From the NCBI GenBank assembly GCA_022449345.1, contig JAKURL010000008.1, forward strand, positions 17,937 through 81,936: DNA of 64,000 nucleotides, read 5' to 3'. Of this stretch, positions 1-64,000 are shown one piece after another. The position numbers and the translations under genes were made by a program. A model generated the notes under the pieces. The model was not told where the DNA came from. It made no database searches and worked only from the letters and a program-made list of their open reading frames with translations. Positions within the stretch are counted from its first letter, which is position 1; every line of letters starts with the position of its first letter. Origin of the DNA: Candidatus Thalassarchaeum sp. (GTDB taxonomy: Archaea > Thermoplasmatota > Poseidoniia > Poseidoniales > Thalassarchaeaceae).

Positions 1-439
1 AAAGTATCTCGAGAACCATGGCGAGTGCATTAGCCTCGACTCTAGCATCCTTATTGCCGTTTGAAGGAGGTGAAAGGCGGTGAAGTTCACCGGCATCTAA
101 CCAAAATGAGGTACAATTTGGGCAGCCGTCAATTTCTATCGGATCAGTTAGGCTTCCATCTAAACGCTGGAAGGAGAAATTTCGAAGCCGCATCTGACAA
201 TCGCAGAATGGGCAATCGATGTCAATCGGTGTCCCTTCTTTGATGAAGCCCTCGTGCATCTCTTCCAACTTCTCTGAACAAAATGAAGAGATTGCTGCAT
301 CTGCATTTAGTAGCATTCCAGAGCATGAATCACAGTGGTGTATGCCATTACGAATGTATGCGGATCTCTCGGATGCTGAGGGAGGGACTAATTGAGAGCC
401 ATCACGGGGGCATTTGTATGCTTCAAAATCGCCCGCCAT
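1..439 (-). CDS. Double zinc-ribbon (zf-TFIIB-like) protein, C-terminus cut by left window edge
   Basis: Manual reverse-strand translation from ATG (complement of 437-439): MAGDFEAYKCPRDGSQLVPPSASERSAYIRNGIHHCDSCSGMLLNADAA...IDIDCPFCDCQMRLRNFSFQRLDGSLTDPIEIDGCPNCTSFWLDAGELHRL; two CPxC...C..C modules with the FWLDAGEL signature; open to position 1. Confidence 0.75.
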   Translation of the reverse strand, partial: MAGDFEAYKCPRDGSQLVPPSASERSAYIRNGIHHCDSCSGMLLNADAAISSFCSEKLEEMHEGFIKEGTPIDIDCPFCDCQMRLRNFSFQRLDGSLTDPIEIDGCPNCTSFWLDAGELHRLSPPSNGNKDARVEANALAMVLEIL

Positions 440-545
440 CGTTCTTCGACTGTGCTACACGTCTTCAATACTCACCCGGTGAAGGGCACTTTTGGGACTG
501 ATATTCTGTCGTCGCCTTCATTTGGGGTTTGTAGGTCGCAGATAC

Positions 546-3500
546 ATGGCCAGCGAGGCTCAAGGCGGCGTTTCGTCCGATGAGAGCGGAAATTCTGCTC
601 GTGCTAATCCGTTGAGAGTTGTTACCGCAGCGGCCATCTTTGATGGCCATGATGCTGCGATTGGAATCTTCCGAAGAATCTTCCAATCGATGGGTTGTGA
701 AGTCATTCACCTCGGACATGACCGTGGAGCCGACGAAGTTGCTAGGGCTGCAATCCAAGAGGATGCACACGCGATTGCGATTACCTCCTATCAAGGTGGT
801 GCGGTTGAGATGTTCACCCACACTAAGCAGATTCTCGATGAGGCTGGATTCGGGCATATTTTCCTCTGCGGTGGTGGCGGAGGAACAATCCTGCCTTGGG
901 AAATTAAGAAACTCAGAGATGAAGGCATTGCACGTATCTATTCACCAGACGATGGTAGAGAGATGGGACTAACCGGTATGGTGGAAGACGCAATCGAGGA
1001 AGCAAGTAAGATCGACCTACTTGAGAAGTCCAGATTCAATTCACTAAGCGGGGCGATAACCGCTGACGACCACGGAGCGGTTTCCAAACTACTTACCCTA
1101 GCCGAAAATGCAGACGATTCTGAATTCCGAACTGTTCTACAAAGGGTTCGGTCTGTAGATGCAGATGCCGGATGTCCAGTGGTTGGATTGACTGGCACCG
1201 GTGGTGCTGGGAAGTCGAGCTTGACTGACGAATTGATGCTACGAATTCAGCGCGATAACCCCGGGGCAAAGATTGCTCTGCTCGCCACGGACCCAACTCG
1301 CAAGAGAACCGGTGGTGCTTTGCTTGGTGACCGAATTCGAATGAATAGCCTAGCAGATGATAATCTGTTCATGCGTTCATTCGCTAGCAGAGCAAGTGGA
1401 CGAGAGATCGCAGATTGCATTGGTATGGCGATTGAAGCCTGCCAAGCGGTAGGCTTCGACCTAATTTTGGTAGAGACCAGTGGCATCGGGCAAGGCAACG
1501 ATGCGATAACCGAGGTCGCTGACCTATCGGTGTACGTCACCACTAGAGAGTACGGTGCGCCTTCGCAGTTGGAGAAACTTGCCGCACTGGATTTCGCTGA
1601 CCTAGTGGTGCTCAACAAGTTCGATCGACCTGGGGCAGAAGATGCGCTAACCGAGATTCGAAAACAATTCAAGCGCAATCGAGAGATCTGGGATGCCAAG
1701 AATGAGGATCTACCTGTCGTGCCAACAATTGCAAGCCAATTCGCCGATGCAGGAGTTGATCTACTATGGCAGAAATTGGCTACATTGCTAAAAGATAACC
1801 ACGGTCAATCATTTGAGGCTGGTGAGGCTAGACTTGGAAGCGATGGTTTACCTCACCGATCCGCACCGATTCCACCCGAAAGACAAGGATACCTCGCAGA
1901 GGTTGCTGCATCTGTCAGAGATTACCACGCTCGAACTGAGGAGACTGGTCGAAATGTGAGGCTAGTGCAACAATTGGAAGCAGCGGCTCAACAGATGCGC
2001 AAGTCAAACAGATTGACTTCTGCTGCTGACCTAACCGCAGAGGCCGAAGAAATCAGAAAGAGAGTTCCGGAAGCAGCTTGGGAAATGCTGAAGGAATTCG
2101 ATGAGCGAGCTGAAGCTTACCACTCGGGCAATGCTTCCTACACGGTGAGGGGAAAGGAGATTCCAGTCGAGACCACCACTGAGACCCTCAGTGGTCTCGA
2201 CCTACCTCGAGTAGCTCTTCCAAATACCGAGGATTGGGGCGAGAAGATTGAATGGATTCGTTCAGAAAATGTGCCAGGAACATTTCCTTTCACCGCTGGA
2301 GTTTTTCCGTTCAAGCGCGAGGATGAAATCCCGCTGCGAATGTTCGCAGGGGAAGGAAGCGCTGAACGAACAAACAAGAGATTCCATTTCCTCTCCGAAG
2401 GCCAACCATTCAACCGACTCAGCACGGCCTTCGACTCTCCTTCACTTTACGGAAGAGACCCGCAGACCAGATTGGATATCTTCGGTAAGGTCTGCGAATC
2501 TGGTGTCAGCATCAGCACCCTAGATGAGATGGATATGCTATTCGAAGGATTCGACCTGTGTGCTCCTAACACATCGACGTCTAAGACAATCAACGGAAAT
2601 TATTGGTGGCATCTGGCTGCTTTCTTCAACGTAGCAATCAAACAGCAGGTTCGTAAATTCGAAGCCGAAAATGGCCGAGAGCCAAACGAAGAGGAGCGTC
2701 AAGAACTCAAAGCATGGGCTTTGAACAACGTTCGAGGAACGGTTCAGGCAGACCAACTGAAGGAATCGATGGGCCAGAATACCCTAGTTTTCAATCTCGA
2801 TACGGCTTTGAGAATGATGGGCGACGTAGCGGAATATTATGTCCAGAATAGCATCCGCAACCACTACTTCGTATCCATCTCTGGTTACCATATTGCTGAA
2901 GCTGGGGCTAACCCAATTACACAGGCTGCGCTTACCCTTAGCAACGGCTTGACCTACGTAGAATTATTCCGAGCAAGAGGCTTAGACCCTGACAAATTCC
3001 TGCGAAACTTCAGTTGGTTCTTCTCCAATGGTATGGATCCAGAATACGCCGTTATCGGAAGAGTCGCTCGAAGAATTTGGGCTGTTGCAATGCGTGATAT
3101 CTACGGCGTAGGACATCGCGGTCAGCAACTGAAATATCACATCCAATCGAGTGGAAGGAGTTTGCACGCTCAGGAATTTACCTTCAACGATTACAGGACT
3201 ACGCTTCAGGCACTCTACGCTCTAGCGGACAACGCCAACTCTCTACACACCAACTCTCGTGACGAAGCATTCGGGACTCCTACCGAGGAAACCGTACGTG
3301 ATTCAATCGCAATCCAGATGATTCTCTCGAAGGAATATGGATTGCTAGCCAACGAGAACCCAATGCAGGGATCTCACCTGTCAACTTGGCTTACCGACAA
3401 AGTCGAGGAAGAAATTCTGCGTATTTTCGAAGAGATGCACCGACGTGGCGGTGTACTCGGTTCATTGGAAGTGAATTACCAACGTAACCGAATCCAAGAT

Positions 3501-3851
3501 GAGTCGATGGTCTACGAACATCGAAAGCATTCTGGCGAGCTACCAATCGTTGGAGTCAACACATTCACCAATCCCGATGCTGTGAGCCTTTCTGCCGATG
3601 AAGCGGACTCCTTCGACATGGATGTTACTCGCTCAGACGAGGGCGAAAAGAGAATGGTTATCGAGCGAAACGAAGCCTTCAAGGAAGAATATCAACAGAA
3701 GGCAGAGGAAGGTCTTGCAAGACTGAAGCAGGTCGCAAGAGATGGTGGTAATCTATTCGAAGTGATGATGGACATCGTCGAGTATTGTACAGTAGGACAA
3801 GTGACTCAAGCTTTGTTTGAGACGGGTGGGAAATTCCGCCGAAACATGTGA
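546..3851 (+). CDS. icmF: Fused acyl-CoA mutase, IcmF-type (B12-binding domain + MeaB/MeaI-like GTPase + mutase domain)
   Basis: ORF 492..3851, likely start ATG 546; FDGHDAAIGIFRRIFQSMGCEVIHLGHDR (B12 domain), GLTGTGGAGKSSLTDEL (G-domain P-loop), GVFPFKR...SISGYHIAEAGANPI (mutase). Confidence 0.93.
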   Translation: MASEAQGGVSSDESGNSARANPLRVVTAAAIFDGHDAAIGIFRRIFQSMGCEVIHLGHDRGADEVARAAIQEDAHAIAITSYQGGAVEMFTHTKQILDEAGFGHIFLCGGGGGTILPWEIKKLRDEGIARIYSPDDGREMGLTGMVEDAIEEASKIDLLEKSRFNSLSGAITADDHGAVSKLLTLAENADDSEFRTVLQRVRSVDADAGCPVVGLTGTGGAGKSSLTDELMLRIQRDNPGAKIALLATDPTRKRTGGALLGDRIRMNSLADDNLFMRSFASRASGREIADCIGMAIEACQAVGFDLILVETSGIGQGNDAITEVADLSVYVTTREYGAPSQLEKLAALDFADLVVLNKFDRPGAEDALTEIRKQFKRNREIWDAKNEDLPVVPTIASQFADAGVDLLWQKLATLLKDNHGQSFEAGEARLGSDGLPHRSAPIPPERQGYLAEVAASVRDYHARTEETGRNVRLVQQLEAAAQQMRKSNRLTSAADLTAEAEEIRKRVPEAAWEMLKEFDERAEAYHSGNASYTVRGKEIPVETTTETLSGLDLPRVALPNTEDWGEKIEWIRSENVPGTFPFTAGVFPFKREDEIPLRMFAGEGSAERTNKRFHFLSEGQPFNRLSTAFDSPSLYGRDPQTRLDIFGKVCESGVSISTLDEMDMLFEGFDLCAPNTSTSKTINGNYWWHLAAFFNVAIKQQVRKFEAENGREPNEEERQELKAWALNNVRGTVQADQLKESMGQNTLVFNLDTALRMMGDVAEYYVQNSIRNHYFVSISGYHIAEAGANPITQAALTLSNGLTYVELFRARGLDPDKFLRNFSWFFSNGMDPEYAVIGRVARRIWAVAMRDIYGVGHRGQQLKYHIQSSGRSLHAQEFTFNDYRTTLQALYALADNANSLHTNSRDEAFGTPTEETVRDSIAIQMILSKEYGLLANENPMQGSHLSTWLTDKVEEEILRIFEEMHRRGGVLGSLEVNYQRNRIQDESMVYEHRKHSGELPIVGVNTFTNPDAVSLSADEADSFDMDVTRSDEGEKRMVIERNEAFKEEYQQKAEEGLARLKQVARDGGNLFEVMMDIVEYCTVGQVTQALFETGGKFRRNM

Positions 3852-3859
3852 TCAATCAC

Positions 3860-4495
3860 TTATTGAGTAGCCTTGAAGGCCTGAGCCGCTAGTAAGCCAG
3901 CGGCGAATTGAGGCACCAAATGTACCCACAAATCGGCAACCTCAACAACACCGGAAACAAATAGAGCTCCTGTTACTGCTGGGTTAAACGAACCACCGGA
4001 GATTCCACCAACTGTCAATGCGCCAGCGAGAACCACGAAAGCGATTGCAGCCCCGTAGTAGCCGTTGCCAGCGGTCGCCTCGCTAGTGGCGACGTTGAGG
4101 ATAACATAGACCAAAGCAAAGGTGTAGAGGAACTCCGCAGCGGCCGCCTGGGTGGTATCCATTTCCAAGGCGGTAACGCTAGTTTCTGCGAACAATAGAT
4201 TCTCAGATGCAAGAGCAGCCAATGCTCCAGCGATTACCTGAACAGCAATGTACGGGACTACTTCGTCCTTTTCGCAAGCCCCGCGCAACCATACTCCTAC
4301 GGTGACTGCAGGATTGAAGTGAGCACCGGAAATATGGCCGACGCCGTAGATCATTACCATCAGAGTGGCAGCGATTGCAAATGGTGCATAGTCTCCTGCT
4401 GAACCATGTACTGCGGCGGTACAAATCGTCAAGGCTAGGAAGAAAGTTCCAATGAATTCGGCGATCAGTTTGTGTTGTAGCGAGTGCTCAGACAT
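3860..4495 (-). CDS. MIP family channel (aquaporin/glycerol facilitator)
   Basis: Two NPA motifs (HFNPAVT, SFNPAVT) in a six-TM protein; likely start MSEHSLQHK, ORF extends to 4528. Confidence 0.9.
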   Translation of the reverse strand: MSEHSLQHKLIAEFIGTFFLALTICTAAVHGSAGDYAPFAIAATLMVMIYGVGHISGAHFNPAVTVGVWLRGACEKDEVVPYIAVQVIAGALAALASENLLFAETSVTALEMDTTQAAAAEFLYTFALVYVILNVATSEATAGNGYYGAAIAFVVLAGALTVGGISGGSFNPAVTGALFVSGVVEVADLWVHLVPQFAAGLLAAQAFKATQ

Positions 4496-4530
4496 GGTTT
4501 GTTGCGAAAATCGAACGCCCATCAACATTC

Positions 4531-5142
4531 TCAGCGAAATTTATACGATTTACTAGGAGGCCCAGGTAGAGATAGTTGTTTACGCTTCCATGGTTTGTTT
4601 CTTGCATTCCTTGTAACCTCTCCAATCTCGCACCAATCATCGAGAGTTGATTGGCCTTTGTGCTTTCCAAGCGATAAGTTGGAATCAATCAACCATGCCA
4701 TTGTACTCGGATCCAATTCCACCACACGAAGCCAAAGTTTCATGGGAAGTGACTCACCACACATTAGTTGAACCATCTCAACAGAATCCTCTCCATCCTC
4801 AACCGCATAGCGAGCAATAGTAGGACCAAAGGGAGGGTGTATCGAACCGAGAACTATCCTTTCGAAACAAACCCATTCTTCTCCACTTTTAGGATAGGAG
4901 CACATTTCCGTAACGAAACCCGACTCTAATGCCTCGGATGTCAAATTCGCTCGCACAAGTAGGTATACTATGCCGGATGGTAGAAACGCAGACCTCCGGC
5001 CTTCATCTTCAAGTTCATCTGATGTTCTTCCGTAAGAGAACCTCTCCCACTCTATGTCTTCGTCAAGTGACGACTTGAAGTCGCGCACCGCAGTCAGTGT
5101 CCAGCTTTGTCTGCCGATTGTATTTGTGCCCATATTTCTCAT
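4531..5142 (-). CDS. Hypothetical protein
   Basis: 203-aa ORF filling the gap with few alternatives; no recognised motif. Confidence 0.55.
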   Translation of the reverse strand: MRNMGTNTIGRQSWTLTAVRDFKSSLDEDIEWERFSYGRTSDELEDEGRRSAFLPSGIVYLLVRANLTSEALESGFVTEMCSYPKSGEEWVCFERIVLGSIHPPFGPTIARYAVEDGEDSVEMVQLMCGESLPMKLWLRVVELDPSTMAWLIDSNLSLGKHKGQSTLDDWCEIGEVTRNARNKPWKRKQLSLPGPPSKSYKFR

Positions 5143-5363
5143 CTCGAATTAGTCAATCCAACAAGCGGTTTAGGCTCACATTGGGCAATCGTTCAGCCTT
5201 TAGGGCTGAGCTGAATTGTCCATCTTGCAGGTGCCGCTCGGAGGTAAGATATACAGTAGCATTGAGGGTATATCAACAGTTTCATTTCTGGTGAGGAATC
5301 ATCAGCAATTCAAGACGAGTAGTAGAAGAATCAGTTGATTACTAAGACCACTATTCGAAGGTC

Positions 5364-6134
5364 ATGTTATCGTCTGAGAAGGAGAAGGCATTGGTCACCG
5401 GGGCGTCAAGTGGAATAGGCCGAGAGATCGCAAGAGTCCTGGGTGCACAAGGGTGTAATCTTGTGATTACAGCTAGGAGGAGAGGCGAACTTGAGGCACT
5501 CGCAGAAGAATTGACTGAGAAGCATGGAATCGATGTGAAAGTGGTCGTATCCGACCTGTCCGAACAGATCGGTGTCGAGAATGTAATTCGCGAAACTGGA
5601 GATATCGACATTCTCGTCAACAATGCTGGATTTGGTTTCCTTGGCAAGCACATCAGCCTGAATCAAGAAGGTCAACTCAACATGATTGACCTCAACATAA
5701 GAGCCCTAACCCATCTAGCACGTCATTACGGAGCAACGATGAAGAAACAAGGTTCTGGGCGAATATTGAATGTTGCATCCATCGCAGCATTCCAGCCGGG
5801 ACCGAACATGGCGGTCTATTGTGCAACCAAGGCATACGTCTTATCGTATACACGCGCATTACATTCAGAGTTGAAGAAAAGTGGAGTTACAGTCACGGCC
5901 TTGTGTCCGGGCTTTGTAGAAACAGGATTCCAAGAGGTCGCGGGGATGAAATTAGGTACATTGGAATTATCTGGAGCGGTTTCTGCAGACAAGGTAGCCA
6001 AGACCGCGGTCAAAGCCATGCGCAAAGGTCGCAGAGAGGTTATCCCAGGTTGGTTAAACAAACCGATTCCTTATGCAAACAGAATGGTTCCGGTAAGTTT
6101 GAAGTTGGCTGTAGTAAAGAGATTAATGTCCTGA
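5364..6134 (+). CDS. Short-chain dehydrogenase/reductase
   Basis: TGASSGIGREIAR, NNAGFG, YCATKAYVLSYT (YxxxK). Confidence 0.93.
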   Translation: MLSSEKEKALVTGASSGIGREIARVLGAQGCNLVITARRRGELEALAEELTEKHGIDVKVVVSDLSEQIGVENVIRETGDIDILVNNAGFGFLGKHISLNQEGQLNMIDLNIRALTHLARHYGATMKKQGSGRILNVASIAAFQPGPNMAVYCATKAYVLSYTRALHSELKKSGVTVTALCPGFVETGFQEVAGMKLGTLELSGAVSADKVAKTAVKAMRKGRREVIPGWLNKPIPYANRMVPVSLKLAVVKRLMS

Positions 6135-6974
6135 TTATCGCTGGCATCGTGGGCAGTAGAATGTCGAACGACCTGATTGAACAATACGTCGAATTGTACC
6201 TCCACACCCCTCCTGTTTGCAGACTTCACCCTCCCTGTTGAATACCATAAACTGCTGTGGGAAGTAGCCTAAATCACCCGAGCCGTCGACGCCTCGAAAA
6301 TCAGAAATAGTCGAACCACCGGCTTCGATGGCTTCGAAAATTATCTCGTTAGTATATCTGTGAATTCTCTCAACCGCACCAACGATTCTCTGACTTTTTC
6401 CTGCTACCTCCGCTGCGGTTTTAGTTGGAGAAATTCCTGAGTGATGGAGAATTTCGCTGACGTAGATATTACCCAATCCTGCCACTACGCGCTGGTCTAG
6501 TAAAACTGTCTTGATTGGACTTCGACGGCCGTGTAATCCTAATTTCAGAGATTGCAATGTGAACTCATCAGTTAGAGGTTCAGGACCTAATCCAGATAGG
6601 AGTTTATGCTCCTTCTCGGAAGAAGTTTGCATTAAATCCATGATTCCAAATCTACGGTGATCTGAGTAAGTCGCAGTAAGAGCTCCATCATCGAACTCGA
6701 CGTAAACATGGTCGTGTTTTCCGTCTCCCGGCGAGTCGATTGTCCATACTCCTGTCATGCCAAGATGACTGAGCCAAGTGCGACCGTTGTCAAGGCGGAT
6801 TAAGAGATACTTAGAGGCTCTACCAATCTCCTCGACTTTCGCTTCAGTAAGACCTTCTTCGAAGCCTTCAGGAAATGGAAAACGCAAATCTGGGCGGCGT
6901 AAATCCACGAAGCTAATTCGCCGCCCCACCCAATGAGGAATTAGGCCACGACGGACCGTTTCTACCTCTGGCAT
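6135..6974 (-). CDS. mutM: Formamidopyrimidine-DNA glycosylase / endonuclease VIII family
   Basis: MPEVETVRRGL N-terminus (catalytic Pro2 implies the second Met as start, not 6983), VAGLGNIYVSEILHHSGI, C-terminal Zn finger CKQEGCGG..FYCPRCQ. Confidence 0.93.
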   Translation of the reverse strand: MPEVETVRRGLIPHWVGRRISFVDLRRPDLRFPFPEGFEEGLTEAKVEEIGRASKYLLIRLDNGRTWLSHLGMTGVWTIDSPGDGKHDHVYVEFDDGALTATYSDHRRFGIMDLMQTSSEKEHKLLSGLGPEPLTDEFTLQSLKLGLHGRRSPIKTVLLDQRVVAGLGNIYVSEILHHSGISPTKTAAEVAGKSQRIVGAVERIHRYTNEIIFEAIEAGGSTISDFRGVDGSGDLGYFPQQFMVFNREGEVCKQEGCGGTIRRIVQSGRSTFYCPRCQR

Positions 6975-7078
6975 CTCGGGCATAGGTTTGGCAAAGGAAG
7001 AAGATTCATGATGATGCCGTTGGGAAAATTAGACGACGTCTGGGATTTACTTATACGAAACACTACCTTCCGTTCGCT

Positions 7079-7435
7079 ATGGAAGACGACAGTTCCCCTC
7101 CGCAGACCAATGTTATCGAAGGTCAACCTGAGGTGCTTTACGTACAGGGCGCAGGTACCCCAGGAGTGGCTGGCCAGTACCCACAAACACAAGCAGTGGT
7201 TGCATTGGTGTTGAGTATCGTCGGATTGGTGATGTGTGGACTATGTACTGCGATTCCTGGCGTAATTATGGCAGGTTCAGCATTGCAAGTAACAAGCAGC
7301 CACCCCGGTCACCCAGACCACGGGATTGCACAAGCCGCTAGGATTGTTGGATGGATTTGCATAGGTCTTTGGATTCTACTAATTCTCTTTTATGCGTTCA
7401 TAATTATCATAGCAATTGCCGCTGAAAGTGCTTGA
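7079..7435 (+). CDS. Small membrane protein (DUF4190-like)
   Basis: Two TM segments after a polar N-terminus; tandem paralog of next gene. Confidence 0.6.
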   Translation: MEDDSSPPQTNVIEGQPEVLYVQGAGTPGVAGQYPQTQAVVALVLSIVGLVMCGLCTAIPGVIMAGSALQVTSSHPGHPDHGIAQAARIVGWICIGLWILLILFYAFIIIIAIAAESA

Positions 7436-7455
7436 TTGGGGAAGATGGACTTGAA

Positions 7456-7809
7456 ATGTCCGAAGAAGAGACTTGGTGGGGTAGTGAAGAGGAAAACTTG
7501 CAAGGAATTCCTAATTCACTCGAAACAGCTCCGCAACAAATTTTCGTAACTCAAGGACAGGGTGTGCCTGTAGCCACAAGTGCATCTGCAATGATTATCG
7601 TCGCAGTAACCTTTGCAAGTATCTCTTTGTGTTGTTGCCAACCATTAGCAATTATCCCTCTAATCATGGGTGCAGTCAAAATGAACGAGACGTCGAAATA
7701 TTCAGATCATCCTGACAAAAGTTTAGCAATCATAACCGTGCTATTGTCAGTGTTGGCGCTTGGATTTTTCTTGCTTCGGTTGGTATTGGATATCGCTATG
7801 GAGCTCTAA
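7456..7809 (+). CDS. Small membrane protein, tandem paralog of upstream gene
   Basis: Same architecture; ORF annotated from TTG 7432 but ATG 7456 (MSEEETWWG) more likely. Confidence 0.55.
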   Translation: MSEEETWWGSEEENLQGIPNSLETAPQQIFVTQGQGVPVATSASAMIIVAVTFASISLCCCQPLAIIPLIMGAVKMNETSKYSDHPDKSLAIITVLLSVLALGFFLLRLVLDIAMEL

Positions 7810-8509
7810 TACAATAGAAAACCGTGTGCTGCTCCTCAAAAACTGATATGTCAATTATCTCAATCAATTCTAGGTGTTGACAATCTTCGATGATGCTCTT
7901 TGTGTGTTCAAATCTAGCATCATCGCCACCTTCCATCCACCGCTCGCTGGCGGCTTTCAACGAAAGAAGAGCAGTTCCTCTATCGGCGAGAAAGGCCGAG
8001 GTCATCTTGACGAAAGTTTCAGCCTGATTACCGATGCTAAGATCCTGATGCAGCCAATCTGCTTTGCCCCGAATATACGGTGCTACAGCCAAAGGATTAC
8101 GAGCATCGGCTAGGACTGGTACCAAGCCTTGCCGACGCTCGGCTAGTTTGACCAAATCACGCATCATTCTCGGGGAGATATCTACCGCCACAACCTGGCC
8201 ATCGTGATGATTTCCAGCGCCGCAGACATTGTCGTGGATGTGACTTACTGTACCTCCAGACGAGGCTCCAAGGTAAAGACATGTAGAGCCTGATTCGGGC
8301 AATAGAGAGGCAGCTTCACCTTTGGTCTTGAGGATACTAGCAGCAACCTTTGAGCGATTGGGGTCCCAAAGACGCCATTCATTTCTGCCGTCTCTTTTTC
8401 GCCTCTCGCCTCTGACTGATACTCCCTTGACGGAGTTACGTGTCCACAGGCTTCTGCCTTCACGACGAATACCCCAAGCGAGCTTGACGGGTTTTGGCAA
8501 TTCAATCAC
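7796..8509 (-). CDS. flpA: Fibrillarin-like rRNA/tRNA 2'-O-methyltransferase
   Basis: CLYLGASSGGTVSHIHDN, VVAVDISPRMMRDL, DWLHQDLSIGNQ; adjacent to Nop5. Confidence 0.92.
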   Translation of the reverse strand: MIELPKPVKLAWGIRREGRSLWTRNSVKGVSVRGERRKRDGRNEWRLWDPNRSKVAASILKTKGEAASLLPESGSTCLYLGASSGGTVSHIHDNVCGAGNHHDGQVVAVDISPRMMRDLVKLAERRQGLVPVLADARNPLAVAPYIRGKADWLHQDLSIGNQAETFVKMTSAFLADRGTALLSLKAASERWMEGGDDARFEHTKSIIEDCQHLELIEIIDISVFEEQHTVFYCIRAP

Positions 8510-9510
8510 TTCCGCTTAGGGGGCTTGGGAAACTTGGCCTTGATCGCCTCAGTCTCTTTGTGAATCTCGGTGACCGTTTCCTCGTCCCAAGGCTCTCCAC
8601 CAAAGTGGTCGCAGCGGACTGCGATTGACGCCTTTCCAGCAAGGAATCTGGCTATCTTGCCTCGAACCCATCTGGGGGAGCGGGAAATCTGAGGCATGCT
8701 GAACAAAATCGCCCCGTGCTTAGGTGGTGCGGCTCCACGTCGATGAGCGGCCATCGCAGCGTGAGCACCCAATACCTGTAGAGATCCAGATGGCATGCGA
8801 GCCAATCTCTCTCTTCCGCCGGCCAAGGTCACCATACGGGCCGCGCCGAGCGGTCCGATTAGCGCTGCGAGGCTAGGCACGTGTTGCTTGGCGAGATTAC
8901 GGATTGCATCCTCGTGTGCTGCGAGGCGCTCGGTCAACTCCACCACACCTTGCGCATGGTTACACAAGGCCTGCCACTCGATCTCTGATGGTGAATGAGC
9001 AGGCGATGAAACTCCGAGTGCCGTCGCAGCGTGATCAATTGAGTTTGAGTCAGCTATTGCGGTGGGAATATCCTCTCGTTGGGCATCTAAGTCTACTTCC
9101 GATAGGAAGAGCCCCGTCCATTCTACACAACGCGCCTCGCTGGTAGTCCAGGAGGCGCGTAGTTCGGCCGCCGAAGATACCAGCATATCCAGTCGGCGGT
9201 CGGTATCACCTGCGGCATCTGCAACTCCTCGCTTGGCGAGCATTGGTGCAGCAGCCTCAAACAACTTCGATTCTTCTTCATCGAATGCAGGCCATTCGCT
9301 GTCAGACATTGCCCCGAGAGCATCTATCTGTGCATCGGGAAACCGTTTGGAGAGTGTCCTAGCCTCAGGACTCAAACGTCCTCGCTGTAAATCCCAAAGA
9401 CGGCCTGCAACTGCAACTGCTGAGCGCTTACCCACCCAAGCCACCTCATCGTGAATGACTCCATTGTCATCGATGACGCGGGCCATCCTCCAATCATAAT
9501 GCAGTTCCAC
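8506..9510 (-). CDS. C/D box RNP protein Nop5/Nop56
   Basis: Nop domain: HVPSLAALIGPLGAARMVTLAGGRERLARMPSGSLQVLGA...PKHGAILFSMPQI; 4-nt overlap with fibrillarin. Confidence 0.92.
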   Translation of the reverse strand: MELHYDWRMARVIDDNGVIHDEVAWVGKRSAVAVAGRLWDLQRGRLSPEARTLSKRFPDAQIDALGAMSDSEWPAFDEEESKLFEAAAPMLAKRGVADAAGDTDRRLDMLVSSAAELRASWTTSEARCVEWTGLFLSEVDLDAQREDIPTAIADSNSIDHAATALGVSSPAHSPSEIEWQALCNHAQGVVELTERLAAHEDAIRNLAKQHVPSLAALIGPLGAARMVTLAGGRERLARMPSGSLQVLGAHAAMAAHRRGAAPPKHGAILFSMPQISRSPRWVRGKIARFLAGKASIAVRCDHFGGEPWDEETVTEIHKETEAIKAKFPKPPKRK

Positions 9511-9732
9511 GACTATCGCGGGAAGTCCATTCCGCTTGAATCCCGCGCTATACCGAAAATCGACAGGAAGTGGTCAATAAACCAAAAGCAGCTCATGAAA
9601 GGCATGGATTGAATTGCGTATATCTTTCTCAATTATCGCATAATTCAACAGGAATAATCTGTTGAGAATGTTGAAGTACGTATCCAACGACCGCTGTTAG
9701 GTCACTTCGACACAGCAAAGGGAGGAAAACGG

Positions 9733-10113
9733 GTGTTCTGTCCAGAATGTGGTACGCTTGGATTCATGTCTCCTGATGGCAGCATACGCTGTACAGACTA
9801 CAAGTGTGGCTACGAAGGTCCACTGAGTGGATCTGATGGAAAAGGAGCAGAATTCATCGACCCAATGACTGGGGAAACCGTCGACCTCTCCAAGGCTACC
9901 GCATCGTCTTCTGCTAAGGACCTCAAACACCTAACCGAGGTAGTTGAGGAAGAGGTCGCACGAGGCACTCTCAGAGAAGGCGACTATCGTTGTCCGAAGT
10001 GCGACGGTGACCGCATTTTCGTCGAATTAAGACAGACTAGGGCCAGCGATGAGCCGGAGACAAAAATATGCACTTGCGAGGGTTGCGGACACAAATTCCG
10101 TGAATATCAATAA
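9733..10113 (+). CDS. tfs: Transcription factor S (TFIIS/RPA12-like)
   Basis: N-terminal FCPECG...CTDYKCGY zinc ribbon and C-terminal YRCPKCDGDRIFVELRQTRASDEPETKICTCEGCGHKFRE; GTG start. Confidence 0.92.
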   Translation: MFCPECGTLGFMSPDGSIRCTDYKCGYEGPLSGSDGKGAEFIDPMTGETVDLSKATASSSAKDLKHLTEVVEEEVARGTLREGDYRCPKCDGDRIFVELRQTRASDEPETKICTCEGCGHKFREYQ

Positions 10114-10221
10114 TCGTTCTACCGACCCACTACGTGGGTCGTATTCTATTGGAATAGTCTGAATATACATTGGCGAACCATGAAGAACCCCCCCTTTGGA
10201 GGGGATTAGGTAGGTGTTGGG

Positions 10222-10971
10222 ATGCTTCGAGTCACTGCCAGACAGCAACTGATGCGAGAAATCGTCGATCTGCTCTCGGTGCTTACTGAAGAAGCGAAAC
10301 TCAGTTGGGGTGAGAATGGCTTGAGCACGACCGTCGTAGACGGCTCCCATGTTGCATTACTTTCGGTTACCGTTGGAAGTGAGTGTTTCGAAACTTACGA
10401 GGTTGAGCCTGTAGAAATTGGAATTGAACTTGGTAAGTTACGAGACCTACTAACGCTAGCTGGACCAAGCGACCTCGTCGAATTAGACTACGATGGCGCG
10501 ACCGGTGCAATCAATGTCCGCGTCGGTGAGGTTCACCGAATTCTGCGTGGCCTAGATACCGGCTCGATTAACGAGCCGCGCCAGCCCGAATTGGAGTTTG
10601 AGTGCAAGGCTACTCTCAGCGCGGAGAGACTATCGAGAGCTCTCCGCGCTGCCAAGTTTGTCGGAGAGTTAGTTGATTTGAGTCTAGACAAGAATCAGAT
10701 GACAGTATCCGTTACCGTCGAAGCAGGAGAAGGGGTAAATGTCCGCTTCGACGCTGGTGAAATGTCGGAATTAGTTGCTCCAAAGCCAACTGCGTCAACC
10801 TATTCACTACAATTCTTAGATCCGCTAAGCCGTAAGTTGGCTAGCGGCTTGACAGAGGAGGTAACTCTCGAGTTCCAAGACCGCTATCCTCTGAAACTTT
10901 CTTGGCACTCTAACGAACGTGGTGCGGCTTGGACTTACTTCTTAGCGCCGCGTGTCAGTAACGACCCCTGA
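10222..10971 (+). CDS. pcn: DNA polymerase sliding clamp (PCNA)
   Basis: Archaeal PCNA length and layout (LLSVLTEEAKLSW..GLSTTVVDGSHVALLSV; FLAPRV C-terminus). Confidence 0.9.
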   Translation: MLRVTARQQLMREIVDLLSVLTEEAKLSWGENGLSTTVVDGSHVALLSVTVGSECFETYEVEPVEIGIELGKLRDLLTLAGPSDLVELDYDGATGAINVRVGEVHRILRGLDTGSINEPRQPELEFECKATLSAERLSRALRAAKFVGELVDLSLDKNQMTVSVTVEAGEGVNVRFDAGEMSELVAPKPTASTYSLQFLDPLSRKLASGLTEEVTLEFQDRYPLKLSWHSNERGAAWTYFLAPRVSNDP

Positions 10972-11032
10972 TGATATTCGTCACTGACGAGTTGTGAGTG
11001 TGGTTGAAAGCGAGGGCGGTTTCGGCCAAATC

Positions 11033-12127
11033 ATGAACGAGCCTTCGGTATGTGTGATCATCCCGAGTGTCAGGAATTCCGAAGAGTTGGCCACAACACT
11101 CGATGGATTGGCATCTCAAACATACACCGGTCCTCTAGAAATCGTGGTAGTAGGGCCTAGAAATGACCCTGCAAAGTTGGTAGCGGAAGAGAAAGAGGTT
11201 CGCTTTGTAGATGATTCTGGCTCACGAACCAGAGCAGATGCTTGTAACGTCGCAATCGCTGCAACTTCGTCAGATCTGGTTTTCTTTACGGACGATGATG
11301 TAATTGTGCCAGTAGATTGGGTCGCGAAATTAGTACGATGGTTTGCGAAGGAAGATGTTGCAGGAGTTGGTGGACCAAATTTCGCTCCCGTCGAGGAATC
11401 GACTCTTTGGCAGCGTGTAATCGATGTTGCATTCTGCTCTACCATCTTTACAACAGGGACAAATTACGGCAACGTCGGAGACTCCGAATTAACAGAAGTA
11501 GCACAATTACCAGGAGTCAATTCCGCATATCGCCGCTCTGTATTGCAAGAAGTCGGCGGCTTCGATGAGGGTGCAATTGGTGCTGAAGATGTAATGCTCG
11601 ACCACCGAATTCGTATGGGTGGACACAAATTGTGGACCGATAGAACCGCAGTAATGTGGCATCGGCGTAGAAACCTCGCACGCGTAAAGAAACAAATAGG
11701 AAATTATGGGCTTGTCAGAACCCTAGCGAGTAACCAATATTCTGAATTGCACGCGTTTACCCACACTATGGTAGCAGCGTTTCCTCCAATTGTCATTGCA
11801 GCATTTGCCCTGTTTTTTTGGGGAGCCGCTAACGGAGGTTTGGCTTGGCCAGAATTCTGGGACATCAGCCTAGAAACTGTGCCAATGGGATCTGAAAGAT
11901 TGGCAGCTCATACTTTACCGACTCTGATGATTTTGTACAATCTGATTGCATGGTATGGGTCAGCGAAAGGAAATTCTCCAAGTAAGAGTCCATGGACTAT
12001 TTTCCTATCATCAATTGTTACATACACTCTACATTGGAATTACGGAATCGGAGTACTGCGAGGGAATTGGAGAATACTTTCTGGTCGATCAGGGTTGCAA
12101 ATTGATGACCGCTCTCGGGATAAATAG
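11033..12127 (+). CDS. Glycosyltransferase family 2
   Basis: VCVIIPSVRNSEELATTLDGLASQTY, FTDDDVIVP; C-terminal TM; ORF from 10994, ATG 11033 likely. Confidence 0.9.
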   Translation: MNEPSVCVIIPSVRNSEELATTLDGLASQTYTGPLEIVVVGPRNDPAKLVAEEKEVRFVDDSGSRTRADACNVAIAATSSDLVFFTDDDVIVPVDWVAKLVRWFAKEDVAGVGGPNFAPVEESTLWQRVIDVAFCSTIFTTGTNYGNVGDSELTEVAQLPGVNSAYRRSVLQEVGGFDEGAIGAEDVMLDHRIRMGGHKLWTDRTAVMWHRRRNLARVKKQIGNYGLVRTLASNQYSELHAFTHTMVAAFPPIVIAAFALFFWGAANGGLAWPEFWDISLETVPMGSERLAAHTLPTLMILYNLIAWYGSAKGNSPSKSPWTIFLSSIVTYTLHWNYGIGVLRGNWRILSGRSGLQIDDRSRDK

Positions 12128-12179
12128 CCTGCCTTATTTGAATACAGGACTTAATATCCACCGTGATTGTCGTTAAACC

Positions 12180-12410
12180 ATGGCATTTGAGTGTAATATC
12201 GACGCCAGAGGTCAGGCGGTCAGGATGCGTCTAGGTATTATCGGGGTTATTTCTTCTCTTGGATTAGCCGCAGCTTGCTTACTCATCAGCGCGCCTGAAA
12301 TTGCTTGGATTCTACCTGCTGGAGTCTTTGCTGGTGGTGCATTCTCTATCTTCGAGGCTCGAACTGGCTGGTGTGTAGTTCGAGCACTTGGGTTCAACAC
12401 TCGTCTGTGA
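12180..12410 (+). CDS. Small membrane protein, DUF2892/YgaP TM-domain-like
   Basis: Two TM segments and ARTGWCVVRALGFNT C-terminal signature. Confidence 0.65.
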   Translation: MAFECNIDARGQAVRMRLGIIGVISSLGLAAACLLISAPEIAWILPAGVFAGGAFSIFEARTGWCVVRALGFNTRL

Positions 12411-12412
12411 AA

Positions 12413-13801
12413 TTACTTCCACAATCCGAGGGTATCTCTGAGACCTAATTCAAGATCCTCATGGACGAATTGGTAACCTTCGGCAGTAAGGCGATTAGGG
12501 AGAGCACGCTGACTCTCCAAGGTAAGTTTTTCACCCATCTCACCGAATAGAATCTTGACTATGAATTTAGGTAGTGGAGCAAAAGCTGGCCTTCTCAATA
12601 CCTTACCCAGAGTTTTTGCAAATCCTTTCTGAATAACTGGATTTGGTGAAGTTAAGTTGTATACTCCTTTGGAATCTGCATTCATCATAAGATGGTTGAT
12701 TGCATAGATTTCGTCATCTAAAGAAATCCAAGACATCCATTGCTTACCCCCTCCGATCGGGCCGCCGGCGCCTAACTTGAATGGAAGCAGCATCTTGCCG
12801 AGAGCTCCGGCAGTTGCAGAAAGTACGATTCCTGTTCGAATGAATACTGTCCTAATTCCTGCACCCTCAACGGCCGAGGCTGCAGCTTCCCATTCCTTGC
12901 AAACATCAGGGAGGAAGCCTTCTCCGTGGCTGCTTTCCTCGGTTAGTTCTTCATCGGCTCTATCACCATACCAACCAACTGCGCTGGCTAGCATGAAGCA
13001 CTCTGGTTTGTTTTCTAGGGAAGAAATTGCATTTGCGAGTAATTTGGTACTATTAACTCGGCTGTCACGAATCATGTGCTTCCTGCGCTTATTCCATCGC
13101 TTGTCGCCAATTCCAACTCCACCTAGGTGAATTACAACGTCGAATCCCTCAAGAATGCTCGAATCGAGTTCTCCTCTTTCAGGATACCATTCTAGTTCCT
13201 TAGCGCCTTGTTTGGCAGGCCTTCGAACCAATCTCCAGACATTGTGTCCACCGGTGTCAAGGAAAGCAACCAGTTGTGTTCCAATACATCCAGATGAACC
13301 AGCCACCAAGACCTTCTTTCTCTGCTGTGATGCGTAGCGACCGTGTTGCTCTAGATCTCTTTGAAGACGTAATTCTCGAGCCGTAAACATGCGAGTTATT
13401 CTGCTACGAACTAGTGCGCCGCCAAGAATTCTGTCGACTAGATTTCCGAGCGGACCAAATGGAACTTGGTAAGTGACTTCGTCGGTTACTGTGGTAACTC
13501 CATTTACCTCACTGAGATCGTGATTGTGATGCCATCGCCAAAATGGTCCTTTGACCATTTTGTCTGCAAAATGATGGGGTGGATCATATGCAGTATGCTC
13601 GGCTATCCAAGTCATCTTCATGAGGCCCATTGGGAAGCGGAAAATTCTCTGTGAACCTACTTCTAATGTCTCGTCAGCTCGGACTTCTTCTGCAACTTCC
13701 CATGGAGGCATTAGTCTGCGAAAAGATCCTTCGTGCTCGAACCACTCGAATGTTGCCTCGATATTTGACTCTACGACTGTGGTGTGTTCGTACTTGTACA
13801 T
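12413..13801 (-). CDS. SRPBCC domain fused to TIGR01777-type NAD-dependent epimerase
   Basis: N-terminal SRPBCC-like (EHTTVVESNIEATFEWF..), then VLVAGSSGCIGTQLVAFL, SAVGWYGDR, GGGKQWMSWISLDDE. Confidence 0.88.
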   Translation of the reverse strand: MYKYEHTTVVESNIEATFEWFEHEGSFRRLMPPWEVAEEVRADETLEVGSQRIFRFPMGLMKMTWIAEHTAYDPPHHFADKMVKGPFWRWHHNHDLSEVNGVTTVTDEVTYQVPFGPLGNLVDRILGGALVRSRITRMFTARELRLQRDLEQHGRYASQQRKKVLVAGSSGCIGTQLVAFLDTGGHNVWRLVRRPAKQGAKELEWYPERGELDSSILEGFDVVIHLGGVGIGDKRWNKRRKHMIRDSRVNSTKLLANAISSLENKPECFMLASAVGWYGDRADEELTEESSHGEGFLPDVCKEWEAAASAVEGAGIRTVFIRTGIVLSATAGALGKMLLPFKLGAGGPIGGGKQWMSWISLDDEIYAINHLMMNADSKGVYNLTSPNPVIQKGFAKTLGKVLRRPAFAPLPKFIVKILFGEMGEKLTLESQRALPNRLTAEGYQFVHEDLELGLRDTLGLWK

Positions 13802-14569
13802 CTAATTCCTCCGTTCACCTGGGAATTCGGGCGCCTTCAGAACACTGAAATAGGTTTCTTTTGAGGCGTTAGGTTTGACCTTTCCACAATTCCTTCCTAG
13901 TCGATAGGAGGTGGTTTTTGGACGCCAAAAAATTCCAGTAACTAAGCCTAGAATAATTCCGCCGAAAACAAGGCCCGGCCAACCGGTTTCGATATATTCC
14001 TGGCTTGCGTTGAAGTATGCCCATACAAATGAGGGAATTATTCCAACAAATACTGCAATTGCTACCTCTTCCTTCAGCAGTCTTGTAGTGGCTCGATTTG
14101 TTGGTAATGTTTGAGGAAAAGGATCGTATTCAGATATCTCTTCGACCTTTACTAGTCGAACGAAGTTAGGCTCTTCAATACCTCTTGCAACCAGCCTAGT
14201 CTTTGGCTTTTCAGAAGACCATTGTTTTGCGATACGGAAAGTCCAATCATCCATCAATTGAGGTCTTCCGTCCAATGCTTTACCCCAGTAATTTCCTTTG
14301 AAACGATCGGAGAGTTTCTCCAGTTGGTCATTACCGCGAATCACACCTTGGTCAAACGCTAACTTCCATTCCGACTCACTGGCCAATCCAGCTTCTTTGG
14401 ATTCGATTAATTCCTCAGCCTCTTGAATCCCAATGGGATGTTTTGTAATCGAAAATCGATACTTTATCTCCACCATATGTTTTGGTCCAATTCCACCAAA
14501 CAAAATAGAGCGGTTATCGCTACCAATTTCGGTCCGCCCCGGAGTAACGGGAGACCATTCGATGACCAT
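13802..14569 (-). CDS. Hypothetical membrane protein
   Basis: Two TM segments; start MVIEWSPVTPG at 14569 avoids the overlap with the ABC gene. Confidence 0.55.
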   Translation of the reverse strand: MVIEWSPVTPGRTEIGSDNRSILFGGIGPKHMVEIKYRFSITKHPIGIQEAEELIESKEAGLASESEWKLAFDQGVIRGNDQLEKLSDRFKGNYWGKALDGRPQLMDDWTFRIAKQWSSEKPKTRLVARGIEEPNFVRLVKVEEISEYDPFPQTLPTNRATTRLLKEEVAIAVFVGIIPSFVWAYFNASQEYIETGWPGLVFGGIILGLVTGIFWRPKTTSYRLGRNCGKVKPNASKETYFSVLKAPEFPGERRN

Positions 14570-14571
14570 GC

Positions 14572-16497
14572 TCAGTCCCCAGCTTCGATTTGGCCGGTCT
14601 GAATTGCCCACTGTGAGGCGTAAACGCTGTCATTTGCGATTAATTGCTGATGAGTACCACGTTCAACAATCGCTCCGTCGACCATAGAAATAATCTCATC
14701 CGCATTCCGAATTGTTGCCAGACGATGTGCTACACCAATCGTGATTCTCTTCTCGCCTTTGGAACCGTTTCCGCCACCGAATAGCGATTGTTGGATTCGC
14801 TTCTCAGTCTCGGCGTCGAGAGCGGCACTTGCCTCGTCTAGAATCAAAACATCTGGATTCATCAGTAGGGCTCTGGCTAGACTGATCCTCGCTCTTTGCC
14901 CTCCAGATAGGCGAACTCCTCGGTCACCGACCATGGTGTTCATTTCATCCTCCATTTCGGAAACAAATTCCCAAGCGCCAGCGGTCTCAAGTGCCATACG
15001 AACATCTTCTTTGCTGGCATCTCGAGCATAGGCTACATTGTCCCTGACCGTTCCAAAGAAGAGGAATGGATCTTGGCTGACGAATCCGATACGCGAGCGA
15101 ACAGAATGAATTGTGAAGTCAGAGATATCTTTGCCGTTGATTCTCACCTGACCAGACTGTGGTTGGTAGAACTTCTCAACCAGTTTAAGAATAGTTGACT
15201 TTCCTGCTCCAGTGTGTCCCATTATTCCTAAGAATCCTCCAGACTCTACTCTGAACGATACGTCGTTGAGGACATTGACTGAAGTTCCAGGATACGCAAA
15301 TGTGACAGAATCAAAGGATACTGTAGTAATCGGTTCGGACAAATCTGTAGAACCCTCTGAATCGGAAATCGATGGCTCTAGGTTGATGATTGCGAATACT
15401 CTGCGTGAAGCAGCTTCACCTCTCTGTAATTGATTCAGCAACATACCCAGAATGAACATCGGCATCGTCATTCTAGTAGAAATCAACAGGAAAGTTACGA
15501 ATTGTCCGACGCTAATTTCTCCAGAGTTCATCACCCATCCTCCTGCAGAAACCAATAGTCCGAAGGAAATACCTGCTACAACGTAAATTCCTGGAATGAA
15601 GCGGTTTCGAATGAATGCAGCCTGAATTGCTTGATCTCGATAATCACCACTTTGACCCTCGATTCGTTCCCTCTCAAATGCTGTTGCATTGTATGCTTGA
15701 ACAACGGTGATTCCAGATAGCACATTCTCGAGAATTGCCACAATGCCACCGGTACTCTCTCGCTGTTTGCGATATTTCCTCTGTACTCTAGTGGAGAACC
15801 AAATGACCATTGGGACAATTAGCACCAGTGGGGCAAAGAGAATGATGGAAAGAGTTGGAGACATCCAAAACAGAATTGCAAAGGCAGCTCCAAATGTAGT
15901 GATGATTCGTATTATACTGGTACTTGAATCAGATATGATGTCCTCTAATTGGGCAACATCAGCAGAAAGAACCGACATCAGATTTCCAGTTTGTCGAGTC
16001 TCAAAGTATGATGCCTCCATTTCCATCAATGACTTGGTCGCATCCATTCTAATATCGTGTTGCGCCTTGTATGCAACAGACTGCCAGAGTTGGTTGCTTA
16101 AACCTTGGAAGACTGATAAGGCCGCGAAGCAGATGAAAATGAGCAAACCAAAACCAAGTTCGACCGAACCGATTGGGCCGATTTCAGGTATCATATCGGA
16201 AGAGACTATTTTCTCAATTGCCGAATTAGTAAATTGTGAATTGTTCGGATTGTAGTAATCTGCAGCCATTCCGATTGCTATGAACGGAATCAAATCGAAT
16301 GCCCTTGCAGCAACGTTTGCTAATAACCCCCCGACTGCTCTTTGCCAGTATCGGGTGACATATGGAACGATTTTCCAAATTTGACGCCCTACAATCTGTG
16401 CCTCGTCCTCTTTATCCGAGGAATCTCGGGCGATGCCGGCTGCCATAGCCTGTGTCATTGAACAAACCGTCAAGTCTTCGGTCTTTGAATGCTTCAT
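14572..16497 (-). CDS. ABC exporter, fused permease and ATPase
   Basis: Walker A GHTGAGKST, signature VRLSGGQRARISLARALL, Walker B VLILDEASAALD; N-terminal TM domain. Confidence 0.95.
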   Translation of the reverse strand: MKHSKTEDLTVCSMTQAMAAGIARDSSDKEDEAQIVGRQIWKIVPYVTRYWQRAVGGLLANVAARAFDLIPFIAIGMAADYYNPNNSQFTNSAIEKIVSSDMIPEIGPIGSVELGFGLLIFICFAALSVFQGLSNQLWQSVAYKAQHDIRMDATKSLMEMEASYFETRQTGNLMSVLSADVAQLEDIISDSSTSIIRIITTFGAAFAILFWMSPTLSIILFAPLVLIVPMVIWFSTRVQRKYRKQRESTGGIVAILENVLSGITVVQAYNATAFERERIEGQSGDYRDQAIQAAFIRNRFIPGIYVVAGISFGLLVSAGGWVMNSGEISVGQFVTFLLISTRMTMPMFILGMLLNQLQRGEAASRRVFAIINLEPSISDSEGSTDLSEPITTVSFDSVTFAYPGTSVNVLNDVSFRVESGGFLGIMGHTGAGKSTILKLVEKFYQPQSGQVRINGKDISDFTIHSVRSRIGFVSQDPFLFFGTVRDNVAYARDASKEDVRMALETAGAWEFVSEMEDEMNTMVGDRGVRLSGGQRARISLARALLMNPDVLILDEASAALDAETEKRIQQSLFGGGNGSKGEKRITIGVAHRLATIRNADEIISMVDGAIVERGTHQQLIANDSVYASQWAIQTGQIEAGD

Positions 16498-16500
16498 AGT

Positions 16501-16523
16501 CGTGCAGACCTATGGTCTGCACG
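16501..16523. repeat. Perfect 10-bp inverted repeat, TAT loop, between tRNA-Gly 3' end and ABC transporter start
   Basis: CGTGCAGACC-TAT-GGTCTGCACG. Confidence 0.9.
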
Positions 16524-16540
16524 AGAATCTAGATATTTGT

Positions 16541-16614
16541 TGGTGCGTCCGCCGGGATTTGAACCCGGGCTAAGAGGTTGGAAACCTCTTGTGCTACCCC
16601 TACACCACGGACGC
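16541..16614 (-). tRNA. tRNA-Gly(UCC), CCA encoded
   Basis: Reverse strand GCGTCCG-TG-GTGTAGGGGTAGCAC-A-AGAGG-TTTCCAA-CCTCT-TAGC-CCGGG-TTCAAAT-CCCGG-CGGACGC-A-CCA; all four stems pair. Confidence 0.95.
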
Positions 16615-16695
16615 GCGAATCGGCGACCGTGGACTACTCTTTGACCAATTCGGTGTGATAAGTGAGCATCGCGAGCCACTGAATTTCAAAAAGGA

Positions 16696-16917
16696 ATGTC
16701 GAGTCGCGACTTCATGCTCCTAAGACAGCGACTCGGTATAGTGATGCTATTCATCTTCCTACCAATCAATGTGCCACTTTGGAAGATGGTCTTGGAGTTG
16801 CTAGGCCACACCCTTCCTTGGGGTGATTTACAACTGTTCTTTGCATTCCTTGTATTCTTCGTGATGGGAGGAGTTTTGACATTCACTCCCAAGCTACGGT
16901 CTCCATTCAGTGAATGA
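16696..16917 (+). CDS. Small two-TM membrane protein
   Basis: 73-aa hydrophobic ORF in an otherwise empty interval. Confidence 0.5.
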   Translation: MSSRDFMLLRQRLGIVMLFIFLPINVPLWKMVLELLGHTLPWGDLQLFFAFLVFFVMGGVLTFTPKLRSPFSE

Positions 16918-16919
16918 TT

Positions 16920-17813
16920 TCAAAATTGTAAACCATACAATTTACTTGGCCATTCTGAGTGTATTTTCAGGATGAGATTTTCTACTTCTTCTCGATTATA
17001 TTCAGCCAATAGGGCTGAGCATAATTCGTCGGTTCTTTTGGGAATTGTCTTGGGGCCAAGAACTGCACCGGGGCGACGAGGATCATCGAGGAAGTCAGTT
17101 TCCATGCCCCATGGTGCTGAGGCATTTCCTTGAGTCCTAATCAAGGCCTCAACACTTTCTCGGCCAACGCTAACCGTACAAGCAAGACCATGGGTAAAAT
17201 CTGAGGAGACGTCTGCGGGGGCATAGTGCCTAATTGTCTGCTCAAGAGGAAGCCCCGCCTGACCCGCGATTTGGGATAATTCAGAGTAGGTCTGGGCTCC
17301 AGAATCCTCTACGTGCAATTGAATTGCAACTCCATCTTTGGAAGCCTCACCCATTATCTCCAACAGGTTTTGATTGGCTTGAGTCCAAGTTTCATCGCTA
17401 ACTTCGTAGTGTGGCCTTCCCACTTCTCCGAGGCAATGGGCGTGCCTCTGCTCAATAAACTCAAGAGCGAGGTAAACCGCTTCCAAGTGCAATTCAGTAG
17501 CTCGATTCATGCCCAAGTCTGAGATTTGATGTTCCCAAGCAACAGGGTGAGGGCCGAGAACCACGCCGACAGTAATTCCAAACTTTTTTCTGACTTCTTC
17601 GGCCATCGAGATTGTCTCAGAATAGGCTTGGCGATAGCCATCTTTGTCGACTGGTAACTTTCCACCAAAACCCGGCTTGTGAACCAGCATTATACCGCTT
17701 CCGCCAACCCGAACAAATTCCTCGATGGCTGCTAGGTAACGGTTGGAACGATCTAGGTGGATGTGCTGGTCGACGACTGGACCTGTCCAGCGCCCGTCGA
17801 CGATGTAACTCAT
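16920..17813 (-). CDS. TatD-related metal-dependent hydrolase (archaeal COG1831-like)
   Basis: VVDQHIHLDR, GPHPVAWE, CLGEVGRPHYE, QLHVED, METDFLDDPRRP. Confidence 0.85.
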   Translation of the reverse strand: MSYIVDGRWTGPVVDQHIHLDRSNRYLAAIEEFVRVGGSGIMLVHKPGFGGKLPVDKDGYRQAYSETISMAEEVRKKFGITVGVVLGPHPVAWEHQISDLGMNRATELHLEAVYLALEFIEQRHAHCLGEVGRPHYEVSDETWTQANQNLLEIMGEASKDGVAIQLHVEDSGAQTYSELSQIAGQAGLPLEQTIRHYAPADVSSDFTHGLACTVSVGRESVEALIRTQGNASAPWGMETDFLDDPRRPGAVLGPKTIPKRTDELCSALLAEYNREEVENLILKIHSEWPSKLYGLQF

Positions 17814-18340
17814 GCCAATGCGCCTTCCTCATCTAACTGAGTGCTCCAATGGCGAACTGCCATCTCAGCGACTCGTTTGGAGGATTGCCCCATTACTATT
17901 CCATGGCCATTATTGAACACCAGAAGGTTGCAGTTGTGCCTATTTGCATCAATTCGTATACAACCCACTCGCTCATCTTTCTCTACATCTGCAAAACGGG
18001 CTGATGCTAAATCAAGCAGAACGGCTCGACCGAATGAGAAACTGACCAGCATATCTCCGGCTTCCGAGTGCAATCCCTCTTCTGACATTCCCAGACTGAG
18101 AAGGAGTTCTTGTATTACCAATCGAGCGACCTCTAATCTGGCGATCCCATGAACTAAGACACTACCCGACTCCTCCACCACAAAGGTCGCCCTAGGCTCC
18201 TTGTGACTAATCACAACCCAAGGCCCTGACTTGATTCCCTTAGCGAGTTTAACCGCGTCGTTATGATTGATTGGCTGGCCGGGAATGAATCGGAATGTCT
18301 GAGTCTCGACATTGACTCTGATTCTGGCATCTTCTTCCAA
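17810..18340 (-). CDS. Divergent TATA-binding-protein-like two-repeat protein
   Basis: Two internal repeats with TBP-like hairpin-helix pattern: EPRATFVVEESGSVLVHGIARLEVARLVIQELLLSLGM and HNCNLLVFNNGHGIVMGQSSKRVAEMAVRHWSTQL. Confidence 0.5.
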   Translation of the reverse strand: MEEDARIRVNVETQTFRFIPGQPINHNDAVKLAKGIKSGPWVVISHKEPRATFVVEESGSVLVHGIARLEVARLVIQELLLSLGMSEEGLHSEAGDMLVSFSFGRAVLLDLASARFADVEKDERVGCIRIDANRHNCNLLVFNNGHGIVMGQSSKRVAEMAVRHWSTQLDEEGALA

Positions 18341-18342
18341 AA

Positions 18343-19173
18343 CTAGCCCTCCAGCATTTTCATCGGTTGCATGGTTTCCACATCCGGCCAGACTTTGAAA
18401 GCCTCGACGAGCGAGGGCAAACGCGGTTGGTGGACTGGAACCAGCAGAGAAGGGCCTCTAGTATCGGAGTCATCAACCCTGCCCTCTCTAAGGTCTGCAA
18501 GAGCACCCCTAATCCTCGCTACCATTCGAGAAGACCTTTGTCTCATCAATTCCGCACTGAGGCCTTTGTTTTCCTCATGCCACCAAGCCGCACTGGAAGC
18601 AGCAGCAGCGCCAATTTCGGCGTCAACTCCTTTGGCGGTTTCAACATGGCTTGCGTTTGCGGTGCGCAATTTCTTCCAACGCCTTCCAACTGTGACACTA
18701 GAAAGTAGAGAAAATATGGAAACCTGTTCATCAGCAGCACGGGTCATCCAATCTACCCATTTGTCGTCATCCATCGATGGCTCAAGGGCATAAATCGGCA
18801 TACCACCACGAGCGTTATTTGCATGATGAAGTAAGCGCATAGGTTCAGGATCAGGGATTGCTGGGCCATCGACTTCGTAGATTGTCAAGTCATCTAGTAG
18901 ACGGCCAAGCACTGTACCAGAAGCCAAAGCTGCCGCAACATGCACACCGGGACTTTCTTGGTCTTCCTTTTCCTCATGTGGCCATCCACCAATCTCCTCC
19001 TCAGAGGCCAAAAGAGCAATTCCATCCCAATGCTCTCTAGTTCTGAGGGCGGTTGGCATTCGAACGCATGGTAAGTGAGGCCAAAGCAATACTCTACCTC
19101 CATCCGGGTCATCGAAAATCGCCGAATTCCAGACCAATTTCGATACGCTCACAGTATCCCGAATCGACTGCAT
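18343..19173 (-). CDS. Hypothetical protein
   Basis: 276-aa ORF in apparent operon with TBP-like and TatD-like genes. Confidence 0.6.
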   Translation of the reverse strand: MQSIRDTVSVSKLVWNSAIFDDPDGGRVLLWPHLPCVRMPTALRTREHWDGIALLASEEEIGGWPHEEKEDQESPGVHVAAALASGTVLGRLLDDLTIYEVDGPAIPDPEPMRLLHHANNARGGMPIYALEPSMDDDKWVDWMTRAADEQVSIFSLLSSVTVGRRWKKLRTANASHVETAKGVDAEIGAAAASSAAWWHEENKGLSAELMRQRSSRMVARIRGALADLREGRVDDSDTRGPSLLVPVHQPRLPSLVEAFKVWPDVETMQPMKMLEG

Positions 19174-19266
19174 GGCTTGACTTCAACGGTTCAACAACCG
19201 CTCTCAGAGCCTATCCAGTGGTGGTTGGATTGAAGGAGGGGGAGTGTGCGGATAGAAGCGAGAGAG

Positions 19267-19716
19267 ATGGCTGAACCGCGCTCCTCCGAACCTGTTGTAC
19301 TGCTGAATGAAGTGTTTCCGGGCGACACAAATGCGTTGGATACGCTATTTGGTGGTCGCTTAATGTCAATTATGGATACAGCCGCTGGTATGGCCGCTAG
19401 TCAATTTGCACACAAGGAATTCGTAACCGTCTCGGTTGATGCATTGAAATTCAAGCGACCAGCCTACCAAGGAGATGTTATTCGAACAATCGCTAGAGTG
19501 GTTTGGACCAGTCGCAGAACTGTTGCTGTACTAGTTCGATCCTGCAGGATGACACGTTCAGATTGGGACCCTGAGGAGATTTGTTCTGGATTCTTTTTCA
19601 TGGTTGCAATCGATGAGTCAATGTGCCCAACCGAAGTGCCTCAATTCACCGCAACAACTGACGAAGAGAAAGAACTCTGGGATTCAGCGCAAAGGGCACG
19701 CGATGCAATGCACTGA
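19267..19716 (+). CDS. Acyl-CoA thioesterase (hotdog fold)
   Basis: VFPGDTNALDTLFGGRLMSIMDTAAGMAA..FVTVSVDALKFKRPAYQGDVI; ORF from GTG 19246. Confidence 0.88.
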   Translation: MAEPRSSEPVVLLNEVFPGDTNALDTLFGGRLMSIMDTAAGMAASQFAHKEFVTVSVDALKFKRPAYQGDVIRTIARVVWTSRRTVAVLVRSCRMTRSDWDPEEICSGFFFMVAIDESMCPTEVPQFTATTDEEKELWDSAQRARDAMH

Positions 19717-20184
19717 TTACGATATGAATCTAATCGTAAGTGGGTATCTATACTCTTGACCGGCGTTAAGGGCTGAATTTCCATTTATTGCCCAAATTAT
19801 ATACAATAGCCAGTGAACTGGGAATGTCAAACAACCAATTAGTATAGCCATCAGAAGACTGTGAACAATTGCTGCGATTAGGAAGGTTAGCGACGCATTG
19901 GCTGCCTCTATTAAGTGCGATTTGAGTAATTGGTCATCTCCACGATACGTTGCGTAAATTAGAATCGGGGCAAGAAATCCGACCAATGGACCCAAAATAT
20001 GGGACAGAGTTCCTAAGGTTCGATCTTTGGAATTATCTTGCAAATTAATCACTGGAGGTCTCTCATCATACGGCTCAGTCATGATATGTGAAATTATCAG
20101 TTGATTATGAACCCATGCTAAACTCAAATTCGATACGTCGTTATGGTGAGTTGACATCTTGGCGTTCGCGACGCGCGCGCGCAA
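19717..20184 (-). CDS. DUF4870/Tic20-like membrane protein
   Basis: TLGTLSHILGPLVGFLAPILIYATYRGDDQLLKSHLIEAANASLTFLI.. Confidence 0.65.
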   Translation of the reverse strand: MRARVANAKMSTHHNDVSNLSLAWVHNQLIISHIMTEPYDERPPVINLQDNSKDRTLGTLSHILGPLVGFLAPILIYATYRGDDQLLKSHLIEAANASLTFLIAAIVHSLLMAILIGCLTFPVHWLLYIIWAINGNSALNAGQEYRYPLTIRFIS

Positions 20185-20250
20185 GCCGCTTCTAAGGCGG
20201 CTCGGCTTCCCGAGCAGTTATAGCCTCAAGGAGGCGCTCGGCCGAGCGGG

Positions 20251-21999
20251 ATGTACTCAGCCGGGCGTAATGCCCGACTGGATGAAGGAGAATCGGAGCT
20301 ATTCGACAATCTGGATCTGGTCGGCATAAGTGGGAGATTTTGCGGAATTCTCACTGAGCGACAGCTGACCTTTGAGGACTACTCTGGCTATGGGATCAGA
20401 ATCAATCTCTCAAACATCTCAACCCTTCGCAATATCAACCTCGCAAGATTGCCGAATAGTTTCCTGACAATCGGTGCTGTTGGGGCCTGGGTAGGTGCTA
20501 CTGTAATGACTCCACCACTAGGCTGGGGAGTCGCCGCAGCAGGTGCTCTCTCGGTATTCGGTTATTTGACAATGAAGACTCCAGTACTATCAATCGAGAC
20601 GAATGCTGGAGACAAATACCTCGTTACCGGAACTCAGCCCGAATTGCTTCGATTGTGTATGATGGTGGACCGAGTTATGCACGGTAGTTCAATCAAAGAA
20701 GCGAAAGCGGGTCTTCGAGAACTAGAAGAAGAGAGAGAAAGATTCCTCGTCGAAACCCTGCCGAAGGCTCTGCTCACGGCTCCAGAAACCATAGAGAATT
20801 CAGAACCAGCCCTCTTTGAGGCTGAACAGGTTTCTTCGGTGTATTCCCCACCTGCAACTACTAACCCGACTCCGTTGACTTCGTTGATGGCAGAGCCTCA
20901 GTTTGCACAACCTGATGTGCAAGAAGGTGGTATTTTTGCCTCTCTGGATGCCTTGGACCCAAGTCCTTCTACAATCCCTACCACCTCACATACTCCAAGT
21001 CAAACAGTAGATTCTCGATCTGCTTACGAAAGAGCTTGGGGGCGTCCTGAATCTCCTGAATGGTACCATGAAAAGGAGGCAGTTGGTACACAAGAAGACA
21101 GACTTGACGAGGCTTTCTCCGACGCTATGGGTTCATTCGATATGTTTGGAGAAGGTGGTCTGTTTGGAGTCGATTCTCCTACCTCAAACCCAACCCCAAC
21201 AAATTACAGCGAATCTGAACCAAGTATGGACTTCTCTCTATTCGATGATAAGCCAGCAACGCCGCAGCAAACAACGACCGGTATAACATCGACAACCTCC
21301 TATTCACCACCAAATTCACCGGATCCCAATAGACCTCTGTCGAGTTCACAAATGATTCGTTCTGCACAATCTGGGTATCTTCAAACTCAGCCTACCGGCA
21401 CACCGAGCTGGGCTCTACCAACTCCAACTGAAAACGCGGTTCGGGAAGAATGTAAACCGGGGATAGTAAAGACAGCTAAGGCACGCTCAGCATGGCAGAG
21501 GGAAAACAGAACTAGGGCCTTAGCTGCACCGACTACAGATCCAGAAAACTTCGGAGAAGAATTCCCAGCGGTTTCAAAACTCGCCAACAGCATGACGACT
21601 GGGAGAGTTCGAAGTTCAGTGGGTAGGCCAAAGAAACAAAATTGGCTTGCTTCACTTCTATCTCCGACTCAGGACCGAAGGGAGTACGCCGATGTTTATG
21701 GCGACGAAGATGGCGAGGCTCACAATGTTGAGGCACGATTCAGGTCTAGTCAACTTCTCAGGTTGCGCTCTGACCAAGACCACCAAGCAGATGTTGCTAC
21801 AAGAGCCAGAGAAATGACTAGCGCTTCTGGGCCTTCTTCCGCTAGAGACGCACTCGACAATGTCGTGTCGAGGGTAGCGTCAGGAGAAGAGAAAACAAAC
21901 ACCAGCAACTCAGAAAATGACCAACTACGCTTTTCGCAGCTTCGCCCAACCAGTCAGAAAGGTGATGGGCGATTACCTGGAATTCGCCAATTGAAGTGA
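20251..21999 (+). CDS. Hypothetical protein: N-terminal globular/TM part with long disordered C-terminal region
   Basis: N-terminal about 170 aa ordered with a hydrophobic segment; remainder S/T/P/Q-rich low complexity. Confidence 0.7.
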   Translation: MYSAGRNARLDEGESELFDNLDLVGISGRFCGILTERQLTFEDYSGYGIRINLSNISTLRNINLARLPNSFLTIGAVGAWVGATVMTPPLGWGVAAAGALSVFGYLTMKTPVLSIETNAGDKYLVTGTQPELLRLCMMVDRVMHGSSIKEAKAGLRELEEERERFLVETLPKALLTAPETIENSEPALFEAEQVSSVYSPPATTNPTPLTSLMAEPQFAQPDVQEGGIFASLDALDPSPSTIPTTSHTPSQTVDSRSAYERAWGRPESPEWYHEKEAVGTQEDRLDEAFSDAMGSFDMFGEGGLFGVDSPTSNPTPTNYSESEPSMDFSLFDDKPATPQQTTTGITSTTSYSPPNSPDPNRPLSSSQMIRSAQSGYLQTQPTGTPSWALPTPTENAVREECKPGIVKTAKARSAWQRENRTRALAAPTTDPENFGEEFPAVSKLANSMTTGRVRSSVGRPKKQNWLASLLSPTQDRREYADVYGDEDGEAHNVEARFRSSQLLRLRSDQDHQADVATRAREMTSASGPSSARDALDNVVSRVASGEEKTNTSNSENDQLRFSQLRPTSQKGDGRLPGIRQLK

Positions 22000-22003
22000 G
22001 TCT

Positions 22004-22969
22004 TTACTTTATTCCGGCTATTCGTCGGTATCTGTCTACACGCGCGTGATATACACCACGGTCTATCGAGACGATTCCTGTTGTACCGATTGCGCCTAAT
22101 GTGAATGAGGAGGTAACTGTGGCGTGAACCAATGCATTCCTAATGGCTTTGACATCACTCAACACCCCTTGTCGTCCGACAAGGTATGCTAGTAGAGAAC
22201 CCGCGAAGGAATCCCCACACCCAGTAGGGTCAACTATCTCATCAGTAGGATAAGCAGGTAATGACAGTTTACCAGCAGGGAGCATTGCAAGGACTCCGCC
22301 ACTTCCACGCTTAGCGATTAAACAACGAGGGCCTGGGCCGGCGGCTGAACCACCATGAAGAGCATCGCCGGACATGATTGATTTCATCGCACGTGGAAGA
22401 ATTTCATCACCAGCGATTGCACATACCTCTTGCTCATTGATTACCACGATGTCGACCTTTCGCATCGCCTCGCTTAGGGTCTCGAACTCGGTTTCGATCC
22501 ATAGCATGAAGGTGTCTAGAACGGTCAATTGAGCACCTGGACATTGATCTAGAACCGCTACCTGAGTAGCCGGATGGGTGCTGGCGCAGAAGAGCACTTC
22601 TGGATTATCCCAGACATCTGGCAAATTAGGTTTGAAATCGCCTAGAACATTTACCTCGGTTGCTAATGTCTCCACTGATTCCATCGCACCCTCATACTTT
22701 CCTGACCAGCGGAAGGTGTCGCCATCTGCCCTTACTACACCGGCTAGATTCAATCCAGCCTTCTCTAGAATCATCTGATCATAAACTGCGAAATCGTCGC
22801 CAACAACCCCAACCAAGCCGACCTTGTTTGGCTCTTGGTCCTTAGTTCGTAGATGGAATGAGGCTGCAAGTCCTGAGTAAACCGCAGCTCCTCCGAGCAG
22901 GTCTGAGCCACTTGCAACCGGAGTTTGGATGTCGTCGTAGCCGATTGAACCAACGATTACCATGTCCAT
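22004..22969 (-). CDS. PfkB-family carbohydrate/nucleoside kinase
   Basis: IGYDDIQTPVASGSDLLGGAAVYSGLAAS and VDPTGCGDSFAGSLLAYL. Confidence 0.9.
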   Translation of the reverse strand: MDMVIVGSIGYDDIQTPVASGSDLLGGAAVYSGLAASFHLRTKDQEPNKVGLVGVVGDDFAVYDQMILEKAGLNLAGVVRADGDTFRWSGKYEGAMESVETLATEVNVLGDFKPNLPDVWDNPEVLFCASTHPATQVAVLDQCPGAQLTVLDTFMLWIETEFETLSEAMRKVDIVVINEQEVCAIAGDEILPRAMKSIMSGDALHGGSAAGPGPRCLIAKRGSGGVLAMLPAGKLSLPAYPTDEIVDPTGCGDSFAGSLLAYLVGRQGVLSDVKAIRNALVHATVTSSFTLGAIGTTGIVSIDRGVYHARVDRYRRIAGIK

Positions 22970-22978
22970 ACTCTCACC

Positions 22979-24316
22979 TCAATTCAACAGGTTCGGATGC
23001 TCTTCGAGATACCTGATTGACACATCTCTGTTGCGGAAGTCTTGTTCTGTAAGAATTGCTCGATGCAATGGGATTAATGTTTCAACACCCAAAATCATGG
23101 TTTCTGCAAGGGCTGCATCGAGTCTCCTAATCGCTTCCTCACGGTCTTTGCCCCAAACGATTAGTTTGGCAAGCAATGAGTCGAAGGAGGGCGGCATATC
23201 GTATCCGGTGTGGGCATGAGTATCGACGCGAACGCCTGGACCCGCTGGCCAATGACATTCCCAAAGTCGACCCGGAGATGGTTCCAAAGTTCGCGGGTTC
23301 TCGGCGTTGATTCGCACCTGAATCGCATGACCGGAAATCTCGATTTTTTCTTGTTTAACAGGAAGGCTCTCACCCGATGCGACACGAATCCCAAGCGAAA
23401 CAAGGTCATGACCAGTTATCATCTCGGTAACCGTATGCTCGACCTGAACTCGAGGGTTGACTTCTAGGAAGTAGAACTCGCCGTGAGCGTCTCGAAGGAA
23501 CTCAAAGGTTGCAAGTCCCTTGTAGCCGACCGCTTTGGCTCCGGCTACGACTCGAGCGCCAATATCGGCTCTAACCTCCTCAGATAGCCATGGGCCCTCC
23601 TCGAGAATCTTCTGGTGTCGGCGTTGTATCGAACAGAATCTCTCACCGAAGTGAACTGCATTTTCGCCGTCACCGAGAACTTGGAATTCAACGTGCTGCG
23701 CTCCTTCGATGAATTTCTCCAAGAAGACTCGGTCATCACCGAAGGCAGAAAGTGCTCGGCCTTGACATAGGTTCAGAGCCGATTCGAATTCGTCGACTGA
23801 ATCTACCTCTTGCATTCCAATTCCGCCACCTCCAGCAGCCGCCTTGATAATCACAGGAAAGCCGATATCGGCAGCGATGGCCGCTGCCTCAGTGGGATCG
23901 GATACCGGCCCAGGAGAACCCTTTGCAATCGGCAATCCTGCCTTCGACATAGTTTCTCGAGCGGTAATTTTGTCACCGAGTATTCTCAATACCTCTGCGC
24001 TTGGACCGATGAAAATGATACCCTCTTCGGCCAGCCTATCGGCAAAAATTGGGTTCTCCGCGAGAAAGCCATATCCAGGGTGTACAGCGTCTGCACCGAC
24101 CTCTTTTGCAGCAGCTACAATCGCCTCTATATCTAGGTAAGATGCAAGAGGGTCGTCTCGGGCAATATGAATTGCTTCGTCTGCAAGACGGACCGGTGTT
24201 GTCAGCCTATCTTCTCGACCGTGAATCATCACCGCCTCGATTCCGAGGGTTCTCAGAGAACGCAAAATTCGTAGGGCTATCTCGCCTCGATTCGCAATCA
24301 GCACCCTGCGGAACAT
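22979..24316 (-). CDS. accC: Biotin carboxylase subunit of acyl-CoA carboxylase
   Basis: FRRVLIANRGEIALRILRSLRTLGIE, HPGYGFLAEN, KAAAGGGGIGMQ, FLEVNPRVQVEHTVTE. Confidence 0.95.
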   Translation of the reverse strand: MFRRVLIANRGEIALRILRSLRTLGIEAVMIHGREDRLTTPVRLADEAIHIARDDPLASYLDIEAIVAAAKEVGADAVHPGYGFLAENPIFADRLAEEGIIFIGPSAEVLRILGDKITARETMSKAGLPIAKGSPGPVSDPTEAAAIAADIGFPVIIKAAAGGGGIGMQEVDSVDEFESALNLCQGRALSAFGDDRVFLEKFIEGAQHVEFQVLGDGENAVHFGERFCSIQRRHQKILEEGPWLSEEVRADIGARVVAGAKAVGYKGLATFEFLRDAHGEFYFLEVNPRVQVEHTVTEMITGHDLVSLGIRVASGESLPVKQEKIEISGHAIQVRINAENPRTLEPSPGRLWECHWPAGPGVRVDTHAHTGYDMPPSFDSLLAKLIVWGKDREEAIRRLDAALAETMILGVETLIPLHRAILTEQDFRNRDVSIRYLEEHPNLLN

Positions 24317-24354
24317 CGAAGGTCGCTATAGGCTGAATCCTATGTAGGGTTCGG

Positions 24355-24373
24355 CGACCGCCGAAGGCGGTCG
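24355..24373. repeat. Perfect 8-bp stem, GAA loop
   Basis: CGACCGCC-GAA-GGCGGTCG between FNR-type gene and accC. Confidence 0.85.
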
Positions 24374-24404
24374 AACAGTAAAAAAGCAAGAAAAATTGCT
24401 GTAA

Positions 24405-25862
24405 TCAGTAAACGTCACGCAGATATCTCTTGTCAGTCTTCATCATTCTAACTTCGACGAATTCCTTGGCCTCATCGGCTGACATACCGCCGAAATCTGC
24501 ACAAATCTGAATCAATGTTGAGTGTACGTCCTTGGCCATGTAATTCTTGTCACCGCAGACGTAGAAGTGAGCTCCACCGTCAATCCAATTCCAAATTTCT
24601 TGGCCGTGTTTAATCATCAGGTGTTGAACGTAGACCTTCTCATCTCCAGCCCGACTCCATGCTAGGTCGTGCCGATCTAGTACACCTCTCTCCTTCCAGT
24701 CCTCCATTTCATCTCGGTAGTAGTATTCTCCTTCCTCGGTCCAGTCTCCAAAGAATAGCCAATTGCGACCTTTGTCTCCGTTGATATCGCGCTGTTGAAG
24801 ATATGCTCTGAACGGTGCTATCCCAGTTCCTGGACCGACCATTATGCAGTCGGTATTGCCATCCTCTGGTAAGATGAACGAACGGGTTGGTGACATGAAT
24901 ACGCCGATTTCGGTATCATCGACCTGACAACGATCGGCGAGGAATCCAGTACACAAGCCGGTTCGGTCACGCTCGTGGTGAGAATATCGAACAATTGCCA
25001 CGGTCAAATGAACGGTTCCGGGTTCGTGTTCAGGACTGCTAGCGATTGAGTATAGGCGCGGTTTCAGTCGGTCCATACCATCGACGAGTTGTTGTGCGGT
25101 AAATCCGATGTGTCCGAAATCCCCCATCGCATCGATGTAATCGCGAGACCAAATGTAGTCCTCCATAGTATCGGCATCTTCTGTCAAGTTCCTCCAAAGA
25201 ATTTCAGCAGGGTCACAAGCAGCGCCAATCTCTTCGTAGCCTTCTGGAACATCTTCACCTTCACCGGAGCCCGACCAATCAACCAGTAGCACTCCATCCT
25301 CGGTTGATACTCGATGTCTACGGGCTATTCGAATCTCAACCGGTCCATCATCACCCATGCGGTTGCCTAGATTTTGAATCCACTTCTTCGATACTCGATG
25401 AATCTCTAGATGGTCGGTAAGGGCTTCACTTAGTGTAGTATGACCGAAGTGTGTTTCAACCATTTCATCTCCACTGAAGTTAGCGGTTGACAGCAAATCC
25501 TCGACCAATTCTGGTGGACAACAAGGAATTACTCCAAGAGCATCTCCGGCCTTGTATTCTAGACCGGAATCTCCCAAATTGAATACAATGTGGCGAGTTT
25601 CCTTGCGAGAACCTTCACTATTGAGGACGTAATTCTCCGTTAACTTCGAGATGAACGGATTCTTTGCACTCCAATCGGACACAGCACTCACCAGTGTCTC
25701 GCCGAGCCGAAGTCCGTTTATCAAAGAAGGGGGAGAAGGTTCGCCCGCGTAGCGGGCGTTGATACCCGAATGGCTCAAGTCATGAACGCCACATGGAGGG
25801 TCATGCCGCGCGTGCAGTTCCTCGGGACGGGGAATGCTTTCTCGCCTCATGGAAGGATGCAC
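24405..25862 (-). CDS. CysJ/CPR-type NADPH:flavin reductase (FAD/NADPH domains, no flavodoxin domain)
   Basis: RLYSIASSPEHEPGTVHLTV, TGLCTGFLAD, GTGIAPFRAYLQQR, FYVCGDKNYMAKDV; true start probably downstream of 25862, perhaps TTG near 25724 (LINGLRLGETLV). Confidence 0.85.
   Translation of the reverse strand: MHPSMRRESIPRPEELHARHDPPCGVHDLSHSGINARYAGEPSPPSLINGLRLGETLVSAVSDWSAKNPFISKLTENYVLNSEGSRKETRHIVFNLGDSGLEYKAGDALGVIPCCPPELVEDLLSTANFSGDEMVETHFGHTTLSEALTDHLEIHRVSKKWIQNLGNRMGDDGPVEIRIARRHRVSTEDGVLLVDWSGSGEGEDVPEGYEEIGAACDPAEILWRNLTEDADTMEDYIWSRDYIDAMGDFGHIGFTAQQLVDGMDRLKPRLYSIASSPEHEPGTVHLTVAIVRYSHHERDRTGLCTGFLADRCQVDDTEIGVFMSPTRSFILPEDGNTDCIMVGPGTGIAPFRAYLQQRDINGDKGRNWLFFGDWTEEGEYYYRDEMEDWKERGVLDRHDLAWSRAGDEKVYVQHLMIKHGQEIWNWIDGGAHFYVCGDKNYMAKDVHSTLIQICADFGGMSADEAKEFVEVRMMKTDKRYLRDVY
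25742..25758. repeat. Perfect 7-bp stem, GTA loop, in divergent intergenic region
   Basis: CGCCCGC-GTA-GCGGGCG. Confidence 0.85.
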
Positions 25863-26588
25863 GCGTTGATTCTAATCGATGGACATACACTGGTTGACAC
25901 ACCGCCAACTCTGCTCCCGCAATTGCGTCGTGTTGGAGTTTCAACGAAGCAAATCGAGAACCTATTGTTTACTCACTGGCATGCAGATCATATGTTCGGA
26001 TTCCCTTTCTTAATTCTTGAGAGGCGCTACATCGCGAATGCTGAGAAGCCTCTGAATGTCTACCTCAGACCCAGAGGTCGAGAGATTCTCTCAAACCTCT
26101 GTCATGTTGGTTTTCCTAGAAGCTTAGACGAGGCCTTGAGTGATGACATTAATTGGATTGAGAGTGAATCCGGAGACATAGAAAACTCAGATTGGACTTT
26201 CGAAAGATTCCAAGTTGTTCACACTCCTGAGACCGACCCTCACGGCTACATGCTAAGCCACAAGAGTGGATTCAAACTGCTTCATTGTGGCGACTCCGGC
26301 ACTTGTCAAGAGATTGAAGAAAGAGCCGCATATGCTGATGTAATTCTGATAGAAATGGGAGTTCCAGATTTTGTAGAAAGCCCTAACCACCACAATCCGA
26401 GCCAAGTTAATTCACTATCTCAACGGCATCCACACGCGACAATTTTGGTGACCCATAACTACGCCGATGCTAATGATCAGGAAGGAGGTTTTTCAATGCC
26501 TACATTGAACGAAGGGATTGTCCAACTTGAGGATGGAGACGAGTTACAAATAGACGAAAATGGCGGCCATATTCTTGTTAGAAAATAG
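25803..26588 (+). CDS. Metallo-beta-lactamase-fold hydrolase (RNase Z-like family)
   Basis: MPRVQFLGTGNAFSPHGRMHALILIDGHTLVDTPP, FTHWHADHMFGFPF, LLHCGDSG; ORF from 25770. Confidence 0.9.
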   Translation: MPRVQFLGTGNAFSPHGRMHALILIDGHTLVDTPPTLLPQLRRVGVSTKQIENLLFTHWHADHMFGFPFLILERRYIANAEKPLNVYLRPRGREILSNLCHVGFPRSLDEALSDDINWIESESGDIENSDWTFERFQVVHTPETDPHGYMLSHKSGFKLLHCGDSGTCQEIEERAAYADVILIEMGVPDFVESPNHHNPSQVNSLSQRHPHATILVTHNYADANDQEGGFSMPTLNEGIVQLEDGDELQIDENGGHILVRK

Positions 26589-26995
26589 TGTTGTAAAATT
26601 AACTTCTATAAATATAAAGAGATTGAAAAAAAGACATTATCTTACAATAAACTAGCGATTTTCTTATTCAAATTTTCATCACTCGCTAGCACATCTGCAA
26701 TTCATCTTGTTTGAAGGTATAATTCTCATCATGTTTGTGGTGAAAAAAGTAAACCGGTTTCAAGAGATTGTACAAAAAAAGGCCTACTGAAATGTTATTT
26801 TGCTAGAAATTTTCCAATCTAATGACAAAATCATAATCATATCGGGGACATACATAATGAGTCATTCCTTCACCATCGGTCCGGCAACTTTCATTACCTC
26901 CAACGCCCTCGTGAAGAATCCGCGTTTACATCCGACGACTCCAGACATAGTACGAGGCAGTAGACTTGGAAAGACCAGCGGTTGTGTGATAAAAA
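26589..26995. other. oriC: Candidate replication origin (AT-rich intergenic upstream of orc1/cdc6)
   Basis: AT-rich about 400 bp; inverted repeat CTAGCGA/TCGCTAG (26652-26658, 26683-26689), palindrome AAACCGGTTT (26751-26760), repeated AGAGATTG..(A)7G at 26618 and 26763; adjacent Cdc6 gene. Confidence 0.55.
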
Positions 26996-28234
26996 ATGGA
27001 AGGAAATATTTTCGAGAAGATTTTGGGGCAAGATTCCCTCTTCCTAGATAGAAAAGCCTTCGACCACGCTTTCGAGCCTACTACTCTACCGCACCGAGAT
27101 CGTGAGGTTGAGGCTCTAGTGAGAAATCTGGTCGACGCCCTCAACGGACATATTCCTTCGAACATGCTCCTCTACGGTGTGCCTGGATCTGGAAAGACTG
27201 TGGTAACCAGATTCGTCTTGGGGCAACTCAGAGAAAAAGGCAAGGATATGGGTCAACCTGTGCGCACATACGAGATTAACTGCAGAAACGTAGATACTCG
27301 TTACAGAGTTGTACAGACTTTGGCTACAAAATTGACTCAACGAGGGGATGTCCCTATTCCATTCACCGGTTGGCCAACTGATAGAGTTCTGGAACATTTG
27401 GTAGAAAGGATGGACCGTGCTGGTGGAGTTCACATCATTGTTCTCGATGAAATCGACAATCTTGTTGAACGGGCGGGAGATAACCTGCTGTACAATCTAA
27501 CCAGCCTAAACACAATCCTACAACACTCGAGATGTTGCATAATCGGAATCAGCAATGATTTGCATTTCACTCAGTTACTCGACCCGAGGGTCTCTGGTAG
27601 ACTTGGTCAAGAAGACCTCATCTTCCACCCATACGGAGCATCAGAAATTACCGACATTCTCACCGAGAGAGTCAAGACCGGTCTACGCGAGGATGTACTC
27701 GATCAGGGTGTGGTGCAACTTTGCGCCGCACTAGCTGCACAGGAGCACGGTGACGCTCGTCGTGCCTTGGATCTTCTTCGAATATCGGTACAGAAGGCAG
27801 AGCAGCGCTCTCAAATCAAGGTCGACCCAAGACACGTTAGGCTTGCACAATCACAATTGGAACATGACCAAGTAACGCCGGTACTACAGACTCTTCCACT
27901 ACACCAGAAGTTGGTTCTATTCGCAATCCGAATCAATGAGGACAATGGACTTCGAAATATCTCCACTGGAGAAGTTTACAGGACATACTCCGATGCATGT
28001 CTAAATGTAAACGTCGAGCCATTGACCCCTAGGAGAATCTCAACCTTGCTAAACGAATTGGATACGCTTGGTATGATTATGGCTCGCAACGTCAGCAAGG
28101 GAAGAGGTGGACGCAGCAAACAAGTCAATTCTGCAATTCCGAAGACGGTTGATGCCGTAACTACGATGAGTGAGGCCGACCCACTAATCGCTGAAGCCGC
28201 TCGATGTCGCTACAGATTGCAGGGCCATCTGTGA
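26996..28234 (+). CDS. cdc6: Orc1/Cdc6 replication initiator
   Basis: LLYGVPGSGKTVVTRFVL, IIVLDEIDNLVERAGDNLLYNL, GISNDLHFTQLLDPRVSGRLGQEDLIFHPY, C-terminal winged helix. Confidence 0.96.
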   Translation: MEGNIFEKILGQDSLFLDRKAFDHAFEPTTLPHRDREVEALVRNLVDALNGHIPSNMLLYGVPGSGKTVVTRFVLGQLREKGKDMGQPVRTYEINCRNVDTRYRVVQTLATKLTQRGDVPIPFTGWPTDRVLEHLVERMDRAGGVHIIVLDEIDNLVERAGDNLLYNLTSLNTILQHSRCCIIGISNDLHFTQLLDPRVSGRLGQEDLIFHPYGASEITDILTERVKTGLREDVLDQGVVQLCAALAAQEHGDARRALDLLRISVQKAEQRSQIKVDPRHVRLAQSQLEHDQVTPVLQTLPLHQKLVLFAIRINEDNGLRNISTGEVYRTYSDACLNVNVEPLTPRRISTLLNELDTLGMIMARNVSKGRGGRSKQVNSAIPKTVDAVTTMSEADPLIAEAARCRYRLQGHL

Positions 28235-28283
28235 GGAAATCGACACCTTGAAGACGATTTTGACCGATTATGCTACAAATATC

Positions 28284-28301
28284 GAGGCCCTTTAGGGCCT
28301 C
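28284..28301. repeat. Perfect inverted repeat downstream of cdc6
   Basis: GAGGCCC-TTTA-GGGCCTC. Confidence 0.85.
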
Positions 28302-28336
28302 AACGGTTAAACCGAGTTCTTAGGTCGCCGCACCCG

Positions 28337-28867
28337 ATGTCCCTCACTGACACCGACTGGTACTCGACTCTGACTCGCCCGAGTCGCACCACTTCGACAG
28401 TTATGCTGCTGCTTGGAGGATGGGTGCTATTGCTCACAATCGTCAACATTACCATCGGCGCTTACTCATCTGGATTCAAGGCCCTTTGGCTCGGATTCCT
28501 AAGCAATGGATCTCTAGGTGATGTATACGTAGACCACGATGGAATCTCAATCGTTGTTGACGATATCGTCTTTGGAATTCTAGGAATCGCGCTAATTGCA
28601 ATCGGCCACATGGGTATGTCGAAGGCGGTAGAAGGAGGTACAATTTCAGCAATCAAGAATCTACCAAGTTGTCTTTCCGGATTGTTTTCGGGTGAGGATG
28701 GGATCCGTAAATCAATTGCCGATTGGATGATTGTATTTGCAATCGTCTTCTACCTTGCTTGGTCAGCACAATACAACACATGGGTAGATCCAGGTGTATT
28801 CGCTGTCAGTGTAATTCCATTCATGTTCGGTGTCGGCCTGAATTTGTTAGACAAGGCCGAGGCTTGA
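28337..28867 (+). CDS. Multi-TM membrane protein of unknown function
   Basis: 176-aa hydrophobic ORF, about 4 TM. Confidence 0.65.
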   Translation: MSLTDTDWYSTLTRPSRTTSTVMLLLGGWVLLLTIVNITIGAYSSGFKALWLGFLSNGSLGDVYVDHDGISIVVDDIVFGILGIALIAIGHMGMSKAVEGGTISAIKNLPSCLSGLFSGEDGIRKSIADWMIVFAIVFYLAWSAQYNTWVDPGVFAVSVIPFMFGVGLNLLDKAEA

Positions 28868-28879
28868 GGCTGATTTATC

Positions 28880-29893
28880 TCAAGCCCTATCCATCGCTGC
28901 TAGAAGATCTCTGCAGCGTGACTTGGAATCGAAACCTGTCCAACGTAGGACCACGCCTCGGCTAGGCTGACCATAGAGAACCACAGCGCCCAGTGATGCC
29001 ATTGGATGAAGCAGCAGAGGGGCTAGGTCTTCTTCGCCATCTACATCGATGAGGCAAGTTCGGGCACTTTCATTCCAAGCCTGTATAGCGCCTGCACAGG
29101 CATGGAACAAATCGGTGCTTAGCTGACCCGGTGGGTTCTCGCAGGCGCGTCTATCATCGTATAGGGAGGCATCTATTGTCGAAGCACCTTCCCATTCCTG
29201 TCGCTTGGTCTTACCATCAATCAGAGCGATGTCTGCAGGGCTTCCCAAATCTTGCAGAGCTTTAACCGTGATATCGCCAACTGCAATTATTGGGCCATGA
29301 CTGCCAAATATTTCCTCAAGAATAGCCCGCATTGCAATGCTTGTATCATCTTCTGGACCCTCGAACAATTGACCAAATGGATCCTTGAGATTAGCTTCGA
29401 CCTCTTTTGTCATGATTAGATTGGTTTCACCCGCATCCTCGGGAAGATAGGATTGGCCGTCTTTGTCAATCTCGCCTTGGCGGATTCTAGAACTGGAAAT
29501 TGGAGTGCCGTCGTGAGCATTTACATGTTCGACCTTGAGGATCTCTAGTGGTAGCAAGCCATTGCTCTCTCGGGAACGATTAATCCTCTCACAACCCGCC
29601 AATGTTTCAGGTGTGCAAAGTATGGCTGTAGCTTCCTCATGCCATGGTGCAGGTCCGTCTTCATCCTCTAACAAATCAACAGAAATTCGGTTGGATTCAG
29701 TATCGAGAGATTCTACCATTTTCAGCGACCTTTCAGACCATGATTCGATTCGAGGATCTTTTGCCTGTGCAATCTGGTCGTTGGTAAGCCAGACCTCAAG
29801 CCTTTGACACTCTGAGAGTCCATGCTCGATAAGTGCCCGATGCCCTGCATGAAAGCGGTCGAAAGTTCCGCCAACCAATCCTAGTGAGTGCAT
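28880..29893 (-). CDS. Phosphopantetheine adenylyltransferase fused to DUF359 GTP-dependent dephospho-CoA kinase
   Basis: N-term GLVGGTFDRFHAGHRALIEHGL (nucleotidyltransferase); C-term GPIIAVGDITVKALQDLGSPADIALIDGKTKRQEW (DUF359). Confidence 0.88.
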   Translation of the reverse strand: MHSLGLVGGTFDRFHAGHRALIEHGLSECQRLEVWLTNDQIAQAKDPRIESWSERSLKMVESLDTESNRISVDLLEDEDGPAPWHEEATAILCTPETLAGCERINRSRESNGLLPLEILKVEHVNAHDGTPISSSRIRQGEIDKDGQSYLPEDAGETNLIMTKEVEANLKDPFGQLFEGPEDDTSIAMRAILEEIFGSHGPIIAVGDITVKALQDLGSPADIALIDGKTKRQEWEGASTIDASLYDDRRACENPPGQLSTDLFHACAGAIQAWNESARTCLIDVDGEEDLAPLLLHPMASLGAVVLYGQPSRGVVLRWTGFDSKSRCRDLLAAMDRA

Positions 29894-29936
29894 CGTTAGT
29901 CACCCGGTGTATGAAGTCTTGAGGGCTTTGGAATAA

Positions 29937-30260
29937 GTGTGTGCCCCGGGGCGTAACGGTGACCTTCATCGCGATGCTCGGGCACCTGACCCACCCCGGG
30001 ACGTCTGTTGGACTGTGGGGTTGTCCCGTAAGTCATTCCGGTCTCTTCCGTTCTCGGTCGTCCGGGGACCCATCACAATCCGACCGCATGTTTTGCCCCG
30101 ACAATCATTCCCCAGCAGCGGGTCAAGTCGGTCTTCGACATACGGCAAATCCCGTTCCGTGGTACCGTGATTCATCCTACTAACTCCGGCGTGGGGCTTT
30201 CGTCGGCACGGTGTTGCCGGTCGGGCATCGTCGGGTCATGGGGTCCCTTCATGAACCCCT
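29937..30260. ncRNA. Candidate structured non-coding RNA (family not assigned)
   Basis: GC-rich island in AT-richer flanks, no credible ORF, multiple inverted repeats (CGGTCG/CGACCG, CGGCA/TGCCG, CGGGAC/GTCCCG, GTGCCC/GGGCAC). Confidence 0.4.
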
Positions 30261-30326
30261 CGCATTCGAGAAATTAGTGAAAACAAGCGAAATTTACAAA
30301 ATTTCACGATTTCTTGTCGATTTCAA

Positions 30327-32945
30327 TCATAATTGGCTTTGTTCACCAGATAGCCCCTCATGGTAACCAGAACGACGCAATATGATCCTCTCAGCAGTGT
30401 GTGAATCACCTTGTATTGCCATTTCATTGCTAATTGGAGGCCATTTCTCGATGGGTTGAGCCAGCCAACCGACCATTGGATGAGTCCGACCAGTACTCGG
30501 TGAACCTCCCTCGAGAACCATGTCCAATGATTCCATCAGATCTAGTAGTGGGGCTGCGCTATCTGGTAGGGTTCCTCTCTCGCTACGTGACCTTAGACGC
30601 CGAGCAAGAGAGTTACGAATTTCCGGACTACACCCCGGATGGTATCTATCCCTTAGTCCGGGAGCGCTACTAGGTTCTCCTTTGGGTCTTAGAATTGCAG
30701 CACTCCAAGGGATTGGGTTATCCAGCAACCAATCGAAAGAAGACTCCTCAGATAGAAGATTGGTCAATAATTCAGGAGCCAATAAGGCCCACCAATCTAA
30801 TGGAAGGGTTTCGACAATCGCTTCAAGTCCTTCAATCTGCAATTGTTTTCCATCACGAATTCGTTCCACAAGAAGCGACCAGATCTTCAGGTCGTGGTCT
30901 ATTGAGAATTCGTTTGACCTACGAAGAATGCCTTGCAATACTGGGCCATAGCTGGCAGTATCGGTGTTTTCTCCTGAGTAAATCCAGTCAACCGCCTGCA
31001 ATGCTGAGAGAGAATTGGAAGGTGGGTGAACAAGCCAAGCCTCTAATGCCCAGCGGATTAGGTCCTCTTGCATATCTTGAGGCAACCAAGCTGCATTACT
31101 GAGAAGTTGTGCTGCGACCCAAGAAGCACCCTGACTTGCATTTGTTGGATCGGTTGCCGGACGGGTTCGTAGGGCGATTTCTGAATCATTATGCAGCAGT
31201 GAGCGAAGTTTCTCGCCAAAAATTTCCAAGACTCGTGGCGGAGCTTCGTCTGCGACCTCTGCAAGTCGCTCAAGTGGTAGATACTCCAAATCTAACAACG
31301 ATATCCACTCAGGGTCTAGTCTAGAGCGCAATCTTTGCCAGCGATGCCAACGTGTCTTCGGTGGAGAGGCTATCCACGCTGCAATAGGATAACTCGCCTC
31401 CATCATATTCGACCAATCCTCATTTCCTTCAGGGAATTGAGCTATCGCTGAACCTATCATTGAGGAATCTTCGATATTTTTGCTAATTATCTCATCCTCA
31501 AGACCTAATATTGCCCATGGGGATGGCGCCACCTCATCATCATCAATGGTGTCTGGGGCCGTCGGTACAGGGTCGACCAAACGAACCGGCATATCTCTAC
31601 CACCAAGAGTCCGAAGCCGAAGCCAAGGTAGAGGTCTAAGTGGATCTACGATTAACTCGTCAAAAATTTCTAGAGGTTGACGTGGCTGAGAAGAAAGTGT
31701 CAATCTCAAATTCGGATGGGAAATAACAGCACTAAATACGTCATCTGGAAGAGCATCAGGAATTTCTAGAACTAAGGGGGGTCGGGATTCTTCAGATACA
31801 GCCCATTCTATAAGGGAAGTAATTGCAATTGCTCCCAACCCACGTGTATCAAACAATCTCAAACCTCTTTCTTCGGTTGAGAATGTGGCCTCGCTCCAAT
31901 CCTTTCTAAAACGCCTCCAAGTAGACTCCTCAGTTCTCACCCTTCGAGTAGATGTGAGGCGTTCTCTCAAACTGTTGAGGCGACGACGCCTTTCCGATGG
32001 AATCAATCTTGGGTGGGCTCGAATTATCCACGAATCCAAACAAGAAATGGGATATGCTTGACCGCCCGAATCCAATCCTCCTAAGTCTGCGATTACCAAT
32101 GCGTTTGCCTTTGCGGTTCGCAGGAGCATACTCCGTGGCAACCTCTCTTCCATGACTGCAGATACTGGATCCTTGGGGCGAATTTCTGGTGATTGGTTGT
32201 GGCAATTACCTAGAACCCAAGCTCCGCGATGGTGACTGGCTTCTGGCAGAGGGGGGTCTGGGCGACGGCTTGGTGATTCAAACCAGATGCCAGGTGCCAA
32301 TGATACTGGCCTGTCGGGATCGACTAATCGGGCTCGAACTATTCCAAGCGTGTGATTTTCTCCAACATAGGAAGAAATGGTTTCTGGATTGTGACTTGAG
32401 GGGGGTTCTGGAAGCATTTCCAGATTGGTTAGGTCGAACCATCTCGGAGACCTTTCTCTTAATACTGTCCAAGTCCATGAGACCCCTTCGCTTCTTGTGG
32501 AAGTTCCATCAACCCCTAAACTCCGCGCTGGCCGGTCCGGAATTAGGACTAGAGGAGAGTCAACTGGGGCAAGAAGCCCCAGCAGAATGTTTGCTCCATC
32601 TCTCGCCAGCAAGCAATATTTGTGGGCAGGCGAGGGCAGTGGTAGCACCTGCATTGCCCTCGCCAACTCATCTGAACGGATTGCTTCCCATCCGGATTGT
32701 GTCAGATGAAGGCGAGCTCCGCGAGCGCCGGCTGCTTGATCACTGGCTACCAGTCCATCGTTTCTCATCCTTCTGAGCTCTGCTGATGCGTGAGGAATTC
32801 TCAATCCCGCATCGCGGGCGAGGATGCTGACTGTAGTTCCACCGTCTGTCAACCGATCTAACAATCGACGACGGTGGGCGCTACGAATCCGCTTGAGAAC
32901 TGGTGATTCGGAAGATGAATCGGCGATTTGCAGTTCATCCGACAC
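30327..32945 (-). CDS. Large protein with N-terminal winged-helix domain, remainder unknown
   Basis: N-term LKRIRSAHRRRLLDRLTDGGTTVSILARDAGLRIPHASAELRRMRNDGLVASDQ..LHLTQSGWEAI is a wHTH; about 770 aa without recognised domains. Confidence 0.8.
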   Translation of the reverse strand: MSDELQIADSSSESPVLKRIRSAHRRRLLDRLTDGGTTVSILARDAGLRIPHASAELRRMRNDGLVASDQAAGARGARLHLTQSGWEAIRSDELARAMQVLPLPSPAHKYCLLARDGANILLGLLAPVDSPLVLIPDRPARSLGVDGTSTRSEGVSWTWTVLRERSPRWFDLTNLEMLPEPPSSHNPETISSYVGENHTLGIVRARLVDPDRPVSLAPGIWFESPSRRPDPPLPEASHHRGAWVLGNCHNQSPEIRPKDPVSAVMEERLPRSMLLRTAKANALVIADLGGLDSGGQAYPISCLDSWIIRAHPRLIPSERRRRLNSLRERLTSTRRVRTEESTWRRFRKDWSEATFSTEERGLRLFDTRGLGAIAITSLIEWAVSEESRPPLVLEIPDALPDDVFSAVISHPNLRLTLSSQPRQPLEIFDELIVDPLRPLPWLRLRTLGGRDMPVRLVDPVPTAPDTIDDDEVAPSPWAILGLEDEIISKNIEDSSMIGSAIAQFPEGNEDWSNMMEASYPIAAWIASPPKTRWHRWQRLRSRLDPEWISLLDLEYLPLERLAEVADEAPPRVLEIFGEKLRSLLHNDSEIALRTRPATDPTNASQGASWVAAQLLSNAAWLPQDMQEDLIRWALEAWLVHPPSNSLSALQAVDWIYSGENTDTASYGPVLQGILRRSNEFSIDHDLKIWSLLVERIRDGKQLQIEGLEAIVETLPLDWWALLAPELLTNLLSEESSFDWLLDNPIPWSAAILRPKGEPSSAPGLRDRYHPGCSPEIRNSLARRLRSRSERGTLPDSAAPLLDLMESLDMVLEGGSPSTGRTHPMVGWLAQPIEKWPPISNEMAIQGDSHTAERIILRRSGYHEGLSGEQSQL

Positions 32946-33204
32946 TAATTGCCCTCTCCTAATTCAATTAGTTCGGCTGTCCTACTTAAATTATGCTTTT
33001 TAGTTACATTTTATTACACATTTCCTATGGAAAAAGTAACAGTTTCATTTCTACACCGACTTTTATTGTGAAATCAGGCTATTTCTGTGCAACTATTTGT
33101 AACAAAGGGAGCCTGTAAGGTGCAGAACTGTTATATCAACGCCTGCCGTCCTGTCGGTAACGGACTTGATGGGCGGCCGGTTTGACATGGAGGAATAGGC
33201 AGAA

Positions 33205-33483
33205 ATGGACTCGCAGAACCTGCGTGAACTGATTCGAAAATACCTCTCAGAGCGGCCGCGAAATACAATCGAGATTTCTGTGTGGCTAGCGAGTCAAATC
33301 GATTCTGTAAACAGCCCTTCGGACATAACAAGAATCCTAGAATCGGACGATCAAATCGCCCGAATCGGGACTGTTCGCAAGAGTGGCATGAGACGATCTG
33401 AATCGCCTGTATCAGAATGGGCATCCAGTAGCTGGGTCGAACATCACGAGAGAAAAGGGTCCGAACACAACAAGGAGAGATGA
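33205..33483 (+). CDS. Small winged-helix-like protein
   Basis: LRELIRKYLSERPRNTIEISVWLASQIDSVNSPSDITRILESDDQIARIG; partner of next gene. Confidence 0.6.
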   Translation: MDSQNLRELIRKYLSERPRNTIEISVWLASQIDSVNSPSDITRILESDDQIARIGTVRKSGMRRSESPVSEWASSSWVEHHERKGSEHNKER

Positions 33484-33740
33484 AAATGCGCACAACGAGA
33501 CTACGACAAAAAATTAAGAAATTCCTAAACGTCAGAGGAGAGGCAAACACAACCGAAATCCTCGAGCATGTCAATTCCACCATGAGACATGGCACTACTC
33601 CCCAACAACTTGGAAATGTTCTATCGAAGGACAAGGACATCCTCAAAGTCTCTACAACAAAGCGCGGCGGTGCGCTCTCCGGCCGCTACGAAATCTGTGT
33701 CTGGACATTGAGGCCTGGCGTTCTCGACGGCGAGAACTGA
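33480..33740 (+). CDS. Small winged-helix-like protein
   Basis: LRQKIKKFLNVRGEANTTEILEHVNSTMRHGTTPQQLGNVLSKDKDILKVS; 4-nt overlap with upstream gene. Confidence 0.6.
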   Translation: MKMRTTRLRQKIKKFLNVRGEANTTEILEHVNSTMRHGTTPQQLGNVLSKDKDILKVSTTKRGGALSGRYEICVWTLRPGVLDGEN

Positions 33741-33766
33741 ATCTCCAAGGTTTACTGTACTGAAAT

Positions 33767-34777
33767 TCAGACTTCCAACTCTACAGACCAGTCGCCACTT
33801 CTGGCAAGACTATTCATTGCAGCACGATGAGCAAAGGCGTTCTGGCTTTCTTCGTTCGATCCACTGGCCCAAGTCTGTAATGCATGTGCGAGGAGAGCCC
33901 TGCCGTATGAGTAAGACAATTGCCAAGGGTGTTCAACGTCCATGTGGTTCATCAGATTGAGATGGGCTGTAGCATCTTCATCTGACTGGCCTCCAGAAAG
34001 GAAGACGATTCCAGGAAGGTCATGCGGAACATGAGCGGTGAGGCAGTCAACAGTCATCTGTGCTGCTTGTTCCCTACTTTCTTGATCTGGGCAATCTTTG
34101 CCAGGCAGGACCATGTTTGGTTTGAGTAAAGCCCCTGGAATATGTACTCCCTGAACCTGACACTCAGCAAAGGTCGCATCGAGAATTCGTGCAGTGACAT
34201 CGTAGCAGGTCTGAGCATCGTGGTCACCATCCATCACAACCTCTGGCTCGATTATTGGAACCAAACCCTGTTCTTGACAAATTGCTGCATATCGAGCGAG
34301 AGCATGTGCGTTGGTCGATATGTTTGCCTCGCTCGGCATGCCCTCACCAATTCGAATCACGGCTCGCCATTTTGCGAAGCGGGCGCCCATAGAGAAGTAT
34401 TCCATGCACCTCTCCCTCAGTCCGTCCAATCCTTCGGTGACTTTCTCACCGGAGTGGTGGGCTAACTCCTTGGCTCCGGTGTCGACCTTAATTCCAGGAT
34501 GAACTCCTCGGCTTGCAAGATAATCGGGAATCGGAGTGCCATCATCCATAGTTTGGCGAATGGTCTCATCAAAGAGGATTACACCACTGATTGCGGACTC
34601 GTAACCAGAGGTTGCGAATATGTTTGAGCGGTAGGCTCGACGGGTTTCTGGAGATGGTTCAACCCCTACAACTTGAAGCCTGTTTGACATAGTTCCATTG
34701 CTCTCATCAGCAGCGAGAATTCCTCGCCCTGGTGCAACAAGTTCTCTCGCTGTTCTCTCAAGTAGTTCGGTGTCCAT
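33767..34777 (-). CDS. Class I fructose-bisphosphate aldolase (bacterial/eukaryotic type)
   Basis: LVAPGRGILAADESNGTMSNRL, FAKWRAVIRI, VPIIEPEVVMDGDHD, LLKPNMVLPG, FLSGGQSDEDATAHL. Confidence 0.93.
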   Translation of the reverse strand: MDTELLERTARELVAPGRGILAADESNGTMSNRLQVVGVEPSPETRRAYRSNIFATSGYESAISGVILFDETIRQTMDDGTPIPDYLASRGVHPGIKVDTGAKELAHHSGEKVTEGLDGLRERCMEYFSMGARFAKWRAVIRIGEGMPSEANISTNAHALARYAAICQEQGLVPIIEPEVVMDGDHDAQTCYDVTARILDATFAECQVQGVHIPGALLKPNMVLPGKDCPDQESREQAAQMTVDCLTAHVPHDLPGIVFLSGGQSDEDATAHLNLMNHMDVEHPWQLSYSYGRALLAHALQTWASGSNEESQNAFAHRAAMNSLARSGDWSVELEV

Positions 34778-34846
34778 GAACTAACCTCAACCCCACGTCT
34801 TGGGAATAGGAGATGAATCCTTTGCCCGTAAAGTATGGAATTTTGC

Positions 34847-35800
34847 TCAAGGAGAACGTATGTTGTCGACGAATTTGTGATCTCCACTAGCCACATCAAT
34901 TACTTCTGATTGTACCGAATAACGGCCATCTGATAATTCCTCGACTCCGAAGGTTCTACCCGGACAGACGCCAGTTGCGATGAAGAGTGCATCTTCGCTT
35001 GCGCACAGTTCATCTCGAGCCCAAAGTCGTTCAATTTCTCCGTCAATCATCTTCTCCGCGCGTTCTCTATGTCCCTCGTTCTTGAACACTAATCTCCCCT
35101 CGAATGGAGCGCCTAGTCCCCTTAGCGCAGTGGCTGTGATTACTCCTTCCGGCGCTGCCCCGATTCCCATTAGCATATCAATTTCTGATTTTGGATCGGC
35201 TGCATTGAGTGCTGCGGAAACATCACCATCTCCAATCAAAACCACATTCACATTATGCTCATTTAATTCTGAGATTAATTTCTCGTGGCGCGGTCTATCC
35301 ATGACTACGATATTCAGTTCAGATTCCTTCTTTCCTAAGGCCGCAGCTGCAGCCTCGACATTGTATGAGGTCGAGGCGTCGAGGGAAATTACACCCTGTA
35401 ACTCAGGTGGACCAGCAATTTTGTTCATGTAACAATCTGGGGCATGAAGAAGAGTTCCTCTTGGAGCAGCGGAGAGAACTGCCATTGCATTTGGCAGGTC
35501 AAGCGCCACGTGATTGGTGCACTCAAGAGGGTCGACTGCGATATCGATTGAAGGCGCATCTGGATTGCCTTGCATGGAACCTAAAGATTCCCCAATCCAT
35601 AACATCGGAGCGTCGTCTCTCTCTCCTTCTCCAATTGCAACTCTGCCATCAAATGGCACCTCATCGAATACCGCTCGCATAGCTTCTACAGCCGCGCCAT
35701 CAGCTGCCTTGCGGTCTCCTTTTCCACGCCATGCAGCAGCTGCGATTGCAGCGGCTTCGGTGGCGGCGAGGAAATGACTCTCAAGATCGATGGTCGCCAT
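34847..35800 (-). CDS. glpX: Class II fructose-1,6-bisphosphatase
   Basis: ATEAAAIAAAAWRGKGDRKAADGAAVEAMR, VAIGEGERDDAPML, DPLECTNHVA, IGAAPEGVITATALRGLG. Confidence 0.94.
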   Translation of the reverse strand: MATIDLESHFLAATEAAAIAAAAWRGKGDRKAADGAAVEAMRAVFDEVPFDGRVAIGEGERDDAPMLWIGESLGSMQGNPDAPSIDIAVDPLECTNHVALDLPNAMAVLSAAPRGTLLHAPDCYMNKIAGPPELQGVISLDASTSYNVEAAAAALGKKESELNIVVMDRPRHEKLISELNEHNVNVVLIGDGDVSAALNAADPKSEIDMLMGIGAAPEGVITATALRGLGAPFEGRLVFKNEGHRERAEKMIDGEIERLWARDELCASEDALFIATGVCPGRTFGVEELSDGRYSVQSEVIDVASGDHKFVDNIRSP

Positions 35801-35825
35801 GAAGACCTCGAATAGCGTTCAGCAT

Positions 35826-36284
35826 TCAATCATGTGGGTCGCCCTTGCTCTTTCTGACAACCCGGACTCCATCGAGATGAGCGGTTGGATATTGACCTTT
35901 GGAGTCCTTTTCGACCGATTTTAGCATATCCCAAGCACAAAGCAGTCCAGCGTTTACCCCACACAAGGCCTCCATCTCAACTCCGGTTGACCAGTGCGTC
36001 CTAACGGAGACTGTGCATCGCAGAGCCTGTTCCTCTATCGTCCAATCTACCGTACAGCCTTCGATTGGAATAGGATGACAATGAGGAAGGGTTCGAGGAG
36101 TTTCCTTGACTGCTTGTATCGCTGCAACGGTTGATGCTTCCCTAACATCACCCTTTGGAGATCGACCATTTGCCACGATGTCTAGACTCTCTAATGACAG
36201 ATGAAGGAGGCCTGTTGCAACCGCCTCGCGCGCGACTATAGGTTTGGAACCGACATCGATGATGCCTGTGAATGAATCCTCCAT
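35826..36284 (-). CDS. moaC: Cyclic pyranopterin monophosphate synthase
   Basis: KGDVREASTVAAIQAVKETPRTLPHCHPIPIEG, THWSTGVEMEALCGV. Confidence 0.92.
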   Translation of the reverse strand: MEDSFTGIIDVGSKPIVAREAVATGLLHLSLESLDIVANGRSPKGDVREASTVAAIQAVKETPRTLPHCHPIPIEGCTVDWTIEEQALRCTVSVRTHWSTGVEMEALCGVNAGLLCAWDMLKSVEKDSKGQYPTAHLDGVRVVRKSKGDPHD

Positions 36285-36288
36285 GGGC

Positions 36289-36311
36289 TCGTCTCCGCTA
36301 TTGCGAGACGA
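36289..36311. repeat. Inverted repeat with one bulge between divergent moaC and ferredoxin genes
   Basis: TCGTCTC(C)GC-TATT-GCGAGACGA. Confidence 0.75.
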
Positions 36312-36374
36312 AGGTACTTATTCAGAAGTGCGGATAGGGCTAGAAGAATAAATTAAGACTAATTCACTATATAT

Positions 36375-36686
36375 TTGAGTTCAAACAATCATTGTTCTGA
36401 AATACCCGATGGAGAACTGCAATCCATGGCCAAGGCCTTCCGGGACAAGGCGACACCGGGTGTCGTACCGCAATTAGAGGCGGGTGTGGATCATGACAGG
36501 CCTACGAAAGAAGGGGTGAAACTTCGAGTCATAGACCACCTTTGTGTTGGCTGTTCCTACTGCTTGATGGCATGCAAGGATGATGCCTTGATCGTCGAAG
36601 GCCTATGTGAAGTCATCGAGAAAAATTGTACTGATTGCCTTCTATGCTTGTTGTGGTGTCCAACTGGAGCTCTGGTCTACTCCTGA
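36375..36686 (+). CDS. 2[4Fe-4S] ferredoxin-like protein
   Basis: HLCVGCSYCLMACKDDAL...KNCTDCLLCLLWCPTGAL. Confidence 0.85.
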   Translation: MSSNNHCSEIPDGELQSMAKAFRDKATPGVVPQLEAGVDHDRPTKEGVKLRVIDHLCVGCSYCLMACKDDALIVEGLCEVIEKNCTDCLLCLLWCPTGALVYS

Positions 36687-36700
36687 GTGAGGACGTTGCT

Positions 36701-38035
36701 ATGGAGAGACCGAAGGCAATAGTGATCGGAGCCGGAGTTGGAGGGCTTGGATCGGCTGCAAAATTAGCCCAATCCGGCGAATTCGATGTGACGGTTTACG
36801 AACGTATGTCATTTGCTGGAGGGCGATTTACTCAGCACGACCATGATGGATTCCAAATTCCAACAGGGGCGGTGCACATGATTCCTCATGGTAAGAAGGG
36901 CCCATTTGCAAAACTCATGCTAGGTTCTCGTTCCAAGGGTGGTTTGGATCTGAAAAGGCATGGTGTAGATTTACTTCCCACAAGTCATTTTGCATGTAGG
37001 ATGAAGGATGGTAAATTTCAATCTGCAAATTCAGTCTATGGACTCCTTCCGTGGTTTTCGGCTAAAGATACTGTTAATCTCCCAGGTTTACTAGCAAAAG
37101 GAGCAAAGAAATCATGGGAAAATGAGACCGAGGATGGAAGAACTTGGCTTGAGAGAAGATTCTCTGATGAGTTCATTGATTTCCTCGATGCATTCTCCAA
37201 TTTCGCCATCAGTCTTCGCTTCGATCAAATGCCGGCTTCGACTGTTGTTCGGATGTTACAAAACTCATTCTGGTCCGATAGACCCCACATACCCAAAGGT
37301 GGATGCAAGGGTGTAATCGATGGATTACGCGCTGATTTGAGAGAAAATGGTGCGCGTGTAAAGTTGAGTCACGAAGTTACAGAAATTCTTCCCGGCACCG
37401 CCGAAGAGGAAACCAAGGAGCATCGATTCTGCGTCGGGATTAGGCGACGCGGACGAGATGAAGCAACTTGGGTGGGAACGGATGCGATAATTCACAATGG
37501 AGGACATCCGAATCTTCTGAAGGCTCTTTCAGACGATTTCGAAGTGGAAGAAGTTGTGCGAACTCAAATCGAAAATACTCAGGCTGTTGGAGGAATAGGA
37601 TTCTGCTTTGCTCTGGACGATGACATACCAGTAAGGAGTAGTGGAGTGACCATGTTGCCCAATCTCGAAAGGGTTGGTGGCTTTGTCATTCCAACCTTCT
37701 CTGACCCTAGTCTTGCACCCGAAGGAAAACATCTGATGATTACCCACCAATATGTTCCAGACGCCTCCGTTAAATCAGAAATCAGCAAAGGTCGTGAAGA
37801 CCTATACGAGGCAATTCCCTGGCTTGCAGACCATGGCGAGGAAATCTGTGTTCACACATATCATCGCAATTGGCCGTGTAACCGAGCGCCACAAGGGGCT
37901 GAATTGCCGATGGATATTGGCGTCGACGGAATCCGCTGTGTTGGAGATGGTGTCAAGGCTCACGGCTGGATGATGGTCGAAGGCATTGCATCTAACGTTC
38001 CAAACGTCGTGCAGCAGATCTCGCAGTCTATGTGA
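36701..38035 (+). CDS. FAD-dependent oxidoreductase (phytoene desaturase-like)
   Basis: KAIVIGAGVGGLGSAAKLAQSGEFDVTVYERMSFAGGRF; ATG 36701. Confidence 0.85.
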   Translation: MERPKAIVIGAGVGGLGSAAKLAQSGEFDVTVYERMSFAGGRFTQHDHDGFQIPTGAVHMIPHGKKGPFAKLMLGSRSKGGLDLKRHGVDLLPTSHFACRMKDGKFQSANSVYGLLPWFSAKDTVNLPGLLAKGAKKSWENETEDGRTWLERRFSDEFIDFLDAFSNFAISLRFDQMPASTVVRMLQNSFWSDRPHIPKGGCKGVIDGLRADLRENGARVKLSHEVTEILPGTAEEETKEHRFCVGIRRRGRDEATWVGTDAIIHNGGHPNLLKALSDDFEVEEVVRTQIENTQAVGGIGFCFALDDDIPVRSSGVTMLPNLERVGGFVIPTFSDPSLAPEGKHLMITHQYVPDASVKSEISKGREDLYEAIPWLADHGEEICVHTYHRNWPCNRAPQGAELPMDIGVDGIRCVGDGVKAHGWMMVEGIASNVPNVVQQISQSM

Positions 38036-38037
38036 TT

Positions 38038-38460
38038 TCAGCCGAGGCCCGCCTTCCAAACCTCACCGTCGGCCCGTACCTCTTTCTTCCATAGTGGGGC
38101 TTGTGATTTCAGCTCAGAGATTAGCCACGAACAGGCTTCGAAGCCCTCAGCGCGGTGAGGGCTACCAACATGAATGCAAACTATTGGCTCCTCAGGCAGT
38201 ACAACTCCAGTTCTGTGAGCCATTACTACGGAGGAAACAGAGAATTTTTCGACGGCCTCGATTCCAAGTCCTTGCAATATCGAAGGCAACATCTCTTCCC
38301 AAGCATCGAATTCTAATTTCTCAACCTCGACTCCATCGTCCACACCCCTAGTCAGTCCAACAAAGGAAACCACGCTACCGCAACCCTCTGTGTCGATTAG
38401 ACTTCGAAGTGCTTCAGGGTCGAGGGTTTCCTCCTCGACTCGCACTACGACTCGGGCCAT
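38038..38460 (-). CDS. moaE: Molybdopterin synthase catalytic subunit
   Basis: GSVVSFVGLTRGVDDGVEVEKLEFDAWEEM, SVVMAHRTGVVLPEEPIVCIHVGSPHRAEGFEACSWLISELKSQAPLWKKE. Confidence 0.92.
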   Translation of the reverse strand: MARVVVRVEEETLDPEALRSLIDTEGCGSVVSFVGLTRGVDDGVEVEKLEFDAWEEMLPSILQGLGIEAVEKFSVSSVVMAHRTGVVLPEEPIVCIHVGSPHRAEGFEACSWLISELKSQAPLWKKEVRADGEVWKAGLG

Positions 38461-38540
38461 GGAGTCCCATCCCTACACAGCGCTTCAATGCCTCGCCCAA
38501 TCGAGGAACTATTCAAACACGGGTTTAGGGTGGGCTCGAT

Positions 38541-39764
38541 GTGTCTCGGCGCATCGACATCCTCGGAGCGGGTCTTTCCGGACTTTCCGCTGCTACTTTG
38601 CTCGCCAGTGAAGGATACGATGTACATGTACATGAAATTCGCAAGGATTCCGGCGCACGATTTGATGGAGATTTCCAAGGTATTGAGAATTGGACGAGTA
38701 ATGTCGATTTCTTTGTTGAGATGCGCGAATGGGGGCTCGACCCAGATGAATTCAAATCCGATCCATTCAGCATTATTGATCTAATTCACCCCGACGACGA
38801 AATCACCAATCCGGTAACCGATGGGATTGCTTTTCGCGTTGTCGAGAGAGGAACCGATGAGCATTGTATAGATCAAGGATTCAAGAGAATGGCTTTAGCA
38901 GCCGGCGCGCAAATCCATTACGAGACTCGCAAAGACCCGAGCGAGTGCGATATCATCGCTGCCGGACCTAAGGATTCTAGCGCTGTGGCTTTCGGAGAAA
39001 TTTTCCACACTGACCATCCGAATATCGTCGCATTCCAACTCAATGACAAGTTGGCTCCGGGTGCCTATTCATATCTCATTATCATCGATGGAGTTGGGTT
39101 GATTTGCACCTGTCTTTGGAGACAGCAAAAGAAGTCCAGTCGATACCTAAACGAAACCATCGCTTGGTACGAGCAAAACTACGAACTCAATCGAAGGCCG
39201 ATTAAGCGAGTAGGAGGTAAAGGGGACTTCTCCATACCAGATCGCTACATTCACGAAGGACGTTATTACGTTGGTGAAGCGGGAGGATTACAGGACTTCA
39301 TGTGGGGCTTCGGAATGCGCTATGCCATCACCAGTGGAGTATACGCTGCTAATTCGATAATGGGTGCAAATGATTACGAGAAACAGATTCGCAGTCGCTT
39401 GCTTCCATTGATTAGGGCCAGCGCCATAAATCGATTCCTGATGAATCGAATCGGCGACCGTGGATTCAAGATGGTGGCGAATTATTGGATGCGACACCAA
39501 GCTCGCAAAGGAGACGGTCTAGAATTCATGAAATGGGTCTATCAACCGGGGATTTTCCGAAGAGCCATCTGGCCGATTGTTAGATTTGGAATGCTTCGAA
39601 GAAAGAAGATTGCAGATGGCAGAACCGTATCGAGAATGCCGTTCAGAAAGGCACTCTCTCGAGACGTTTGGGAACCAACTTCTCAGGCGGAAGAAATCGG
39701 CAAACAATGGAAGGAAATTCAGCGAGGTGGTGGAGGTATATCCTTCACTGAAACCGATACCTGA
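38541..39764 (+). CDS. Geranylgeranyl reductase-family FAD oxidoreductase
   Basis: RIDILGAGLSGLSAATLLASEGYDVHVHE; YYVGEAGGLQDFMWGFGMRYAITSGVYAA. Confidence 0.83.
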   Translation: MSRRIDILGAGLSGLSAATLLASEGYDVHVHEIRKDSGARFDGDFQGIENWTSNVDFFVEMREWGLDPDEFKSDPFSIIDLIHPDDEITNPVTDGIAFRVVERGTDEHCIDQGFKRMALAAGAQIHYETRKDPSECDIIAAGPKDSSAVAFGEIFHTDHPNIVAFQLNDKLAPGAYSYLIIIDGVGLICTCLWRQQKKSSRYLNETIAWYEQNYELNRRPIKRVGGKGDFSIPDRYIHEGRYYVGEAGGLQDFMWGFGMRYAITSGVYAANSIMGANDYEKQIRSRLLPLIRASAINRFLMNRIGDRGFKMVANYWMRHQARKGDGLEFMKWVYQPGIFRRAIWPIVRFGMLRRKKIADGRTVSRMPFRKALSRDVWEPTSQAEEIGKQWKEIQRGGGGISFTETDT

Positions 39765-39807
39765 ACGTGCAAATTTCTCATCACTAAACACCCGTTTGAT
39801 TCATATT

Positions 39808-39822
39808 CCGACCTACGGTCGG
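39808..39822. repeat. Perfect 6-bp stem, TAC loop, 5' of hydratase gene
   Basis: CCGACC-TAC-GGTCGG. Confidence 0.8.
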
Positions 39823-39828
39823 CAGATT

Positions 39829-40686
39829 ATGACATCATGGCCTGACATGCAGTCAATGGCGCACAACCTTGTGAACTATGGAACGACGGATAACGGTATA
39901 GCCATCATCGAACTGTGCTCTGATTCTGCTGGAGAACCCCTAACTGAAGGTAAGACGCCGGTCAACACATACACTCACTCGATGATGAGAGACATAGACC
40001 AGGCAGTACTCAAGGCTCGGTTCGACGATGACGTGACTGTGATTCTACTCACTGGTTTTGGAGAGAAGTTCTTCTCAGCAGGAGCCAGTATCAGCATGCT
40101 CGATTCGGTCAGTCCCGGATTCAAGTACTTCTTCTGCCTACACGCCAACGAGACCCTGAGCAGACTGGAACAGACTCCCAAGCTCGTAATTGCCGCCCTG
40201 AACGGACATGCCGTTGGTGGTGGACTGGAGATTGCTATGTCGGCAGACATCCGCATCGGCCGCAAGGATTCTGGCCAGGTAGGCCTCCCAGAAGTCTCAC
40301 TGGGAGTCCTCGCAGGGACTGGTGGGACTGCTAGGCTGTCCCGTCTAGTCGGTAAGGCGAGGGCGATGGAAATCATGGTAACGGGACGAAAGTTCTCGTA
40401 CGAGGAGGCCAAGGAGATGGACCTAGTACATGACGTCTGGGCTGGCAGCCTTGAGGAGTTTCGCCAAGATATCCTCGACTACGCTGGCCAGTTCACTCTG
40501 CCTTATGCGGCAAGCAAGGCGATCGGAAACATCAAGCGAAGTGTCCAGAGTGGTATGGAGATCCCTCTCGAGTACCACCTAGCACTCGAGAGAGAGTTGC
40601 AATCTGACTTGTTCCAGAGCGATGATGCGAAGAAAGGTATTGCCGCATATGTGAACAGGGAAGTTCCAGAATTTGATGGAAATTGA
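39829..40686 (+). CDS. Enoyl-CoA hydratase/crotonase family
   Basis: ALNGHAVGGGLEIAMSADI and LPEVSLGVLAGTGGTARLSRLVG; both catalytic-position Glu present; start ATG 39829 (ORF from 39577 overlaps upstream gene). Confidence 0.9.
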   Translation: MTSWPDMQSMAHNLVNYGTTDNGIAIIELCSDSAGEPLTEGKTPVNTYTHSMMRDIDQAVLKARFDDDVTVILLTGFGEKFFSAGASISMLDSVSPGFKYFFCLHANETLSRLEQTPKLVIAALNGHAVGGGLEIAMSADIRIGRKDSGQVGLPEVSLGVLAGTGGTARLSRLVGKARAMEIMVTGRKFSYEEAKEMDLVHDVWAGSLEEFRQDILDYAGQFTLPYAASKAIGNIKRSVQSGMEIPLEYHLALERELQSDLFQSDDAKKGIAAYVNREVPEFDGN

Positions 40687-40690
40687 GATT

Positions 40691-40708
40691 CGCACTCTTT
40701 AGAGTGCG
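40691..40708. repeat. Perfect inverted repeat between hydratase and diiron oxygenase genes
   Basis: CGCACTCT-TT-AGAGTGCG. Confidence 0.85.
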
Positions 40709-40752
40709 GTTTCGGATACAGCGTTTGATATACCTGTTATATCTGCCCATGG

Positions 40753-41898
40753 ATGATGGCAGACGCAGAGATAGTGGGAGACTACACACAGAACTTTGAG
40801 GCGTGGATTGACGAGTTCAACGACTGGCAGACGAGAATCGGTTTCGACCCCTCTTGGTTAGGTGACTACCGCTTCGACATCAAGTTCGACTGGGACACCG
40901 CTGGAGACAGCATTGAGTTCGGTGATTTCGAAGGCAGACCAAAGTGGGAACGGAGGATGCAAATCCCACAGCAAACCATCAGGGATGCTATCATCAGTAT
41001 GATTAGCGTTCAGGGCGATACCGAGTTCGCTTCGGTTGAGCAGCAGAATCACCTTCTGGCATCTGCTCCAACAGAATACGACAAGAAATCGGCTCTTAGG
41101 ATAATGTGTGAGGAGCAGCGGCACGGCTGGCAGATGGCTTACCTCCTATGCACTTTCTTTGGTGAGCAAGGAGTTCGTGAAGCTGCTAAACTACTCGAGA
41201 GGAATGCTCAGGATGGAACTCGTATCCTAGGCTCATTCAACGAACCGATAGACCATTGGTTAGACTTCTTCATGTTTACTCACTTCATCGATCGTGATGG
41301 CAAGTACCAGTTGAAGATGCTGAGCACATCTTCGTTCAAACCTCTGGCGGCTTCGATGGGTCCAATGCTCAAGGAGGAGTCTTTTCATCTCGGTACAGGT
41401 GCCAACGGGCTACGCAGGATTGTCAAGCAGGGAGTCATTCCCTGCGCTTTGATTCAGAAGTACGTCAACAAGTGGGTGAGTACAGGACTCGATTTATTCG
41501 GAACTGATGATTCGTCCAGTGCTCAGTGGGCATATGTTTACGGCGTCAAGGGTAGATACGATGAGAGAGAAGCTGCTGAAGCAGCCGATAGAGAGCATCT
41601 AAACGAAGCCAGCAGGGAATTGTACTTCCAAGAACTCAGAGATGAGATGATTAGGATCAGCAAGGCCCGAAAGGAGGGTGAACCTGAGCTCTACATCCCG
41701 TCAGACAAGTTCAAGCGCGAAATTGGTAGGTACGCCGGTAAGCGTTATACTGTCCACGGAGAGGTGTTTGAGGGCGATGATAACGCTTGGGATGAGTACC
41801 TCTCAACGGTTCTGCCAACTGACGAGGACGAGGATAAACTAGTCAACGAGTACTTGAAGGGAGAATGGATTCAGTACCGAGAGTGGAAGGGCGACTGA
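40753..41898 (+). CDS. BoxB/PaaA-like diiron ferritin-like protein (candidate acyl/aryl-CoA epoxidase)
   Basis: E91, E121xxH124 (EEQRHGWQMAYLL), D180, E209xxH212 (LKEESFHLGTG) four-helix diiron ligand pattern. Confidence 0.75.
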   Translation: MMADAEIVGDYTQNFEAWIDEFNDWQTRIGFDPSWLGDYRFDIKFDWDTAGDSIEFGDFEGRPKWERRMQIPQQTIRDAIISMISVQGDTEFASVEQQNHLLASAPTEYDKKSALRIMCEEQRHGWQMAYLLCTFFGEQGVREAAKLLERNAQDGTRILGSFNEPIDHWLDFFMFTHFIDRDGKYQLKMLSTSSFKPLAASMGPMLKEESFHLGTGANGLRRIVKQGVIPCALIQKYVNKWVSTGLDLFGTDDSSSAQWAYVYGVKGRYDEREAAEAADREHLNEASRELYFQELRDEMIRISKARKEGEPELYIPSDKFKREIGRYAGKRYTVHGEVFEGDDNAWDEYLSTVLPTDEDEDKLVNEYLKGEWIQYREWKGD

Positions 41899-41915
41899 GT
41901 CTAGGGGGATTCTGC

Positions 41916-42476
41916 ATGCAGCATGTTGCTTTGACCTCATTCGACAAGGAGCGTTGCGCTCCGTTTTTTGAGAAGCTAACTGAATACTTCCATGAGCATC
42001 ATCACTCCGCTGAGCAAGATGCAGCGGGGTACGAGGAACTGCTATACCTCATCCGCCGACCATATACTCCTGAGATGCTGGATATGATTGACCTTTGGAT
42101 GGGTCTGCCCGAGCGCGATTGGCGCGACGAGACCCAAAGAGAAGTAATGCTGGCGCTATATGCCATCAGGTACCCAGACACATTGCTCATAGAGAGTTTT
42201 ACTGAGAAAGCCAAATCGGACATGCGACGACTTTCCGCCTACCTCCACTTCACCGGCCACACCTACGCCATCTGGGACGAGGACTCTCGCAGAGGATTGA
42301 GCAAGTTGGGAATCGAGATTCCCAGCACTGAATCTGCTGACCCATTCATTTACGGCGCCTATGTCTCAGCCATTGAGTTGCTAAAAGACGTGGCACCATT
42401 CACATGCTTCCTCGAGCATGATGTGCCGCGACAGCGACTTTTCCAAGCAGCCCTTGCTGCTTTTGGTAGGGAGTGA
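41916..42476 (+). CDS. Hypothetical protein in epoxidase cluster
   Basis: Between the diiron gene and HAD on the same strand; likely start ATG 41916 (MQHVALTSFDKERC). Confidence 0.65.
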   Translation: MQHVALTSFDKERCAPFFEKLTEYFHEHHHSAEQDAAGYEELLYLIRRPYTPEMLDMIDLWMGLPERDWRDETQREVMLALYAIRYPDTLLIESFTEKAKSDMRRLSAYLHFTGHTYAIWDEDSRRGLSKLGIEIPSTESADPFIYGAYVSAIELLKDVAPFTCFLEHDVPRQRLFQAALAAFGRE

Positions 42477-42480
42477 TTCG

Positions 42481-43371
42481 ATGGATGTTCGGACCGTCGC
42501 CGTAATCGGCGCCGGGACGATGGGCGCAGGAATTGCACAGGTTTGCGCTCAAACAGGTTGGCAAACCAACCTATTCGACGCTTATCCTGAAGGATTGGAA
42601 CGTGGCATGAATACCATTAACGAATTCTGGGACAATGGAATCGCTCGAGGAAAAACAACTCCTGAACAGAAAGAAGAGTGGTCAGCAAATATTCACACAT
42701 TCTCTGACATGAGAAATGCAGTCAAAGATGTAGATTTGGTTATTGAAGCAGTTCCTGAAATTATGGAAATAAAAGCAAGAATATTCCATGTTCTTTCCAT
42801 AGAAACGAAAGAGGATTGTATCTTAGCAACAAACACATCCTCACTTTCAATCTCTAATATCGCACAGGCCTCAGACCGTCCAGACAAAGTAATTGGAATG
42901 CACTTTTTCAATCCAGTTCCAATCATGAAATTGCTTGAGATTGTCCGACACGATTCGTGCTCGGAAGCCACCATCGCAGCGGCGCAATCAATCGGTTCTG
43001 CGATGGGTAAAGAGACCATATTAGTCAATGATGTACCAGGATTCGCAACCAGCAGACTTGGGGTAGTTCTCGGCAATGAAGCTATTCGAATGCTGGCCGA
43101 TGGGGTTGCCAGCGCTTCGGATATCGATACCGCGATGCGCCTTGGTTATCGACACCCAATGGGTCCACTGGAACTCTCAGACTTGGTCGGACTGGATGTG
43201 AGACGGGATATCCTCAACAGTTTGGCTGAGGCATTCGACGATGATTCATATCAACCTCATCAGCTGCTCAATTCACTGGTTGAGGAAGGCAGTCTCGGGA
43301 AGAAGAGCGGAAGAGGGATTTACGATTGGACCAATGGTAACAAGTCCGAACGTGAGGACCTCCCATTGTGA
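42481..43371 (+). CDS. 3-hydroxyacyl-CoA dehydrogenase
   Basis: VRTVAVIGAGTMGAGIAQVCAQTG, GMHFFNPVPIMKLLEIV, NDVPGFATSRLG, HPMGPLELSDLVGLD. Confidence 0.94.
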   Translation: MDVRTVAVIGAGTMGAGIAQVCAQTGWQTNLFDAYPEGLERGMNTINEFWDNGIARGKTTPEQKEEWSANIHTFSDMRNAVKDVDLVIEAVPEIMEIKARIFHVLSIETKEDCILATNTSSLSISNIAQASDRPDKVIGMHFFNPVPIMKLLEIVRHDSCSEATIAAAQSIGSAMGKETILVNDVPGFATSRLGVVLGNEAIRMLADGVASASDIDTAMRLGYRHPMGPLELSDLVGLDVRRDILNSLAEAFDDDSYQPHQLLNSLVEEGSLGKKSGRGIYDWTNGNKSEREDLPL

Positions 43372-43390
43372 CTAATCGGGAGGAGATGAG

Positions 43391-43660
43391 ATGATTCCAC
43401 TCTGGGTAGAAATGATCGGTGTCATTGCCGGATTTCTAGGTGTAATTGCATGGTTTCCACAGATTCGAAGAGTGTGGTCGGAAAAGAAGCACGATGGAAT
43501 CTCACTACCAACTTTCACGTTAGTTTCAACCTCACTTATGATCTGGCTAGTTTACGGAATCATGATTGAATCTGTGGCGATGATTCTAGCAAATATAGCC
43601 GCTCTGTCTTGCATTTTTGCGATAATCGCGGGTGTCTTGAAACTACGGCGTGAGGAATAG
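43391..43660 (+). CDS. SemiSWEET/PQ-loop transporter
   Basis: IAGFLGVIAWFPQIRRVWSEKKHDGISLPTFTLVSTSLMIWLVYGIM. Confidence 0.8.
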   Translation: MIPLWVEMIGVIAGFLGVIAWFPQIRRVWSEKKHDGISLPTFTLVSTSLMIWLVYGIMIESVAMILANIAALSCIFAIIAGVLKLRREE

Positions 43661-43680
43661 ACATAACAAGAGTGGGTAAT

Positions 43681-44481
43681 TCATTCCTCTTCGGATAAAT
43701 AGCCAAAATTAGCCGGCCGCTTCTCTAGAAAAGCGGAAACACCTTCTGCGAAATCTGGGGTAAGTGAAGCGGCAGTAATTAGGGCCTTTTCGAACTCAAG
43801 TTGAGTTTCCATGAAGGTTGTAGATGATGCATCGAGTAATTGTTTGGTACCTTGTTTACTGGCTTGAGCCCATGAGCTCCAATTTCTTGCAACCTCGATC
43901 GCTCTGTCAATTAGTGATTCTGAACCTGTGAGTTCGTCTACTGCTCCAAATTCGAGGGCTTGATCGCCAGTCCAAACTTCGTTATCGAAGAAAAATCGGC
44001 GAGCACGTTGGTATCCTACCAATCGTGGAAGTAGCCAAGTTGAGCCTCCATCTGGCGATAACCCGAGTGAAAAAAAGGCGGCTGCAAGCCTAGCATCTGG
44101 AACACAGACACGATAGTCAGCGCATAGCGCGAGACCTAATCCACCACCGGCCGCAGATCCGTTGATTGCTGCGACGTATACAGTCGAACTGCGACGGAGT
44201 CGTAATTCAAGTGGGTGCAATACGCTGGTCAATTCGTCGACGAGATTTGCGATTGTGCCGTCATCAATCGAGTCTGCGAACTCATCAATGTCCGCTCCGG
44301 TACAGAAAAATCGGCCTGTTCCAGTGAGTACAATTGCCTTGCAAGAAGGGTCGTCTAACAAACCACCCATGACAGTAGAAATTTCGCGAATAGAAGTACG
44401 TGAGAAGGCATTTCTTGCCGCCTCTTCGGAGAGTGTGACAACGGCAACTCCGCCGTCATGGCGTTCGACCCCGATTCCCAT
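43681..44481 (-). CDS. PaaG-like enoyl-CoA isomerase/hydratase family
   Basis: GSAAGGGLGLALCADYRV..FFSLGLSPDGGSTWLLPRLVG; lacks both hydratase Glu, keeps PaaG-type PD. Confidence 0.88.
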   Translation of the reverse strand: MGIGVERHDGGVAVVTLSEEAARNAFSRTSIREISTVMGGLLDDPSCKAIVLTGTGRFFCTGADIDEFADSIDDGTIANLVDELTSVLHPLELRLRRSSTVYVAAINGSAAGGGLGLALCADYRVCVPDARLAAAFFSLGLSPDGGSTWLLPRLVGYQRARRFFFDNEVWTGDQALEFGAVDELTGSESLIDRAIEVARNWSSWAQASKQGTKQLLDASSTTFMETQLEFEKALITAASLTPDFAEGVSAFLEKRPANFGYLSEEE

Positions 44482-44551
44482 GATGTGGCGGTGTCGACTC
44501 TACTTTTGAACTGCATGAATGTGATAAGTCGCGTCGCGCCGCCCCAATAAC

Positions 44552-45970
44552 ATGCACGCGCGCGAGAACATCTACATCAACGGGAAGTGGATTCCTGCAA
44601 GTGGCGAAGGCAGCATCGAAGTGGTCAATCCAGCAACTGAGCAATGCATCGGTTCGGTGCCTGTTGGTAGTGCTACAGATGTAGAATCGGCGGTCTCAGC
44701 AGCTCGTGCAGCATTCCCCGCTTGGTCGCAATCGAGTATCGAAGAGCGTCAAGGCTACCTGAATGCGATTTCAGCGGCGATTGCAGAGCGTGGAGAAGAA
44801 ATCGCCGAATTAATCACTTCAGAAGTTGGAACTCCAATCAATTACAGCAGAATGGCGATGGTTGGAACTCCTAGGGTGGTTTCTAGATTATATGCAAAGA
44901 TGCTCGATTCCTTTGAGTGGGAGGAAGAAGTTCGGAACTCACTCATCGTCAAGGAATCAATTGGTGTAGTCGGTATGATTACTCCTTGGAATTTCCCACT
45001 TCACCAAATCATCGGCAAGGTCGCTCCTGCACTGGCTGCTGGCTGTACAATGGTCCTCAAACCATCGAAAGAAGCCCCGCTGAACGCATTCTTGCTAGCT
45101 GATATCATCGACAAGAGTGGTCTTCCTGCAGGGGTATTCAATCTAGTCTCAGGACATGGTCGCGAAATCGGTGAGACTCTTTCGGCTCACCCAGAAGTCG
45201 ACATGGTCAGTTTCACAGGGTCAACCGGCGCTGGAGTAAGTGTCTCACAAGCCGCAGCGCCGACAGTAAAGCGCGTCACTCTAGAATTGGGTGGAAAGAG
45301 TGCCAATGTAATCCTAGATGATGCCGACATTGAAAAGGCTGCTAAGATGGCGGTTTACGCTTGCTTCAACAATTCTGGACAAGAATGCTCGAGCCTAAGT
45401 CGACTAATCGTACCAGCAACAGTGCGTGATGAGGTAGTCGAGGTAATCTCTGCCACAATTGCGCGCTATACAGTAGGCGACCCGATGGATGAATCGATGC
45501 GCTGCGGACCGATGGTATCGGCGCGACAGCAAGAATCGGTCGCCGGCTACATAGCCTCAGGAATAGCCGAAGGAGCCACCCTTGTTGCGGGAGGCGAGGG
45601 TATGCCAGATGGCCTAGATTCAGGATTCTATGTCAAGCCGACCGTGTTCGCAGATGTATCTCCGGAGATGACAATTTTCCGCGAGGAAATCTTCGGACCT
45701 GTGCTATCAATCACCACTTACGAGACAGAGGATGAAGCGATTGCACTTGCCAACGATTCGGAATACGGACTGTCTGGCGGCGTCTGGTCAGGCGATGAAG
45801 ACAGAGCCTTGCGATTCGCCCGCCAAATGAGAACTGGACAAGTCAGTATCAATGGTGGCGCATTCAACATCAGCGCTCCATTTGGTGGATACAAGTTGTC
45901 AGGTAATGGTCGTGAACTTGGGGTTCATGGACTAGAGGAATTCCTTGAAGTGAAGGCCATCCAGCGTTAG
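44552..45970 (+). CDS. NAD(P)-dependent aldehyde dehydrogenase
   Basis: [69 protein letters not shown]. Confidence 0.95.
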
Positions 45971-45982
45971 GAGTTGTAAAGA

Positions 45983-46567
45983 ATGGTCGGCAGATTGCTG
46001 GTCATAACCGGTGCTAGCGGAGTTGGAAAGTCAACCCTTACCGCAAGACTCGCAGCCTCGCTAGAAATCGATAAGGTGGTATCTAGTGATACGATTCGAG
46101 AAACTCTCCGCACTCAAATTTCCAAAGAAGAATCACCTGCTTTACACCGATCATCCTTCCAACCGGCAGGAGCAGGGGCAATCGGAGATTGGAAGGAGAC
46201 GGTTGCACCTCTGAAAGATGCCATACAAGCGGTTGTAAATAGAGAGAAGGAAAGAGGAGGGAGCCTGTTGATGGAGGGAGTTCATTTCATACCCAACTTA
46301 GGTATAATCGATGACTGGAGAGCAGCAGGTGGGAATGCCTGTGGCGTTGTTTTGGCAGTTGAAGACGATGAGGAACACGTGCGAATGATAGTCGGTAGGC
46401 GCAAGCACAACGGTAGACCTGTTCGGCATTATCTCGACCATATCGGAAGAATTCGAGAAATACAGGATGAGATGGTTAGATTGGCGGATAATAATGGCTG
46501 GTTGGTGTTGGACATTACAAAATCCGATAATCTGATTGGAAAAATAGAGGGTTATCTTAATGCCTAA
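45983..46567 (+). CDS. P-loop kinase, 2-phosphoglycerate kinase-like
   Basis: LLVITGASGVGKSTLTARLA, VVSSDTIRETLR, GGSLLMEGVHFIP. Confidence 0.75.
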   Translation: MVGRLLVITGASGVGKSTLTARLAASLEIDKVVSSDTIRETLRTQISKEESPALHRSSFQPAGAGAIGDWKETVAPLKDAIQAVVNREKERGGSLLMEGVHFIPNLGIIDDWRAAGGNACGVVLAVEDDEEHVRMIVGRRKHNGRPVRHYLDHIGRIREIQDEMVRLADNNGWLVLDITKSDNLIGKIEGYLNA

Positions 46568-46585
46568 ACTAGATTCCAGAATGTT

Positions 46586-46963
46586 GTGGAACGAGTACCG
46601 CTGATACTTGCTGGTGCGGCCAATGGTGCAATTCTGGCAACACTGATGATTCTACTACTCATTATTCCCGATGACATCGTTTTCGGAACATTCCCAGTTG
46701 CAATGCTCAGCTTCCTAATAATCATCCTTATTCCACCATTCTTGATTAAAAAAATCTGCACTGAAAGATTCAACGTAAATCCAAGTTTGAAACACCTAAT
46801 TCCAGTCTCCTTCTTGACCTTCTTTCTTCCAATTTTAGGTCCAGCATTTGGAGGTCCATCCTTGAACGTAATTTCCTATTGGCTCTCGCTTATCGTGGCT
46901 GCCGCTTTAGGAGGAGCTATCTGGAGCATCCCGTTTGTTATGTTGAAAAAAAATAATCAGTGA
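46586..46963 (+). CDS. Hypothetical membrane protein
   Basis: About 4 TM segments; non-ATG start. Confidence 0.55.
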   Translation: MERVPLILAGAANGAILATLMILLLIIPDDIVFGTFPVAMLSFLIIILIPPFLIKKICTERFNVNPSLKHLIPVSFLTFFLPILGPAFGGPSLNVISYWLSLIVAAALGGAIWSIPFVMLKKNNQ

Positions 46964-46966
46964 TTC

Positions 46967-47803
46967 TCAGTTGCCTTTCCACTCAGCATCCTTCCGCTCA
47001 AGGAAGGCCTGAACACCAATTTCCTTGTCTTCGGTGTCAAAGAGAGCGACGAACTCCGACCTCTCCGCTAGAATTCCTTCAGACATTCCGAGATCAAGAG
47101 AAGCACGCACAGCTCGCTTTGCAACCTTGATTGTGTAAGGCGACTTTCTTGCGATATTTTCCGCCATTTCCATAGTGCGAGTCTCAAGATCCTCAGGCTC
47201 TACTACATCGTTGACCAATCCGAGCCTTAGCGCCTCTTCCGAGCCAACCATCTCTCCGGTCATTACCATCTCCATCGCCTTGCCATAGCCTAGAATGTCT
47301 GCAAGGCGTTGGGTTCCACCGCCACCGGGAATCAAGCCAAGATTGATTTCTGGAGTTCCGAACCTGGCGCGTGTGCTGGCTATTCGCAAATCGCAGGAAA
47401 GGGCTAATTCGATTCCACCGCCTAGAGCAAAGCCATCGACCATGGCGATAGTTGGCTTTGTTAGATTCCAGATTCTCTCCCATGCATTGTTCTCAAAGAA
47501 AGGTCGGACGTCGTCGGAATTTTTGCCAGCAAACTCCGAAATGTCTGCTCCAGCCGCGAAGGCGGCTGGTTTCTGGCGCTTGCCTTCAGGCGCTGGCGGA
47601 GGGTCAGCACCACGAATTACTACGACTCGAACATTGTCATCCGCCTCTGCATCGGCGCAGGCTTGCTTCAGTGCATCATGCGAGGCCGCATTCAGAGCAT
47701 TGAGTTTCTCAGGCCGGTTAAGTGTCCAAACAGAGATTACTCCACCGGCCGGACTAGAACCCTCAACTGGCACATTCTCGACCAGTAGCACGTCATCGCT
47801 CAT
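46967..47803 (-). CDS. Enoyl-CoA hydratase
   Basis: MVDGFALGGGIELALSCDLRIASTRARFGTPEINLGLIPGGGGTQRL; both catalytic Glu present. Confidence 0.94.
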   Translation of the reverse strand: MSDDVLLVENVPVEGSSPAGGVISVWTLNRPEKLNALNAASHDALKQACADAEADDNVRVVVIRGADPPPAPEGKRQKPAAFAAGADISEFAGKNSDDVRPFFENNAWERIWNLTKPTIAMVDGFALGGGIELALSCDLRIASTRARFGTPEINLGLIPGGGGTQRLADILGYGKAMEMVMTGEMVGSEEALRLGLVNDVVEPEDLETRTMEMAENIARKSPYTIKVAKRAVRASLDLGMSEGILAERSEFVALFDTEDKEIGVQAFLERKDAEWKGN

Positions 47804-47839
47804 AGTGCGCCGAAGAGCCGCCGCCGCTTGAAGATACGC

Positions 47840-48748
47840 TCACTCAGGTGGTGGGGGTGGTGGCATTCCTGGAGGGGGAGGCATCGGTGGCAAATCACCC
47901 GGAGGTGGAGGCATTGGTGGCATATCCTGTATATCGGGTAATTCATCCTCAATCGGCTTGCTTTCAGCCTTCTCTGGAATCTTTAGTGGGACTCTTATCT
48001 TGAGGATTCTCGATTTATCAATTCTAACGTATGATACGCCAAGTGGGGATGAGTCGTCAGGATTCTCATCTTCTTCGATTAACGTCAATCCGTGATCTGG
48101 GTTATTGAGGAGTGCGCCGAGGTCCTCTCCATCTTCCAACTCGGTCCACATCCTTACCTTAGCTGCTCGTCGTTCTGCTAGTACCATGCGGCGACGTCGC
48201 TCGATTTTACCGCGAATAACCGCCCTCTTCTCACGTTGTACCTCTACATAACTCTCGATTTCGGTTTCCATCTCAGACTGGGCGTCTCTGGAAACAACCA
48301 GCTTCTGTGCAACGTTTTCTCCATCCCCAGCAACCGGAGGGGCTTGAGGTGGAGCAGGCATAGGCGGTGGCATCGGCATCTCGGCTGCTGGCATCGGAGA
48401 ATCAGGTGGAGGTATTGCAACTGCAGTTGGTGGTGGCATCGGTGGTGCCACTGGAGCAGCAACCCGTCCACGGCTGCGGCGAATCTCCTCATCCTCTTCG
48501 ACCTCAACCTCTGGAGGTGCGGTCTCTGTCTCTACTTCCTCCTCCTCTTCCTCGACTTCGACTATGGGCGACTTTGGGGGAGTAGGTAGAGGCTTTCTGC
48601 CAGAAAATACGAACAGTGAAAGGAATGCCAAAAGAACGGTTCCCGCAGCAATCTGCTGACCCAAATTCATCGATCCTTGGAACAATAGGAATAGTGGAGT
48701 ACCTAGTCCTACAAGGACTAGAAGCAAGAGTCGGGTGTACGAAACCAC
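47840..48748 (-). CDS. Membrane-anchored Pro/Glu-rich protein
   Basis: Two N-terminal TM segments, acidic and PPP-rich linkers, PPPPG C-terminus. Confidence 0.65.
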   Translation of the reverse strand: MVSYTRLLLLVLVGLGTPLFLLFQGSMNLGQQIAAGTVLLAFLSLFVFSGRKPLPTPPKSPIVEVEEEEEEVETETAPPEVEVEEDEEIRRSRGRVAAPVAPPMPPPTAVAIPPPDSPMPAAEMPMPPPMPAPPQAPPVAGDGENVAQKLVVSRDAQSEMETEIESYVEVQREKRAVIRGKIERRRRMVLAERRAAKVRMWTELEDGEDLGALLNNPDHGLTLIEEDENPDDSSPLGVSYVRIDKSRILKIRVPLKIPEKAESKPIEDELPDIQDMPPMPPPPGDLPPMPPPPGMPPPPPPE

Positions 48749-48784
48749 GTCAGTTCCTCGGTTGCCACAGCGGCTTGTCTCTAT

Positions 48785-49378
48785 TCACCTTGACGGGGAT
48801 TTGAGAAGATTTGAGAGTCCTTCCATGACTTTTTTACGATGAGAAATTTGGTTCTTGACCTCATTGGATAACTCTCCAAAGGTCCGTCCATCACCCTCAT
48901 CTGGGATGAAAATTGGATCATATCCGAATCCGTTGCTACCTAAAGGACGGTTAGAAATCGTACCACGACATACTCCTTGCGATTTCCAAACTTGATTTTC
49001 AGATGAGAGAATTGCTACCGCTCGGTATTCTGTTCCCCTCTCTCCGGATTGGTTTACCCGTTGGATAATACCCTCTAGTCCAATATCTCTCTCCACATCC
49101 GAAGATTCAGCCCCTGGCCATTCTGGAAAAGCATCTAGGAATATACCTGAATCTTCGACTAGAATTGCACTACCTTGCAATTCGCTTCCTTCAATCAATG
49201 CCAATGCTTGACTAATCTTGGCTTCCGCGACCGCTTCTATTCCGAGGTCTTTGGGTTCGTCAAAATTAGGGCGATGTCCGTCGATTATCAATCCCTCAAC
49301 AGTATGACCAAGTGGCTCAAACACCTCTCGGGCTTCTGCAATTTTGTTTTCATTGCCGGTAGCAAAGAGTATCCTCAT
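48785..49378 (-). CDS. rdgB: XTP/dITP pyrophosphatase (HAM1/RdgB)
   Basis: RILFATGNENKIAEAREVF, AILVEDSGIFLDAFPEWPG, FGYDPIFIPDEGDGRTFGEL. Confidence 0.93.
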   Translation of the reverse strand: MRILFATGNENKIAEAREVFEPLGHTVEGLIIDGHRPNFDEPKDLGIEAVAEAKISQALALIEGSELQGSAILVEDSGIFLDAFPEWPGAESSDVERDIGLEGIIQRVNQSGERGTEYRAVAILSSENQVWKSQGVCRGTISNRPLGSNGFGYDPIFIPDEGDGRTFGELSNEVKNQISHRKKVMEGLSNLLKSPSR

Positions 49379-49387
49379 CTGCTCATC

Positions 49388-50062
49388 TCAGGCATGGTAT
49401 CTTACTCGGCCGCGAATAGCGTTGAATCGCTCAACAACTTCCTTTGCTGGAATGTGAGAGATCGCCATTGAATTTCCAGAATCAGCCGCCAAATATCCCT
49501 CGACCATTGTTTCCACGGCTGAGTCGATATTGTAATGGCTGGCCGTCAAACATTCATTGAGAACCTGTAAGTCAAGGCCGAGCTGTTCAATCTCGGGGGC
49601 AATTCTAGCGAGGCCGAAGTCGATTAGAGTCAGATTGCCTTCATTATCGAATAGCACATTGTGTGTGGTCAAATCACCATGGGCAACATCGGCTTCGTGT
49701 AATCTTCGAATTAATTCTCCAAAGTGGCGAATTTCTTCCAATCCTGCTTCACCACTTTGCAATGCGCCATACAATGGAACTCCGTCGATTCGAGAAATTA
49801 GCATCCAACCTCCCTCCGTATCGACATCCAACAAGTATGGAGAGGAAAAATCGATATTTTGTAGACGAGAAAGAATCCTAGCTTCCGCAGATAATCTCTG
49901 ACGGGTTAATTTTCTGTCTAATGAGGGGTGACGATAGGCTCTTGGTTCGCGCTTTTTCAGCACTGCATCACGACCCATCCAAGAGCCGGAAATAGCTGTC
50001 GCTTCGGCACCGATGTGAAGGACAGAATCTTCTATCCACATCGGAGTCGCCTCTTCAGCCAT
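49388..50062 (-). CDS. bud32: KEOPS complex kinase Bud32
   Basis: KKREPRAYRHPSLDRKLTRQRLSAEARILSRL, DVAHGDLTTHNVLFD, LTLIDFGLA. Confidence 0.93.
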   Translation of the reverse strand: MAEEATPMWIEDSVLHIGAEATAISGSWMGRDAVLKKREPRAYRHPSLDRKLTRQRLSAEARILSRLQNIDFSSPYLLDVDTEGGWMLISRIDGVPLYGALQSGEAGLEEIRHFGELIRRLHEADVAHGDLTTHNVLFDNEGNLTLIDFGLARIAPEIEQLGLDLQVLNECLTASHYNIDSAVETMVEGYLAADSGNSMAISHIPAKEVVERFNAIRGRVRYHA

Positions 50063-50120
50063 GTTCCTCGGAGATGAGATGCCTTGAAAGCGGTTGCACA
50101 GGACGAAGTAGCGAGTATAG

Positions 50121-51206
50121 ATGACAATGCAGATGCCTTCTGTCCCGTTACCGCGTGGTTATCTAACTCCGAAGTTATACTCGGAGGAGGAAATTCAAGC
50201 AGAGGCTGAGAGGCTACAGCAGGTAATAAATCAAGGAACATTATGGGATATTGAGGCCTGTAGAACTATTGCACCTCTAACTCTTGAGATAAATCAACTG
50301 AAGCGAGAAAAGGATGTTTTCCTAATCGCTCACTCATACCAAACTCCAGACATCGTTTACGGAGTAGCAGACTCTGTATCGGACAGTTACTCACTGTCCA
50401 AGGCTGCTCGAGATGCTACTCAGCAGACTATACTATTCTCCAGTGTACGATTTATGGCAGAAACTGCCAAAATCGTCAGCCCACACAAGACAGTCCTGCA
50501 CCCTTCTCCGGAAGCAGGCTGTACTCTATCTGACAGCATTACCGCCCAAGATGTCCGTAATCTCAAGGCACGGTATCCAGGTGTGCCGGTCGCCTGCTAC
50601 ATCAACACCAGCGCCGAAGTGAAGGCTGAGGTTGATGTGTGCGTAACCAGTAGTAATTATCTCAGAATTTGCGAGAAACTTCCAGGCGACCGAATCATCT
50701 TCGTTCCCGATCAATTAATGGGGAAACATCTTGCTGAGCATCTTGCTGGTCACAAAGAAGTCATAAATTACCACGGTGAATGCTACGTTCACGCTACATT
50801 CACCGGAGAAAAAATACGCTCATGGAGAGAAAGAACATCTGAGCAAGGCATAGAGTTGCAAGTACTGAGCCACCCTGAGTGTGATGCTGATGTAATTGCA
50901 GAAAGTGACGTTGTGGGAAGTAGCGAAGTTCTCCGCGAGGAGGCTTTGAGACTTGGGTCAGAAGGGAAATCCGACATCATGCTGATTACCGAATGTGGTA
51001 CCGCTGATAGGGTAAGGGCTGAATCTGAAAATGAGTTGAATCTAATCGGAACTTGTGTTATGTGTCGTTACATGAAAATGACCCAATTGGAAGATATTCT
51101 ACAGGCTCTGCGAGATCCTCATCCAGATCAGATAGTTGAGCTCGACGAGGAAATAATTCTGCGAGCACAGCACAGCCTTGAGGAAATGTTCCGTCTTGCT
51201 GAATGA
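50121..51206 (+). CDS. nadA: Quinolinate synthase A
   Basis: DVFLIAHSYQTPDIVYGVADSVSDSYSLSKAA, LLFSSVRFMAETAKI-type motif, HPECDADVI, TECGTADR, CVMCRYMKM. Confidence 0.94.
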   Translation: MTMQMPSVPLPRGYLTPKLYSEEEIQAEAERLQQVINQGTLWDIEACRTIAPLTLEINQLKREKDVFLIAHSYQTPDIVYGVADSVSDSYSLSKAARDATQQTILFSSVRFMAETAKIVSPHKTVLHPSPEAGCTLSDSITAQDVRNLKARYPGVPVACYINTSAEVKAEVDVCVTSSNYLRICEKLPGDRIIFVPDQLMGKHLAEHLAGHKEVINYHGECYVHATFTGEKIRSWRERTSEQGIELQVLSHPECDADVIAESDVVGSSEVLREEALRLGSEGKSDIMLITECGTADRVRAESENELNLIGTCVMCRYMKMTQLEDILQALRDPHPDQIVELDEEIILRAQHSLEEMFRLAE

Positions 51207-51207
51207 A

Positions 51208-53355
51208 TCAATCTTCTCTGCGACCATTTGACCGCATCGATTCATTTGCCGATTGGAAAGCATACAAAATCATCATTGGAATTAGAAGTACAATCGAAGA
51301 TTGTAGCACCACAGAAGAGTAGGGTTCGAAAGTCTCCTCTAGCGCATGCATTCGAATTTCCAAGGATCCCTCTTCTTGACTTTCTATCCACGCTACATTC
51401 GATTCCAAAACCTGTGGATTGGATTGGTCAACATCATCGTCAATTGTCAACTGTAAGGTTCTATTTTCCTCAATATCATGAAGGAATACATCTCTCGCAG
51501 TCAGTAAATCATCAGGTTCCGCAGTCGGATCGAATCTAGGGATTTGAAGGAATGCGACATTTTCACCGGAGATACTCGGTGAGGAAGAAGGCCAAACGGG
51601 ATCTGAAAGCAATAATTGAGAGCCACTTACTGTGTCGATTAGTATTGTACGGTGGACTGGACCGACATCGACTACCGCAACAATATGATTGCCATCTATT
51701 GCAAGTTCAACGATTTGAGAATTAGCGTAATCTACCTGCTCCTCGAATACCTCCTCAAGGTGTTCATCTACTACTTCGTCGGTAGTATTGGCTATGTCGA
51801 TACGAAGACTCAACTGAGTAGCAAGAGAGACGATATCCAGCACCGGACCATTTGCGGTGGAGTTTGCAGAGACGATTAGAGCACCGGAGGATGCAACGAC
51901 GCTATAGACCCCTTGAGGAGAAGGATATTCTGTAATCTGACCCGTTGCATCTCGATAGACAAAATCATCGGAATAAACAACTGCGATTACTGCTTCCTGA
52001 TTGGCATTTTCGGCTAGTAGTACATCGATTATTGGGTTAGAGTTAGGATTCATTTCTTCTGTCCACCAATCTAAATAAAAACTTTGGTCAGACTTGCTAT
52101 AGGGCCAGAATTCTAACTTGTGAGTATCAAATAGCGCAACCCCCTTTTCCGAGGCTGAAACTCTTGGCGTGGAGGTCCATCCTTGTTCTCCGATAATTAT
52201 CGTAGAGATTGTTTCTGACTCCCTAGTTTCAGAGTTCCAAGAGATTACTTGGACAGTGCCGTTTTCATTTTCTTGCACCGTGACTAACCATTCTCCTGAA
52301 CCTGCCGCATAGGTCGGCCATTCTACACCTTCGACTGGGAAATCTTGGTGAGTTGCGTCCCAGAGGAGAACTAATCCGGTACCGAGAAGGATTGCAATTA
52401 TCGCTACACCAGTTTGGGTCCTAGATGGTTCTCGCAAAGGAGCGAATTTCCTCTTCGCTGATCTATTTACTCCAGCAAGCCATGCTCTTGGGTCTTTCAT
52501 TAGTCGTGCTAATCGACGAGTGAATAATCGTTCATCGGCAAAGCGCCAAACAGGTTCGTGAGTCCTTTCAGTTAGACTGACTGCAAGGGTTGCTACCAGA
52601 ATGCCACCAATTATGTCGACGACCCAGTGAATTCCGAGGTAGAGAATCGCAAAACCAGTTAGCAGGATGAATATCATCAGAGCAGTTCTAAACTTGGCCC
52701 AGCGACCATCATCATCCCACTTTAGATAGGTTAACCAGACAGCAAAAGGTAGCCCTATGTGTAAACTCGGCATTCCATTTGTGAAAGGGTCGATTCTGGT
52801 GAACCAATTGTGAATCTCTGGAGTCAAATCATAGGCGATTGTCTCCATTGCTGGGATGTGATCTCCAGTAACTCGAACGTTGAAGAAAAGATAGAATGGA
52901 ATTGCTAAGACATAGACCCAAAACATCGACAGAGAAACTCTGTCTGCCATATGTCGGTCATCAAAATATATCGGATAAACGAAGGCGGCGAAGGTTGCTG
53001 TCATGAATCCCATGACGTAGAAATGGGTTAGGATGACTGACAGAACATCGTTCTGGAAGGCATCCTGAATCCAAAGTACGATATCCCCTTCGATAGCATA
53101 GACATACGGCGTCATATCGAGCTGAGTATTTGCCATCAGAATACGGTCTAGTTGGTCGAGAATATCCTTCCAGAGGTAGACCGAGAATACCACAAACATG
53201 TGAGCCCAGTAGCGACGAAACATATCGACGAAACCCTGGATTCGGATTTTTGCCCAAGGTGGTTTCATCAGAGGCATCAACGCTACGGAAAGGAGAATTG
53301 CACCCATCAGCCAAGAGATATAGATTCCAGAGCCACCCGCCATGTCGGTCTCCAC
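51208..53355 (-). CDS. PAP2-superfamily membrane phosphatase with large C-terminal extracytoplasmic (propeller-like) domain
   Basis: GMPSLHIGLPFAVWLTYL and GIHWVVDIIGG (PAP2 core), then about 350 aa of short beta-like repeats and a C-terminal TM. Confidence 0.78.
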   Translation of the reverse strand: METDMAGGSGIYISWLMGAILLSVALMPLMKPPWAKIRIQGFVDMFRRYWAHMFVVFSVYLWKDILDQLDRILMANTQLDMTPYVYAIEGDIVLWIQDAFQNDVLSVILTHFYVMGFMTATFAAFVYPIYFDDRHMADRVSLSMFWVYVLAIPFYLFFNVRVTGDHIPAMETIAYDLTPEIHNWFTRIDPFTNGMPSLHIGLPFAVWLTYLKWDDDGRWAKFRTALMIFILLTGFAILYLGIHWVVDIIGGILVATLAVSLTERTHEPVWRFADERLFTRRLARLMKDPRAWLAGVNRSAKRKFAPLREPSRTQTGVAIIAILLGTGLVLLWDATHQDFPVEGVEWPTYAAGSGEWLVTVQENENGTVQVISWNSETRESETISTIIIGEQGWTSTPRVSASEKGVALFDTHKLEFWPYSKSDQSFYLDWWTEEMNPNSNPIIDVLLAENANQEAVIAVVYSDDFVYRDATGQITEYPSPQGVYSVVASSGALIVSANSTANGPVLDIVSLATQLSLRIDIANTTDEVVDEHLEEVFEEQVDYANSQIVELAIDGNHIVAVVDVGPVHRTILIDTVSGSQLLLSDPVWPSSSPSISGENVAFLQIPRFDPTAEPDDLLTARDVFLHDIEENRTLQLTIDDDVDQSNPQVLESNVAWIESQEEGSLEIRMHALEETFEPYSSVVLQSSIVLLIPMMILYAFQSANESMRSNGRRED

Positions 53356-53430
53356 TCCCTCAAATCATCGGGGTAACCGATGTATCAAGAATCCACCCCC
53401 GATGAAAATGCGACGGAAATTAACTAATTT

Positions 53431-53455
53431 CGTCCGAATCTAAGAGATTCGGACG
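53431..53455. terminator. 10-bp stem hairpin overlapping the stop codon of the Mrp gene
   Basis: CGTCCGAATC-TAAGA-GATTCGGACG. Confidence 0.6.
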
Positions 53456-54471
53456 GTTGGGCCACTACTACCGTCTAACTCAACCAAGACGTTCGCAACA
53501 ACTGTATCGAAGGCTGCGGCAGTAGCACCATCAGGTTCAGCGATTATGCGGTGTACACCGTCGTCGCCACCTCTGACAATACCTGGGTCAAAGGGCAATG
53601 CACCTAGGAATGGGACTTCAAGTTCAGCGGCTGCTGTCTCGCCTCCACCCGACTTGAATACGTCCAGAGTGACCGACCAATCCCCATTCTCATCGGTGGT
53701 GGTTTGGATTGGTGTTCCAGTTGGCCCTATGACGCTAAGTTCTGAGTTGGGTTCGGCTTTCCCACGGATCGTGTAGCCACTCATATTTTCGACAACTCCC
53801 AGACATGGTAGAGAAATAGTCTTGGCGAAATTGATTGACTTGCGTGAATCTAGCAAAGCGACATCTTGAGGAGTTGTCACAATCACCACTCCATCGATTC
53901 CGGGAAGGCTCTGTGAGACCGTAAGCGGTTCGTCACTGGTACCGGGAGGGAAATCGATGATTAGAGCGTCGAGCTCACCCCAAGCTACATCTCCAATGAA
54001 TTGCTGAATTGCTCCTAGTTTGATTGGGCCGCGCCAAATCACTGGTTTGTCTGGGTCGTCGATTAGGAAAGCCATCGAGATAACTTTGAGTCCATGCGGT
54101 CCAATCGCAGGAAATATCTGCCCCTCTTCGACATTTAATTCAGCGTCTTCGATACCGAGCATTTTCGGGACATTCGGGCCGGTAATGTCGATATCCATCA
54201 GACCGACCTTCTTACCCTGTCGAGCAAGCGAAAGTGCCAGTCCAACGGAGACCGTTGATTTGCCTACACCACCCTTACCTGAGAGTACCATGACCTTGTG
54301 TTTGATTTCTTCATCCAACTGTGTCATTCGCATCTTTCGGCGCATCTGAGCATAGGCCTGCTCCATCTGTGCCTTCTGTTCAAGGGACGCGGATTCTTCC
54401 TCTGATGTCCCTTGTGAATCAGCCATTGGCAGGCCGTCGCCGTGATGGTGGGAGATTGGCGAATCAGACAT
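53440..54471 (-). CDS. Mrp/NBP35-type Fe-S carrier ATPase
   Basis: HKVMVLSGKGGVGKSTVSVGLALSLARQGKKVGLMDIDITGPNVPKMLG; CLGVVENMSGY. Confidence 0.93.
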   Translation of the reverse strand: MSDSPISHHHGDGLPMADSQGTSEEESASLEQKAQMEQAYAQMRRKMRMTQLDEEIKHKVMVLSGKGGVGKSTVSVGLALSLARQGKKVGLMDIDITGPNVPKMLGIEDAELNVEEGQIFPAIGPHGLKVISMAFLIDDPDKPVIWRGPIKLGAIQQFIGDVAWGELDALIIDFPPGTSDEPLTVSQSLPGIDGVVIVTTPQDVALLDSRKSINFAKTISLPCLGVVENMSGYTIRGKAEPNSELSVIGPTGTPIQTTTDENGDWSVTLDVFKSGGGETAAAELEVPFLGALPFDPGIVRGGDDGVHRIIAEPDGATAAAFDTVVANVLVELDGSSGPTVRIS

Positions 54472-54543
54472 TGAACCGACTGGCGAGGTGAGGTCTACTT
54501 CAAGCCTACGTGGGGAAAAGAAAACAATCTCGAAGCAAAGATT

Positions 54544-54558
54544 CAGCCCTTTGGGCTG
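54544..54558. repeat. Perfect 6-bp stem, TTT loop, divergent intergenic
   Basis: CAGCCC-TTT-GGGCTG. Confidence 0.75.
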
Positions 54559-54606
54559 TATTCTATTGCTGTTTCATTCAAGTAGGCCGACCATCCCTCA
54601 GGATGT

Positions 54607-54969
54607 ATGCGACTCCTCTTCGTCTGCGTTGGCAATACCTGCAGGAGTCAAATGGCAGAAGCCTTGGCTCGCCATTTTGGCCACGAAGCAGTATCTGCTG
54701 GCACCCATCCAGGGTCTACTGTGGCTGCTAATACTCTCACAGTGCTAGAAGAAATTGGAGTTAATACTGATGGCCTGAGACCGAAATCGGTTGATGACAT
54801 CGAAACCGAAGGCTGGGGTATGATAATCAGCATGGGATGTGGAGTTGAATGCCCAATGCTACCAATCGCAGAGGATTGGGGACTGGAAGACCCTGTTGGA
54901 CTACCCATGGATGTCTATCGAAGCACACGAGATACCATCATTGAGAACCTAAAGAGGCTCTCTGCTTAG
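54607..54969 (+). CDS. Low-MW protein tyrosine phosphatase / thioredoxin-type arsenate reductase family
   Basis: LLFVCVGNTCRSQMAEALARHFG, VSAGTHPG, ISMGCGVECP. Confidence 0.88.
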   Translation: MRLLFVCVGNTCRSQMAEALARHFGHEAVSAGTHPGSTVAANTLTVLEEIGVNTDGLRPKSVDDIETEGWGMIISMGCGVECPMLPIAEDWGLEDPVGLPMDVYRSTRDTIIENLKRLSA

Positions 54970-55013
54970 ACAACCGACGCTTAGAAAAGTGAGTCTTGTT
55001 TCCCGAATTTCGC

Positions 55014-55088
55014 ACGAGTGTAGTGTAGTGGTTATCACCGGGCGTTGCCAACGCCTGAACCCGGGTTCAAATCCCGGCACTCGTACCA
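55014..55088 (+). tRNA. tRNA-Gly(GCC), CCA encoded
   Basis: ACGAGTG-TA-GTGTAGTGGTTATCAC-C-GGGCG-TTGCCAA-CGCCT-GAAC-CCGGG-TTCAAAT-CCCGG-CACTCGT-A-CCA. Confidence 0.95.
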
Positions 55089-55099
55089 ATTTCTCACGA

Positions 55100-57460
55100 T
55101 TACGTACGCCGATGCTCTGCAATTTGAGCGTCCGTCCAACCGGCCTCTCGTAACTCATCATCGGTGTACATTGCTACCGGACTCGGAGGACTTACGTGGT
55201 GGGAATGGTCCTGTGCCCATTGTTGAGCCTCTGGCTTCTTGCGAGAAATTGTCACAAATATCGCCCCTCCTACAATTAATCCAAGGAACAAGACTAGAAC
55301 GAGTACGCTCAAAATCATATCACCCGTGGACTGCCAAAGTGAGAAATTAGGGTAAACATCTGAATTATCCCCCACTCCATCTCCATCAGTATCCTTCCAC
55401 TCAGCAGCATTCAATGGGAAGGCATCAAATCCATCATTCCAACCATCTGAATCAGTATCGCTGTTGAGTGGATCAGTACCAGCAGAAATTTCAGTAAGAT
55501 CTGACAAACCATCTCCATCGTCATCTAAATCGGCGTTGTTACCAACACCATCGCCATCAGAATCCAGATACTCATTTGGATCATCTGGGAAAGCATCATC
55601 ATCGTTGATGGTACCATCTCCATCTCTATCCGGATCCATGCCATCGCACAGGCCATCTCTATCGGAATCTGTTGGTTCGATTGAAGAATCGTCCTTGTCT
55701 CCATCGCAGGTTTCCTCAGCTAAGTCGGACCAGCCATCTCCATCATCGTCGGTATCGGCATTGTTTCCAATTCCGTCACCATCGGTATCGAACCATTCTG
55801 ACGGATCCAGAGGAAACACATCTACAGTATCAGACCATTTGTCGCCATCGTCGTCAGTATCGACGGCATCGCAAAGGGAGTCCCCATCGAAATCTTGGGG
55901 ATAACTTAGGGAATCTAATGGACCGGTACCACACTGTACCTCTTTTGTGTCAATCCAGCCGTCATTGTCGTCATCTGTGTCGGCGTTATTGCCAATACCA
56001 TCAGAATCGGTATCTAGCCATTCAGACGGATTCTTTGGGAAACTATCGAGGTTGTCTTCCCAACCATCGTTGTCATCGTCAGAGTCCAACTCGTCACATT
56101 CTCCATCACCATCGGTATCGAGAGGTTGAGAGAATACACTCGTTGGGTCTGAACCACAGTCCTGCTCATAAATGTCAGAAAATTCATCATTGTCATCGTC
56201 CAAGTCCGCATTATCCCCGATACCGTCCTTATCGTTATCATTCCATTCGGTTGGATCATCTGGGAAGTCATCGATAGGATCATTGTAGCCGTCATCATCA
56301 TCGTCGGGGTCTAAGCCGTCACATATTCCGTCTGAATCTATGTCGGATGGGAATGAACTAGCATCGAATTGGTCGGTACCACACTGGGATTCGTCTAGGT
56401 CATCCCAACCATCATTATCATCGTCTAAATCAGCATTATCACCTGTTCCATCAGAGTCGAAATCGCTGCACTCAGAAGCATCGTCTGGGAATGCATCCTC
56501 TTCATCGGGACAACCGTCTCCATCTGCGTCAGGGAAGCCACCCGCTTGATTATTCCACATGGTCATAGGGACAATATCAGTAGCGTTCTCTGGATCAAAA
56601 TAGAATCCTGCGAAACCACCCCATTCTGTAAATAACAGCAAATCAATAATCTCCCCCCCATTGGAGACATTTCTAACCTCCACTTGCAAAACAGATAGTG
56701 TGGTTGGCGAGGAACCGGATGAGTCCGCCTCGTTGTATCCATCGAACTCTATGGATAATTCTTGGAGTCCTTCATAGGAAGTATCCTCCATCCAATAATC
56801 TGAGCCAGAATCTTCGCTTCTACTTCCGTTATCGTTGAGGTCAACCCAAGACCAATCTTCCCAATTTTCAGAAGTTACTGTGAATGTTGTTCCAACAGTC
56901 ATCGAAGAAGGGGTACTGGTTTCGGACACCTCTGTGGTGATATTTTCCCAATATCTTCCCGCCTCATCGTCGGCCAAGGTTCCGTAGTCTATGTAGTAAT
57001 CTTCGAAGTATCTAGAATCCCTTTCGTACCAATCGTCTCCAATTGCGGTATATGTTGTTACATCGTATGTGTAATCGTTTTCAATGGATATACCATAAAC
57101 GTCATTGTAAGCGGTGAGATGTATTCCTTGACGTGTTTCTCTCACATTACACTGCCCCGTGAAGTCGCCGATTGAGCAGGACTCATCCGCTTGAGTCCAA
57201 TACCCTACATCACTTCTTATTGAGTGAATTACAACCCTGTCCCAAAATGGATCACTCTCTATGTTTTCTTTGATGTAGATGGAAAGTTGTTGGCCATCGA
57301 GCTTGACATAATCACCATCCACAGGGGTGAAATCCAAATCAACAGTAATCGATTTTGGGCTTGTTGAAGAAGTGCTATCTGTTGATGAGGCAGCGATGAT
57401 TGGTGATGCTAAAGCGCTCAAGGCGATGGCAGAGAGGATTACTGCTGAGACCCTATTCAC
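55100..57460 (-). CDS. Secreted/anchored protein with many thrombospondin type-3-like Ca-binding repeats
   Basis: Signal peptide, about 10 DxDxDGxxDxxD repeats, C-terminal TM, cytoplasmic tail ELREAGWTDAQIAEHR. Confidence 0.9.
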   Translation of the reverse strand: MNRVSAVILSAIALSALASPIIAASSTDSTSSTSPKSITVDLDFTPVDGDYVKLDGQQLSIYIKENIESDPFWDRVVIHSIRSDVGYWTQADESCSIGDFTGQCNVRETRQGIHLTAYNDVYGISIENDYTYDVTTYTAIGDDWYERDSRYFEDYYIDYGTLADDEAGRYWENITTEVSETSTPSSMTVGTTFTVTSENWEDWSWVDLNDNGSRSEDSGSDYWMEDTSYEGLQELSIEFDGYNEADSSGSSPTTLSVLQVEVRNVSNGGEIIDLLLFTEWGGFAGFYFDPENATDIVPMTMWNNQAGGFPDADGDGCPDEEDAFPDDASECSDFDSDGTGDNADLDDDNDGWDDLDESQCGTDQFDASSFPSDIDSDGICDGLDPDDDDDGYNDPIDDFPDDPTEWNDNDKDGIGDNADLDDDNDEFSDIYEQDCGSDPTSVFSQPLDTDGDGECDELDSDDDNDGWEDNLDSFPKNPSEWLDTDSDGIGNNADTDDDNDGWIDTKEVQCGTGPLDSLSYPQDFDGDSLCDAVDTDDDGDKWSDTVDVFPLDPSEWFDTDGDGIGNNADTDDDGDGWSDLAEETCDGDKDDSSIEPTDSDRDGLCDGMDPDRDGDGTINDDDAFPDDPNEYLDSDGDGVGNNADLDDDGDGLSDLTEISAGTDPLNSDTDSDGWNDGFDAFPLNAAEWKDTDGDGVGDNSDVYPNFSLWQSTGDMILSVLVLVLFLGLIVGGAIFVTISRKKPEAQQWAQDHSHHVSPPSPVAMYTDDELREAGWTDAQIAEHRRT

Positions 57461-57519
57461 ATTGTTGGTGAGTATGTGGTGAGATAAGGAGGTTCGCCCA
57501 TCATGTCGAGGGTATTTTC

Positions 57520-60500
57520 CTACTCAAATTCCGCATTTCGCATGGTAACTATGATTGCAGTAGCTCCCAAGGCGAGAAGCAATAGCAATCCAATTAGGAC
57601 TAGAGTAGTGGAATTTTCTGCAATCCAATTTGCTCCACCTCCGCCCGAAGACTTCTCATCCACGAGTTCGATCGTGTATGTCTGATCTTCAGCAGGCGTC
57701 ATCGATTGAAAAATATCCGAGGCCCGAATAAGGAAATTCATCTCACCTTGAGAAAGTGTAGAGCGGACATCGATTTGCATCGAGAATATACCATCGCCAG
57801 CAACCCTGTCTACATCCTGCCCATCATCCTTCAGCAATAGCCATGTTTCGGACTTACCGATTGGGGCAAGACGTCCAATTTTTGCTTGGGAGGAAGACAC
57901 ACCATCCGGATCGCTAATTGTAACTTCAATCGTGTAGGTCTTCTCGCCAGATTTCGGAATCTCGACGACAGAAACCCATTCGCCTTCGTCAAAGAAGGAG
58001 ACATTGGTAATCTTAGGTGCCTCGTTGAGCACTTGAATTACCGCACCGGCATCGATTAGCGCGCTGGCACCTTGGTTATCGACGACTTGAATTGGAATTG
58101 TGCGCTGACCTGGAGCGAGGGAATTAGGCAGAACAAATTGACCTGCCCAACGACCGCTATTAGAGTCGAAGGAAAGTGAAGTTAGTTCTCCACCAGCACT
58201 CAGTAAATCGATTACAACCGATTCTACTCCATGTCCATCTTCGACTTTCAGACTGGCATTGATAATTTCACCTCTATATGCAAATTCAGGAGTGTAAACG
58301 CGTGAGGTAATTCGAGGTGCGGCATTTGAGATTTCGAGATCAGAAGTTGTCTGAACATCCGTCCAAAGATCGTCCATCTTTACTGGAACGGATAAGTTTC
58401 CAAACTCCAAACCATCGTGTTCGATAAAGGCCGTCCAGACTGAATCATGAATCACCTCATCACCATTCAGACCAGCATCGGAGAGGGTGATTATTCCCAG
58501 GCCAAATTCACTCAAGTCGACCATAACCCCAACAACATCCGTGTCGACATCCTCGACCACGGCTTCGAGGTGAGCCACTCCGCCTTCGGTAAACAGGACG
58601 CCTTCTCTGAAGCTAAGACTTAGCAAGGCAGGGGGAGTATTTCCCGATGCAGTAATTACCGAAGGATATAGCACCCTCTCGAGCGTCTGGTGTTCCACTA
58701 CTCGGATAATTTGTGATTCTGAATTGTTTTCATCTTCTATTGGCAGACCGATATCAATTATACGATACACTTCGTGAAGCATACCAGTAAGCAAACCCTC
58801 ATTGATTACGGTTCCATAAGCTGTGAAATTGTCGAGTGATTGAGTATCCTGCCATTCGGCCAACTCGACTTCATGACCATCGGCCATCCCCATTCTAGTA
58901 CCGATGATTTCAATCGCCTGTCCATTTCCATCACGAGAGGTCGGGAAACTATCTCCAATTAGATACTTGTCTGGAACCACACCGGTTTCTCTGAATCCAG
59001 TGATGTTCATGTCGCCCTCATATTCGGGCCGTTGAGGATCTAATCGAATCGGCGACCTTTCCGGATATTCATTGCTAGTAGTTCCGTTGTCTTCGACATA
59101 CAGGTAACGAATTGTGCGATTTGCCCAATCGGTCTGGGGTACGGTGTATTCGTAGGTCAGATTATGCTCTGCTTCTATCTCTTGGCTAATAGGGCCGATT
59201 GGGGTTCCTGAAATATTTAACCAGAATTCATTTTGGATCACATCAACTTCGAATTCTTCCCCAGTTGCGTTTGCCTGAATCAAGGAGTTATCTATTTGGC
59301 GAACAAAACCAAAGGAACCACTTGCATCACCCGAATATTCCCCATCGATGATGAGTCGATCTTGCACGACTTCGCCACCAAGTTCCTCGTAGTGGATATC
59401 TGGAACGGTACCATTAACCTGAATTTCGAATTGACTATCTTCGATGAGGAAGCCAAATTCGCCCGAGCCTTTGATCTTCAATGATTGTTCAGTACGCACA
59501 CCGTCAAGCCACTTCTCCCGTGCGCGGAACTCATCTAATTCAATGGAGAATGTTTCGTCTTGAGTCTGAATACGGATGCTCAGGTTTGCTTCTATCTGAG
59601 TGTCAGATAGCCTCCGTGCACCATCTTCATCCCATGTTTCGATATAGAAAACGGATAATTCACCATAGCCGCCTTGAGTGCTATTGTTTGAGCCACCATT
59701 GTACGAAATAGAACCAGAAGCTTCGAGCGTAAGCCGCTCGGTGAGTATTCCATTCTCCCAATCTCGAAGGATGTATGCTTGGTATACATTGGCCTCAACA
59801 TCGATGAGAGAATCCTCTGAATCACTTTGGAAAAGCAAGGCTCCAGAACCACGCATCTCGAATATCTGCCGAGTTATCTCAGTGCCTTCGTAAGTCTCAT
59901 TCATCCAAACATTATCCAAATCAAGATTCAGATACACCTGGTCACTACCGGTGTCGAAATCGAGAACAAGGGAACCGTTTCCTAATTCGCTGGAACTCAA
60001 ACTCTCACCAGTTCGCTTCTGCCAACCGCGGCCTTCGAAATACAGACTCGAGCCTCCTTCCGCTTCGTTTTGTAACTCCCAAGTGGTTTCGCGGGTGATT
60101 TCATGGTCTGCCGTGGGTTGATTCCACATTGTCATATCCAAGGAGCGAGAGCAGGTTGCCTCGGTGGAACTTACCTCGACAAACACTTCGTCGAGGAATT
60201 CCGGTTCATCCGGTAATACAACGTCTATTTCTCCACCGGCTACAACAAAACTAACGTCAGCCTCAGTAGCGATAATTTGTCCGTCTCTAATTTGTTGAAC
60301 ATCTATGGTTACTCCACTTGGAGAAGTGCCATTTTGAAATGCTGGCTCAAAGGTGGTCCTGTAGCGATGAATAACCGATTCTTGCCAAGTGAAATTTTCA
60401 TCAATTGTCCAGTCATACTCCCAGTCCACTAGAATTTGACAGGTTTGTGCAGGCTCAGTCTCATCGGCTCCGACGATTCCACTCATCGGTGCAAGAAGCA

Positions 60501-60540
60501 TTAGCGCCAGCAACACGGCTGTCTGAACTCGATTACGCAC
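57520..60540 (-). CDS. Large secreted/anchored surface protein
   Basis: Signal peptide MRNRVQTAVLLALMLLAPMSGIVGA, Ig-like/cadherin-like segments in C-terminal half, C-terminal TM. Confidence 0.85.
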   Translation of the reverse strand: MRNRVQTAVLLALMLLAPMSGIVGADETEPAQTCQILVDWEYDWTIDENFTWQESVIHRYRTTFEPAFQNGTSPSGVTIDVQQIRDGQIIATEADVSFVVAGGEIDVVLPDEPEFLDEVFVEVSSTEATCSRSLDMTMWNQPTADHEITRETTWELQNEAEGGSSLYFEGRGWQKRTGESLSSSELGNGSLVLDFDTGSDQVYLNLDLDNVWMNETYEGTEITRQIFEMRGSGALLFQSDSEDSLIDVEANVYQAYILRDWENGILTERLTLEASGSISYNGGSNNSTQGGYGELSVFYIETWDEDGARRLSDTQIEANLSIRIQTQDETFSIELDEFRAREKWLDGVRTEQSLKIKGSGEFGFLIEDSQFEIQVNGTVPDIHYEELGGEVVQDRLIIDGEYSGDASGSFGFVRQIDNSLIQANATGEEFEVDVIQNEFWLNISGTPIGPISQEIEAEHNLTYEYTVPQTDWANRTIRYLYVEDNGTTSNEYPERSPIRLDPQRPEYEGDMNITGFRETGVVPDKYLIGDSFPTSRDGNGQAIEIIGTRMGMADGHEVELAEWQDTQSLDNFTAYGTVINEGLLTGMLHEVYRIIDIGLPIEDENNSESQIIRVVEHQTLERVLYPSVITASGNTPPALLSLSFREGVLFTEGGVAHLEAVVEDVDTDVVGVMVDLSEFGLGIITLSDAGLNGDEVIHDSVWTAFIEHDGLEFGNLSVPVKMDDLWTDVQTTSDLEISNAAPRITSRVYTPEFAYRGEIINASLKVEDGHGVESVVIDLLSAGGELTSLSFDSNSGRWAGQFVLPNSLAPGQRTIPIQVVDNQGASALIDAGAVIQVLNEAPKITNVSFFDEGEWVSVVEIPKSGEKTYTIEVTISDPDGVSSSQAKIGRLAPIGKSETWLLLKDDGQDVDRVAGDGIFSMQIDVRSTLSQGEMNFLIRASDIFQSMTPAEDQTYTIELVDEKSSGGGGANWIAENSTTLVLIGLLLLLALGATAIIVTMRNAEFE

Positions 60541-60545
60541 GTTCT

Positions 60546-60560
60546 TACCCCTGCGGGGTA
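60546..60560. repeat. Perfect 6-bp stem, TGC loop, 5' of large surface protein gene
   Basis: TACCCC-TGC-GGGGTA. Confidence 0.75.
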
Positions 60561-60600
60561 TTGTTTGAAGACTCCCCCGTCATGATTGGGAAATTGAGAT

Positions 60601-61023
60601 TCAGAAAAGAGGCTCTTCCCAGTCGTCCTCTTCGTCTTCGTCGGTCATTCTTTCACGCCAAAGTGAAGTAGGGACGTCCTCGTAAATTCCTGCGTATGGG
60701 TCCTCATCTTCTTTTGTTCCCGCCTCGTTCATCGCCATTCGTGCGAAGTCACGAGCATCTGGCTTAAACTTCCAATAGTGAATTCTCCACTCTCGACCGT
60801 CCCAAAGGGTCGTCTCTTCGGATTCTGTAGTAAGCAGGTCATAGTCCTGCAATTGGTAAAACAGGTTGCGATCTGTCGGCTCGAGGGCATTATCGATGAT
60901 GCGATTTGAGAAACCGAAGAAACCGAGTGCGTGTTCAGCTATTGACTCGGCGACCATCACTTCCATTTCCGAGTCGACCTTACGGCGGATTGCCTGAGTT
61001 AACTCTGCTAGCGTCATACCCAT
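60601..61023 (-). CDS. Hypothetical acidic protein with N-terminal helical domain
   Basis: 140-aa ORF, DEDEEDDWEEPLF tail. Confidence 0.7.
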   Translation of the reverse strand: MGMTLAELTQAIRRKVDSEMEVMVAESIAEHALGFFGFSNRIIDNALEPTDRNLFYQLQDYDLLTTESEETTLWDGREWRIHYWKFKPDARDFARMAMNEAGTKEDEDPYAGIYEDVPTSLWRERMTDEDEEDDWEEPLF

Positions 61024-61079
61024 CGCATCCTCCTCCTGTAATAGAATATAGAAGCCCGTTCTATATCAACAATCGCTCC

Positions 61080-61111
61080 TCGGGTTTACGAATCCTGTGG
61101 ATTCGACCCGA
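61080..61111. repeat. Nested inverted repeat in divergent intergenic region
   Basis: TCGGGT-ttac-GAATCC-TGT-GGATTC-g-ACCCGA. Confidence 0.8.
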
Positions 61112-61144
61112 AGTGGTTAATCGAATAGCGACTCGGCACAAGCC

Positions 61145-62062
61145 ATGGACGACGGGACTAGACCTACCTTCCTCGGACTATCCGAGGCTGGAGAAGGACC
61201 TTGGGATGTGGTGATTCTACCCGTTCCCTTCGAGATAACAACTAGTTGGGGTGAAGGCACAGAACACGGACCTGCGGCTGCGATTGAGGCTAGCTCGCAG
61301 GTCGAATTGTACGATTCTTTGCTACAAGAGGAATTGCCTTGTGGGCTTACATTTCACACGGCCTCAGCATGGGAATCTGAGGCTGCAACTCTTCTAGAAC
61401 AATTGGATTCAATTCGTGATTATCTCCTACCGTGGTTCGATGGTGAAGCATTTCCAATTGTTCTTGGCGGAGAACATGGACTACTACCGCCTCTAGTTGA
61501 AGCTCTGCAAGGTCACCCCACTATCGCTGGCGACCTTTCCCGATTGACGATAGTTCAGGTCGATGCTCACGCCGACTTGCGGGATTCACTGAATGGTGAA
61601 CGCTTCAGTCACGGGACCGCCGCAAGACGCGCTTTGGATTGTGGCACTGGTGGCCTTTTGCAGATTGGTATCCGTGCGCTTTCTCGTGATGAAGCGGAGT
61701 TCGCCGCGGCCGACGATCGCGTTGAGACTTTTTACGCTCGAGACCTATTCAGCCCCTCTGCTGGCGAGGCCGGTTGGACTTCATTGGTTCAGCGAATTAG
61801 CGAGTTGTCTGGACCTGTTTGGCTGACATTCGACGTCGATGGCCTCGATGGTGAATTAGTTCCCGATACCGGCACTCCTGTACCTGGAGGGTTGACTCAT
61901 TGGGGTGCCGTGGAAATCATCGAAGGACTATTCGCGAGCGAGGCTGAAATCATCGGAGTCGACGTAAATGAGATTGCACCCGGGGAAGATCGACTCACTC
62001 AATTCAACGCCGCTCTAATCGCAACAAAGATTCTTGCCGCGCATATCGCCAGTCGAATTTGA
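61145..62062 (+). CDS. speB: Agmatinase/arginase family ureohydrolase
   Basis: VLGGEHGLLPPLVEAL, VQVDAHADLRDSL, FSHGTAARR, LTFDVDGLDGELVPDTGTPVPGGL. Confidence 0.92.
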   Translation: MDDGTRPTFLGLSEAGEGPWDVVILPVPFEITTSWGEGTEHGPAAAIEASSQVELYDSLLQEELPCGLTFHTASAWESEAATLLEQLDSIRDYLLPWFDGEAFPIVLGGEHGLLPPLVEALQGHPTIAGDLSRLTIVQVDAHADLRDSLNGERFSHGTAARRALDCGTGGLLQIGIRALSRDEAEFAAADDRVETFYARDLFSPSAGEAGWTSLVQRISELSGPVWLTFDVDGLDGELVPDTGTPVPGGLTHWGAVEIIEGLFASEAEIIGVDVNEIAPGEDRLTQFNAALIATKILAAHIASRI

Positions 62063-62124
62063 ATCGATTAATTCGTTATCAAAACGTGCGAATGATTGTA
62101 GGCATTGACCCCCACAGCGGCGCT

Positions 62125-63573
62125 ATGCGCCGCTTGGTTGCAGTATTGGTGATCGCTTCGATGCTCGCTGTGTCAGCTGCGCCAGTGGCCACAGCCCAGA
62201 TTGGTCAGCCGGATATTATTCAGGAGCATTGGTATCATTCCTATGCAACACTAACCCTTGATGTCAATGCATGGGCGGATGATTATCCAGAAATTGTCAA
62301 TCTACTCATAGTTGGCCAAACTGAGATGGGAAGGAATCTCTGGATGTTGCAAATTTCTGATTGGAGTCAGGAGACCAAAACAGATGGAACTGCAAAAGAT
62401 GTGGTTTACATCGATGGAGGCCACCATGGCAATGAACACTTAGGAACAGAATTGGCTTTTCTCGTTGCAGAATTTTACATCGAAGGTTGGGCTGATGGCG
62501 AACAAGAGGTCCTCGATGTCTTGGCGACGACGGAATTACACATCCTCATCATGCTAAATGCAGACGGCAATGACTTCGATACTAGATGGAATGTCAACCA
62601 AGTAGACCTAAACAGAAACTACGATCACTACTGGAATACCTGCCCGACGACCCAGCCTGGAAGTAGTGCATTCAGTGAATCCGAAACTCATGCGAATTCG
62701 ATTTACATGAACGAGGTTGTGCCCCATGCTGACCTGTATATCACCATGCACACAGGAGTTTGGATTATGCTCTATCCTTGGGGTAAATGGCCCGAACAGC
62801 CTTCGGACTGGGAGTTATTCCATTTCATCAGAGATGATGTGCATGCCAACATATCCGACATCCCGATTCAGACTGCAAACCAAGGCCTCTACCCGAACTG
62901 TGGAACCAGCCGGGACTACGGGTACGGCGTGATGGGATACCCCACATTCACATTCGAGACTGACGACGAGCAGTGGTTGCTGGGAACAGTGGAGGCGCTA
63001 TCAGAAAGGCTCGGTGAGGAGCTCGATGTGATGAATTACCTGATCGAGAATGTGTGGTACTGGAGGGCCCGTCTTGTTGTCGATTCCCTAGAAGTGGAAG
63101 ATGGAAAGGTGCATCTGAGCGTTTCGAACCTAGGACGCGCGAGCACGTCAAATGCCACACTGGCATACTTGGACGAAGATGGTGGGTGGTGGGCCCCTGG
63201 CGGGATCGAGGAGTTATTTCTTGATCACGTCGATCCTGCCCAAGGCGACCCTTGGGCTGAGGTTTACACCTGTGGTGGCGAGATAGGACTCAACTTATCC
63301 ATTCCAGGATGTGGCTTCGGAGTCAACGCCACTAATAGCACCGTCACAACCCTTGATTTTAGGGATGCTCCAATTTCCAGCGAAGGACAATTCTACCTAG
63401 TGTACCAGAAGCGTGTGATAGATTCCTCGATGTGGGTCAACGAGTCTGTCAATCAGAGCGTCGTAGAGATGAGGACTGGCGGTTCGGGCCTTCTTCCGGC
63501 CCCTTCGATGCTGCTTGTTTTCGTCGCCTTCGCTCTAGCGGCGATAAACAGCCGAAATCGCAAGTTTGAGTGA
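62125..63573 (+). CDS. M14-family zinc carboxypeptidase, secreted, C-terminal TM
   Basis: DGGHHGNEHLGTELAFLVAEF, MLNADGNDFDTRWNVNQVDLNRNYDHYW, TFTFETDDE; signal peptide from Met 62125. Confidence 0.9.
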   Translation: MRRLVAVLVIASMLAVSAAPVATAQIGQPDIIQEHWYHSYATLTLDVNAWADDYPEIVNLLIVGQTEMGRNLWMLQISDWSQETKTDGTAKDVVYIDGGHHGNEHLGTELAFLVAEFYIEGWADGEQEVLDVLATTELHILIMLNADGNDFDTRWNVNQVDLNRNYDHYWNTCPTTQPGSSAFSESETHANSIYMNEVVPHADLYITMHTGVWIMLYPWGKWPEQPSDWELFHFIRDDVHANISDIPIQTANQGLYPNCGTSRDYGYGVMGYPTFTFETDDEQWLLGTVEALSERLGEELDVMNYLIENVWYWRARLVVDSLEVEDGKVHLSVSNLGRASTSNATLAYLDEDGGWWAPGGIEELFLDHVDPAQGDPWAEVYTCGGEIGLNLSIPGCGFGVNATNSTVTTLDFRDAPISSEGQFYLVYQKRVIDSSMWVNESVNQSVVEMRTGGSGLLPAPSMLLVFVAFALAAINSRNRKFE

Positions 63574-63670
63574 TAATTCAGACTATTTGAAATTAAAATG
63601 GCCTCTAAACTTGGTTTTTTGAGGGCAATTCTTTGTATATCACTACCGAATCGGAGGGTTCGGCGTGATT

Positions 63671-64000
63671 ATGGAATGGAGCAATGACGAATTCGGTGAA
63701 GCTGGAAGCCAACTGCTGCTACCCCTGTTTGAGGGAACCGGGAAGGCCCCGAACAATGCCCTCTCGGGATTGAGTCGAAGTCAGCGGAGCCTCGTCCGGG
63801 AGGCGATATCCTCGGATGACTTCGAGGGCAAGAAGGGCCAGAGGATGGTGGTCTGGACCCCGGGGTGCAGAGTGATTCTACTAGGCATGGGCGACAAGGG
63901 CGAGTTCGGACACAGGAAGGCCCGGAACATCGGTGCTAGGGGGATGGCCGCTCTGTCGAAGAAAAGCGGGACTGGGCTGACTGTGCGATTCACCTCGGGC
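63671..64000 (+). CDS. Probable M17 leucyl aminopeptidase N-terminal domain, truncated by window end
   Basis: Manual translation, open for 110 codons: MEWSNDEFGEAGSQLLLPLFEGTG...CRVILLGMGDKGEFGHRKARNIGARGMAALSKKSGTGLTVRFTSG. Confidence 0.6.
   Translation, partial: MEWSNDEFGEAGSQLLLPLFEGTGKAPNNALSGLSRSQRSLVREAISSDDFEGKKGQRMVVWTPGCRVILLGMGDKGEFGHRKARNIGARGMAALSKKSGTGLTVRFTSG

Follow-up and report, generated by a model that had tools for sequence, protein, structure and literature searches.

The gene at positions 40753–41898 (+) of the window, the 64,000-nucleotide stretch analysed here of DNA from Candidatus Thalassarchaeum, a Marine Group IIb (MGIIb) archaeon of the Poseidoniales, encodes a putative BoxB-like diiron oxygenase of 381 residues, and comparison of sequence, profiles, fold and phylogeny supports its placement in a separate subfamily, sister of bacterial BoxB. 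What is new is that a subfamily standing beside BoxB comes with a BoxC-like partner of minimal size and with an accessory protein of a new kind. In a phmmer search against the Protein Data Bank (PDB), the oxygenase matched BoxB with 167 bits (E = 7.8e-48), a resemblance in sequence far beyond chance, and PaaA with 30 bits (E = 2e-6). NCBIfam profile searches gave 219.5 bits for the BoxB equivalog TIGR03225, below its cut-off of 499.1, and 44.4 bits for the PaaA equivalog TIGR02156, below its cut-off of 280, and Pfam PF05138 (PaaA_PaaC) matched with 52.8 bits, above its gathering cut-off of 28.5. The second codon of the reading frame is also ATG, and because most relatives begin there the true start may be M2.

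The records nearest to the query come from Marine Group II/Thalassarchaeaceae genomes. The oxygenase gene is present in 87 of 97 relatives and in all 29 high-quality Poseidoniales genomes. A long form (50–60% identity) occurs in families f4, f15, f21, f31, f32 and f39 and a short form (~255–290 residues) in families f6 and f22, the BoxB-like gene being spread over at least eight Thermoplasmatota families. None of six genomes of family f3, a family of the same class that we infer to be Marine Group III, carries the gene. Every member of Marine Group II, the most abundant archaea of the ocean surface, probably has the oxygenase, and, as an oxygen-dependent enzyme present in all good genomes of this group, it offers a tangible target for expression from which to learn what fuels these organisms. 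Each Poseidoniales genome encodes a single PF05138 protein, which argues that the oxygenase has no PaaC-type partner; BoxB likewise needs no PaaC-type subunit (PMC4498308). Scans of viral contigs with two archaeal oxygenase queries returned no matches. Typical bacterial boxB genes occur on contigs of the IMG/VR viral collection (L165–L171), which are probably either of host origin or carriers of genes taken from a host.

In a maximum-likelihood tree, BoxB and the long archaeal forms grouped together with full support (100/100). A long branch, also fully supported, set BoxB apart from the archaeal forms, and a clade uniting the archaeal forms with PaaA was rejected (p-AU 6e-5). A test of whether the long archaeal forms are monophyletic to the exclusion of BoxB gave p = 0.40, and sampling was thin for Sulfolobales, Halobacteria and bacteria. 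An earlier note on this DNA had placed the protein nearer to BoxB than to PaaA and suggested that it might form a separate subfamily, with phylogeny and structure prediction as checks. The phmmer and NCBIfam searches, the tree, the Foldseek search and the pocket residues described below all agree on the first point, and the score below the BoxB equivalog cut-off together with the long, fully supported branch from all sampled BoxB bears out the second.

Translation places E, E, H, D, E and H at residues 91, 121, 124, 180, 209 and 212, exactly as the note had counted them, and the protein has two ExxH motifs only, at 121 and 209. All six residues share columns with the crystallographic BoxB ligands in an alignment of 44 proteins, and the BoxB numbers given in the note (E120, E150, H153, D211, E240 and H243) agree with the published ones (PMC5489048). 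Glu91 (41023–41025, +) aligns with the Fe1 ligand Glu120, Glu121-x-x-His124 (41113–41124, +) with bridging Glu150 and the Fe1 ligand His153, Asp180 (41290–41292, +) with the Fe2 ligand Asp211, and Glu209-x-x-His212 (41377–41388, +) with the Fe2 ligands Glu240 and His243. The six ligands are kept in the sampled long archaeal forms, with the exception of one f39 sequence in which the first Glu is replaced by Gly. This f39 gene (L143:7998–9122, −) reads QGDTGFASVEQ at the site and comes from a genome that is 74% complete; inactivation or a sequence error is a possible cause.

The preference for BoxB over PaaA had originally been argued from ligand spacing, and here the inference stands while the spacing itself turns out to be the weakest of the available evidence. 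The first interval is 30 in all 44 aligned proteins and the last is 29 in nearly all of them, PaaA included, with complete patterns of 30/61/29 in BoxB (8 of 8), 30/59/29 in the query and 30/54/29 in PaaA (5 of 5). The middle interval is 54 in PaaA and SSO1313, 56 in the short archaeal forms, mostly 59 in the oxygenase's own family and 61 in BoxB, and it reaches 67 in three MGIIb sequences owing to an 8-residue loop insert. Because this interval is a loop length that varies within the family, spacing alone is insufficient to show kinship with BoxB. The 8-residue insert, seen in L102, L122 and L126 from some MGIIb genera, falls in the stretch that links the second ligand helix to the third. The intermediate length of the protein was also described correctly, at 381 residues versus 475 for one BoxB and 313 for one PaaA.

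An earlier AlphaFold model of the oxygenase, built from 19 near-identical MGIIb sequences, reached a pLDDT of 38. A second model, whose alignment included BoxB and PaaA sequences taken from viral-collection contigs, reached a pLDDT of 71 and bears the ligands on helices 73–99, 108–135, 169–190 and 196–226. Foldseek with this model ranked BoxB first (E = 2.7e-16, query TM 0.75), ahead of SSO1313 (5.7e-8) and PaaA/PaaC chains (~1e-5 and weaker), a fold match that is supportive and non-independent because the BoxB sequences in the alignment lean the model toward BoxB.

Five of six published second-shell pocket residues of BoxB are present in the query: Gln116, Thr119, Ser123, Phe193 and Phe203 correspond to Q87, T90, S94, F162 and F172, and their equivalents are kept in the sampled long archaeal forms. 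PaaA carries His, Ser and Gly where BoxB has Gln116, Thr119 and Ser123. The position of BoxB Thr210 is occupied by Ile179 in the query and by Ile or Val in the long archaeal forms, with one Met, and BoxB position 206 is Phe or Tyr across these forms, the query keeping Phe. Retention of nearly all the side chains with which BoxB grips the benzoyl group argues for a benzoyl-type aryl-CoA as substrate, and the differences in the predicted pocket for a somewhat altered placement of the ring relative to BoxB.

Just upstream of the oxygenase, the gene at 39829–40686 (+) encodes a single-domain crotonase (ECHup) that appears to be related to the N-terminal, active domain of BoxC and in alignment has equivalents of both crotonase glutamates, BoxC Glu146 and Glu168, and of BoxC Cys111, which we take to be catalytic. 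The motif FC-x3/4-[NQ]E occurs in 105 of 107 BoxC-like crotonases, 3 of 3 BoxC proteins and 0 of 73 other crotonases. Of the 20 Poseidoniales genomes in which the BoxC profile matches any protein, at least 19 have the upstream crotonase, as judged by position, as the top scorer. A branch with 100/99 support in the crotonase tree splits the upstream crotonase and the BoxC N-terminal domain from PaaF, PaaG and other local crotonases; a test of the upstream crotonase and BoxC as one clade, on few sequences with long branches, gave p = 0.37, by which kinship with BoxC is neither rejected nor proven. The BoxC-like crotonase co-occurs almost perfectly with the oxygenase across the phylum. Outside Poseidoniales, 22 of 211 sampled genomes, which are related to one another, carry it, namely every one of the 19 in which a BoxB-like gene is clear and three with weaker PaaA/BoxB-type matches, and it occurs in none of the 186 genomes without any PaaA/BoxB-type match. 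Across 29 genomes, no two-domain BoxC scored above the cut-off of 712, the one-domain relative alone being found. The active centre of BoxC lies in its N-terminal domain only, with two Glu placed as in PaaF (PMC4498308), and a one-domain equivalent is therefore plausible; BoxC is also recovered together with BoxB on purification and lifts the inhibition of that enzyme by its product (PMC4498308).

The MGIIb gene order runs from the crotonase through the oxygenase to a conserved ~186-residue protein of unknown family (41916–42476, +; 'DUF187' in this analysis) and a 3-hydroxyacyl-CoA dehydrogenase of PaaH/HBD type that is conserved in the cluster (42481–43371, +). Further on lie a PaaG-type crotonase (43681–44481, −), which has the catalytic Asp in SPDGG and no hydratase Glu and is syntenic in both Poseidoniales families, and an aldehyde dehydrogenase (44552–45970, +) that could provide a semialdehyde step and is weakly linked to the cluster, its MGIIa neighbour being only ~35% identical. 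In MGIIa the crotonase has moved by a few kilobases and the remaining order is kept, and in family f6 the crotonase lies immediately upstream of the short-form gene. The ~186-residue protein is encoded downstream of the long-form gene, no more than 64 bases after it or overlapping its reading frame, at 29 of 31 long-form loci; in one of the two exceptions a weak match lies on another contig, and in the other the contig breaks off within the oxygenase gene. Short-form genomes do not encode the protein, and profile searches revealed no convincing relative in Pfam or the PDB and none in NCBIfam. This strict co-occurrence suggests that the protein probably works with the long-form oxygenase. Two further genes recur nearby: a geranylgeranyl-reductase-like flavoprotein (window 38541–39764, +) stands beside the BoxC-like crotonase in both Poseidoniales families and stays with it even where the crotonase has left the oxygenase, and in MGIIa, as in some genera of MGIIb (L111, L112, L114, L122 and L126), the oxygenase gene directly follows a gene for a ~207-residue protein, by eye only an apparent helix-turn-helix regulator.

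Searches for the remaining Box and Paa components gave no BoxA reductase above cut-off in 39 relatives, no benzoate-CoA ligase or indolepyruvate oxidoreductase alpha above cut-off in 29–39 relatives, and no phenylacetate-CoA ligase PaaK above cut-off in 29. The best BoxA match in each genome was a CysJ-like flavoprotein (window 24405–25862, −) without a flavodoxin domain, found in nearly all Poseidoniales and most sampled f3 genomes and located ~15 kb from the oxygenase in many genomes. It was considered as a substitute for BoxA and dropped as the dedicated reductase, being of sulfite-reductase type, present in the sister family f3 where the oxygenase is absent, and lacking in genomes outside the order that do carry the oxygenase. 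In family f31, a Rieske-type ferredoxin gene (L137:4162–4680, −) lies near the oxygenase and crotonase genes, and its product is a possible electron donor there.

The best explanation of these data, which we consider somewhat better than an even bet, is that the protein serves as oxygenase in a Box-like epoxidase/hydrolase module of archaea whose substrate is an aryl-CoA. That it is a diiron oxygenase acting on a CoA thioester is highly probable and that it works with the BoxC-like crotonase is likely; benzoyl-CoA itself as the substrate is a tentative assignment. By homology only, a ferritin-like four-helix bundle would hold two irons through E91, E121, H124, D180, E209 and H212. Reduced by some electron donor, the oxygenase would activate O2 and epoxidise an acyl group bound as a CoA thioester, most likely benzoyl-CoA or a close aryl-CoA, and the upstream crotonase, a one-domain counterpart of BoxC's active half, would open the unstable epoxide so formed by hydrolysis. 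The PaaG-type isomerase, aldehyde dehydrogenase and 3-hydroxyacyl-CoA dehydrogenase might, more tentatively, pass the opened chain to beta-oxidation, and the ~186-residue protein would probably partner the long-form enzyme. Several points count against this aryl-CoA module: no aromatic CoA ligase, indolepyruvate oxidoreductase alpha or BoxA scored above cut-off in 29–39 relatives, BoxB Thr210 is Ile or Val in the archaeal forms, a gene carried by all Poseidoniales fits a central role better than facultative use of aromatics, the BoxC kinship of the crotonase comes from few, long-branched sequences, and the better structure model leans toward BoxB. Marine Group II is described as proteolytic (PMC6461757), and we speculate that aromatic amino-acid breakdown products could be a source of the CoA substrate. 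A broader proposal, to which we give slightly less than an even chance, is a third CoA-thioester epoxygenase system beside Box and Paa: an archaeal system in which a BoxB-sister enzyme without a PaaC-type subunit, a one-domain BoxC-like hydrolase and the new ~186-residue partner would draw on their own reductase and act, within Marine Group II core metabolism, on a substrate other than free benzoate or phenylacetate.

The same features bear on several alternatives. A diiron monooxygenase of the same fold could act in core metabolism on a non-aromatic CoA thioester, whether branched, unsaturated or amino-acid derived, with the crotonase hydrating its product. Occurrence in 29 of 29 high-quality Poseidoniales genomes, the lack of an aromatic acid ligase among the relatives examined, the beta-oxidation type of the neighbouring genes and the exchange of Thr210 for Ile or Val all fit this idea, but the long forms preserve the benzoyl-contacting Gln116, Thr119, Ser123, Phe193 and Phe203, and the crotonase retains a BoxC-type Cys motif absent from other sampled crotonases, and we regard it as rather unlikely. 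It is improbable that the gene encodes a true benzoyl-CoA epoxidase (BoxB) that was acquired from bacteria, has diverged in sequence only and serves the classic box pathway: its best matches are BoxB throughout, yet the profile score of 219.5 bits falls far from the cut-off of 499.1, a long, fully supported branch separates BoxB from the archaeal forms, relatives have no BoxA or two-domain BoxC above cut-off, and the gene has spread across at least eight Thermoplasmatota families. The Pfam name PaaA_PaaC of PF05138 and the nearby PaaG-type crotonase would suit a PaaA-type phenylacetyl-CoA epoxidase subunit, a very improbable identity given a score of 44 bits against a cut-off of 280, rejection of the tree with PaaA (p-AU 6e-5), no PaaC partner, no PaaK above cut-off and pocket residues that PaaA does not share. 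We give scarcely any credence to a non-catalytic or differently acting ferritin-like relative, such as an iron-storage or structural subunit; the PaaC rows of the alignment illustrate that this fold can lose its metal site, but here families with 50–60% identity still share all six ligands and almost the entire second shell.

Together, the oxygenase, the one-domain BoxC relative and the small protein of unknown family point to an unrecognised oxygen-dependent breakdown of a ring-type or similar CoA compound. An archaeal BoxB-like module was not reported in the open-access papers searched, subscription papers lying outside that search. If correct, the aryl-CoA assignment would reveal that Archaea have a Box-like route of their own, served by a minimal BoxC of one domain, and would bear on the origin of the two-domain bacterial enzyme. 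Among known systems, PaaA, the catalytic subunit of phenylacetyl-CoA epoxidase (TIGR02156, PDB 3PVR), shares the fold, the six ligand positions and the 30 and 29 intervals, and differs in its middle interval of 54, its His/Ser/Gly pocket, its work with PaaC and PaaB and an identity of 22–24%. SSO1313, a protein of unknown function from Sulfolobus solfataricus (PDB 4MUD), is likewise archaeal, is the second-best PDB relative (5.5e-20) and agrees at all six ligand positions within the aligned region, but it is 235 residues long, lacks the Gln116, Thr119 and Ser123 pocket residues and falls outside the clade of BoxB and Thermoplasmatota proteins. Short-form Thermoplasmatota proteins (f6, f22) share the pocket Gln/Thr/Ser and, in f6, a BoxC-like crotonase gene directly upstream; their identity is 34–39%, they have Val at position 203, and they lack both the C-terminal extension and a DUF187 gene. 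In contrast to BoxC, the upstream crotonase has one domain instead of two, ~31% identity to the N-terminal domain and a score far below the BoxC cut-off; it resembles BoxC in the two catalytic Glu, the Cys111 equivalent, the FC....NE motif and a gene adjoining that of a BoxB-type enzyme. Compared with BoxB, the benzoyl-CoA 2,3-epoxidase of Azoarcus evansii (PDB 3PER/3PM5/3Q1G; TIGR03225), the oxygenase has about 38–39% identity, is ~95 residues shorter and carries Ile or Val for Thr210, and the archaeal system has an extra small partner gene and no recognisable BoxA or benzoate-CoA ligase. The two enzymes share the fold, six ligands, five of six pocket residues, a C-terminal extension, independence of a PaaC-type subunit and a gene adjoining that of a BoxC-type crotonase.
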